Part shown: piece by piece, positions 1 to 64,000 of the stretch
Layout: each line of letters opens with the position of its first letter
How positions within the stretch are numbered: the stretch's first letter is position 1
Source of the DNA: Struthio camelus
Lineage: Eukaryota > Chordata > Aves > Struthioniformes > Struthionidae
Direction: 5' to 3'
Length of the DNA: 64,000 nucleotides
Assembly: GCF_040807025.1 (NCBI RefSeq)
Contig: NC_090944.1
Span: 118,498,738 to 118,562,737 of the forward strand
Program-made: the position numbers and the translations under genes
The notes under the pieces: generated by a model
The model's database searches: none
What the model saw: only the letters and a program-made list of their open reading frames with translations
What the model was told of the DNA's origin: nothing

Positions 1-2250
1 ACTATTTATGCCACATTACAATCAAAGGAACCTAATAAAGAATGGCTAACTCCAATGTACAGAAGTTGATGCTGAGCAAAAAAGGTATGAGACAAGTCCT
101 TTTTAGTCCTACAAAATTTTAGAAGCAAATAATTCTGAGATAAAAGTGCACTGTCTGAAACTGCCTTGGTGAAGTGATGTGATTCCTATCTGAGAAGTTG
201 CTAACAAACAGAAGCACTTCTGACGTAAAATTGTAGAGTTTGTCCATTATGCTTATATGAACTTATCTTTCATCCTAATTATCAGATGTCACCTGACATG
301 GTTTGTTTTTGCCTGGAAAATGTTGTCTAAATTAGGGATTCTGAACAGGGATTCACTCTAAACATTTTTCTTTCCACACCCACAGTTCAAGTTAAGGAAA
401 ATATCTAGATCAGTGTGGGACACAGACTGCAGAATATTTTAACAGATAGATCTAACAAATAGTACGGTACTTGTGCCACAAAAGCAATAGCAAAACAAGT
501 TATTAGCTTAGACATGGCTTGCAAAAAATGTAGAATTTCTAAAGATCACAGTGTACTGTACTCATGACTCCAGATGTATACCTGTAGCTACGGCTATGGA
601 TTGACACTCTTAATAATTGACATGAACAGATCGTAGTCTGAAGACTATTTCTCAGGTCCGTTTTGCTAATTATTACAAATAATATATTGGAAGAATTAGA
701 AAAAATTAACAAATCATTTGCATACCAAACACAGGCTCTGGTCAAATGTTTGAATACTGTTCAATCAGGCCTAATTTTCAGCCTTGACACTCAGGAGAAA
801 CTGATTTTAATAAAAAACTTCATTTTTAAATACATCTCCCATCTAATCCGTGGTGTGACTAAATATCAGACCCGCTCTGAACTGGACAGAGCGGGGAACA
901 GTTAGCAGATCAGAGAAACGGGGACAGGCATGTTGCATCAACCCCTGTTGAAAGCTAGTGTGGCAGGTTACACGGAACTCTAATCTAAATCTCCACATTA
1001 CTACAGAATAGTTAAAACAAAGCTCGGCCCAGGCACGCACAGTTTGCCTCCTCCAGCTCACCTGGACAACGTGAATGATCACTGAACCTCAGGCTGCTGG
1101 TTAGACACAGCCAGGCCACCTCTGTAGAGGCCAGTGCTCCTAACAGAGTGGCAGAGGGAAGCAGACAGTATCCAAAGAGTATATTTCGCTTTTAAAATGC
1201 TGAATGGAAGCATCAACCAGAAAAATTAAACACCAGGACCACTCACTCCTGTATGGTTAGCATACCAATCTGCAGTTTCCGTGCTTGACAATCACAGCTC
1301 TTTGCCATTATTGTCTTGTTTGGCATGGAAAATGCTAAGGCTAGTTTAAACCACGGGACGAAGCCCTAAAATAATTTAATTTTTTATGACCGCTTTGAAG
1401 TAGCTGGGACAATGATTTCATTGAATTATTTGCACACAGACACATTCTGGATTATTGCCTTCTAGACTGTACTCGCAATGCAAAACCCAACTACCTCTAA
1501 AATCATTGACTGCACTACAAGCAGCAGTGGATAGAAGCAGAAATCTTGACGTGTGAGGATTATGACGACCATATTCTGCTTATGTTGTGTGTGTTACTTG
1601 CTCTCAGTACGGTAAGCTCTTATACAGCAAGTAGACAAGACAAACCTGGCTCATACTCATGCGGTGGAAACATAGAGGCTGGCTACCAGCACTCAGGTCT
1701 GAAACCAAATTACTCCTTTTAAATGTGGCATTCTTGCTAAATCCAGAAAATGTGTGAGGAATAGCACAGGCCTATAGTTCTCATTGCCAAAATGGTGCAT
1801 ACAAAAAGCCCATACACACTGGCATGAGGTTATAATTTCATGAATTTCACAACTTGAACGTTTACTGAATTGGCAGACTCACCCTGCTGAAAGCCTACAT
1901 CATTTCCTGCATTTTGGAGAGGCAGAACACTTGCTCACTAACTTGTCTTAAACTATCCAAATACACAACAGTTTTGAATAATATAAGCTTCACAGATGTA
2001 TAAGGTTTGCTAGCAGTGCTATTTAGAGGGACTCTTAGTAAAATTTATTCTTGGTAATTTTTAGATAATTCATCATTCTGCTCAAAGTGTAACTTTTTTG
2101 AAGAACCGAGTGGTGCAATTAAGTAGTTTTCTTTTCTTGCTAGTATAATTGGCCTTCTTGAGCATGAGCATTTAAAGTTTAAAATTAAGAAAAAAAAATT
2201 AAATAGGGACACAGCAATTGAAAGATTGAGGATGTAACCAAAGCCACTGC
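1..2250. other. Non-coding DNA upstream of miR-217
   Basis: No exon, repeat family or RNA gene is recognisable here. In other vertebrates, as I recall, mir-216b and mir-216a lie upstream of mir-217 on the same strand. I looked by eye for the mature miR-216a and miR-216b sequences and did not find them, so they are probably left of the window. Being immediately upstream of the hairpin, this DNA is likely part of the primary miRNA transcript or its flank (inference). Short ORFs here look like chance. Confidence 0.5.
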
Positions 2251-2345
2251 AGTTTTTGATGTCGTAGATACTGCATCAGGAACTGATTGGATAATAATCC
2301 GTCGCCATCAGTTCCTAATGCATTGCCTTCAGCATCTAAACAAGC
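2251..2345 (+). ncRNA. MIR217: microRNA-217 precursor hairpin
   Basis: This stem-loop gives miR-217, a microRNA that loads into Argonaute and represses target mRNAs; in vertebrates it is clustered with miR-216a/b and is pancreas-enriched. The 5p arm at 2269-2291 begins TACTGCATCAGG and is identical to the mature vertebrate miR-217 as I know it. The 3p arm at 2306-2328 begins CATCAGTTCC and pairs back with it. The loop around 2292-2305 is the most diverged part. Flanking GATGTC and AGCATC arms extend the stem, and the downstream TCTAAACAAG also matches the human precursor as recalled. It is on the same strand as EFEMP1, about 28 kb upstream, matching mammalian gene order. The precursor ends are approximate; the mature arms are secure. 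Confidence 0.96.
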
Positions 2346-5214
2346 AACTATGAATTTCTAATATGAACAGCTGCAATATTGTAATGATTACATATCTGCT
2401 AAATATTTGCCCACGAAACACTTGAGAGTTCTCTCACAAGAACACACTATTACATTTAGAGGGAATTCTAAAGGTATTAGTGTTGTTTAGTGGGACACCT
2501 TACTTCCTCCTGTGTTAGGGCAGTGGACTAGACCTGGATCGGGAGGGGAAAAAAAAAGGAAAAGACAACTGTTCTTGCCTGAGGTGGTTACCCAAACAGT
2601 GCCTTTCTCTTCGTAAAAGATTTGCAAGATATACCCAAAATATTTCTATTGACTGTGATAATGACAATAGATACTTACGTTGTGCCTTATTTCAAAGTAT
2701 CACAACATTATTTAATTATTTTGTATTATTATATTACATGCACATTAAAATATGCATATTCATTTATATGCACATATCTCTGAGACAGAATGAAACTATG
2801 TAAGAGAAATGAATCTTTTCTTCACTGATGAAATGCAGGCCACATTGAGCTGGAACTCAGCAAACTACAGCATATAACATTATCACACAACAGTTCACTC
2901 AGGAACTAAATGATGCAAATCCAATTTTAACAGCACATGACATCTAGGTAAGGAGAAGGCCACTTACAACTGTTAATGTGACAGATCTTCCAGGCTCTTT
3001 CGGGTTCCTGTATCTCCAAAATTTATTTGAACCTTGATTTAGATCTCACCTGAAGGACATAGCCCTTATCAACACAACTTCTGTTAGTAGCACAACAATT
3101 TCTTTGCTGAGAATTGGCTCAGAGAAAAGCATGTGGGCCATCCAGTACATCTGTAAATATGCTGGAGGTGTTATACCTCTATTCTGAGCATGTCTCATCC
3201 CAGGTGAATCTGTGATCACCAATCTCTAGTAGAATTTTCAATAAACAGAAGCAGGAAGATGTATTGAAGATGATGTATTCACTGGTAAAAATTACCAGTG
3301 AATTTATTAGGACTAATTTCTCAGGAAAACAACCTGACAAATTTTATCTGCATTCCGACAGAAAATGCATCATCTCCACACTTCTCTGAGGGGAAAACTG
3401 ATCGCTAAGAACTTAAATATGATACATTTGTCTTCTGGCATTGCTTTGTTCATTCTTCTTATTCAGACCTGAAGCTCAAACACTTCAAATAGAACCTCCC
3501 GGCTGCCTCCTCATGAGTTTTACCCATTTCTTCCACATATACATTAGCCTCGCCACAAATTGTGGATAAGAACAGGGATCTTGAACCCATCTCAATCCCA
3601 CAAATCCAGGGATTGGGAGATCGGACATGCTGGCACAGGTCCAATACATTAAAATCTCACCACGAACTATTCCATTAAAAAGGAGATTTGCATAGAACAA
3701 GACTAGTCTAAAGGTGCAGCAGTACGTGCAGAGACAGGGAACACTTTCTCAGAGGCAGGAAACACGACTTGTGGCAAGAGCAATTTTAGGAGTAAGACAA
3801 GAAGCCCAAGTAAGCAGATGTTGTCTGCAAGGTCAGAAAGGTAAGTGCCAAGTTCACAAAACTGCAGTTTGTGTAGTGACACAGAACTTATTGCAGCACT
3901 TCTAGGGAGTCAACACCACCTGTGTCGGTTTCTATCTGTGATCAGCTTAAACTGTGACCTACAATCTTTTCCCCTTCACGCAGATCTCAGATTCCTGCAT
4001 ATGGAGATCTACACCATCTCTGCCTAGCACTAAGATTCTGAGAGGACAATCTGAAGGAAACCAAAGGGGTTTCTTAGCCCTGTTTTCCCCTTCCTGGGAA
4101 AACTATTTCATGACTATCAAGACTTAGAAACCTTGGCCTTTCACTTGTCTGGCTGATGTTTTTGCCCTATTGGCTATTTTTTTAAAACATTCATATTCAA
4201 GGGGAAATACATCAAACACTTATTTATTACTTGATTCATTTTGACCTTCTCTGGGGCCAAAAACATACATAGCACATCAAGCACAAGTTAATAGCATAGC
4301 CCCACCTCCACAAGCTCACAGGCCAAGTATACACAAAATGTGATGAATAACTGTGGCAGAAAGGAGCTTATTGATAAAAGGATAAAATAATTAACAATTG
4401 ATATACATATAGGTATTTAAGTATTTCATATGCAAATATATGAGGAAAGAGGAAAGAGGAAAGAGGAAAGAGGAAAGAGGAAAGAGGAAAGAGGAAAGAG
4501 GAAAGAGGAAAGAGGAAAGAGGAAAGAGGAAAGAGGAAAGAGGTCCCATTCATCATGCTCACTGTTTCCACAAGCTTATAGCTATTTCCACAGGAGGCCT
4601 AGATGGAGGATATATACCAAGCTAAGCAGCTGGTAATGTGTGGACAGGAGAGATGAAGGGAGTGATCCTACACGACACAATTGCACATATGCAAAATTAT
4701 ATCATAAATACTGGTCTAGGTACTGTAGCAATTTTAGCCAACTCCCCCCCATGGCCATACACCAATACACATGGATTTACTCAAGGAGCTAAAAGGGAGG
4801 AGCCTGCAATTAACACTGACTGGCACTACCTGTGCTCTGGTCCTACGTCATGCAGTTAAAATCTCCCTTCTGAGAGCCCAAGACTCCCATTTAAATTGAG
4901 GCCATGTCAAAGCAAACCAACAGCAGAATACATCCTGCTCAAAAAAGATTTCAGCCATAAAGCATATAGCTAATTTAGTTAGTTCTATATGAGTCATTTG
5001 CCTTTTACTTTTCTTTGTTCTGACTTTAACAAGCTATTTCTTTTTTTAAATGAGCATTAACCTTTATGTTATGCTAAATGTTAATTCACTCCATGAACTT
5101 AAAAATCATGCTTTCTTCTGCAAATGTTACAACTAACACTTAAGGCACTAGTCCTGCTACTGTTTGCAGATTCAGCCCTCAGCTCAAATACCAGGTGGCC
5201 TGGGTTTTCACACA
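2346..5214. other. Intergenic, no gene recognised
   Basis: AT-rich DNA between miR-217 and an old CR1 relic. Apart from the GGAAAGA satellite at 4442-4543 I see no exon, RNA gene or recognisable transposon. It may belong to the miR-217 host transcript, but no splice structure can be supported. Confidence 0.5.
4442..4543. repeat. (GGAAAGA)n tandem repeat
   Basis: About 102 bp of an almost perfect 7-bp unit (GGAAAGA or its rotation GAGGAAA), roughly 14-15 copies with no visible interruption. The strand is pure purine on + and pure pyrimidine on -, so it can form triplex (H-DNA) and is likely length-polymorphic. Because 7 is not a multiple of 3, several frames stay open across it, giving spurious low-complexity ORFs on both strands. 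Confidence 0.97.
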
Positions 5215-5330
5215 ATTCCGTTGTGGAACTCATTGCTGCAAGATGCGTTGGAGGCCAAAACCAGAAATGCATTCAAAAACACATTTAAGGCCAGATCCAT
5301 TAATGATTAAACGTGAATGTCTAGATTCAA
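5215..5330 (+). mobile_element. Ancient CR1-like LINE relic (3' part)
   Basis: The stretch GTGGAACTCATTGCTGCAAG followed by a GGAGGCCAAAACC-type segment and ATTCAAAAA resembles the 3' coding end of old CR1 LINEs (valine-glutamate-leucine-isoleucine-alanine near the C-terminus of ORF2). It is strongly decayed, and the ends are approximate. The assignment rests on pattern memory and would need a RepeatMasker comparison. Confidence 0.45.
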
Positions 5331-5578
5331 CCTCCCACTTAAATCCCCAGACTGCTGCTCAATGAAGAAGGGGAAAGCTAACTCTCCTCTGTTATTTCTT
5401 TTCCTCTGTGCATGCATCCTTGTTTACTGCCAGATATCGGACATGACTATGAGGATCTGAGGACTGATAGAGCAGGACTATTCCTATGCTAAAAATTGCA
5501 ATGTTAAAGCGATAAGAAAAATTGCTATTGTTACTTCATTCGCTTCCCTCTACAGCAAGTGTGCCATTTCTGTACAAA

Positions 5579-5620
5579 GGAGGGAGCAAGAGAGAAAGAG
5601 AGAGAAAAAGAGAGAGTGCG
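5579..5620. repeat. Purine-rich GA simple repeat
   Basis: Degenerate AGAGAGAAAG-type low-complexity run just before the AACTGA repeat. No function is evident. Confidence 0.7.
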
Positions 5621-5661
5621 AGCAGCTCTTAAAACAAAAGCTGCAAAACTTATTATAACTT

Positions 5662-5746
5662 TTACATTTAATTTTAACTGACTTCAACTGACATTTTTAA
5701 CATGTTTAACTGACGTTTTAACTGACTTTAACTGACTTTCAACTGA
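5662..5746. repeat. Short degenerate TTTAACTGAC tandem repeat
   Basis: The heptamer AACTGAC or AACTGAA starts at 5676, 5686, 5708, 5720, 5730 and 5741, giving six copies spaced about 10-12 bp apart with one missing or decayed unit. This fits local slippage of a 10-11 bp unit (TTTAACTGAC). It is not part of any recognised transposon. Confidence 0.8.
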
Positions 5747-8700
5747 AGTGCTCTAAAATTCAGGGCTTTTCAGCCTGTTAGATGTATTAAGTCACCTGTG
5801 CAGTGCAACATGCAGTTAACTATGCGCCAAAATTCAGAGCCCTGGGGATTAGGACTGGCAGACCTGGGCTTTTGCTTTAGACCCAATTAACCGCCATGGA
5901 ATTAGCATGGTGTCGTAAGTATCATCAGATCCCACAGAGCCTAAACAGAAATGCTGTGAGAGAGCAAGTGGGTGGGAAGACAGGAGGGAGCGGATGTCAC
6001 TGAGCTCACACTGTAATCTAATTCTGGATTGTTTCAGGCCTCCCATCTCATCCTCTCCTTTTCTTCCTGTTTCTAGGAAAGAAAATAGCCTCCACCCTGC
6101 AAATGATCCCTCAGGGGAGGCAGCATTAAGAGGCAACACTTGCTGCAGCAGAGAAAAGCCATGGCTGCTGCTACTGCAGCACACAGCATTGACCAAAGAG
6201 TATCTGCAAGCCTGCAGACATCAACTAATCTAAGTGGGTGAGGAAGGAGGCCTCCCTGCACAGGAACTCAGCTGATTCAGGGAGGGAGGGGAACAGCTTT
6301 ACAGCACAAACAAACCTCTGAGCTTCTCAGAACCCCTGTAACGTCTCTGCATTCTCTGGGAGAGAAAGATAGGAACAAACATATACAAACAGAAAGACAT
6401 ATAGTTGGAAATATTCTTCAAATGTGGCATTTCACAGGGAAAATGCAGGGCACATGGCTTAAGAAGCTCTCACCCAGCTTCTTCACTAGCAGGCAACTAC
6501 GGATTCTTCTCACTTTGTTTTTCCCTAACTTCTTTGCCTCGCTCCTCCCTGCTGAACGCTGAGAGCCAGCTTCTGAGCTCCCTCACTGAAGCCACGGGGA
6601 ACAGGTAAGAAAGCAAAAAGGGGCCCTTCACTCTTCTTCCACAATTGTTTTTTCTCCCTTTTCATTCCACACTCCTGTCCCAGCTCAGCTATTGTCTAAT
6701 TAGCCTGCAGTGACAGGCATAAAAATGGCGTTATCTGTCTTTCTCCTCACTTACCTTTTGCTCACTGCCAAGTGAACGTCCTGTAATTCTTGCCCTGGAA
6801 AAACTTTGTCATCTCCGAGAGAAAGCAGCTTTTCCGTTACTCTCTCCCACTCCCTGATCTAGCCTCTGCCGGTGGAGAGTGTGAAAATGCAATGCTCCAA
6901 GTTTGTTAACCACAGAGCGCGACACTCATTTATGACAGGGAATATGACCTGGGAGGAAAATGAGGAGGGAAGAAGCAGGAAGGATTTGATATGGCCTCTA
7001 TTAAATATGCAGATCTTGACTCTCCTACTCTGTTCTCATTGATTCGGGAGGCAATAAAAAACAGACTGGTATTTCCTAGGAATACATACAAAAATTATCT
7101 GAGGCAGGCACTCCTGTCAATAAAAATGATCAAACTGGTGACAGACCAAAGATCCATTTAATTCACCTGGTAGTAACCAGGAAAAGGTGCCAGAAGAAGG
7201 CAAGCACAGTGGTACTTTCCAAAATGTTCTTCCTGCCTCCAACAAGCTGCAGCTTATGAACTAAATCTTGAGGCCTAAGTTCCCGTGCATCCTAATGGAT
7301 TTCTTTTTCATGAACCTGTCCAGTATCCCCTTGAGCCCATGTAAGCTCCAGCATCCATAATATCTGTAGCAAGGAATCCCACAATTTAACTATGCATTGT
7401 ATGAAGAATCACTTCTTTCTGTATCTCTGTTCAGTAGAGCTTTCTTCAAGCTTTACCTTGTATGAAAAGCCATCAGCTGTGTATGAATGCATGAAATGAA
7501 TGTTATTCCTAGAAACTTGTTAACATTTTATTCACGCTGTCCCACCATTCTGCTGACACCTTCTACTGACAAGGAGCTGAAAAGTGTCAATACAGTGTCA
7601 ATACGGTTGCAGAACAAGCCTGAATGCATTCTACATTCTTTACAAACAGCACATGCCTTTCCATGAGCTGGAAATAGGAAGCAGAACCACAAAAAAAAAA
7701 TAATAAAAAAGTAGCACAGGAGGAATGAGGAAATGGGAGAAAGGACAAAGAAACGTAAAACATGAAAAAGGAAAAAAAAAAAAAGGACTGAGCAAAGAGA
7801 AAAGAAAAGAGGTGACTATCTATGGTGAAACAGGTCATTGTATCGAAAAAGGGAATCTGTAATTCCTACTTTAAGGATACAAAGAAGTCTTCCAGAAAAG
7901 TTGACATATCTTGTGAATTTCTGTCCAAGTATCTCAGCAAGTGGAAAGATGTTTTAAATGACAGCCCCCCTCTCCCCTGATTGCATACTTGGAGATGTTT
8001 AGATGCCATACTTATTCCATCAAGCTCATGAAGTAAGTTACACCCAAGAAGTGTGCTCCAGAGATGCCCATTGCAGACAGTTGGGTATGAGTAACTAGCA
8101 CGGAGGTCTACGATCTCCCAATGTTAATCAATCCACCTCCCACTTGGACCATCTCTCAACAGAGGCAGGGAAGATGCATAAAGCTGTCCACCCTTTTGGA
8201 TGACTCTACAGTCCTGATGGAGCAACAGCTTGGGGCAAACACTGCAGTTAGCCACCCACACACATAGGTTAATGCATTTTTTGATGATTCATAAACCCAG
8301 ATCTAACAGCAGAATCAAGCCTTTTGTTCATTATTTTGGAATGAAACATCAGCTAACATTTTTTACAGATGACTGTCAAGGCAAAATCCTGGACTGAAGA
8401 CTCTTGCTTATCTAAACTGAATTTCAGCTACACCCTTTAAGGCGAAGCCATGTCTATTAAAAGAAATAAAGAAAATCCCAGATCATAGTCCTGGGACATT
8501 CAGCCAGATGCTGTACTCTGTGCTTTCCATTATGTCTAGATTTTGCAGGGGTCCTCTGAACAGCAAATGCTATTACTGTGCTACATAATCCCTACTCACT
8601 GTGGACTAGTTAAGGATGGATTTGTATAGCCTTAACTGCAAATTCTTCTGCTTTGGGGTATTCTTGCTAAGCCTTTAATAATATAGCTTTGAAGTTTAAT

Positions 8701-9919
8701 TACTCTCTTAACAGTTGCAACCACTATACTTGAGATATATACAAGATGAGTAATAAGCTTGTAAAGCAGGAGCTAACTTTAATCACAAAGGGAAAACATG
8801 AGGAAAGTTTTATTCATCAATAGCTTTGACAAAATTAACTTTAGTGTCAGGCACATCAAGTCCAATGTTAAAATCTCAAGAGATCTGCCCTCTTGCTCTT
8901 TCCAGCAAATTCTATTCAATCACTAATTATGAAAGAGAGGAAGAATTGCCAATCAAAGAAAAAAGATTCACAACTGCCAATTGACTTTACTACTAATATA
9001 ATGGAAAAAACATGTGGAGAACAGCCACCCAGAAGATAACTGCCCAGAACATTTTGAAGAAAGAGTTACATCAGAAGAGAAGATGGCCACAGAAGACTAC
9101 ATAACTGGCACACAACCGAACTAAGCTAATGCATAGGCCCAGAATGAGAGACTATTGACACAAAAACTACTCTGACATAAAGACATATTACTGCATCCCC
9201 TTTTTTAGAGAAGGGGAAAGATGAACAACCTATGTGTCCGCTAATAGACCCTTTATGATGGAAGCATTTCCAGAACATTTTATAAGACCGATCACCTTTT
9301 TTGACCTCTCCTCAATACTGTGAAACCACCACAGCAATAATACTCTAATCGTTTACAAAAAGAACATCAAAGAAGAAACTAAAAATGTAGATCCAGTCAG
9401 CAACTTCCTTCTCCATCTTTCTTGCCATTGGCTTGATAATAAAGACATAGCTTTAGGTAATAATGTACATATGAAAATGCCTTAATGTAGAAGTATGTAA
9501 CTGCAAGAACACCTTTACACAGCTGGCAATTTGAAGTATAAGCACATTGTGGCATACATTTCATATAGTCAACAATAAATATAACTGTATGTTCTGCAAC
9601 TGTATTTTCTCAAGCACCTACCTCTATTCAGAAAGCATCCTTTGCAGTGTAAGCATATATTAGCAGAGAAGGGTACAAAAAAGTGCATGTAATATAACAC
9701 ATATAATAATACCTAAGAAATGCTGCTGAAAACTGAGTTAAGAATGAAAATTCTGGTTGTAAAAAGCTAAACATTGCATCAGCACAGATTACTACTGCAA
9801 AAAAAAAGAAGGGGTTGAAAATGTGTGTTAGAAATCTGATAGATTCCAACACTAAAGTTGGCTTAGAGTGGAACAAACAAATAACAGTCTCAAAGTCTGA
9901 AGCTACCTCCACTAGTTTA
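5747..9919. other. Intergenic, no gene recognised
   Basis: Apart from the CR1 relic near 7255-7460 and an A-rich purine stretch around 7690-7800, no coding exon, RNA gene or repeat family is recognisable. ORFs at 5849-6196 (-) and 9628-10125 (-) have no family motif; the latter partly overlaps a CR1 in antisense. Confidence 0.5.
7255..7460 (-). mobile_element. Old CR1-like LINE fragment, antisense
   Basis: Read on + it shows the antisense CR1 3'-end pattern: a CCTGTCCAGT segment, CTCCAGCATCCATAATATC, GGCAAGGAATCCCACA-type wording, then AAGAATCACTTCTTTC. Bird CR1 families have the equivalent order (leading cysteine/phenylalanine codons inverted). Substitutions are many and the ends are fuzzy. 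Likely an ancient insertion in reverse orientation. Confidence 0.55.
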
Positions 9920-11114
9920 AAGGAGCCCTCTATGACAGAATAATTGACTGGGTAGATGAGGGGAGAGCAGTGAATGTTGTCTACTTTGACTTCAGTAAGG
10001 CTTTGGACAGTCTCCCATAACATCCTCATAGGCAAGCTAAGGAAGTGCAGGTTAGATGAGGGGATATTGAGGTGGATTGAGAACTGGCTGAATGGCAGCG
10101 CTCCGAGGGTTGTGATCAGTGGCACAAAGTCTAGTTGGAGGCCTGTAGCTAGTGGTGTTCCCTAGGGATCAATATTGGGTCCAGTCCTGTTCAACTTATT
10201 CCTCAGTGACCTGAATGAAGGGACAGAGTGCACCCTCTGCAAGTTTGCTGATGATACTAAACTGGGGGGAGGGGCTCATACCCCAGAGGGCTGTGCTGCC
10301 ATTCAGAGGGACCTGGACAGGCTGGAGAGCTGGGCGGAGAGGAACCTCATGAAATTCAACAAAGGCAAGTGCAGGGTCCGGCACCTAGGGAGGAATAACC
10401 CCACGCAGCAGTACAGGCTGGGGGCTGACCTGCTGGAAAACAGCTCTGCAGCCAAGGACCTGGGAGTCCAGGTGGATAAGTTAAGCACGAGCCAGCAGTG
10501 TGCCCTTGTGGCCAAGAAGGCCAGTGGTCTCCTGGGCTGCATTAGGCAGAGTGTTGCCAGCAGGTCGAGGGAGGTAATCCTCCCCCTCTCCTCAGCCCTG
10601 GTGAAGCCTCACCTGGAGTACTGTGTCCAGTTCTGGGCTCCCCAGGACAAGAGAGACATGGACATACTGGAACAAGTCCCGCGGAGGGCTACAAAGATGA
10701 TGAGGGGACTGGAGCACCTCTCCTATGAAGAAAAGCTGCGAGAGTTGGGACTGGCTTGAGCGGGGGGATCTTACCAATGTGCATTGTGCACAAATATCTG
10801 AAAAGAGGGTATAAAGAAGATGGGGCCAGACTTTTCTGAGTGGTGCCCAGTGATAGGATGACAGGCAACGGGCACAAACTAAAACACAGGAAGCTCCATC
10901 TGAACATGAGGAAAAACGCTTACTGTGAGGGTGACTAAGTACTGGAACAGGTTGCCTAGAGAGGTTGTGGAGTCTCCTTCCTTGGAGATATTCAAAATCC
11001 ATCTAAATAGGATCCTGGGCAACGTGCTCTAGGTGACCCTGCTTGAGCATGGGCATTGGGCTAGATGATCTCCAGAGGGCCCTTCCATCTTCAAGCATTC
11101 TGTGATTCTGTGAT
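9920..11114 (+). mobile_element. CR1 LINE fragment, copy A (5'-truncated)
   Basis: A 5'-truncated chicken-repeat-1 non-LTR retrotransposon. It keeps the reverse-transcriptase C-terminal half and the 3' tail: the RT frame shows a DFSKALDS-type segment near 9990, then GPVLFNLF, the FADD catalytic motif near 10242, and [19 protein letters not shown] and [10 protein letters not shown] segments. The 3' end has the diagnostic GATGATCTCCAGAGG and two ATTCTGTG units at 11097-11112. It is dead: a TAG at 10163-10165 replaces the Gln codon of the conserved PQG motif, and the last ~380 bp are heavily decayed and frameshifted. A 476-bp internal segment is identical to copy B at 21216-21691. Confidence 0.95.
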
Positions 11115-13207
11115 TTTAAAATTTTAAAATCAGTCTCTAGCACAACTTTTTTTATAAATGCAGACATATGCAGAACCTCTCAGAAGTTGGGCTCACCAGA
11201 TTTAATGCCATTGGCATTGCCTATGCTTCAGGTGCATTTCAGACATACTCCTAAGAGTATTCAGTTTTGACTGATATTCCTCCAAGCCTACTTCTTAAGA
11301 AGCATTTTACTGCGACTTGTACACATGGCAAGTTTCACAGTTCAGCCCTTTTTTCTGACATACCTGTTCAAGGCAAGGAGGAAGGGAAATCTCACACACA
11401 CGCATCACTTCCCCTAGCAACAGAAGGTTATTTTTATTAGGACAAAACTGTATTACACATACCCCCAAAACATCCTTCCTGACAATGGTGACCAAGTTTG
11501 GAAAACCTCACCCAGGCAAGAAGACTTTTCATGGAGCTAGGTGTAAACAAAAAAAATTGATTATAATTGAAGCTGTTTTGCAAGTTTAATAACTGATAGA
11601 TGGAAAACTTAGACCTACACTGACATGTTTAGCTATTAGCCTGATTTTGACAGACTTATCAAGATTACGGTCCCACCACAGAAGCCTCTCAGCTTTTACA
11701 GAGCAGTGACAGGGTGCAAGCATATTGCCCTACAGCTTTGTTCTCTGTACTGGTGAGCACTGGGGAGAAGCGGGAGGGAGCAGCCTCTCGCTCAGTTAGA
11801 GGAGAGATTTTGCCATTGCTGTCATTCAAGTTTTTATTTAACTAGCCTGCAGATATATAATTTTATTCTCTTTACAATATTTAGTAATATAAAGGATATA
11901 AAGTTTGGTAACACAGGACATCAATTTTTCTTTGGCATAGCAAGTGTTGAAAAAATGGAGACACTCACTTCACAGCATTTTTTGTTTTAAGTAACCGGGT
12001 GCGGAATGTTATCCCATGTCATGAAAGGGATGATGGCTGGGTTGAGAGCCCTGGCCTCTGCAAGTTTTTATTAGATATAGAATAATGTCCCGTTTTGATT
12101 GATTTTTCTTACTCTTTCTATAAACTTCTCTCAATCTTCAGGACCTGCTCATTTTTCCCCTATCATTTTCCAGTCTATTCTGGCAGCTGTATTACTTCTT
12201 TACATGTGATATATTCCACTGGTTTGTATCAGTTTATACTATATATGAACACCTATAGCTACATACACACAAAAATAATGTTGAAAAAATGTTAAAGGTG
12301 CAAAGTCCAGACTCCAAATCTCATGAAATGGCAGGATTCAAAGATATCAGGTATATATAGGATTCCCTGATCCAAACTGTCATTGTAATACACAGCATGC
12401 TGTTCATAAGAAAGGTTCAGTATCTTTGTCTTCCTTTTGCTAGAGATCTTCAAGTGTCAGATATGTTAATAAAACTGCAGTATTATTTCTTTCCAAATGC
12501 AGTATTATAATTGATATGGAAGCATTTAAGGAACTTCTAAGTTCTGTGAGACAAAACACTAGGGTAAGACAGTAAAAAAATTTTCACTAAAAGGTCCAGT
12601 TTTTACTCAATTCACCCTAACTTTCTAAAACTAAAAATCTCCCTTCTTGTCATCTGAACACAGCAAGTCTGGCCTCTTATCAGAGGAAAACTTTCCAGCA
12701 AAAGCTAGACACTTTTGTCATCTAAATCTTTCTGTTAAAGACCCCTGGAATTCATATTCTCATTCAGTGAGATCTGGACTTCTGTATTTCCAGTCCTCCT
12801 TCACATCAAGACATTACAGAGAGGCTTCCAAACTTGCCAGTTGAGATGCAGAATTTATTATCCCCATGAGTCATTAATTTTAGACTCCACAGAAAGTACA
12901 AGGTCATTTCATAATGTGATTGATTGTATCTCATCCCTGAATTTTGAGGCTCATGAAAGTAGTATCTTCTCTGGTAAATCAACAGGCTGGACTGCCTTAC
13001 TCTACCCAGAGACCACTAGGTCTAAACTAGGTTTACAAGCTCTGCTAAAAACCATCAGAACTGTAACTTCTCCAAGTCCTGCGAATGTACTGTGCTGGCC
13101 GAGGCTGTAACCACCAAAAACTCTTGGCTGTTTGTGCCAAGGTCCTTTACGTAGATTCACAAATGGAACTTGTAAATTACATGTAGAAACAGCTATGGCT
13201 CATGACA

Positions 13208-13560
13208 CTCAAAAACATTTCTAGCTTGACCAGTGCAGCCAGCAGGGTTGTAATTTCTGTGAATCCAGTATCTGGGGTTCTTGGAATTTACCAGCTCTGC
13301 TGGCAAAGCAGTCACATCTTGTAACTTCCATGGGAACAAGAATGAGGTTCAAGGAACTTGCAAGCTCCCCAGGGCAGCTGGAGGAACTTGCAAATGCAGT
13401 TAGACAGATACCTAGTGTTCATGGAAAGTTGCCAAGTCCTTTCAGAAAACAAATCAGTTCATGACATTTACAGTTTTTTACTCTTGGAACTACAGTAAGG
13501 TCCACTGCAGAGGTTACACTCCCCAATGAATGCCTGAACAAGAACGTGTCTTTGCTGGGA
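13208..13560. repeat. Decayed ~70-bp tandem repeat (minisatellite relic)
   Basis: Diverged units recur with near-constant spacing. Phrases of the type TTCTTGGAACTTGCAAGCTC start at about 13208, 13278, 13348, 13418 and 13491, i.e. steps of 70, 70, 70 and 73 bp. Within units, GCAGTCACATCTTGTAACTT (13308) aligns with GCAGCCAGCAGGGTTGTAAT (13238). Related wording continues less regularly on both sides (around 13121-13207 and up to about 13600). Identity is low, so this is an old array. It was read by eye; a dot plot would settle it. Confidence 0.5.
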
Positions 13561-15710
13561 ATCTAAGGCAAGTTATATTCTTGGCTGTGAACCTACAGGA
13601 AAATATAAATTTCCCTAGAGATCTCCATGGCTGCAGCTTCTACCATATGCCTGAAGGATACTGTAAATATTGTTTTCATATGCAAATTAACCTCCACAGG
13701 TAGTCTGGTGAAGATTATCACCTCTATCAAGTATCTCACACCAAATAAAACTGGCACTAGAGGAACAAGCAAATACTTTGGGTTCCAGCCTCAAGAGTAG
13801 TTCTGGAAGGTTTGATGAAAGGTAAAGGTGTTCCTAAGCACAAAACAATTGTTTGCTCCTCTGGCACCTGTTTTCCTTTGTGTAAGATATCCCGAACAAA
13901 CCCCTCATCCCTCCTCAATGAGAGGTGCCGAATTGCAGTAATAGGGAGAGAGCACTGATCCCTGGGAAGTGTACTGGGCATGAGTGATGAGATAGATGGG
14001 AAAGAGTAAAGAAAACAGCACTTACCCCTGGATATGTTGCATTGTAGGATGGGATACAGAGCAACCTAAATGAAGGAACAGAGGTAACAAAATATTATTA
14101 AATTATTATTGCACTGTTTATAGGGCCATTGGTGTCAAATGACGCTTACTTACTAGCTTTGGCTATCATGTGATTGTGACTCACCTTCTAAGCACAGAGG
14201 TCTGTTGGTTCCTACAGGAGTTATAATATATGGTATGTTTTAAAGAAAGATTCATGTCCTGATATTCTAAAAATTTTACAGGTGTGTATTAGTGTGTATG
14301 AATTAATCATTACCACAAAGTCTAATTAGACCTAGTTATAAGTGGAAGTTTCCATCTCATGCTTGCCTTGAGCTCTCTGTGAAATTACTAAGCAGTTGGA
14401 ATAGCTGCATGACTCCACATCAGAAATCACTGTTAGGTACTAGAGCCAGCCTCTTTATTCACACAGAATCAGGACAGGCCAAAGAACACTCTAACCACAG
14501 GAACTGAAAAACACAGAGCCAAAATGTCCATTCTTCCATTAAAAGCAACAGAGTAGCCTTTGGAGGAGAACAGTCACAGAGATTAGTCAACATCAGTGCA
14601 CTGAGGAAGAGAAGATTTTGCTTCATTTATAGGAATTTATAGAAGGTCAGGATCGTCTGGAGAGAGGTCTTTGACGCTGTGACCCTCCACGACCTGCCCC
14701 TGACTTGTCAGTTATGCAGCTAAATTAGACTGATCTTACAATAGAGTCTTTCTAGCTCCTAATCCCAGAGAGAAACTGGAGCACACCATTATTGTGGGTA
14801 GTTCTAGTTCACATCATGTAAGAAGGGGTGCACACAGAACACAGCACCATTGATCCACCTGTTCTCTCAGCTTTCTCCAAACCTGCTTTGCCTACCTTAG
14901 CACAGAGAAGCCTCTACAGAGGCTTTTTTGTATTTGGAAACAAATATAGCAGGTGCTACTGGAAAGCCCCTAACACAGCTTCATGTGCTCTGTGCATGTG
15001 TGTGTGCACATGTGCACATGTCTTCCAGCATGGGTAATGTGTCATAGGTCTGTTCATAGTTCCAGTTTCTGCACCCCAGGAGATTAATTTTTGCCTTCTA
15101 GAAGCACTACATTTATCAAGAAAGAAACAAAAGACGTGGTAAGAAATATAAATAGGAGGGAGATGTACCTGATAAGTGTGGATAAAGGAAAAACCTGATT
15201 CATCAACACTCCTCAGACTCTGCTTATTACATTGACTTCCCTGGGCAGACATCTTCCCTCTCATTTTAATCTTTTGAAGATTCTGCACAGGCAGTAAGCA
15301 TTGATTAACACTGGGTGCAATCAATATTCTCTTTACTACCTCTTTTATCCACACTGATATTAATACACGCAAAGAAACTTCTTCACAAGGGCCTTTCAAA
15401 CCCTTCTCTTTTTTGTCTCGCTCATCCCCCCCTCCCCCACATATTTGTTGTCACCTCAAAAAGTACCCAGGACAATGGAGCCACTGTCCTACTCCCTGGT
15501 GTACCATTTCAGATCCTAAAACAGACTGTCATTCCTAGAGCCTGAACCTTAAGACAAATTACTGGATTTAGAATTCATGATCTTGCCAAGCTGGAAGGGT
15601 TCAGATTTTTTTCCTGAATCATTCATTCTGCCCAACCAGATTGCAACACGTTTACCACAAGAGAGGAACATATTGCAGTAGCTTCAGAAAATACTGTACT
15701 CGCACAGAAA

Positions 15711-15747
15711 AGCTTAATCTTCACTAACTAGCTTAATCTTCACTAAC
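15711..15747. repeat. 19-bp tandem duplication
   Basis: AGCTTAATCTTCACTAACT at 15711-15729 is directly followed by a copy at 15730-15748 differing only at the last base. A small recent slippage duplication. Confidence 0.9.
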
Positions 15748-15977
15748 CAGTCTAGCTCTTCCTAACATCATGCAATGAAACCTTTGTGGTGATTACAGGC
15801 ACTCATATACTTTTCCAAATAACCATATCATACAGAGTTGGTTGCTTTGATAAAGCAACAAATAAAGCCTCACAAAGGACATAATGTTGTATGTAATAGC
15901 TTTTTACATCATTTAAATAATTTACTTTGATTCTTTTCTCATTTATGCCAATTTGACATAAGTAAAATGACCTAAAT

Positions 15978-16009
15978 GGGGGGGGGGGGGAGGGGGGAGG
16001 AGGGGAAGG
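15978..16009 (+). repeat. G-run, quadruplex-prone
   Basis: Thirteen consecutive G at 15978-15990, then further G-runs of 6, 2, 4 and 2 separated by single or double A. It has at least four G3+ runs and so could form a G-quadruplex; it may also be a sequencing-error hotspot. Confidence 0.85.
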
Positions 16010-19000
16010 TTATTACCCCAGCTTAAACAAAAGGAAAATTAGTTTAATCGCATATATTAGGCTATAATATGCTGGCTCTCTCCATAGAGACATTGTCTTC
16101 CTTTTTTAAGCTGAGTTTGTTCAGAAGATCCATAATTTTGGCTCATTAGATCTGTGACAATTCCCTTCTTCATAAACTAGAAGTGAAGAGGATTAATCTA
16201 GCCATACAGGAAAGAACTGTCCCACCTAGCAGAGAATAATCTAGGACAAAGCCGTCAATTTCAACAATTCCAGACTAGAGAAAGCTCAACTCTGAAGATA
16301 CAACCCAGTTTCACAGATGATCCCTCTTTCCAAAATGTGCTGAATTAAAACTCCAAATCCCAACTTCCTTAAAATACTGAGAATTTTTGGAACAAGCTCT
16401 GCATATAGTCTGTAGAGCTCTTCACTGTATCAAATGGTATGAGAACTGTGAAAATGCAGTCTCCCTATGCCTGAGCTCTATGTCTAATATTTCATCTTGT
16501 CAGTTGTCAGACTGATATTTGAACTGCAATTAAAGAATACCTCTAAACAAATTTGCACATTTTTGTTTGCCTTCTAGTAAATATTCTGCTTTTTAACCAA
16601 TGTAAAGCAATGGAGACAAAAACATCTCATACTCCCAATTTTGCCACTAGAGGGCAGCTGTATATTTCCAGATCTTCTTCATCAGGTCAAAGCAGAATTA
16701 ATTTCATTGCATTCCTAAATAATGGATCTACGAGATATAGCTTGGATTCAAGAATCTTATAAAACCCTTTTTTGTTTTAAAGCAAAATACAGCGGTTTCC
16801 ATTTAAATGACCAGTTTATCATGCCATTCTCTTTGAGATGTATGTAATATCCCTGTACTTCAGAAGGAGCTATGCTGAGTTGACTTTAAATGGAGAGCAC
16901 TCCATTCAAGAAAAATCACTTTATTTTGCCAAGGTTCTGTTTGTTTCCATGGTGCATTCCCCTACCTCTTAGGCTTACAGCATTTTGTGCTGCTTTTAAG
17001 TCCATATGCTTGAAACAGCAACAATAGCAATTTATTGAAAACCATGTTTTTAAAGGTCAGCATTCTTTTAATGTGCACATTTACTTAAAACCACAGATCT
17101 ATGTTAAGCAATTTTCACCAGAGAGGAACTGGCTGGCTCCCACTTTCCCTTTTCTGCTATCAAGCCCCCCCTGTCATCCATACAAATCTTCCCCAGTGCT
17201 AGACCATGCCCTCAAATCAACAATGGCACTTAGATTAGTCTCTTTGTATGTTCTCCTCTCTAAGGCTCACCCATCCCAAGCCAACAAACGATTGCTGTCA
17301 ATCAGACCACAAGAGTGCTCCCACATGGGAGGGCAGTCCCATTTCCCTTGGTACTCAGCTGTATACCTTATATAAGCTTAGGGGTAGGGCAGACTCCACA
17401 GCAATTTCACATACAGCTTCAGGGGAAGTCCAAGCTCCACTGGGCTCTGAACACAGATCTGCATGGACATAAATGAAAAGCATCCTTCAGATAAGCCCCA
17501 CACAGGTTTTACTATCCCATCCAGAAAAATCCTTCTTTTCTTTTTAATGCCTAAGAAGATAATGTATTTTGTGACCATATCTCTTATTCCATTTAACTGA
17601 GAAGTTCCCCTAATTTTGGTCCCTTATTCCTCAGAGGACTCAGCCATGAACTGCAAGGGCTACCCGGGCTCCAAAGCCAGCTGTTAATATTATACCGCCA
17701 TACCAAAGGGTAACATAGGTTGAATTCCCGGCCTCATTCAGGGACCTAGTCCCTCTTCTCATCCCTTGCGCAGCACACCTCAGACTGGTGCACAGCATTC
17801 AGTGCAACTGAAAGGGGAAATTCTTCTGGTAGTACCTTATTAAGTACCGTATTATGAGAACACCCTGCTATTAACACGTTGTACAAGTTCCTTTTCCTGT
17901 TAGAAGCCCTATAAGTCAAGCCCTACAAGTGAATACTTGGACTGGATATCTTCCAGCGATGAATGGAAAAGAACACTGAAATGAAAGTTTATTTTAAAAG
18001 ACATCAGATGAGTCACATCCAGATTAGGCCAGAATGAATTTTCCTCACACTTTGTGAAACTCTTCAGATTTGTTGTGGCCTTCTACAGTTCTCCTGGCAA
18101 AAAAAAAGAGAAATATACTGTATAGAGCCTGCAGATGCAAGAGCCGAACACTTCTTTTTAGAAAATACCAACCTACAATAACAAATCTTGTTGCTATTCA
18201 CAAGAGAATCATTGAGTATTGCAAAACTTGATAATTACTGATTCATGACAGATTTAGGAAAAACATCATCTTAAGTAATCAGGTCAGGGCACTGCTGTTG
18301 ACCACAGTGTTGGCAAAAGAAACAGTTTCTTTCCTCATATCTTTCATCAAAGTCTAACATTTCACAGTATTTAGCTTTTAGCACTTCATTGGTCCAGACC
18401 AGTAAACAACTGATAGCCTTAAGAACTAGAAGTTAACCTGTGAGCAAACAACTCTATTTAGTATTATCTCATTAACTCATTTACACCATCCACATACTCT
18501 TAAATTTAAGTTAATAAAATTACTGAGGATCTTTAACAGTTCCAGAATTCATTTATTATTGCTGATAATAAATTCACAAGATTATTAACCTTTCACACAT
18601 TCTGTCACACAAGGTATTCTGTGTCACATACTGTCAGCTGGGAATGAAGAGTTAATTCAGATTTCAAGATGCCTGAGTGGCAAAAAAAAAAAAAATTAAA
18701 TTTTTGTGAAGAAAATGTATGTTTGAGTTTCATTTCGTCCTAGAAAAGTCAAGAGCTCTTCTCTAGTAACAATTATTGCAAATAAATCCATTTCACTTTC
18801 CTCCATGCCTGCACGATATTTCTTGCCTGACATTAGGGAATCATTCTGAAAATGTAGCACTGATGCGAAAGAAGGTCTTCTGACTCCAAATGAAACATTG
18901 TAATAGCTCCTATTTACAAGAGGGACACTAAAAAAAAAAAAAAAACTATAACTGAGAAATTGTTCATCTGCCCCAAGTAAATATTTGTTCTGGTGGACAG

Positions 19001-21189
19001 AAGGTCCTTACACTTTGCCTAAGTACGCTAAATGTGACTTACACAATAAATAAAGTGTGTTTTGGTGATCTAAACGTAGCCCACACGGACCACCTTTGAA
19101 ATATCTCAAAACTGCTATTCTTCAGGCCTACAACACAAACACACTTCCGGATTAATAGATTTTTTTACTAAATAATAACTGTGTTGGAAATGAAAATTAA
19201 TTGGATGAAGTGTGTCAAGAACCTGGAATAATCCCATCCAAAGTAATACTTTGTACTACAGCCATAAGCTACGATTTTCTACATAAAAGTATTCCATATT
19301 TATATATGCTTGTTCTAAAATAAATGTTCTGTCACTGCTAACAACTTCAAACCATTATTAGCTCTAAAGGAATGTTGTAAAACTACTCACCCTTGTATCT
19401 TCAGAGAAACAGAATTATGTACTCTTACAAAAATTTCCTAGTAATTGAAGAAGAAAGGAAGATTTTTGCATTACAGAATCTCCAAAGGAGGAAGGAAGGA
19501 AGCACTACAGCTATAGAAAAACAATCTCGTATTTCATAATAGTGCTGGACATATCCACAATGCCTTTTTTCATTTAATCGACATACCCAAGCATGCTGAG
19601 GAACTGTTTTTCTCAAAACCAATGCACGGCCATGACAGAACAGGCCGTGATCTTAGGGATGTGATTATATGTAAATGAAGTCCCACCGTCCCGTGCAATT
19701 GAAATTTAGGGACAGGAACTTCCCATCTAATCTTTTGGGAAGATAATGCAAGCCTGGTGTACCACAGTGCAAGACTCAAGAGGCTTCTGGCTTTTTCCTA
19801 TAGAGATACTTTTTTTGTGGGTAGACCCAAATTTCAGTCTGTGGAAAGAGTATAAACTAAGAAATAACACTGGTGAACTGAACTGAAGAAAAGGTTATAA
19901 CACAGTGCATTTTGGATGTGAAAAAAAGAAACAGGAGTCAAAGAAAACTCTCTGTAATAGACTTATGGAACAACCAAGAACGGCACATCTGTAATTCCTC
20001 ATCAAACGTCGCAGATGGAGTCTCACAGACTTTGGAAATGCTGGGCAAGAAGCATTCTCTAATAATTAGATTCCGAGACATGCATCGAATACATGCTTGC
20101 CAAAGGGACAGAATTTTATTATTTTACCTATATTTAACAGTACCTCATCACTGATCCCAATAGGACACATAAGGTATTTCTAAACCAGATCATATTACCA
20201 GAGGCAAGCTTTAGATGAAGTCCCTGACTAGAACATAAGCTACTGTTTAGTGGCCACTATTTAGTAATCCATCTGCATGGACCACTGTTCAGTCATGCAC
20301 TCCTACTTAGAGAAGCCCTGTAACTGCACAAAAAACCTGAAACAGTTTTAATCCCATTCATGTTACTAAGATTTGGGTACAAATAGAAGGTTTTCCATGT
20401 TTTTGTAAACTGAGACCATAAAGACAAATTTAGCGTTTTGTGATACCGGGCTTTGAAAATTGTCTTACAGTCTTCTGAAGTTTTGGGGCCCCATACAACT
20501 CCAAATATATTTTTTAAAAGCTTTAAAGCTGCATCAATTTGTCTTTCCTTACCTTTTCAGTTTTATCAATAGCTGATCCTACCTCATGAGTACTCTAAGT
20601 AGGAAAATCTCTAGGGATTTTTCCAGTTACCACATAAATATGCATCATGCCATTTACACTGCTGATACATAATATCCTCCTTTAGAGAATTACATGACAT
20701 ATACGCACACATGCAGGCACGTATTCCACGTTTTACAGCTTTCTCCTTACAAGTAATTGTTTGAAAGATTTCTCCCATTTACAGGAACTTTTATTACAAA
20801 ATTTATTTTTCATGTAGTTCTACTCATAAACTGAGGTGCTCTCATCACAAAACCACCATTTGAGAAGGTAGGACTAAATCTTATCTTTGCAGACTTTCTC
20901 AATGGAGAGACTAAACTAGGCATGAAGAACTGCCTTCTTTATAACTAGACACTTCCCTGTAACTGAGATTAGGACAATGTCAGAGAGTAGTCTTGAGCAC
21001 CTGCATGACAACTGTCTGTACTGTGCCTATTAGTCTGAAATCCTCGCTCTTCATCAATCTTGTAATATAAAGGAGTTAATAGTCACAAACCCTCGCATAC
21101 GTACGCACACTAGTTACATTCTAATTTCACAGAGGGTGAGAGGTGATTCTGAACTAGTGCTATGTTTAGCAATTATTGCAGTTTCCTGA

Positions 21190-22249
21190 AGATTGAGAAC
21201 TGGCTGGACGGCAGAGCTCCGAGGGTTGTGATCAGTGGCACAAAGTCTAGTTGGAGGCCTGTAGCTAGTGGTGTTCCCTAGGGATCAATATTGGGTCCAG
21301 TCCTGTTCAACTTATTCCTCAGTGACCTGAATGAAGGGACAGAGTGCACCCTCTGCAAGTTTGCTGATGATACTAAACTGGGGGGAGGGGCTCATACCCC
21401 AGAGGGCTGTGCTGCCATTCAGAGGGACCTGGACAGGCTGGAGAGCTGGGCGGAGAGGAACCTCATGAAATTCAACAAAGGCAAGTGCAGGGTCCGGCAC
21501 CTAGGGAGGAATAACCCCACGCAGCAGTACAGGCTGGGGGCTGACCTGCTGGAAAACAGCTCTGCAGCCAAGGACCTGGGAGTCCAGGTGGATAAGTTAA
21601 GCACGAGCCAGCAGTGTGCCCTTGTGGCCAAGAAGGCCAGTGGTCTCCTGGGCTGCATTAGGCAGAGTGTTGCCAGCAGGTCGAGGGAGGTGATCCTCCC
21701 CTCAGGATCCCCTACTCAGCCCTGGTGAGGCCTCACCTGGAGTACTGTGTCCAGTTCTGGGCTCCCCAGGACAAGAGAGACATGGACATACTGGAACAAG
21801 TCCCGCGGAGGGCTACAAAGATGATGAGGGGACTGGAGCATCTCGCCTATGAAGAAAGGCTGCGAGAGCTGGGCCTGTTCAGCCTGGAGAAGAGAAGACT
21901 GAGGGGGGATCTCATTTAATGTGTCCAAGTATCTGAAGGGAGGGTGTCAAGAGGATGAGGCCAGCCTCTTCTCTGTGGTGCCCAGCAACAGGACAAGAGG
22001 CAACAGGCACAAACTGAACCACAGGAAGTTCTGTCTAAACCTGAGAAAAACTTCTTTCCTGTGAGGGTGACAGAGCATTGGAACAGGTTGCCCAGAGGGG
22101 TAGTGGAGTCTCCTTCCCTGGAGATATTCAAAACCCATCTGGATGCGATCCTGGGAAACGTGCTCTAGGTGACCCTGCTTGAGCAGGGAGGTTGGACTAG
22201 ATGATCTCCAGAGGTCCCTTCCAACCTTAACCATTCTGTGATTCTGTGA
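21190..22249 (+). mobile_element. CR1 LINE fragment, copy B (5'-truncated)
   Basis: A second 5'-truncated CR1. The RT segment begins at RIENWLDG-like coding (21191), passes the TAG-for-Gln stop of the PQG motif at 21279-21281, then GPVLFNLF and FADD, and later [11 protein letters not shown] and a HWNRLP-like segment. It ends with GATGATCTCCAGAGG and two ATTCTGTG units (22233-22248). A roughly 9-bp insertion near 21703-21712 and an extra base near 21914 break the frame. Its 3' third is close to the CR1 consensus, much better preserved than copy A. Positions 21216-21691 are identical to 10100-10575. Confidence 0.95.
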
Positions 22250-25200
22250 CTCCACTAAAGAACATCATAACTCAGTAGTCACTTTTTTTTTTTTTTTTTT
22301 TTTGCTTTTGGTAAATCTTCTCCAGAATCAGTGTAACGAAAGGGACCGAGGAAATCTACAGGAAACATGGAAATCTTCATGGACTGCATGCTATACTCCT
22401 AAAGCCAAAGTACCCTCCACTATTTTTCCACTTTCACCTTTAAAGTAGTGAGGAATTTAGCGGATAACAGCAAATACTAGACCTGTCCCAAAAAGCCATT
22501 ATGCACAGTTGCTCAAAAAATTGTGACCAGCTCAATTAACCTACTGCAGTTGGACCAGATGAGCGTAAAGTGTCTCCAGTTCAAGGGTGAGAAAGAATTT
22601 GACCCTTGGTCCTAAAGCACCAAGTGCCAAAACAAGCTAATTTACAGTCGAGCAATCTACTTTAACAGGCTTAATTCCCTCATCATTAAGAGGACATTTC
22701 TTAGCATCCATAGCTTACTTAGAGATAACAGTAAGGAACTCCACTAACATTCAGAGATTTGTATATTAAATGCTTTCCTGACAGATTTATAAATTCCAGA
22801 TACTTAATGACTGAGGCAGACAATTAATTACTCGGCCACAATTTGCTGACAAAATGTTGAACCAAGAGCAGTTCTTACATTTGAAGAAAGCACAGGCAAG
22901 CTCAATCAATTATGCTTTTCTGGCTCTAGTGTTCTCTTGCAGAGGTTGAATTTATATGGTAAAAGACTGTTCTCTCTTAGAGGTACATATTTGAAAAATG
23001 ATTGATGATCAAGAACATAAATGTCCAAGGGCCAAAATTCTGACACATTCTAATTATTGCTTCTGGAAGTGAAAAATTTTGCAACTACAGTTCACTGTTT
23101 TAAAATGCTGTCAAACATTACAGTGAGAGAGGCACATTTTTTCAAGAGTAAGGCCACTGGAAAGCAAAACTTCTCTACACAAACACAGTTAAAAGTCTGG
23201 AAGAAAGTACTAGCAAGGTATTAACTAGGACCCAGGTAAATACATTTCCCCTCCTTTGCACTGATGCAAGTGTTTTTTTCCAAATGCCCCTTTCTCTATT
23301 TTATAAATCCACAGAAAAATATGAGGACAAATTGTTGCTCCATCTGCAACTTGTTCTGCACAAAATGACCAGTACTTTTCTTAAGGCACACACCTATCCT
23401 TATGTACGCTAAATTCATGTTCAACAGATTACTTTAACCAACTTTAGGGAGCCTCCTACAGGAAATGGAAGTACAGCATACGAAACACTCTCTGGCTAAC
23501 ACAGGAAATGGCAGAAATGTCATTTCTGAGAAGAGCTAATCCACATGTTGGAAGCTCTGAGAGCGTACTCCACGCAGTCACCTGACAGCCCGGGGAGCTA
23601 CCAGGCTGCCTCGGAGGCAGGGTGCAATACCTCATGCGCTGTTCTGCAGCCACCAAAGAGGGACATTTTAATATCTTAATCTCCCGAACTGTATTTACGA
23701 CCTGCAGCTGTGGTGCCAAAGGGGCCCACAACTCCGTACACACTGAGCCTATTGTTGGCAAAAGAGAGCTCTGAGGGGTTTGGAGTGACATCAGTAAGTA
23801 ACTGAACTACGCTGGGCTGCTCTGGGATGGGGGTGGAGAGCAGTAGTTGTTTTTCTTTGTATCAATCAGTTCATTTGGGGCCTTCATCAGTTTTGGGGCA
23901 GTTTTCTAAATTTTAATAGTCCTTAAAGCATGGTAAGGGTGAATGAGGGGGAATGAATTTCTAGTGGCTTTGGGCTTCCAAGGAAAGAGAACCTGAACTG
24001 ATTAATAAAAGAATTCCCATGGTACATATCACTTAAAATGAGCATATATTGTAAGTTACATGTTGGTTTATTATGCAGAGGAAATGTTTGCTATTTTTCC
24101 GCAGCCACTTAAAAGGGACAATCGGTGATTTGGGCAATGTTGTTCGCTCTGTCTCAATCCCAGAACTGAGTTCTTCCCTGATACGGTCAGACTCCTATAG
24201 GACATATTTTGGGAGCATGTAAGGATGTGGACCCTTTTCTGTCAGCTTTCAGCTATATCATCTTCTGCCCTTTTCCAGAATGTTGATGCCTTTCAACCAT
24301 GTTTATCTGCAAAGAAGGAAGAGAGGATAACCCTTTATAAATGGAATCTCAGAAAAAGGAAAATCCCTATTGTTATTTTTCTTCTGTTTTCTGTATGCTA
24401 GCATACAGATTAGCACTAAATTAGTTTAATATTCTAAGGAATTAAAATACTCTGGCATACATTCCTTAGCATTAACATGCAGATATTCACCAGAAAAGTT
24501 GCGTCTCTGAACAACAACTAAAGGTTAACTGGGCAGGTTGTTTGCCAAGTTCACTCCATATAATATAAATAATAAATCCTTCCGCTTTGCTGATATTACT
24601 GACTTTTTCCCAAAAGAGAAAGAAAACCAAACACAGAGAATTCAGAAGAAGATGCCTGTGAAGCCATATGAGTGTTTAAAATGTCTGCTGCTCCCAATGT
24701 TTATGAACTCTGGCAGAAGAGCCAGTAGCTACAGTTCTGCCCCGCATATCTGTTTTTCTAAGTTCCTCTTCCACTGCAGCTTTTCTGACATGCCTCATTT
24801 TTGCTGTGCTGAAGGATCACAAAAGTATCACACTCCTGCTCTTGGTCTACAAGGTTTTGCAGAAAAGCATTAGGTTAAGCTTTTCTAAAGAGACTCATTA
24901 TATTGGGTATCTGCTTGAAGGTGTTCAGCACTTTCTGAGAAATCAGGAAGGCAGTCTGTGCTCTCTCTTGACTTGAGAACAAAAAACTCCAAGTACTCAA
25001 AATACCTTCTCAAAGTCTGGAGCTAAATGCTATGCAGAAATACTGCAAAATAAAAAGAGGGAATATTAACAGCTTAAATATTCAGTCTACTGAAGCTGAC
25101 CTGCAAGTCAGAAAGCCATGCTAGTCATACCTGTATATTTTATTCCAATCAACTCATATCTTATTTTCTCAGAAATGAAAAAAACCATAGGGCAAAAAGA

Positions 25201-28200
25201 GACACCTACTCCTCAGAGCAAGGAGAAATGGATTTCTTACACAGAGGGAAAATAATGAGAAGCTACAGAGAGATTTTACTCACCCACACTCATTCTTATC
25301 TCCGAAATGCAAACATTGCAGTAGATGAAGTTCTACCTGATTCTACTTTCAGCCAAGTCAATGACAAGATGACCATGGCAGCTCTGTTGCTACCGGCTGA
25401 AGTCAACCTCAGAGATAAGCATCCAGATTCCAACGACTCTGAATGGGATCTGGATATCTAACTCAAGCCTTTGGAAATCCCAGATTGTGAACGTATTATC
25501 CTACTTCCCTGTGCAAGTTTCATGTATTTTCTTCATTTTACAGACGGAGAGTGTACCAAGAAAGAAATTATATGGCCCACACAAACCCTCACAAGAAGAC
25601 AAAGCTAGAGCTGAAAATTGTCTCCAAGATATTCTGGGGTCTGAATTCTGGCATTTCTATTTTGCCTGTTAGCCAGATCAAGGAACTGCACTGACACAGT
25701 TTAATCAGAAGAAAACTATGTCTTGCACTAAATATTCTGAATATCAAGAAGGTTGTTCGTACCTTAGATGGGTTATAGTTCTATGAAAACGTTCTCGAGT
25801 TCCGATTTTATCCAAACTGGTTCAAACCTAGTAGAGTACCAGATTTAAGTTCTGTATACAGAAACTGTTTTTTTCAGAAAGAGGAAAGAAGGAATGATTC
25901 CAGTGCTACAGAAGCCATATACTTACATTGATGCATGTTTCCCAGTCTGCTGTTTCTTTTACCTGGCGTAAGAAAAAAAAAAAAGAGAATAAGAGAAGAA
26001 AAATCATTGGTAGGGAGCACAATATGAAAGAGCTGCTACACAGAAGAAAATGACCGAATATGTTAGGAAGACTGTTCAAACTCCAGATAAAATTGCTTAG
26101 CAAAATAAAGTCTTCACAGTAACAGCGGTGCAATGTAAGGCTCGAATTTGCAATACCTGAAATTCTTACCACATTAGGTAGTCTTTCCTACATGATTAAT
26201 ATATAAAATTAGACATTCTAGGATTGTGAGTAAAGTTTTGTTAAGTCAGGCCTCAAAGTTGTGCCCTTAAAAATGTTGAGAATGCACCTGTAAACAACAT
26301 TCGCACATTTTTCAAAGGGAAGCCTGAAACTAACATCACATCTAAGTATCAACAGCAGTGGTCTACAGTCACAAAAAATACTTCTTATGTAAGAGACAAG
26401 AGGTGCTTAACCGGACATTGAAAGTAAAATGGACTCATCCTTCCCCCACCCTATGATGTCCTTGTTTCATGTACTGTTTTAAGCTGCATCAGAAAACTAC
26501 TCACACTCCTGAAGCCCTTCAATATGCTAATTCAGTATAGCTGTACAGGTGGACCAATGAAAAAGGAAGATTTACAGGACGGACAGCTTTCTGAAGAGAT
26601 TCAATTCTCACTCACTGTCTCACACGTACATCTTGTGCTGTCAAAGGACTCTTTGGTGAGAACACAATACCACATCCTCTGGGCATTCAAATTTCTGCTG
26701 CACTTAACAGAAGCATCCAAAATATATAATCATATCGCTGTAAATTAGAGAAGAGAAGCAAACTGCATGCTTGATAAATGGCGTGCAAATTGCATGTTGA
26801 TCTTTAGCAAAAATTAAAATTTAAAATGGCAACAATATCATCTTTTAATACCCTCACAGCATTGCTAGACATTTAGAAATGAAATTACAAGTCAGTCTAG
26901 GTTATCTAAAGGCCTCAGCCACAAGAAAACTCATGTGAGATCTCCCAAACAGGACATAATATTAGCAAAAGAAAGGCTGAAATTGTAGGCCTATTACTTC
27001 AACTACTGATTGCTATCCCAGCTCTCATATCTTCTTCCTTTCCAAATTGCAAGAATTGCGGGACAGGAGTTGTCTCTGACTATGCATCTGTATTGCGTCT
27101 CTTATCCACGTACTCTAATGTAATACAAATGAACAAACAAAGAACACTAAAAACATGTTTAATTTTAACGAGAGACAGAAGGAGGAGGAGAGAACAGGTT
27201 CTCTGTCCTCTGCTACTAACCCTGCAGTCCTTACTAACTTTTTGTAATTTTAGCATCCACAATGAGAAAACGTTACAACAAATTTTTACTTCTATTACTT
27301 TCTATGAAAATTGAGAATAATTTCCTAATATAGTTCTTTCAAATTAAGTTTACAGCAAAGTTAACACCTCACGCTATGCAATCTGTTCACAATACCTCCC
27401 CTGAAGATAAATAAACTTGTAAAATCTTCCTTCAACTAAAAGATCAACATTTGTCATATTTAATCAGCAATAAAGTCAGACACATAATTCTTCACAATTT
27501 ATCCTTCACCAACACCATGTCATTTCCAAGCTGAAATGTGGAAAAAAATTTGACATTTGCAGGCAGTGTGGCAGAAAGGCAGCCTGCCATGTTATCAAAA
27601 CAATTTATGTTCTATAATTCCTGCGAGTCCGATGTGAAAATAACATCTCCACTGTTCCAGCTCTTAGTTTAGACAACTCCAGTGTTACTTGATATGACAT
27701 GCCCAGGAAGAGAAATCATCTTAAATTGACATTGATAGTTCCCTGAGCTGACAAATACAAGTTGCTTAAATTCACTGTGTGCTTTATTTTCTTTTCTAGT
27801 GAGCTACGTTTGAAACAGGAAAAGGGGGTCAGATTGGGGAGTTGAAGAGATTAAACTGCAATTTTGTTTTCCTTATTTTCAGGCTAGCCACTAGGATCAG
27901 TCTCAGCCTGCTCTAAATTACGTCCAGCTGTCTATTGCCCCCAGGGACAGTTCTAGCAGCCAGAATTAGCTGGAGTGCAGTGACATTTTGACCACACACG
28001 GGCTTCCTTCAGCCTACCTATCCTTGGGTTTTTGAGGACAATAAAGGTGGCAGCAGGTTCTGCCGAGAAGAAAAAAATGTGAGCATTTAAGTTGAAAACA
28101 CAAGCAAGTTAAAGAATGCATGAAAACTGTGTTTTATAAAAGAAGCAAAAACTGAGATGTAACAGAGAGTTCACTAAGAGCAGGAAATACAGTGCATCAT

Positions 28201-29100
28201 TTTCTGAAGGAGCCAAAAGTAAATAAAAGTAATCAGAGGCCAGCCACACAGGGCTGTTCCTGATGGGAAAAATGATAGGAGCAACTAGCAGTAGGGGTTG
28301 GCCTCAGCTACACGACATTGTATGGTCAGCAAGACAGAACGGATGGTTTGACCAATTCTTACATGACATCTGCAGACATATTTTAAATATGTAAAATTAG
28401 TTCTACTGCTGAGCAACACAGATAGCTCAAGTATTTCCCACCATTCCCAGGGTTTAAATCCTGCTATCCTACATCAGGCATATGTCCAATTGCTTCAGTA
28501 GGAAGTACCTGAACTACAGAATTATGGGCTGATTCTATTACTTCCATTTAAAGGATCAAGAACAATCCTTGGCAGAGTACAGTATTTCAGCAAACAAAAA
28601 AGAACTAAAGAACCAACGAAAGGACCATCCAAAAAAGAACTCATGTTTACGTAATTTCTATAAAGTCACTCTCTAGGCCAGCTGTGCCAGAGATCTGCAA
28701 CTGGGTATGACAACTTTTCAGGAGCTCTCAGAGAGATCGGCTTGTCTAGGAAGGAGAAAGAGGTTCCAGGCCCTTCACAGTCAATATTAAAAAGGTAAAA
28801 GCTCTTAAAAAATTAAGGGCCTCATGGGTTCAGCTAAGACAGCAAAAAAGGGGAGAGCTGCACTACCCCAGCACAGCACATTGACCCCAACAACAAAGCT
28901 GGGGGGGCCTAAAAAAATAGGCAGATTCTCTTTAGGTAGAAAGAACTCTTTGGCCCAGTTGCTTACCGGCTCCTCACCCCAAGCAGCCCACCTACAACCC
29001 TTTCTCAGTCCCCATAACAGCCCTTCCTCCACCAGCTCCAGGCCACCCAGGACCGGCACGACCCACTTCCCCCTCTCGGGGTGACTGTGGGGTCGTTGTT
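22250..29100. other. Intergenic region upstream of the EFEMP1 CpG island
   Basis: A 21-nt T-run lies at 22283-22303, just 3' of CR1 copy B. Otherwise this ~6.8 kb is AT-rich and contains no exon or transposon I can name. ORFs at 23456-23791 (-) and 24538-24873 (+) lack domains; a KPYEC string in the latter only superficially resembles a zinc-finger linker. Distal EFEMP1 enhancers could be here, but none can be demonstrated by reading. Confidence 0.5.
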
Positions 29101-29189
29101 GCTGCAGCCACTCCTGCCATCCATCCCCTGCCACCCCGCTGCCTCCCGCGCTCCCTGGGCGGCAGCCACCACCGCCACTGGCCCAGCCC

Positions 29190-30003
29190 TCGCACGCCCA
29201 AGATGGCAGCGGGGCACCCCGCACCTGCCCGGCCCCGACCCGGCCCTCGCACGCCCAAGATGGCAGCAGGGCACCCCACACCTGCCGGGCCCCGACCCGG
29301 CCCTCGCACGCCCAAGATGGCAGCGGGGCGCGCCGCACCTGCCCGGCCTGACCCAGCCCTCGCAGCCCAAAATGGCGGCGGGGTGCCCCGCACCTGCCTG
29401 GCCCCAGCCCGGCCCTCGCAGCCCAAAATGGCGGCGGGGTGCCCCGCACCTGCCTGGCCCCAGCCCGGCCCTCGCAGCCCAAAATGGTGGTGGGGCACCC
29501 CGCACCTGCCCGGCCCCAACCCGGCCCTCGCACGCCCAAGATGGCGGCAGGGCACCCCGCACCTGCCCGGCCCCGACCCGGCCCTCGCACGCCCAAGATG
29601 GCAGCGGGGCACCCCGCACCTGCCGGGCCCCAGCCCGGCCCTCGCAGCCCAAAATGGCGGCGGGGCACCCCGCACCTGCCGGGCCCCAGCCCGGCCCTCG
29701 CAGCCCAAAATGGCGGCGGGGTGCCCCGCACCTGCCTGGCCCCAGCCCGGCCCTCGCAGCCCAAAATGGTGGTGGGGCACCCCGCACCTGCCCGGCCCCG
29801 ACCCGGCCCTCGCAGCCCAAAATGGTGGTGGGGCACCCCGCACCTGCCCGGCCCCGACCCGGCCCTCGCACACTCAAGATGGTGGTGGGGCACCCCGCAC
29901 CTGCCCGGCCCCGACCCGGCCCTCGCACACTCAAGATGGTGGCAGGGCACCCCGCACCTGCCCCGCCGCAGCCCGGCCCTCGCAGCCCAAAATGGCGGCG
30001 GGG
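29190..30003. repeat. GC-rich 55-57-bp minisatellite with YY1-like and CACCTG boxes
   Basis: Fifteen tandem units, recognised by ATGG at 29203, 29260, 29317, 29372, 29428, 29484, 29541, 29598, 29654, 29710, 29766, 29822, 29879, 29936 and 29992. Each unit contains AAGATGGC or AAAATGG and the box GCACCTGCC (ACACCTGCC in unit 2). Six units (ATG at 29372, 29428, 29541, 29654, 29710, 29992) carry the full AAAATGGCGGC or AAGATGGCGGC core, which equals the YY1 consensus; the others have GGCAG or GGTGG in its place. CACCTG is in all 15 and fits ZEB/SNAI-type E-boxes. The array ends ~290 bp before the probable first exon. Frames are open on both strands only because the unit is stop-poor. Confidence 0.95.
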
Positions 30004-30289
30004 CGCTGGGCCGCACCTGCCCCGCCTGGCCCGGCCCGGCGGCCGCGGGCAGCGCCGCTCGGCGGCGCCACGCGGCACTTCGGGGCGTGACGGCGGCCTC
30101 GCCGCCGCCTTCGCCACCTCGACCGGCAGCGGGGAACAGCGCGGGGCAGCGGCGGGGGCCGTGCCCGGCTGCCCCGCCCGGTCGCCCGCCGCGCGGAAGG
30201 GGCCAGGCGGCCGCGGCCCCGGCAGGGGGCGCCCGGGGCCCCGGCGCAGCCGGCACCGTTTGTATTTAGCCGAGGGCCCGCGGGGGGAG

Positions 30290-30456
30290 GGAGAGTGAGC
30301 GAGGCGGCGGGCAGGCAGGCGCCGGCACCACAGCGGAGCCAGCCAGCGAGCAGGCGGGCGGAGGGGGCCGATCCACCGCGGTGACCCGCCGCCGGGAGCA
30401 GCTCCACTCGGCGCGGAGCGGCCCCGCCAGGAGAGCCCCGGGCGCCGCGGCCGCAG
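30290..30456 (+). other. EFEMP1: Probable EFEMP1 first exon (5' UTR, non-coding)
   Basis: The 3' boundary is a good splice donor, GCCGCAG|GTAGGAG, with GT at 30457-30458. No start codon that extends into the EFEMP1 frame lies here, in keeping with the non-coding first exon of mammalian EFEMP1 as I recall. The 5' end is a guess placed just 3' of the TATA-like TTTGTATTTAG. A second donor with the same 12-mer CGCAGGTAGGAG occurs at 31128-31139 and could serve an alternative first exon. Confidence 0.5.
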
Positions 30457-31259
30457 GTAGGAGCCGGCGGCGCGGGCAGGCTCTGCGGGGCGCTGCGGCC
30501 CGGCTCGGCCCGGCGCTGCCAACCCAACCCCACCCCGGCGGGGCGCCCCGGGGGCCCGGCTGGCCGGCGCGGGGCCGAGGGCAGGGCGCGGCCCGGGACG
30601 GCGGGGCACGGCGGCCCCGGGCTGAGCAGGTGCCCGGCGGGCGGTGCGGCGGGGCTGGGGACGGGACGGGACAGCAGAGCGGGCGGTGCGCGGGGGATCG
30701 GTTCGCCCTGGCCCCGGCTCCGGCCCCCGCCGGGCGTGTGGCGCTGTCGCGGCGCCGGTGGCATCGAGGTGCCGCGGGCGCGGCGGCGGCGGCGGAGCCG
30801 CTGCGCCCGGCGAGGCGGGTCGCGCTGTAAACGTGCCCGCGTCGCCCCGGCTCGCTCCGCTTGCGCGGGGTGGCGTTCGCCGAAAAACTGCTTTGCCACC
30901 CAAATCGTGCAGTCGCAAGATCGCCGTTGCGCTACGCGGTGCTCGCTCAGGAGCCTTCCAGGCTGCGACGCTGTGAGTTGAGTGTGGGACTAGCTGCTAC
31001 CTCGTTTTAAAGCGGGTTTTCCCCCCCCCCCCCCCCTTCTTCAGCTGAATAAGATATAACGGAGTGGAAACGCTGGCAAGCCTTAGCCGCTTCTTAAATT
31101 CCAAAGGGCTACGTCCTGGCCTCTTCGCGCAGGTAGGAGTTCAGCAGGCGTTTTGCACTAGTAATGAGTGCAGGACCTGTTCCCAGAGGCGGTGACTGTG
31201 TTTTCTAGCGAAGAAGTGCTAAAAATATTTCTGGTGTATTTGTTGTTCTTTCTTTCAAG
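30457..31259 (+). other. EFEMP1: Probable EFEMP1 intron 1
   Basis: About 800 bp between the proposed first exon and the signal-peptide exon. It is CpG-rich up to about 30.96 kb, then carries a 16-nt C-run (31021-31036). The acceptor before 31260 has a good pyrimidine tract (TTGTTGTTCTTTCTTTCAAG). Confidence 0.55.
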
Positions 31260-31347
31260 GTTCATGATGTTGACAGCTATGGTCTTGGCCGCTTTCATTC
31301 TTATTACAGTACATTCACAGGAAACTGAGGAAACCATAACATACACG
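31260..31347 (+). CDS. EFEMP1: EFEMP1 coding exon 1: signal peptide
   Basis: The coding part starts at the ATG at 31264 and gives 28 residues, MMLTAMVLAAFILITVHS followed by QETEETITYT. The first ~18 are a hydrophobic signal peptide; cleavage probably falls before QETEE, as in mammals. The segment ETEETITYT matches the mature N-terminus of fibulin-3 as I know it, which is what identifies the exon. The acceptor is CAAG|G at 31259/31260 and the donor is ACACG|GTAAGG (GT at 31348). Phase 0 at the 3' end. A second ATG directly follows the first, so initiation could occur at 31264 or 31267. Confidence 0.93.
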
Positions 31348-31926
31348 GTAAGGTTTAATAGTTTGAGGTAATTATTGCTTAGCAGGGATTCTTTTCTAAA
31401 TGACCCTTAAGAAAAAACAAATTTCTTGCCAATATATAGCATGCAATACCAAGTTCCTTGACTTTGAATGTTAACCAGAAAATAAGCTGTTTCTACTCTG
31501 AAATCGTATTTTAAAAGTTGAGGTTTACCAGACCGAACAAAATCAGCTATAACTCCCTGCTCTGAAAAGCTTACCTACGTGAGCCTGATGAACTGAACAA
31601 AACTGTGAAGTTAATTTTCTGTCCTTTTTTAAACTTTCTTCAAATCCTGTTTTAATTATCTATGAAGTTTCATATATTTGGATCAAACACTTTTGTTTTT
31701 TCTTCTGGATATTTCAAATTTTTTTAACAAAATGCCAGTATTTCAAAATTGAGTGTTCTTAATGAAGCATCTAGGTTATGGAGTGATCATATGAATGTCA
31801 GTTTCTGAGCTACTTTTGAGCAGTTCTTCTGCATGGCTTGAAGAAAATCTGCTAGAATATTAGAAATAGGTTCTGCTTATAACCAAGAGATGGGGTAAGA
31901 GATTGAGAAGGCCTTTTTTGTAAGGC

Positions 31927-31953
31927 TTTTTTTTTTTTTTTTTTTTTTTTTTT
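31927..31953. repeat. T27 homopolymer
   Basis: Twenty-seven consecutive T followed by CCTCCCCC, inside the EFEMP1 intron. Not adjacent to any recognisable SINE. Confidence 0.95.
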
Positions 31954-33665
31954 CCTCCCCCTTCTGCCAGTGTTCACTATTTGGCTTACATAATGAATGT
32001 CATGGAAGGAGTGGTAATTACATCGACTTGGGCTGGGGAAAAAAAATCTGCATTTTCACATCTGATTACAGTTGTAATCCCAGCAACTTGCTTCATATGG
32101 GTGTACCTCTGGATGTGTATACAGACATATTTTGCTTGTGTGGCATTGCACTAGTTCTGCAAGAAGCTAGAGAACCAAAGACTGAGATTATGTCTTATAC
32201 AAGTAATCCCACTGAAGTCAGCAGGATGGCTCCAGCAAGTAAATATTGCAGACCCGGACCTTAGCATAGAAGACAGGGCTCAAAGAAACCTCACACAAGC
32301 ATCAGGCAGTCAATCATAAAATATTTTAACTGGGCTTTAGAAGCAATAGACTTTTGAAGGTTTAGAAGCTTGTGAGATTTTGAATATGTATATATAATCA
32401 GTGGGCAATGAAGACCTAAATACCTTTTGAAAATGTAGGTGAATATGGAGACCCCATCCTTTCCCACTTTTATTACATATTCTCTTTAAAAAAAATTCAG
32501 TAGCGTTTTTCTGATAAACTTACGTAGTTTATACCAATGTTAAATTTCTAGCGTGCCTGGGTGACTTGGATTTCTGTAGTCCACTTTCAAATAGTTCTTA
32601 GCGTTTAGGCTCTTAAATGATCATTATAATCATATAAAATTACTTTTAAATGTGAAACTTAACTTCTGGGAATTTTACCCGTAGGATGCTACTGTTTCTC
32701 ATACAGACATCGTATTTATTTAGGGCCAAATCCTTTTCTGTTGTAAAACTCCCTTCAGCTTTGGTAAGAGTTGGACTTGGCTCCTTACTATTAAACAGAC
32801 ACAACTCCTGTTGTGCATTAACAGGAACTGGGTGATTCAGTAAATGCATGAATTCGCTGTTTTCCTTTGGGTTTGCGTTTTCATAGCTACAGTAACTTTG
32901 GTGTTGTCAACTCAGCATGTAGTCATTCCTTTAGAGATTGAGAATTATAATACAATTAGCTGTCTGCTTACCCCTTCCTGACATCGGAGGCTTTTCCTTC
33001 CAACTCACTGCTACGTTTGGCAGATCACTGATGTCACCTGCAAATGAAAAAAATATTTTCTAGTCTACTGCTGAGTCAGTGTCTGTTAGTAACAAGTTTC
33101 TCAAAATAACTTGAGGATAGTAGAACATGGAACAAGTGGATCTCAGCATCAGAAGGTCAAATTTGTCACTTTATAATTCCTCTGAAGCAGAGGAGTGGCA
33201 AAAGATTTAGTTTGCTTGACTATGACTAATTCTTTTTCCCCTATAGGGCCATTAAAATAATATTCTAAACGGCATAGAGTGCATATGCACCTACATAGTA
33301 CAGCTCCATTGATTCATTGCTATTTTAAATGTCTACTGTATTTGCCTTGTCACAGTGAGCATTGTGACACTGGTAATCAGTTTCTGGAATTGTCACATGT
33401 GATGAAAATTAGGTTCTAAGCAATTAATGCTTTTGAGCAGAAGGAATATGAAAATATCTATCTAAACTATAGGGCAGAATATTTAAAATTGTTTTAAAGT
33501 TGCTAGTTTGTGTTGGTATGAACAGTTGCTGAGTATAGTCTTGTTTGAATTTTATGAAGTCTTATTTATATGAATAGTACCACTGTTATACCCTTTAACA
33601 GTTTATTGTAGGCTCACAATATAAATTGTTCTTCCTAGGCTGTAGTTCCTGCAGTCATGTGTGGC

Positions 33666-33696
<31 letters not shown>
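33666..33696. repeat. T16A15 palindromic tract
   Basis: Sixteen T directly followed by fifteen A, flanked by GC on both sides, so the two halves are self-complementary and can form a hairpin or cruciform. Could also be a poor-quality or collapsed site. Confidence 0.9.
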
Positions 33697-33697
<1 letters not shown>

Positions 33698-34310
33698 CAT
33701 GTGAATGAATTTCCAGCAGTTGCAGGATTTCTCCCCATCACTAAAGTGCTAATGGGAGAGAGGATGAAGTAGAAGGGCATAAAGGCTCATTGGTCCCTCT
33801 GGCAAATCTGCTGCAGGATGAAAGGTGTTTACCTCTTGGAAGGCAATGAACCATATCAAAGTCTACAAAAAATTCCTTTCCCCCTTCTTCCTCCCCCCCC
33901 CCCCCATAAGGAGATTGATACTGGTCAGTTGGGTCAGTCCAAAAGTCCATTTATTGCAGTATTCTGTCTCAGACAATGATCGATGGCAGGTGCTTTTAAA
34001 AAAAAGATATATAGGAACAAGACAAGGAAAAAGCAATGCTTTTCTTGCCTTATTCCTTACCCCCAGTAAAACCTCCCTACTCACAACAAACTGTAGGTTA
34101 GGAGCTTCCTGAGATGGAGGCTGTATCTGTATATACTCTTTATTCTTCCTGCACAAGTGCTGCTATGTTTCTATATCTCGATAAGCTAGAGGTACATTTC
34201 TTCTAATGTCAGAGTTCGAGTTCATCCTTTATTTTTCTCTTCAGAATAGAATCCTGATTAAAGTAACGATTTAAGTACTCATTGTTTCTTCTCTGTATCT
34301 TTCTGTATAG

Positions 34311-34359
34311 CAATGCACAGATGGCTATGAATGGGATCCTATTAGGCAACGGTGCAAAG
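34311..34359 (+). CDS. EFEMP1: EFEMP1 coding exon 2: TDGYEWDP linker
   Basis: A 49-bp exon encoding QCTDGYEWDPIRQRCK plus the first base of an Asp codon. It is the short N-terminal linker with one pair of cysteines that precedes cbEGF1, and it is nearly identical to mammalian fibulin-3. Acceptor TATAG|CAATGC; donor GCAAAG|GTACAG with GT at 34360. The phase-1 end joins to the AT at 34531 to give Asp, and hence DIDEC. A stronger-looking GTAAGT lies only five bases downstream (GT at 34365); using it would shift the frame, so the weaker site is the conserved one. Confidence 0.93.
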
Positions 34360-34530
34360 GTACAGTAAGTCATTGTCAAAGAAAGACTTGTCATTGGAAT
34401 TCTTTTAGTATTGCCATTACACATCCCTGGACAAAGAGGTGTGCTTGCATGTCATTGTATTACTTGTATTAATGGCTGTTGCAGAATGTTCCACTGTTAA
34501 AAGCATGACTTGTGTTGTTGCTAACCACAG
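34360..34530 (+). other. EFEMP1: EFEMP1 short intron
   Basis: A 171-bp intron between coding exons 2 and 3, GT at 34360 and AG at 34529-34530 (CTAACCACAG). CTAAC near 34521 could be the branch site, although it is close to the AG. Nothing else is visible in it. Confidence 0.9.
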
Positions 34531-34794
34531 ATATTGATGAATGTGAAATAGTCCCAGATGCATGTAAAGGTGGTATGAAATGTGTTAACCACTATGGAGG
34601 ATACCTATGTCTACCTAGAACAGCCCAAATTATTGTAAATGAACGAGAAGAAGCAGCAGCAGCTGAATCCACTAGTGGTCGAAATAATGTAATTCGACGG
34701 ACTCCTGTTGATCCTCACCGTGCCCCTCCAAACCCAACTCATCAAATACAGTGTGCAGCTGGTTATGAACAAAGCGATCACAATGTGTGCCAAG
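34531..34794 (+). CDS. EFEMP1: EFEMP1 coding exon 3: atypical calcium-binding EGF domain 1
   Basis: A 264-bp exon encoding cbEGF1. It opens with the calcium-binding DIDEC motif (D completed by the previous exon), then cysteines in DAC, MKC and YLC, including the Asn-hydroxylation-type pattern [10 protein letters not shown]. Between cysteines 4 and 5 lies a charged, Ala-rich insert, with [16 protein letters not shown] at its centre, before [15 protein letters not shown] supplies cysteines 5 and 6. The insert is about 47 residues; the human one is about 88 as I recall, so this version is roughly half as long. Donor CCAAG|GTAAGC (GT at 34795). Phase 1, matching a following DIDEC exon that is not in the window. 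Confidence 0.95.
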
Positions 34795-35201
34795 GTAAGC
34801 AAGTTGCTGTCTTACTTTCAGTATAAGTAGAAAGTATGTGATGATAAATCTGTTCCTGGAAAAAGGCAGCAAATAACTTCTGCATTTATTAGAAATAGGT
34901 TGTTGCACTATTGTATTGAACACATACACACTTCCCTAAGATGTATAATACATGCATGTTGTTGTTCAAGGTGGCAGAATGTGCAGTTTCTTGCACCTTA
35001 CCACTTGTTTCCTCTATTTCAGATTAAGAAGTAGAATTAACAGTTGTCTGCAGATCTTCAAAAAAAACTTAATACAAATAAGCAATTTTAGTCAAGCACT
35101 TTGGACTGTATTAAGTATGTGCAAGAGGCAGTGCTTTGAAGAAAGTAGGTAACATAGCAGGGCATAATATAGACAAGTTCCAAATATTTAAACTGTATTT
35201 T

Positions 35202-35272
35202 TGACCCTGCTTGAGCAGGGAGGTTGGACTAGATGATCTCCAGAGGTCCCTTCCAACCTAAACGATTCTGTT
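35202..35272 (+). mobile_element. Extremely 5'-truncated CR1 (71 bp)
   Basis: Only the very 3' end of a CR1: from TGACCCTGCTTGAGCAGGGA through GATGATCTCCAGAGGTCCC to ATTCTGTT. Its first 69 bases are identical to the corresponding end of the 57.4-kb copy (57654-57722), so both are from the same young subfamily. It has a single tail unit instead of two. Confidence 0.93.
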
Positions 35273-35366
35273 ACTTTTTTTTCAGTAAGTGAATGCTGAA
35301 TAGAACAAAAATGAAGTTCACTATATGAACTTTTGCTTAGATCAGATAGTTCTGCAGTAGAATAGT

Positions 35367-35411
35367 GGGGGGGTGGGCGGGGTTCCTCCCTTCCCCCCCC
35401 CCCCCCCCCCC
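35367..35411. repeat. G-run / C19 tract
   Basis: Seven G, then GGGCGGGG, then TTCCTCCCTT and a run of nineteen C (35393-35411). The G and C halves are complementary enough to form a hairpin, and each strand has quadruplex or i-motif potential. Length is likely polymorphic or poorly sequenced. Confidence 0.9.
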
Positions 35412-36174
35412 GCCATGCACATCATATTTGTATAAGTGATGTTTCCCAAAACGGTAGGAACCAAACATCTGTACAGCTCGTGCTCTTCTGAGCTCTATGG
35501 AAATAGTCATACACAGACCCTGTCAGCTTACTTCCAGTCTTAGTTTAGCCAGTCCCTGAAACTATGGCAATGAAGAGCTTTCACTTGAGTGTACATACAC
35601 CACCCACAGTGCCAAAATTCTCAGGGTATTAGCAATGTTAATTGTATGCATTTAGGAATCAGACTTGCGAGCACTACTATAAACTAAGACTGTTTCATTT
35701 ATTATATTATATAAATAGTTTACTCTTATATGGGCTGAAGTAACAAATGTTTCATCCACTGTTTTTTCTTTCATAAAAATATATTCTACTCCTTGTTCAT
35801 GATCTTCTTAGCTTTCAAGCAAGTTAGTAAGATACCCATGCAAACATCGGAGGGCAAAATTTGACCCCATTGTTCATCTCTTCCATTTTGTGGCCCTTAA
35901 CAGTATAATCGTATAAAATAGTACTTGAGTGGCTATAAACAGGGCAAGCTGTATTACACGCTGGTAGTTCCATTCTCTCTGGTATTCATGCATACAGAAC
36001 GTTATTTATCACTAGTAAGTAAATTCCCTGTCATTCTGAAGCATAGTAATCATCATGGGCGCTGGATAAGTTATTTTCATAAGCCAGAAATGCAACTCTG
36101 AGACTCTGCCTATCTAGTAATGGTCAGCGTTTCTGACACTCTAATTCAAGAATGTCAAGTAATGAGTCACCAAA

Positions 36175-36345
36175 GGAGGTCAGTACCCTGATCCCCTTAA
36201 ACCCAAGCTTTCACATGAGAAAATCAGTGCGAAGTGAGGCAAATTATTTTCCCCAGCTTTGCAAATTAGTGGCCAAACCAGGGCAGAATACTAGACTCCC
36301 GCTTTCACTCTAGCGTTCCACCCATTACATTACACCGTGTTACTG
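36175..36345. mobile_element. Possible ancient SINE/MIR-like relic
   Basis: The order GAGGCAAATTATTTTCCCCAG, GCAAATTAGTGGCCAAACC, GAATACTAGACTCC and CACTCTAGCGTTCCACCCAT resembles the tail of ancient amniote MIR/L2-type repeats (sense wording: tgaggc ... ttgcccaaggtcacacagca ... gaacccaggagtcctgactcc ... ctctaaccactagacca). Decay is strong and the family is uncertain. Confidence 0.35.
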
Positions 36346-39300
36346 TGACACTCATCTTCACTGGTGAATTGTGATTAAACTGCTTTAACTTTAGCATGTA
36401 ACAACATTCTCATTTTATAAAATTTGCAAGTACTGCTAGAAGATTTCCAAAAATGGAACATCTCTTACTACAATGTTTTCGGATGCACAAATAAGTGAAA
36501 GCATAGGAAAACTTAACTGTGTAGTACTAGTGCATTACTACATTCTGAATAACGATTGTGAGTTCAGGTTAACTTTTTAAGACTGGTTGGGGAATGTCGG
36601 TTTTGTTGAGGAGATTAGTGATACTTCCCGCTCCTCTGCATACTCTGACGGCCTGAAACTTGCAGGTAAACACTTGTATACAGCTTACAAGTCTTTGGTT
36701 AATTTTAACAACAACCAACTGTTGTTATAGTACTGGAGTTTCAACTAGGAGAGACGCAAAGTATGGTGAAATCTTAGGCTTTACCAAGTCAATCAGAGTT
36801 TTGCTACTAATTTTCGTGTTCCAAAATTTCATTCTAAATGGAGAAAGTATGGAAACATTACTACTTAAAAGCTGAAATGTATTGTACTGAATGAATTCCA
36901 GCTGGAAAAAGGGTAGTGGACAGCGTGCTTGAAAGAAGGGATAAAAGACTTTTGGAGCACTTAAAGTATGCGTTCAACTTCATGATCTTCATGCATTTCA
37001 CTGCCGAAAATATCTTATAAAAGATAATCTTGATCAACGATGGTCCCACTGTGGTTTTATTTAATTATGGTTAAAAGACTTTGCTATGATAACTGCTTGA
37101 GGCTCCTAGGGAGTGTAACTTACACATATAGTCACACTTAAGCTTGTTTTATTGTTTAGTAAATCAAATATGAAGTCCTGCTCCTTCTAATTGTTTGCAG
37201 ATGTATGACATTTTCCTTCCAGTCCAGCAGCACTAAGTATTTTATAACCAATGTGAAAGTGTGGAGACCTCTGTTTAAAACAATAACATGCTCTGAGGAG
37301 CTATATTACTGACATCATACTGGAGTATGAGGGGCCTTCTGTTTTAATACAAACGTCCACTCCCTTCTTAAACATTGAGTAGTGAGGGTATGATAAGCCA
37401 AACGCACTCATGTTGGTTTCTGCGTGTGGCATAAACAGGCACAAATGACATTACTCATGTTTGACTTCAAGTGACTTCAGCGATCTGCTGAGCTTAATCC
37501 TTGGGTAAGAGATGATACAGTACATCCAGATTCTGTTTCTGCTGAAGTGAATAAGAAACACACAGGGAGGTGTGTGGGATTCGCTGCACTTTGTAGGCAT
37601 ATAGCAATCCTTTGGCAGCTTAACTTAAAAGAGATATTTAACACCTTTTTAACATCTGGCCTGAAGAAAACAAGTGAAAATTAAAATATTTATCTATGCA
37701 TGGAGCTTTGCATGCCGTTATCTTAGCATAGACCACATGACACATTAATAACAGATAGCAGGGTTGGTAGCTAAGCCCACTGTGTTGCAGAAGACAGCTC
37801 TTGGGAAATGATTGTGGTTTCCTATCACACATATAAAAGTTATTTTTATAACTACTATCAATCAGAAACGTGTTCTTGTGTAACTGTGAGAAGCAAGAAC
37901 TTTCTGATAAATTCTTAAGGAAGTATGTTTGAATGGTAGGTGCCAGGAACCTCCAGAACTGATGACAAGGTGAGGGAAGAGTATTTTTTAACAAAGATCT
38001 TTTGTATACAAAACACACAAAGTAAAATTCAGTGCTTTGATTTAAGACACTTAAGATAAATCAAGTTCTCAGTTCAAGGTCATTGCTAACTCTATCTTTT
38101 TTTTTCTTTTGTATAGTTGGTTCCTGCTTCAGTTACTTTTAAATTTGTCTTTAACAGAAAGTGCTGCTGAGTTGGTGACCAAGTAGATTCCCATGTGTAG
38201 CACCCGCCTGCCTTTTCAGGAAGCCACTCAGATGTTGTTACTTGTTGATGTGAAAGTATCCCTCAAATTAGGAAAAGCCAAAAATAGCATAAGAAATATT
38301 TTTAAACAAGTAGAGTTAGGCAAAAAAAGCATCCATCAAAATTAGCTCACAGTAAAAATGAATGCCTGCACCCCATTGCCTGCATACAAGAAGACTGAAC
38401 TGTATTTCTGCCATGTTGTTCAGGCACTCTGTGATCTGCAACTGCTCCTACCAAAGTCAAAGGAAAATTGCCCAATCCATTCAGTTTTGGCAGATCTAGT
38501 CTATAAGAAAATACTCGCTCTTCCCTGAACGTCATGACACTTAAAAAAAAGATTAAAGAAAGACCAAGCAAAGGCACCAAATAACCTGTAACCTTGAGAA
38601 GAGAAAGAACTCTTTTGACTTCCCATCATGCTGGTTGTACAAGCAATAAAATAAATAAGCAAACTCTTTTGCTGTTCAGCTAAACCCCTAATTTAGCTTC
38701 CTGTGTTTCTCCAGGCTTGTACACAGTCTCTTTGTAACCCTTTGTTCCACTCTAACGGTAGACGACATTGAGGAGGGGCTGTAAGAGATACCAATCCTTT
38801 CTTGTAGGAAAGAATGACGTGTCTTAAACAGTTCTGCATAGCATTTGCAGGGGGAGGAGGAGGGAGCAGAGCCAATTTGGGTGCTGTGGATATTTTTTTT
38901 TTTACCTGTAGAATCTTTTAAAGTATCTCTCATTTGTTGGAGGTTTTTCTTGGTTTAATTATCTAGTGCTGTTCAAAGTAATTTACCACACTCAATCTAG
39001 GCTTTTACCGCAAGAAGTTAAATTAATTGTTCCTGCATATCTAGAATCCATGTTTTGCAGGGGAGGGGTGAGGGGGAGCAGTTGATGATGCTTTGTTTTC
39101 CACCCACAAATCACTTTGTATACTGTACAGCAGGGATGTGCAACTAGTATACGAAGGCAGCAAAAATTGTATAAATGCAGGTGCACTCAGAGAGCTCTTT
39201 GCAGAACCAGTTCAGGTTTAAGAGTCTGGGTGTGTCTCCAGTAGGGTACTCTGTGTTGACCTTTCCGCTTGGATGCAGGACGTGCTTTTGAAATGCATCT

Positions 39301-40179
39301 CCTAATGAGCTCCACTTACTGTGCTTTGATTCATTTCCTACACATGAAATGGATTCTATTCAGATGAAACTAAACCTGAAATGCGCTGCAGGAGTGCCAC
39401 TAATATGCTGCAACCACTAACGAGCATTCAGGCCTCAGGAGCATACTAGAGAGTACAAAGACACTCAGAAACGCAGAAACTGGAACAGCTGGAGCCTCTG
39501 CACCAACTAATCTGCTCATGTTGGTCCACACTATTTGGTAATAACAGATGTAACTTGTGTTTAGTACATCACCTGCACAGCGCAACGTGAACACAGCTAT
39601 TTAACAGCTTCTTAGGTTAGCCCCAGAACCGTTTTGTGGGGCCTTTTTTTAAAATTATGCCTGTAATAAGAAGAGCGTAGCATCTCAAGTTTTCTCACGT
39701 CTTGTACTTTAGGAGTACATTAAGAAGAGTCTGAGTTGCAAAGTCTAATTTCAGAGGCATTAATCAAAGCAAGACATTTTTAGTTTGGTGGGGGGTAGGA
39801 GGAGAGGCACTGGAAGTAAAAGTAAGGTCTAGTTGTCTGTTTTGGGAAGACAACCCAAAGTAAATTATTCTTTTGATTGCCATTAGTTCATCACACAGCT
39901 TATTGAGGCGTAGTTCATATGTACCTTTGTTTGCTGCGTTACTTCAGCAAGTGGAAAATTCTTTTTTTTAACCTGTAATAGCCTTCCGAAGGGACGGACT
40001 TTGTTGCACATGCTATTTGCATCCTAATTACTTGGAAAACCCATAGAATTTTGTGGATCTAAGGGAGCCCACAAAAGGATACAAGCTGATGTTTTCACAG
40101 CAATTTGTACTGAGTGTTCAGAGAAGCCAATTAATTTTGTGTACATCTGGGTGTATCGTGCAGAGATCATCTTTCATCA

Positions 40180-40209
40180 ACACATCCTGAACTAAACACA
40201 TCCTGAACC
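40180..40209. repeat. Short direct repeat
   Basis: ACACATCCTGAACTA is followed at once by AACACATCCTGAACC, a ~15-bp tandem duplication with one or two mismatches. Confidence 0.8.
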
Positions 40210-43200
40210 AATTGTTCAAGTTGTTAATCTGTGAAGTTGCTGCATTATACTGCAAAGAGTCCTTTCTGGAGGATCTGTCTTAATTTATCTTGGGGAAACA
40301 GGGAGGGGGGAAGGGAGGTCACCAGAAAACATCTTGTTTTGAGGGCCTGTTTTCGGGCATTTTCAGAATTTGGCTACTCTAAATCATCTTCCCATCTGTG
40401 CTGTTTGCACAGCTGTGAGTGTCATGTCAAGACCTTGGACAGATATTCTCTGTTCTGTCTGATCATTTTACTGTGAACATCCATCACAAGCATAAATACT
40501 AGCAGCTGCTTCACTTCCTTTAGTTACTTACTGCTTTTCCGTGATTCTGACCCCTACAGGAATATGCTCGGTACGTTGCCACTAACGATGCATAGCGTGT
40601 GCTAATCGTGCTAAACGTTGTAGATTCAAGCAAGCCTCAGAAAGTTGTATTAACTTAGTTACTTGGATTGTGATTACGCAGGCTATCATTAGACTTAAAG
40701 CTTAGCTTAACAAAATAAACTTGTTAGCAGTCCTCATGGCTTCTTATTAGAGAAAAATGGGATCTTATGGGATCAAGTTGACTGTCATACTGGTTTTGAT
40801 TTGTTGATTGCGAAGCCTGTTTGCTTAATAGCTCTGATTAGGCTAATTCTTACCGGACAAAATACAGCAGATGTAGTCAAAAGGCACGTGACATCAAATC
40901 TGGACATCCATCCTCCTTCAGAATTTCAGTTTCTAAGCTGGGCATCTTTTTCATAACGCAACCAGGAATAACACCAGATAGCAGAAGAGAGGACATGGTT
41001 ATATCTAATCCTTATTGGGTATCACAGTATATCTGGCACCCTGTTAAAATACATGGAGCATTTATATATGTCTACAAGGAATTCCCTGTACCTGTCACAA
41101 ACACTCAGTCAAAAATTTCCTAAAAGTCAGTGAAACTTACAAGTAACAATAGCTACCATCTGTTGCGTTCAGCAATGTTGGGTAGCATAAAACAGAGAAG
41201 GGGCTGGCTTTTGTTCCAGCTCTTTCAAAATCTGCTGTTAATGAATTGTCATCTGTAGAGTTACAGTGGTACAGAGTTTCCCTAGCAGTGTGAGAGCATT
41301 CCAGCAGCTGCTCTTGTCACCTTTCTTGGAAAATTTTATAGTAATACCATTGCTACTTTGAGGATAGACTCTTTCTCCCATTCTTTCATGAAGTAAAGTG
41401 ATTTTCTTAATTTCTGTTTGCTTTGAGCAGATCTGCAGTTATTTCATCCTGGACTACTGCACTGTAGTTTTTTAGCCTGCTGAGAAGGGCTTTGTGTTCC
41501 TCCTTTCCCCAATTGTTTGCTCCAGGTAATTTTCTCTCAACTAACACTTTTTTTCCTCTACGTTTTCAAACGTGAGACTCGTTTCAGATTACATAATATG
41601 TAATGAAAATGCTCTTACCTCTGTTTTATTTCATTTTTTTCAGCAACAATGAGAATGCTTTCATGTTGTATTCTTGCAGGGCCATTACAGTTGCAACCAG
41701 TTACTGAAAAACCTTCCAGTGGCCTGACAGGTCACTTGTTCTGCTTTTTGTCTACCACTTCCCCTTGGTCAAGTTGTCTATCAGCAGCTATACATCTTTA
41801 CTTCTTGAGTATTTTATCAGTGAGCTATTTCCCTCCATCTTGTTGCCAGCATGTTAATTTTCTGTGTGGTACTGGCACTGACGTTAGCCAGCTTTTCAAG
41901 CTTTAATGTTAGCACCCCAAATAGTTTTGATTGCCCAGTCGCCTTTCCTAACCATAAAACATCGCTATTTGTTCTCAGCTTTACTAACAATACAATACAT
42001 TCCAGAGACTTAAGAAGCTTCTTGCAGATCTCCAATAATGGGATGCTAATTTAGCAAGCTGGGCAACTAGTTCAAGAGCTGCAGTTCAGAACTTATTTTC
42101 CTTATATTATTCTCTTTCCAAGTGATTTTCTTCATTTAGTTTTCATGCTGTCAAAGCAAGATGATAGCTACAGCTAGTTTTTGCCTTTCTATGTATATGT
42201 GCCAAAATATTCCTAAAGGAAGACAAAGCTTTTGAAAAATAAGGAAGTGAGTTGTTTTATTCTTCACTGTACCATCTAAAGAGGCATATATTCCTTTGCA
42301 TAGGCTTTTCTAAGGAAAAATATTTCCTGCACTACAGCAAAGTAAACTAGGCTCTGTTATTATTTGAATTAATTCAGTATATTGTTATCATGCTGTTTTG
42401 CTATCGTCCAGGACAATGAGAATGTAGTATTGTAGGACTATACTAGCGATTTCCTTTTGGTCTTGTAGCAACTGCGATGAAACAGTCGTTTCGGAGTTTA
42501 CCTTATTACACAGCATCTTAAGCATCATACTCATCCAGCATTGTATAGTCAGCTGTTCTTGTATGACACTTTACACAGCCAGCGCCTGTCACAGGATGGC
42601 AACCCACTTGTCCTGTGCGTGTTACTGAGTAGGAACTTTTATACAAGCTGAGCTTGGCCGTCTCCTTTTCGTTACGCTCCAGGAATGAATTTATCCTCAT
42701 TTTCACTCTATGATGTTGTTTGAGATGTTTTTTCTGGACTGTATCATTTATGTTTCTTCTAGAACTCTACATAGAAACTTTAAACATCCTTTCAGCTAGA
42801 AGGTTTTTATCACAGGAAAGGTAGCCGAGTGCCTTTCATACAGTTCAGTTGCTTCTAAGCACAAGATCCAAAGATCTGAATTTGGCTAATGAGATCTCTC
42901 TTCTCGATATGTGACAAGAGTATGTGGAATAGGTAGTCAGCCGGGTAAGGTTCACGGATAAAAGCATGAAAGTTCACAAATTGTATCTGTTTTCATCTGT
43001 AATTTGCTAAGTTTCATTTCCATAGTACCCAGAAAGCAGTTATTCACCCAGTTAAATACCCAGCGAAAGGCTATTTGCCGTAATTCAATAATACAGCAAA
43101 ATTTGACTTGAAAAAACATGTTCAGTGCTTAAGTATCCTATTTATACCTTCTTTCATTTACATTTTAACTTTACAGGAGGGGTTTGCAAATTACAGAGTT

Positions 43201-46200
43201 ATGAAACAGTTTAGTACACATATAGTACACACATATTATTATAAAATGCCTTTTATGCTCATTCACATTTTTGTGTTTTATTTGTTGCTCTAAAATCATA
43301 TTAAAAGTTGGTTCTGTTGTAAGTGTAGTGGGAAAAGGTCTAATTTTTGTTATGTATAATTATATGGTAAAACCTGTAGCTTTGAAACTGAAAGAAAGAT
43401 ACTAAGAAGACGGCATGTGTTACACACACGTTTGTAAATTACAGTGCTAAGAAAATGTTCTTGAGGCATAGAAATTAATTAGACCTTTTCTGGCATCATG
43501 TATCCCTACCTTTTAATTAAACATTTGTAGAACTAGATACTCAGTAGACTCTTATCTGTCAGTATTACTGAATATCTCAGTAAGTAATTTCACCTAATCG
43601 AAAAGTGCCAACTAACTATTCTGACTAATAATTCATTCTGCAGTTAAAAGGGTTTTTTTCTACATAGCTTCCCTGTTTTCATTGTTCATTTTGTTTTCTA
43701 TTTTCTTTTAACTTCCACATCAAAACAGTGTATTTCTGGAGGGGGAAGTATGGTGCTTGTTTGGTTAAGGATGGTGGTGGTGACCACAGATGGCTACCCA
43801 CAGAAATAATTAAAATTCTAAAATAGGATGATGTAGGATGTGGTATATAAAGGTGTATCTCCTGGGAGCACCTGTTTACTTTGTGAAGCTCTGAATCTCT
43901 GTCTTTATTACCTACTGATGAAAAAGTTCAGCCCTGCAATTGAACATACCTAGGCTTTTTTGCGTTGTTTAAGCCTACTTAACACCATTCTGAAATGGAG
44001 AAGACATGGCTGGGCCTTCTTTTGTAAGCTGAATTTAATCTGGAGTAAATATCTACTCTAATGCACGACCTGCTATGATGTGATATAAGCAAATCTGACA
44101 TTGCACTTGAGGCTGTTTAGTCCATGTCTGAACAGATGCGCCATGTAGTTTTCTGAGTACAAACATAACTTGTTCAAGGATTTTTATATGCATATGCATG
44201 CATGCACGGGATTTCTGTTAACAGCCAACTGGTCATAATGTGTGCAGTCAATTCCCAGTAGATAGCGAAAGCAATGGAGAGTATGGTGATTTCAAAGTTA
44301 CAAGCCTGGATGACTTCAGGAATGCATATTGTCCATCACTAAAACCTTCAGCCTGACTTTTCAAAGTAGTTGGTGAGAGTTCACCCATGAATCTTTTATT
44401 TCAGAAAGACTGTCTTTAAAAAGGACTACTGGCCTCTTCTGTTTGTGTAAATGATGCTCATGTACCTTGATAGTATTGATACATAAAGTTCACTACCAGC
44501 TGTAACTTTCACTAATAGAAAAGAAAGACTTTGATACGTCAGATAGTAATATGGCTTTATAAAACTAGTGTTTATGCAAAGAAGTTTTAGGAGTTCTCAT
44601 TAGTTAAAATTTACAAGAGCTGAAGAAATCTGTCAAAAATAGAAGAAATCTTATGAGAAGAAAAAATGACACGATAGCAGAAAACAGTGAGTAGTAGTAT
44701 GGACAATCAATTACTGCAGATTTCTTAGTATAATAAATGATATAAAAGGCAATCCTTTCAAATACTGTAGCAGTTACCTGTTGTGATAGAAGTTTAATGT
44801 TAGAAAATGGATTGGACTTTTAACAGGTAATAATTTTCTTTATGGTTTAAAAGAGGCTGCCAATAAACTAACGTCTAATAACAGACTTGTGCAGAGGAAA
44901 AGGAATAAAATATGGCAAAACCAGTAGGTCCATAAGTGAATATTTAGCTCATATGATTTAGCTCATAAAACTATCTTGGTCAGAAAGATGGAGAAAGCAA
45001 TCTTTCTCTTGCCTAGACAGTCAATGGAGAAGTTAGTATGTCTGAGGTGCATTAGGAAAGAGCTGGAATTAAATACGTATTTAGAAGCAACAAATACATT
45101 TTCGTATTTTGAGAACAGTTCATCTAAGTCAATAAAGACAGCACCATTTTAAGAAACTGATCTCTTTTTCAAAAGTCTTCATGAAGTAGAGTTACACATC
45201 ACAATTTTGAAACCATTTTGTTAGCCAGCACCTGCATTACCAGATCTTATTTGTACTTTTATATCTTATTGTAGTTAAAACTCCTTCCTAGTGGATGAAT
45301 TTGGTCTAAATAGACTTAATTTGGGCTAAATATACTTTCTGACAAAGAAGTTCTCAATATAGTTTTTAGGTGATATAAAATAATCTATTTAACTAGTCTC
45401 AAGTGTAAGAGCCAAAACAGTGATATTTCAATAAACACCACTGCTGTTAGTGCATAGATACATCAGAAATCAGCAATACTTTGGAGCTCCTACTGATCTG
45501 CTCCCACAGGCTGTGGAAGATAAGTTCTTATTTTAGTCCTTCCAGAAGCTATTGGAAAGTAGAGGAAAGTGTGGAGAATCTGAAACAGTCATTCCTGTTT
45601 CCCATTGGTAAAGAAAAAAAGCTTTCTTATCTAAAATCATCCTGCTTGCATTTGCTTTTGGTCATGATTTTCCTCAATTGTATGCGGCTTAATTTGGATG
45701 ACTGGGGCCGATTTTCTTTCCAGCTCACTCCCTGTACATTACTTGAGTAGACAAATTAAGGATGATCACAAAACTCCAACTAAAGATACTGCCAGCACTT
45801 GTAAGCCCAGTATCTCTTTCTCTTTTATCTAGAGCAGAGAACCTTGTACAAGCAGATAAAGATGACAGGCCCAAGTCAGCAGTATTGTTCTGGTTGAGTG
45901 TCTGTTGGACTGCTGGTATATGTAGAAGCAGCTGAGTGTTACAGCCCAAATAAGCCTCAGTTGAAACAGACTTATAACCATCTTCTGGATAATGGTTTGT
46001 GTACTGTAAAGGTTGGATGCAGGAAAAAAAAGAAACCCTTTTTTCCCATCTTGAACCCTGCTGACCTTCATTATTTCAACAGTCCAGAAGCTATATTCAT
46101 AAATTTCAGTCTGTTACTGCTCAGTATGTGTGAATGGTGATGTGGAGAGTGGATTTTTTTTTTTTTTCATTCCAAGCTATTCCTCTATCAGAAAATGTGG

Positions 46201-46879
46201 TTCTCTACTCCTATAGAAGGCAAAAAACTCCGTTTGTAGAAGAAAGCTACATGAATAGGTTGCCTCAATATGTATTTAAATCAAAATGTACTCTCAATTA
46301 TGATTAGACTCGAATTTCAGTATGCACCATTAAGAGATTCTCCTTCTTACTATGTATGCAGATTTATAAGGCTCCAGGCCCCTTTGAAATAAATTGAAAG
46401 CACAGCCAGGTAATAAAGCCAAAACCAGAAACTAGCCAAGGAGATCCCCTCAGCAACACCCTCGAACACCGTCAGCCTCTTCCCCTAAGCGCAGCTTTAG
46501 AGCACTTGTCTTGATCTTGTCTCTGCTTTCTCCATCCCTGTGAAAGCTTCTTAGGGGATTCCCCAGCCAACAGAAAAGTCTAAGCTATATTAGTGGCTGT
46601 TTGTGATGGAGAAACAGTTTGCTTGCTTGATTTCCTTTACCTGTCAAACCACTCACAGGGAATGTTGCTGTGTGCAGTACTTCTCAGCCCATTTCAGGGA
46701 GAATATTGCAAAACAGGAGTAGTTAACAACAGGAGAAAGCAACAGGGGATGAGGAGAGATTTTAAAGGTTGAGAAAAGAGATGAGAAGTGTAGCAAAATA
46801 ACTGTATTTCCCCACTTTACAGCACAACAATTCAAAATGTCATTTCTGAAGCTAAAAGTTGGTTTGGTAGGAGAACCCT

Positions 46880-47140
46880 AAAAAAGTGAAAGCTTCTTGA
46901 ACTCACTGCTATAGGATATGAGTGAGGCCAAGAACTTACAAACCTAACTAAAGAAAGGACTTGGACATTCTCCGTGCTGAGAACAGTCGGAAAGGGATAT
47001 CCAATCTAATGGATGTATAGATGTTTAAAGTAATCTTTAATTATTAACAAATATCAGGATGAGATTTAATTGTTGGGAGGTAGATAAATTCACATCCAAC
47101 TGGCAATATTCTTACCCTTCTCTGAGGTTTCTAGTGCTGC
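46880..47140 (+). mobile_element. Old CR1-like LINE relic
   Basis: CTTGAACTCACTGCTATAGG, then GTGAGGCCAAGAACTTA and GGACTTGGACATTC, resembles the 3' coding end of old CR1 families, followed by decayed tail-like sequence. Similar in type to the relic at 5215-5330. Boundaries are approximate. Confidence 0.45.
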
Positions 47141-48743
47141 CCAGTTTAGAGAAAGCATAATGGGTTAGAAGAACTGCAACTCTAACTCAAACTGTTAAAT
47201 TTCCCATCTTGCTGCATTTAGTGACTCCTGCATATGGATTGGGCATAAAGCCTGTTTCCCATAGTTTTGCTCAATATATCTGGTGGACATCTGATCTTCA
47301 GTATCATGAGGGAACAATTTCCTGCCATATGAGCTGCAGAAGGTTGAGACTTTTTTTTTTTTTTTGAACAGGAAGCAAACCAGGATAGTTTTGTTGACTA
47401 TTTGAAAACATTAAGAAATTCAGGCAAATATATCTGTAATTCTGATAAATTTATGTACTAATAATCTGATCTAAGTGAGTATTAACTATCAAATGCAATT
47501 TAAAACAAATAAAAAGAAGTCAGGTGTTGATATCAGAATGTCTTCATCATAGAAATCACAGTTTGTTATTGTGAGGAAAACCATGCAGTACTAAGTGACA
47601 AGTGGCATCATTTTCTACTGCAGTAGCTTTCAGGGACCTTACTCAGGTTCCATTTTTCTGGACAACAAATCTATCCTGCCTTACAAGAAAAGATCCTCAT
47701 GGTGCATGCACTTGCATATCTTAACAAGCACATACTCTACACAAAGTTGTTGCCGTGCTTGGTGTTATATTCAGGACAAAAGTAGCTGTTTCTTATATCA
47801 TTTGTATTTGATTCTTTGTTCTAATATCAGTCTTGTCCAGTCTAGTCAAAAAGGGCCTCAGCAACTTCTGGCTCATAAATGCTGCACGAGCCTCCTGGGC
47901 TCCATACGGATGCCTCATCTGTGATCAAACAGGGCCTAACAGGCCATTTCACCGTGCCTTGTCCTCAGGGTGGAGTCACACTCCTATGACAGTTACGATC
48001 AGTAGGCTGAAAGCAAAATATTGAAGAGACCAATGGCACCAGTTGGGATTTTCACAGACTGAATTCTAGGGGTTTGGCCAGAAGGAATGATCCTCAATGT
48101 CTAAAAATATGAAAAATGGCAAAAATATGACACAAAAATATGGAATTTGGCCATAACGTTCCAAGCAGGACAGCCATGGGTTCTGCCTGGGTCAGCTGGA
48201 GACTGACTGTCTTTGCAGAAGCTCACCGACACACCAACTAAAACACGCTCCAGCTTTATGGCATAAAGTTATGGAACTGTTTTTGTCACACAAATTCAGC
48301 TTCAAGAGAGAATTACTGTCCCATTGGGATGCAATTGGGGTGGGTTACTTAGGCAACAGCCCTTTAAAACTGGGATGATAATATGCAGGCTTTTCCATGC
48401 CTGTCATTTGTCCTTAATTTGAAAAAATTAAATGCTTCTGTCCCATTGTTAACTATTCTTAGCCCTAATTTCACAGTTTAGCCCAGTGATGACCGAATGG
48501 CTTCCTTACAAGTTTTTGCTCTCAGCTCACAGCTGTCCTGAATGTATTTAGTTTGGTGCTTAGCTTGCATTAAAAAAAAAACTCTGACTCAGCCTTCATA
48601 AATGTTTTAATCAAAAATCTCACTAGACTGAAGTACTGCTTAAGCATCGTTCTCTATCTGTAAGACTGCTGCATCTTAAATTTAGCCAGGGAAAAGAAAG
48701 CTAATACAGTTTTCCATCATGGGTAATAGTTTAGAATATATTG

Positions 48744-48970
48744 CAGAATCACAGAATTAATTCAGGTGGGAAGGGACCTCAGGAGGTCTCTAGTCCAACC
48801 TGCTGAAAGCAGGGTCAGCTCCTCAGAGCAGGGCTTTATCCAGTCGAGTCTTGAAAACTTCTCTGGATGGAGACTGCACAACCTTTATGGGCTACCTGTT
48901 CTGCTTCTTGACTGCCCTAACAGTGAAAAAGTTTTCCCTTATATTGAATTGGAACCTCTTTTATTTAAAT
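48744..48970 (-). mobile_element. CR1 LINE 3' fragment, antisense
   Basis: Starts on + with the inverted tail CAGAATCACAGAATTA, then GGTGGGAAGGGACCTC, TCTAGTCCAACC and the antisense coding end with GACTGCACAACC and CCTGTTCTGCTTCTTGAC. This is the standard 3' end of a CR1 read backwards. Moderately diverged; inserted opposite to EFEMP1 transcription. Confidence 0.92.
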
Positions 48971-51900
48971 TCACCATAGACTACTGATGGAGATAGGTAG
49001 GCAAAAGAAATGTGCTGAAGATGAAGAGAATGTCTGGGGTTTTTTCATTTATTGTTTTATTTCTAGCTCATTTTCATTGATCCATCAGTTTTACTTATCA
49101 GACTATTCAGAATTATTATTCATATGGCTGTAACACAGAGAGGGTGCCAGTATTCAGCAAAGTTTCATTCTTGAAAGCATTGTGTACACAGATGCAGTGA
49201 CAAGCTCATCTGAGAAACCCTTGCTCTGTGCACTTTTAAACGTTTGGCTTGCATTCCTTCTTTACTCTATATTTTCTTCAATAAAATATATTAAAAAAAA
49301 TACACTTTCTTGGGTTTTACCTACCACTAAGACTATTTGTTACTTTAATTTTCAAAACTGAAATTTTTGTAACTGTGCTCTATTTACGGGAAAGACTGTA
49401 TTTGTTTTCTTCAAAGCATGAAGATGAGGAAATGCTTTCCACAAGGCAAAATAACGCAATTCTGGGGCAGCCTGGAGTAGCACAAACATATTTTCAGTGG
49501 AAAGCAGATTAGCTTAGTGAGAAGCTACAAGTGAATCTCTGCAGCTTTTTCAGTTTAAATCTGTAAAAATTGGAATATTAATGTTTACTCACAAACCAGG
49601 AAAAAAAACTATAAAGTTTCACTGATGGGTGTCTGTATGCTACTCGGAATATGCAAAGCTCTGAATGAATGCAAAGATTTTTTGATAGTTATTGCCCACC
49701 AAACTTTATAGACTTTAATAAACATAATGACTGCTTATACTCTGAGGCATCCTATCCTATCCATTTAATTGTATTCCAGAATTTAAAGCACATGCTTGCA
49801 TCCCAATAATTTCACTGGTATGTTCTTTAATCCTTAAATTTAAACGATGAGCTAAGGGTATCCTGAATAGGAAAGCTTTCCTGAATTAGTCCTTCACCAT
49901 GTTGCTAGGAACTTTTGTTTGAAATAGCCTGACTAAAAAACTTGCAAGTAACTGCAATTCTGCAATACTAAATGCAGACCAATCCTATTTACAGGTGAGT
50001 AGGAAATGCTTCACCGTAAAGGAAGAAGAGTAGCCTTGATCTGAGGGAATGCTAATGTTTGCTCAGCTTGCAGTATGATTTCTGGGACATGATTTTAGGA
50101 TGAAGTATTTTGCTGAGCATCCCAGTTTGTTTCACAGCTAACATTGCTGTCTCTTAAATATTTTTCATGTCATTTTTGCATTTCCTCTGAATTCTTTATT
50201 CTCTCTTCCTGTTTTTTTTTTTTTAACTTAAACTGGCAACAAGTGCCAAAAATTAACTGTAAACATCAATTCTCACTGTGATCTTGGATAAATTACTACA
50301 CAATTAGCAATTATGTGCCATGAGTTTCAAGATGTTAATGAAATAAAGCTGCTGCTCTAGGAAACTGCATGCTTTACAGTATATGATTTGTGATAACTCT
50401 AAATAGGGTTGCGAACAGTTTACAGTGCCAGAGGAGAAGATACTGTCGCTTTTGCTAACTAGATATTGCATGCCTCATCTCTAGGAAGTGTGACACTTGG
50501 CTTGACTCAAATAGTCATCCCCTCAGTATCCTCTGTACAATTTTAGCCATTCTAGAATTCGAATTTCAAAATTGTTATGGTCCGAAAATCAGATATATTT
50601 TCCTCATTATGAGAAGCAGAAATGAAGAGTGATGCCATAGACATTGTCCCTGAATCACTATTGTTTTTTTGGCAGAAGTGTTAACCTGGGGCAACTGTTC
50701 CATGTGTTCAGAGGGTTCTTTTTTTTGAAATTCTCTGATTCATTTTTTGACTCAGGAGGATTTACTCTTAACTACTGGACCCCTTGGGCAAGTATATGTA
50801 CCTAATAGGTATGAAGTTTTGTAAGGTAAATAGCAATAATAAATTATTGAACAAATATTAAAATAAAATAGTAATTAAAGCCCAATAGGCTTAGGTAAAT
50901 GTCCAGGCTTAACTTATTCACTTAACATTTTATAGTTAATAGATTGTTGTTCTTTTCTTTGAAAAGATTTTTGTTCTTATTACTTACTCAGCCATTACTT
51001 ATCTATTATGCTTTGCTTCCTTTTTATTTTCCTTTCATTGAAAATGAGACCCAACTCCTTAAAAATCATTTGGACTTGATCCTAAAGTACATTGAATAGT
51101 TTCCAGTCCCTTTGAAAACAATAGAATACAAGAGCTTTCATGATTTAGTTTTCATTTCTCTGAGGTGTTTTTGAAACTTTGAAATCAGTTCAGAAGAGCC
51201 TGTCTTGCTGTTGTCCGAGACATTTTATGTCTTTTCTTTAATATCAACCTTTTTGCCTGTCCATAAAATCTTCAAAACACAATGATAGTATGTTATAGTC
51301 TAAATAAGTTTAGATACAGATCTAGCTACTGAGGATGTTCAACAAACTGCTAGAAACTAAACTTGTCGTCGTTCTTCCACCAGTGCATTGCATATTAATG
51401 ATACAGTAGTATCTGATGAGTTAAAACCAGCCCCTAAATCAACATTGAATTTTCTTACAGCTGCAGAAACAATTCTTGAGCCACTGTCTTTAATCGCTAT
51501 CGATACTTTCTGTTAAAAAAAGAAGTCCTCACATGAGTGGTTTATTGTCCATATCCAGATGCTTTCAGCTACCTGCTGAGCTCAAGTCTCTTTCTCACCT
51601 CATATCCTTTGCTTATCACTTGCTTATCCTCGCTCAGGGAATTCGTGTGCCAGGGAGAAGCAGGTGGAGTGGAACTCTCTCCACTGGTGGAGTCAGCTTG
51701 CCAGACCCTAGCCGTGAAGGAGAGCAGCAATGACCGCTGTGAATACCCAGCAGAGTAGAATGACACTGGTGTTCAGTATCTCTAAGAAATTAGGCCGCTT
51801 TGGTTGGGTAGGAGTCCAGACTGAAGTGCCTAACTCATGCACTGAAATGTGAACACTGTGTTTTACCCGAGTTGCCAGCAGCCCTATTTTTGTATTTCGC

Positions 51901-54900
51901 AGTACAAGCCGCTAAATATGCTAAACGTGTCTGTTCCTCAGTAACGGTGTTTCACCCTAAGTGTGACTCAGGTCTCGGAACGCATGTGCTGAAGGCCTGT
52001 TTGTTCAAAGATGATGAACGCAAACTCCTTAGAAGGCAGGCAGAGTTGCAGGAATTGGTCAGTACTATAAGCCTCATGTGTCTTCTCTAGGACACAAACT
52101 GATTTACTGAAGTAAAGAGGCTGAGTTTGGCCAAGATTCAGGTTTCCTAAAAATAAGCCTTTGCAAGACCAAAGGCTCCCCCTCCCCCCGCCTTTCTAAC
52201 CCTCCACACCTTCCAGCGTTTGAAGATTGAACACTTCAACGTTTGGCACAAACTGTCAAATTTGAAAGTGAAATTAAGTAGGATTCATGTGCTTCATAGC
52301 TTTTCTAGCCAAAGAATAACATCTCTGCCACACACCCTTCCATCCCAAGGCCATCCGTACATCTTGCTGTCCATCTCGCTTTCAGGGAATTCCTGCAGTG
52401 CTCTATCTGCTACCCCCTGCACATGCCAGTGACACTCTGTATACCCCTCCAAATACTATCTCCTGTTCTCTCTGCTCCATGACACAGTTTTGGGTACTCT
52501 GCAACCCTCTTTTTATTTCTGCCAGCAGGATAAGTAATTCAGAGTAGACATTAAAAGTCTCTTGGCAGGATGAGAATAGGGAGACACACTGCTCCTCTCA
52601 TGATATAGCTGTTAATAGTGTCTTCAGTCAAGTTTTTCAGTGTTTCACCATTGCAGCTGTGACTATGCCATGGTTCCAATATAATTACTTTTCCTTCCTG
52701 ATTATCCTTTTGTTCTAAATCAGCAGGGGACACTTAGAATATCCCCTGAAGTACTGGAATTAGTTGGATGCTATATCCAAAAGTTTTCAAACTGGACTCA
52801 AGCCTACATTATTTGCGGTCTGTAAAGAAGCGTCCCCTCCTCTTCCCTCAGTAGTCAATCTGTAGAAGGTTCATCTTCTCCAAAAGGTTTTACAAAACTT
52901 AACAGGCCACAAAGATCATTACCTACCAGGCTGGTTCTTGTTGTCCTTTGTAATCCTCCACTCTCTCCTCTCCCAAATTTTAAATTGTTTGAAGGTGATG
53001 CTGTCTTTTGTTTTAGATTTTGCATATCAGCAGTACAGTGGAATCCTTATTCATGACTAGGGCTTCTAGATGCACACAACATAGCGAAATACAAGTACGA
53101 TGTTAAACCTCTTAAGCTTAGACAATAAATTTGAACTTGATTAGCCTGGAATAAAGGACCTAATGTTGTGAATAGTAGTTTGAGTTATTCAAATTAAGAA
53201 AAATCATAGTACTATGCATAACAGTAGGATTAGTGAAAATGCTAAAAATTAGGTTTTTCAAATGCTTTAGATTCAGAATTGTAAGTAATTCTCCCCATTT
53301 TCTTGTGTTTAAGAAACTAACATGTTTGTAGATGTTTGCTCCTCTTTTCCTCCACTATACGTTGACCATATCACTGGTATTTAGCAAGGATATCTCCTTG
53401 CTTTATGTTTTAATTCTGTTCTTTGCTCTTGGCATGAGTTACTTCAATATAAGCAGTCTCCTCCAGATTCATCTTCCGTTAACTCATTTCTTGTCTCATC
53501 CGTTATTGGAAAACACCACTTTCACAAAGAAAGAACCACTAATCACTTTTTGCCATCCAGCACGTGAATGAGCATGATGTGAGCTTTTCCCTCAAGCGCA
53601 CAGCTGCAAAGCTGAGTGGTCAATCTATCACACTGAAATCAAATCCATCTGGAAGGCATTTGAAGCTGCAATACCTCTATGAAAAACTTGAAAGTGATTG
53701 ACAGCTTTTTCCAATAGCTTTAATGGAAGTTTAAATTGAGAAATCTCTTCTTCCAACCTGCAAGAAGTTATAAGCAAAATGCATTTTGACCAACCAATAT
53801 CAGCCTGTATTCAACCGCGTATGAAGCCCTCATGTTCCCCTGTGGGCTTGTGCTCATTAGTTAACCTCTCTGCAATGGTCATGGAAAGGCTAGATTAGAA
53901 CTGTTTGAGACAGGTTATGTATGTCCTCGGCAATTAGCTCAGACACTTAATTTGCAAGAAAACAAAAAATGCATGTGGTCCCCAATTCTGAAAGAGTGAA
54001 TGGAGTGGACTAAAACGCCAAATACCTTCTGAAAAAACGTGAAGCAAAGAAAGAGCCTCCCTGACACCTTTTCAGGAAGAATGGCTAAAGCTTCACGTTC
54101 ATCTTTACTTCCTGGAGCCAGGAGTGAGAGAAATGTCTCTTGCCACAAAGTATTAAAGAACTTGCCCGGTGGTTCAGTCAGGGCCCATTTCCTCCCTTCC
54201 CCTCCCCATGTTTGCTATAAAGAAGGCTTCTAGTTACTCCTGCAGGTCTCTGAAAGTAAAGGATTTGGTTCGGATGGGCATCTGTACTCACAGTTGTCCC
54301 ACAGTAGATCTTACAGTGCAGGCATCCTAGGCCTTATGCTGCTGGCCCTCCTAAGTGCTGGAGAGTGACCTAGAGCCAGAAAGAGTTGCCTGTTGTTGAG
54401 GAATTGCTAATGCTAGTGTACCACTTTAGGACTTAAATGGTTAATTCCTGGCTATCGCCAGCTATACTGCCTATGTAATGTCAACATGTTCTGGAGACTG
54501 CCTGCTACACTTTGTCACAACCACAAATAGTTTCAAAAACAACAATTTTCTTTAATTTAGTTGTAAATTACTCTTCATGGAATTTCGTTATCTTGCAGGG
54601 AGCAGAATGGATTGTTAGAGGAGCTTCATATCCTTTCTTGACCATCTTACAAAAGCTGATTTCTCACAGAACTATTTTTTGACCAAGTGTGTTTCTCAGT
54701 GCTCACTTACCTGTGTTCTGTACATTTTAAGATCGTCTTGAGACTTGCACAGTGCTGTATCTATTTTAGATTGTTTTTACTGGCGACTAATGTATACTAC
54801 CATGCACCCACGTGGACAAAATTACAGAGCCCAGACAACTTTTGTACAGAGTTCCTTTGGCCACAACTTCTCTGTGGGTTTCATTTGGCAGAAGTGATAT

Positions 54901-57371
54901 CAAGCAGAAGTCTTTCCCTCAGCTTCTGATGTAAATTGAAATACACCTTATAAATAGAAAATACAGGCACTGCGAGCAGTGCCTTTGGGCAAACAGCCAC
55001 CTTTGGACTATGGGAAAAATGCGGTTAGATGTGATTCATAAGTATAATGAATAGAGTGCCATAAACTTGCTTTGCTCTTCGCAAACAAAGACGCATTCTC
55101 TGCCTTGAAGAATTTGAAGGGTAGAACCCAAAGGAGTACAGAAAGGAAAACAGGACGAAAGTGAGAGATTTAAGGGGGAGAAAGAAAAATGTGGGCTTGA
55201 CTTGTCAGAGTGGAAAGTATAATTTTGAAGACATTCAGACAATGTGTGGAATAAAACAAATTTTGCAAAATTCAAAGTGTATTATATTTTGAAAAAAAGT
55301 TAGTTTGTTCTTTAAGCTCTAGTCTAGTTGAAGGCTCCTATTGATTACATCTGGAACTGGATCAAACTTGTACTGACTGTATTCTCCTGGCAGACTCTCA
55401 GCTGTAAATACCTTTCATCTCATCCAGCAGTGATAATGATGTGCTTAGATGATGTGGCAGCAATTATTTAGCTGCTGTGTTAGGTTGTCTACTTTACATT
55501 AGCCAAGTACCCTAAAATCAGACCATACAAAGGGAAATTAGCATCTTCATTATATCTTAAGATTTCATTGGAAGAAATTATAACAGCTCTACTGTAGTTT
55601 AAGTAAGCCTTTCTTTCTTCACTCCTACTGAAAAATTTAGAAGCAAAGGGCCCTATTCCACCTTATTTAGCAAGTTTAAACATATTACAAATAACTCTGT
55701 TATCTGATAGCACACCCCCAAAGGAAAATCCCTTGAAACTTCCGTTTTCCTGAACATGCTATATACTAACCAAAGACAAAACAGAAACAAGGGGGCTGCA
55801 TAGGCCCTGGTTACTCTCTGAGTGGATTTACACACTTGCTTAATACCGTGTAAATACTGGAAAATAAAGCATGGATCTTGTCAAACTTAAGAACTTAGCA
55901 AATATGGAGCATTAGAAACAGCATTAATAGCAAGTAGAGCTGATGTGTCTACTGCCAAGTCAGTGAGAGATCCCACGTCCTGCCTGGCAATCAGTCTAAA
56001 TACATCTTTTCTCCCACTTCATCTGACCTTTCCAGGCCAGCAGTGTTGTGTGTTAGCTTAGTATTTGAAAACTGGAACTTTACTGGTATTTGGCCTACTT
56101 TTTTCTGTTTATTTTCTAAACAAATGATAGCCACTCCCTCTTCAAAGGAACCTTTTAAGCTTCGCCAGAAGTCTATGAAGATCACAAGGTATATAAAATC
56201 ACATGCTCAGGCAAATAAAAGCAGGTTGCTGCATTCCACCCTTCTGACAGCCCTGCAAGCAGACTTAAGGAGTATTCTACTTTAGGAAACACTTCAGAAG
56301 TGTCATCTTTCAGTGAAAAATGCCAGGATCATGGTAGCATAGTCCATATGCAAGGCAAACGCGTGCAATTTCCCAGCCAAAGACTGGGGCGGGAGGGAAG
56401 CCTTCCACCTTTCCTGATTGCTACTTCTATTTGATTGTCTAAAGGCAGCGAGGAAGTTCTTAGCCTGAGAACAAAGTTGATGCAAAGTAATTCTAGAAGA
56501 AAAAAATAGCTCTTTCTTTAAAAAACAGAAGTTTCCTCGGGAAATGTTAGTTTTTATTTATTATTTGTTCATTGAAAGAACAAAGTTTTTTTTTCCCAGT
56601 GTCTTTTTTGTTCTCAAACATTGAAAAAAAATGTGGCTAAACCCCAGAAAATCTTAGTTTGGGGCCAAAAATAGTTTTCAGTTTTAAGATTTTTTGGCAG
56701 TTTTTTGAAAAAAAAACAATACCTCTCAAGGATCATTCTGACTTACGATCTGCAGTTGACTGCACACCCTCCACTATCATTCAGTTAACTGTCTTGTTTT
56801 CTCCCCCTTTTCCCTACAGCCCACCATATAGTCTCCTTTGAGCTCGTGCCTCGTGCTCTCACTGTGTCCCAGTCACGTACCAGCACAGCAGGACACATTC
56901 TCCTGCACTACACAGGATGCATTGTACCACTTCAGCACTTACCATTTAGTCACTCTTCTGACAACTCATATATACTTTGAATCAGAGAAATGGCTGTAAA
57001 ATACAAACATTCTGACTTACCAGCTTTCCAGGCAAAAAGTAAGCATCCAAAACACCCTGGTGACCAGAGCAGATCGTGCTGCTAGTCTTACATTCTAATA
57101 AAGTGTTTAATAAACAATATTTCTGTAACTGAAAAGCAGTTACATTAGTACGGCTCTTATTTATGTGCCCTTCTCTCTTCCTCATTCCTTTCTTTAGCCT
57201 CCACTTAGTCATCTATATCATGATATGTCTTTCAAATGTTGATGTTCATTTTTCTTCCTTCGTAAATGTTCTGGGTTTTTTTTAACCTTCAAAGAGTAGA
57301 TTTCTCTTTCTTTGGTGCCTGTGCCTCTCTTTCTTCTCTTTTGACCCTGCCCGGCTTTGTCTCTGGCACCT

Positions 57372-57737
57372 CTTTGAGAAGATTGAGAGGCGATCTCATC
57401 AATGTGTACAAGTATCTGAAGGGGGAGTGTCAAGAGGATGAGGCCAGCCTCTTCTCCGTGGTGCCCAGCGACAGGACAAGAGGCAATGGGCAGAAACTGA
57501 ACCACAGGAAGTTCCATCTGAACCTGAGAAAAAACTTCTTCACTGTGAGGGTGACAGAGCATTGGAACAGGTTGCCCAGAGAGGTGGTGGAGTCTCCTTC
57601 GCTGGAGATATTCAAAACCCGTCTGGATGTGATCCTGGGCAATATGCTCTAGGTGACCCTGCTTGAGCAGGGAGGTTGGACTAGATGATCTCCAGAGGTC
57701 CCTTCCAACCTAAACGATTCTGTGATTCTGTGATTCT
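57372..57737 (+). mobile_element. CR1 LINE 3' fragment with intact ORF2 C-terminus
   Basis: A 5'-truncated CR1 of about 366 bp. From 57374 it encodes the last ~93 residues of ORF2 without interruption ([48 protein letters not shown], ending GNML and the native TAG at 57650-57652). It then has the usual 3' UTR (TGACCCTGCTTGAGCAGGGA, GATGATCTCCAGAGGTCCC) and two ATTCTGTG units. Low divergence from the family consensus as I know it marks a relatively young insertion, in sense within the EFEMP1 intron. Confidence 0.95.
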
Positions 57738-60700
57738 CTCTCACGCTGAACATTTTGCAACTTCATTCTAAGCCTTATTCTTGTTAAAAATTACTTGGAA
57801 ATTTGGATTTTCCACTTCAATTTAAATTGAGAGCCAGCTTATGTGACGGTAAGGCTCTTAAGGCAAGACAGACAGACAAATCAGATACCATTCCTGCTGG
57901 TTTTGTTAGATCCGTACCATGTAATGTTGCCTGTTTGTAGCATCGTCAAATTAATGTTGCCACAGACTCTTCTGCACGTCCACTTCACTTCACTTGAACT
58001 GTGCAACCTGAACATTCTGTTTTTCTATCCTAGCTCTTCCAGCCCCCTCCCATCCCTCGAGTATATTTTGGACCAAATCAAGTGATAATGTGTCTTTTTG
58101 AAGTCTTATTTCCATAATTTGGTTTATTACTTTATCAGTCGTTAAGTTGTAGAAAGCACGAAAGTAAATTTTTTTTAGCCATTCCATTTTGGTTCCATGA
58201 GAAGGTAAAATACAGGCCAGCACCCTCCAGTTGTACTTCAGAAGTAGATATGTTTTGGATACGTTTCTTCAAAACAAAGTATCTACGAGTACATACAGAA
58301 ACATGCTAAAAGTATCACATAACCATGTAGGAAAAATTCATAACTAAATAATGCTTTCAGAGGCATTTCTGAAGTTGGAACAGCATCAGGAATCTGCTTA
58401 TTTACGTAGGGAGTTGTGGAGACTGCAGAATGTAGGTACTGCCAACAGATAGGATGATTAGTGCTAAAAACAATATCATCATTTAGATAAGCCTTCTCCT
58501 TCTGATAGTTGCCATTGAACTCAACTTGAACTTAAATGTTCTCAGCCTGGGAACTGTAGTTATAATTCCTAAAACAGCCCATTCACCAAAGGAAGCTAAT
58601 ATCAAAAGGAAAAGAGAAGAAACATTCAGATGTTCTGACCTGTGCTTCTTAATTAAGAAAGACGCTCCTGTCGAAGCTGTCTTTTAACAGATATTACTAA
58701 GAATTTGTACCTGTTTGATTCAGCCTGCAAAGGCATAAGGAGAATAATATTTTATTGATAAAATTGGTCCCTTGCATCTAATATTTTATAGCCCTTCTCT
58801 TTTATATTAAGTCCCTTGTATGTTAAGATCCTTTATTTCTTAAGTTAGTAAAGGAGCAGATATGCACTGACAAGCTGTACTGCACTGCTAGAAAAATCAA
58901 GCTATTGTATTTCAGACTTGGGTCAGATTTATGCTCGGTGCATCTTTTTGCTGGCTGTGCTAATGAAATTTTGTTCAGTGTATAACTGACTGCCTTCACT
59001 AATTCTCAGAGCTGCCATGGTAGTGCCACACAGACAGATTAGATTCTCACCAGACCACATGCCACCTTTGCTCACACCTCCCACATGGAAGTGCCTCCCC
59101 CGCCATAAGGAGACACTGTGGTTCCTCACAAGAGAAATGGTCTGAGGAGGGTGCCCACCCCATCAGGGAGATGGAAGCACCACTCATGGAACTAACACGG
59201 CTTAGAGGCACCAGAATAACAATTCTGAATTGTCGTGCTTTCAGGAAACTTCTACAGAAAAAGATCCTGGTTTTGACCAGGTCTGCTGGATATTCATCTA
59301 CTGAGTAATGAACATACATGCTTAGAAATGGCTTGACAGCTTATACGTGACTTTGAGGCTACTATTAAGATTTTACTACAAAAAGTACATAAACTAGTTA
59401 AACAAGGAGCGTGTGGGAATACTGCCAACTACATTTTAAATACTTTTGTTTTGTAGCATTACTTGATTTTGGTACGTATGCTGTTGATCTGAATAGCTGT
59501 CGGTTGTCTATACAATTACCCTAGAAAGAATGGCTTTACAGAAGGCACTGAGGGCTTGCAGTTAGAAATAGAGCCATTGGGATTTTTCCTAACAAATTTT
59601 TCACCACAGACAGCTTCTCAGGTTGGGGAAGGCATTTCTCACTAAAGTTACAGGAAAAAAATAACAGCTATACACCCAAATGGCCAATAGCCAGTAAGAG
59701 CACTCACTTCAGAGGCAGAATATGAAGTTTCAGATTCTTTTTCTGAAACAAGATGTGTAAAGATTTGAACTGACCGTACCTGAATGGAACATGCTAACTA
59801 CATATACTAATTTATACTAGATACACAAGCGTGCTGACTTTTGGGTGAATGGCTAATTGGAGGTCTGCCTTTCTAGTTTTTAGTGAATGTCTTTGAGATT
59901 GGTGTTGTCCCAGTGCAGCACAGAAACACATTGTTTTATTTTGCTTCTTATCCATGTCAGAAAATGTCTTCAAATAGAGAACTGTTTCTCACCAAGCACT
60001 ACCTAGGAAGCATGGAGTTTGTTCCTGGCTTTGCCACATACTTGATACACGTCCTGCAACAAGTCAGCTCACTCAGCTAGTTAGCAGGTCTTTGCTGCTT
60101 TGTTTGGTAACTGCAAAATGAAATTAGGAAGAGCCCTAGTTTCTGTGGTCTATTTCTACTGCAAGTTGCTTGAGACAAGCCATTTCTCCCTGTGCTTGAA
60201 ATATACGATAATACAAGTCAGGGTGGACTTGTAGCGGTTTCAAATGTATACGATATTTGAAAAGCTGTATTTCCTTCGTAGATTAAAATGTTCCTCTTCA
60301 TTTGGCTGCCTCTAGGTTCTTCTCATACTCAGTCCCCCGTTTAACTTGTTTTTGCAGCGTTCTCAAATTCTGCCCCTTCTGCCTATGTTACCCTCAAATT
60401 CTCTTTTCTGTGTACCTTGCAACCCAATGCCAGCAAAGCCCTTTTACACCCTGATACAATAATAGATACTGTATCTATTATACACAGGTAGTAGAGAGAA
60501 AAGTAATGTCTCGAATTGGAAGCTTCAAAAAGGATTGTAAAAATTACTGTAATCTGGGAACCTAGTTATCTATTTCATGTCAGCCACTAATAGTTTTTGG
60601 TAATGATTCATTTCTCCCCATAAAATTAAAAGTGTATTTTTAAAATGTAAAATGGGCAATTAAAGAAGATACAGGATCCATCTTTCTAGCAGAGTTTTCA

Positions 60701-63700
60701 GCTATTTCATTCTAGGTACCTGTGATATGCCTGATGAATGTAAGAAGGAGATGCTGGCTAATACAAAAACATATAAAAAACCCCGAAATATCTACTACTA
60801 CTTCTTAACTGATGTAGACACTGAATTTTATTTTAGATCTTAAAAGCAGGGCTCTAGTTCCTGCAGAAGCTTAATCTTGCTTTGCAAGTAAAATACTGGA
60901 GTTGTTTTTCACTAACTTCAGTGACAGCTACCTCCTGCCTGATAGGAGATAAGTCCATGGTTTGTTTTAGCCTTAGTGGGCTTCTTCAGAAACCTGCCTC
61001 AGGTGTCCACAAAAAGAGATTCATTCCCCTACACCTTCCGCCAGTTATTGAAGAGCTATCTAGCTATCTAGGTACCGACCTCCTGGAGCACCCGACCCAG
61101 TGCATGGCTCCCCTGTCACCCTCGAGCGCCTCTCCTGCCACCCTGGCAGCCTGCCACATCCCCACTCTGCTGCAGCCTGCCAGCGCTTCTCTGCCTGCAG
61201 GACTGTCCCCCGAAACCTCCTGCCTGCAGAGGTGCTGCTACGCGTCACTGCTGAACAGTCCTCCAGCTGCAAACCCTGCCAGAAGAGATGTTTCATACCT
61301 GCTGTTCTTTCTCTGCTTGAGAAACTTGTATGCAGCTATCTAAGGCAGGTTTATTACCAGGGGCTACCCTGGTGTTAGTATCCATTTTTAGGAGCATAAG
61401 CTACCCAGTGGCAAGCAGGACAGTCTCAGTGCTCTCTCAGTCATATGCCCTACTCTGTTCCTTACGCTGAAAAAATTACAGTTTGTTTCTCTCCAAAACA
61501 GTATTTCAAGAAATGCCAACATACAGAAAAGGCAAGAGTCTTTTCTTTTCAAGAAGAACATAGGTTCTTCTTGTCTCAGAATAAAAAAATATTTTTTTTT
61601 AAACTGTAAAGCATGCTCTGAAGCATACTTTTTGTGTAGACTTCTGTCTGTGTTTTCTTTTGCCTGGACACAGCAACTGCCAATATAAGTGCTGTTAAAA
61701 GGCTTGCAAAGATTTAATGAGTGACTCTTCAACTTCCTAATTAAAAACCACAATAAGCTTTCAGGCCTTTATCTCCCTAATATTACAGGTTGTAGCAGTA
61801 ATATTATGTTCAGTCAGGCCTAGCTAAAGGAAAATGCTTATGAGGTTTCCAAGGAGAGAAATAAACAAAATGGAAATGAATAGGGAACTTGGAACTTTCA
61901 AGTGTATGTAATTAAGAAAAAAAAATACATCCTTCAGATAATTCTGGAAACTATTAGGAGATATTCATAATTCATAACCAGTTGTTTGGTTTTCTTTCAA
62001 GCAAGGGGGCAGCTTTACATCAAACACTGACTAGCTTTTCCATTAACTTAAATAAACAAAACAGTATGCTTCAAGTTAAGAGAACATCTCTTTAATTTTT
62101 TTTTTTTAATAACTGGGTGAATTAGAGAATAAGAACAAGACATTTACTTTTCAAATAGGAAATTAGTTTGCATGCTATTTCTTCATGTTAAAAATACTTT
62201 GGAACACTCACAAAAACAATGTTAAGCTGAATTTATGGAAATGTTCCATATCAGTTTTGAAGATGATAGGCCAGATGTCGGGGAGAACTCTTTCATCTGC
62301 AATAATGGAATAGTTTAATCCACCCTTGTTGTTTTTGAGTATAGTCCAAGTGTATTGGTCATCATGGGTGGGTGATCCTCACTTGTGCTTTTTGGTTCAT
62401 GCCTGCCTAAGCTGTTAGACCTCTAGCACAAAATCACAAGAAAGCAACAGCAGGAAATACTCAACTGAAAGTAAAAATAAGCTCTTACAATGTAGACCAG
62501 AAAGTTTACCATTATGACAACTCACATTCGGAAGCACTCTGAGACTTGCTGATACATTGCACCAAATTATTAGATTGTAACTTGAAAGTAAGTATGGCCC
62601 AGTTTATGAGCCCTTTAGATATAGGAAAGCCAAAAACACAAGCTTCAAATGAATATAGAAATTAATCAGAAACATGGAATATTTGTCTTTTTGATGAGCA
62701 GGAAGGCTACTAGTTAATATTTTGTTCTTCTATTGAGAAAGAGAGTATTCTTTCCTTTGAAAGGTTTTCATCACACGTAAAGATGTAGGCATTACATCTA
62801 TGTTCTTATTTTAAGAGCGTATGTCTTGAAGTAACATCAGATAGAAAACACAGTTAAATGTCTTTAGGAGATAGTTTTTATGGCCTTGTGTTGGACTAAC
62901 ATACCGTTGTTATATTAGCCGTATTACTTTTAATTGTAAAAGTAATTTTAATTACTATATTACTTGAACATTTCTGCATGAAGAGTTCATTTAGTTCACC
63001 CTGGTTGTGAGTCAGTCATCAAGTATATCTTCTTGTCAGATACAATCTTACGTGCTTTGTTGGACCATGAACCATGATAGAAAGCTAGAGAGGTATAGAC
63101 TACAATGTAGAAAACGTAAGTTGTCCTTATGTAGCATTATGCTTTTTAACAACTTCTCTTAGCATTTCCAGCATGGACAACTACTATGCAGAAGGCATGG
63201 GAGCAGGATATAGGTTTGGGCACTGAAAGAGTTAAGCATCTTTCTCTTGTCACCCAGAGGTGCTGTCCTGAACTTTAAAAGTATAAATATTGTCTTATGT
63301 TAAGAAACAGGATAGAAAAAAAGTATATTCAGTTGTAGATGGCATATCTTAGTCTCGGTCTAAGTCAAATAAAAATAATATCAGAGTCAAAAGCACTTAA
63401 CCTTTTCCAATGTAATTTACAAACTGCATGGCGTAGTCTTTAAAGAAGGAAGCTAGCATCACAGATGCAGGCAAAGTAGAGGAGAAAGGAAGTAATGCGT
63501 CAATTCAAAGCTTCATTCATTTTTTTTCTTTTCAGCTGCCTGCCACTCCCAAACAAACATGTGGGTGATGTTCTAGTGCTGAAAGCTATGGCTCACTCCT
63601 TTATTTAGCTATTCTATGTGAAAAGTCAATTCAGTTGGACATACCAAAGACAATACATAATTGTGACAAAGTACTGCAGTCCAGACTTGATGATTACAGC

Positions 63701-64000
63701 TTGATCCTTTGTTAACTCTGTTGAGTAAATAAATAGAGGAATGATATTTATTCTATACCTTCATATTCATGAAGTCATTGTAGTTGGGTAACTTTCCCAA
63801 ATACATGGTAGTTGCTAACACTTGTAGGCCACATACAGAACTCACACAAGAAGCTATGAAGTTGTACTGCGTTACTTAGATTACTTGAGCATTTTCTACG
63901 TTAATACTTTGCATTACTTCTATTCTGCTATGCCTTGATATCCAGGAGTACTACAAGACAAAGGAGCTCGCTTTGCTGTGCTCACAGATTTGAGAGAGGA

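Follow-up and report, generated by a model that had tools for sequence, protein, structure and literature searches.

YY1 binding has been reported at the DXZ4 macrosatellite. Tandem YY1 sites are also in print for the Peg3-DMR (PMC4361396) and for repeats in the DMRs of Peg3 and Gnas (PMC3091771), so that the precedents invoked in a first-pass annotation of the DNA described here are fair ones. Methylation-sensitive binding of YY1 at Peg3 is the subject, by its title, of a reference cited in one of them (PMC4361396). In chicken DT40 cells, excerpts of a further report describe two same-strand pG4s as sufficient for an efficient minimal origin, origins as enriched in clustered pG4s, and such clusters as comprising 2 to 6 members (PMC10415359). 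YY1 is stated, in part of another study, to bind G-quadruplexes (G4s) in human cells and to limit recombination at them (PMC11260479). The human G-rich minisatellite CEB1 is described as unstable in yeast lacking Pif1 (in a portion of PMC2673046). Birds are described as having no PRDM9, with recombination concentrated near TSSs and CpG islands (in a portion of PMC5519329).

The locus considered here is a period-56 tandem repeat in a window of ostrich DNA (the whole stretch that was analyzed, 64,000 nucleotides), placed by Tandem Repeats Finder at 29182-30004 with 14.6 copies, 91% matches and a score of 1156. Cutting at a shared word, CCCTCGCA, which defines the start of each unit and whose CpG is thus intact by construction, yields 15 head-to-tail units of 56-58 bp (eight of the 14 spacings are 56 bp and six are 57 bp), the array end being our own cut with the last unit taken as 58 bases (Table 1). 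Head-to-tail tandem units of this length fall within the range of about 10-100 bp that defines a minisatellite, and the repeat structure is far beyond chance. The first-pass annotation had described a 15-unit tandem minisatellite with same-orientation motifs, upstream of the probable first exon of EFEMP1. Tandem Repeats Finder and unit cutting confirm the 15 units and the motif inventory given below bears out the rest of the description, with the location now specified as the upstream edge of a CpG island; only the extent needed correction, the true end lying about 30 bp beyond the one given there. In the remaining window, no blastn match to the array was found at E up to 0.1, and degenerate units could not be detected in about 106 bp of flanking sequence to the left or right (local scores were 9 and 14, and shuffled sequence averaged 11.0 and 13.9). 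Exact pattern scans returned 23 loci in viral contigs and two in bacterial and archaeal genomes, with one match apiece and hence no arrays. Among the matches listed from the open-access literature, as judged by titles and abstract openings, none describes YY1 sites in tandem at the EFEMP1 promoter of a bird. Long stop-free frames span both strands of the array, but a coding sequence was rejected as an explanation, because the 56-bp spacings are not a multiple of three and the reading frame therefore shifts along the array; the length of these frames is probably due to G+C richness.

The gene downstream of the array is probably EFEMP1 (fibulin-3). Domain matches are consistent with this, the best PDB match of the stretch at 34521-34700 being fibulin-4 (E=1.7e-15), and the core promoter and a non-coding exon 1 of EFEMP1 presumably lie downstream of the TATA-like GTATTTA. 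Homopolymer runs within the probable EFEMP1 (C at 31021-31036, T at 31927-31953 and a broken C run at 35388-35411, + strand) are possibly assembly-sensitive. A miR-217 precursor (2250-2342, + strand; RF00673, E=2.4e-22), some 29 kb before the point where EFEMP1 coding begins, was the sole match in an Rfam scan of the window at gathering thresholds; EFEMP1 and MIR217 are neighbors in human and other mammals, with which the position of miR-217 agrees. Other repeats are found in the window. Four CR1-like 3' ends carrying ATTCTRTGATTCT, which we take to be the CR1 tail motif, lie at 11097, 22233 and 57717 (+) and at 48757 (-), as fits a bird. Stretches at 10-11 kb and 21-22 kb are GC-rich (0.53) relative to their surroundings, and a perfect 7-bp tandem repeat (GAGGAAA, 14.6 copies, 4442-4543, 100% matches) is probably recent and polymorphic.

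Table 1. Positions of the array, its motifs and the presumed EFEMP1 features in the window.
Feature	Position	Strand	Basis or remark
Minisatellite array	29187..30034	+	15 units (56-58 bp), consensus ~CCCTCGCA(C)GCCCAARATGGCGGCGGGGCACCCCGCACCTGCCCGGCCCCRACCCGG; Tandem Repeats Finder and unit alignment
First of 15 CACCTG boxes	29222..29227 (last box starts 30014)	+	motif positions
14 non-overlapping canonical G-quadruplex motifs, about one per unit	29233..29988	-	motif scan
Full AAAATGGCGGC core, unit 4	29369..29379	+	motif positions
Other AAAATGGCGGC cores, starts	29425, 29651, 29707, 29989	+	motif positions
AAGATGGCGGC core, start	29538	+	motif positions
CpG island adjoining array	30035..30900		CpG o/e 1.02
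TATA-like GTATTTA	30262..30268	+	sequence position; 228 bp past array end
Splice-donor-like GTAGGAG	30457	+	inferred, after presumed non-coding exon 1
Probable EFEMP1 first coding exon, signal peptide MMLTAMVLAAFILITVHSQETEETITYT	31264..31347	+	judged by likeness to EFEMP1
Calcium-binding EGF stretch, probable EFEMP1 exon, approximate ends	34521..34700	+	Pfam EGF_CA E=3.4e-8

All 15 units carry both AA(A/G)ATGG and CACCTG on the + strand, with no reverse-strand occurrence of either motif within the array. A full A(A/G)ATGGCGGC core is present in six units, as AAAATGGCGGC in five and as AAGATGGCGGC in one, and the remaining nine have GGCAGC (units 1, 2, 3 and 8) or GGTGG variants (units 6, 11, 12, 13 and 14). 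Outside the array, ATGGCGGC occurs on neither strand of the window. The motifs are presumed to be those of YY1 and ZEB by comparison with their general consensus sequences, and by that YY1 consensus the array holds several tandem YY1 sites in one orientation. When a single CpG-rich unit, composed by us from the alignment, was shuffled 5000 times with its dinucleotides preserved, AARATGGCGGC arose on either strand in 0.02% of shuffles, ATGGCGGC in 1.6% and CACCTG in 3.2%. A good YY1 match in the unit is uncommon if that motif alone is considered, yet many motifs could have caught notice. The 15 motifs are most likely copies of one unit and not independent events, so their 15-fold repetition adds no further evidence.

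Whether motif columns are conserved above the spacers was assessed on the 15 units aligned with MAFFT, a stray CCCTCGCA at 21090 being left out; because MAFFT puts the tails of units 3 and 15 in the wrong place, the tests were also run with the tail columns, or these two units, removed. Among the 55 ungapped columns, 18 are variable. The YY1 12-mer contains four variable columns out of 12, against 14 of 43 elsewhere (p=1), and ATGGCGGC three of eight, against 15 of 47 (p=1). ATGG alone has none in four columns, against 18 of 51 (p=0.29), and CACCTG is invariant without reaching significance (0/6 against 18/49, p=0.16); jointly, the YY1 12-mer and CACCTG have 4/18 against 14/37 (p=0.36). In the two reduced sets, YY1 conservation gave p=0.71 and 0.72, and no tested motif reached significance without the tail columns or without units 3 and 15. 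Parsimony steps per column, counted on an NJ unit tree that is approximate wherever gene conversion occurs, came to 0.75 for YY1, 0.78 for the spacers and 0 for the six columns of CACCTG. Motif columns did not have significantly fewer steps on this tree (permutation p=0.24), and in a rotation null 23 of the 55 placements had as few steps as the motif columns or fewer. The array thus shows no clear sign of motif preservation, and selection on the motif columns as shown by conservation was rejected on column counts, tree steps, reduced sets and rotation null alike, with weak constraint on the motifs being something that a low-power test (15 related units, 18 variable columns) may leave room for. 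The conserved cores and more variable spacers described in the first-pass annotation, which itself left room for an expansion by mutation only, are accordingly not found. Divergence is also not uniform, as that annotation had expected of a neutral minisatellite; it is uneven across the unit, but the unevenness tracks CpG context, not motifs.

Variable columns are concentrated at CpGs (15 of 24, against 3 of 31 other columns; p=4.5e-5), a bias inflated to some extent by CpG-creating variants, since a column was counted as CpG when any unit has a CpG there. The excess persists without the poorly aligned tail (11/18 against 2/29, p=9.6e-5) and without units 3 and 15 (10/19 against 5/37, p=0.003). 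Pure transitions account for 11 of the 18 variable columns overall, for 10 of 13 without the tail and for 12 of 15 without the two units. On the tree, CpG columns took 1.29 parsimony steps each and other columns 0.23 (permutation p=0.00025), and the three CpG columns of the YY1 12-mer took 2.33 each, the figure for the remaining CpG columns being 1.14. Counts of CG, TG and CA among the 15 units, which overstate mutational events in that the units share descent, are 6/5/4 at sites 21-22, 8/4/3 at 24-25 and 2/3/10 at 29-30, a mixture to be expected when methylated cytosines are deaminated on one strand or the other; sites 21-22 fall inside the YY1 12-mer, and 24-25 share its final base. Decay is uneven among CpGs, with CG found in 14 of 15 units at 37-38, in 13 at 58-59 and in only two at 29-30. 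The constancy of CACCTG needs no special cause, because this box contains no CpG and 28 of the 31 non-CpG columns are likewise constant. In the upstream direction, CpG o/e declines step by step, being 1.02 in the island, 0.68 in the array, and 0.47 (29001-29186) and then 0.17 (28500-29000) in the 5' flanks. The array may therefore just be situated on the shore of the island. Altogether, the variation is most simply explained by methyl-CpG decay, the YY1 site included, and this mutation pattern points to probable methylation of the array in the germline.

On the opposite strand, the array is rich in G4 motifs: 14 were observed, whereas 300 dinucleotide-shuffled versions of the entire array averaged 3.4 (maximum 9). 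With all 14 on the minus strand, the array contains two or more pG4s that share a strand and are less than 100 bp apart, the spacing by which clusters are recognized. However, when a single shuffled unit was repeated in tandem, a G4 motif appeared in 21.5% of 5000 shuffles, so that composition and repetition largely explain these motifs. For antisense RNA of two units, the predicted folding energy was -64.8 with a G4 and -63.2 without, a gain of only 1.6 kcal/mol. By analogy with the systems introduced above, an array of G4s is a candidate source of minisatellite instability and a candidate site of origin activity.

The array also bears traces of its growth. A 118-bp segment (29400..29517, + strand) recurs exactly at 29682-29799, a shift of 282 bp, and a 76-bp exact repeat is found at shifts of 56 and 338 bp; these exact repeats indicate that multi-unit blocks were duplicated. 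In the one haplotype represented, such block duplications suggest past copy-number change, and the repeat pattern together with the clean flanks fits unequal exchange or gene conversion. Given where avian recombination is concentrated, the edge of a promoter island would be a natural place for recombination-driven growth of this kind.

The array is probably an ordinary GC-rich, G4-prone minisatellite that borders the EFEMP1 CpG island on its upstream side and in which the motifs are hitch-hikers decaying at their CpGs. One unit of 56-57 bp would have been expanded by repeated unequal exchange or slippage, including duplications of multi-unit blocks, and growth would have been driven by recombination, by replication trouble at G4s, or by both. 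A YY1-like site together with a CACCTG box would by chance have been present in the founding unit and so have been passed on to every copy. After expansion, the copies would have diverged mainly at CpGs, through methyl-CpG deamination that would also have affected the YY1 site. The motifs would then have no essential role. Against this account stand the invariance of CACCTG and ATGG in 15/15 units and the full YY1 core in six, which are compatible with constraint, and the array may yet serve to bind YY1, to fire an origin or to tune the promoter.

An unlikely alternative is that the array is regulatory, with YY1 on unmethylated units and ZEB/SNAI on CACCTG, its copy number tuning EFEMP1 and methylation of the CpGs in the YY1 core blocking binding as for Peg3. 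The retention of AA(A/G)ATGG and CACCTG in every unit and in one orientation, the adjoining promoter and the tandem YY1 sites of the Peg3 and Gnas regions all speak for it, but the YY1 columns are not more conserved than others, the CpGs of the YY1 core are among the more decayed sites (CG kept in only six and eight of the 15 units) and the full core has been lost in 9/15 sites. We also know of no demonstration of imprinting in birds, which counts against this alternative. Attention to the other strand leads to an equally doubtful proposal, in which the G4 array would be an early replication origin or a nucleosome-free region at the CpG island, and YY1 would bind the G4s instead of, or besides, the duplex motif. 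Fourteen same-strand pG4 motifs lie within 756 bp, two are described as enough for a minimal origin in DT40 cells (PMC10415359), and the binding of G4s by YY1 in human cells is described in part of a report (PMC11260479), yet the motifs largely follow from G+C richness, as the shuffled units indicate, and the RNA folds to nearly equal energy with or without a G4.

Both strands are combined in a composite reading to which we give very little weight, and which is based on the binding of G4s and suppression of recombination by YY1 in human cells, as described in part of PMC11260479. Each unit, with a YY1 site and a same-strand G-quadruplex, would belong to a copy-number-tunable, methylation-switchable hub setting both EFEMP1 expression and origin firing, and YY1 on the G4s would restrain recombination of the array. 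That a dispersed avian repeat or a transposon-derived tandem was inserted at this site is scarcely credible: CR1-like 3' ends do occur elsewhere in the window, but nothing ties CR1 to the array, the flanks hold no degenerate units and blastn found no second copy in the remaining window.

If the array is the hitch-hiking minisatellite favored here, it shows how tandem expansion turns one site into a striking "transcription-factor array", and how CpG decay can help separate hitch-hiking from constraint. If instead the composite reading were true, the locus could offer a natural copy-number series for G4- and YY1-dependent control of promoters and origins in birds.

Among the known systems, DXZ4 resembles the array in being a tandem repeat that is GC-rich (in primates), with CTCF binding in print (in a paper that names YY1 nowhere in its main text and once in its full text), but its units are kilobases long, are located on the X chromosome and are tied to X inactivation, whereas those of the array are 56-bp units. 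The Peg3-DMR similarly has several tandem YY1-like sites, with CpGs inside or touching them (in passages of PMC4361396); these sites, however, are located within intron 1 of a mammalian gene that is imprinted, whereas the array is upstream of a promoter and its cores are not preferentially conserved. The chicken promoter origins at beta-A-globin and med14 share with it several one-strand G4 motifs near a promoter (in excerpts of PMC10415359), but they are clustered-pG4 origins, and the array is a 15-unit minisatellite. Human CEB1, CEB25 and HRAS1 are, like the array, GC-rich tandem repeats with a G-rich strand, and the instability of CEB1 in yeast is reported to be linked to G4s. These three are described as human and subtelomeric, whereas the ostrich array adjoins a promoter CpG island.
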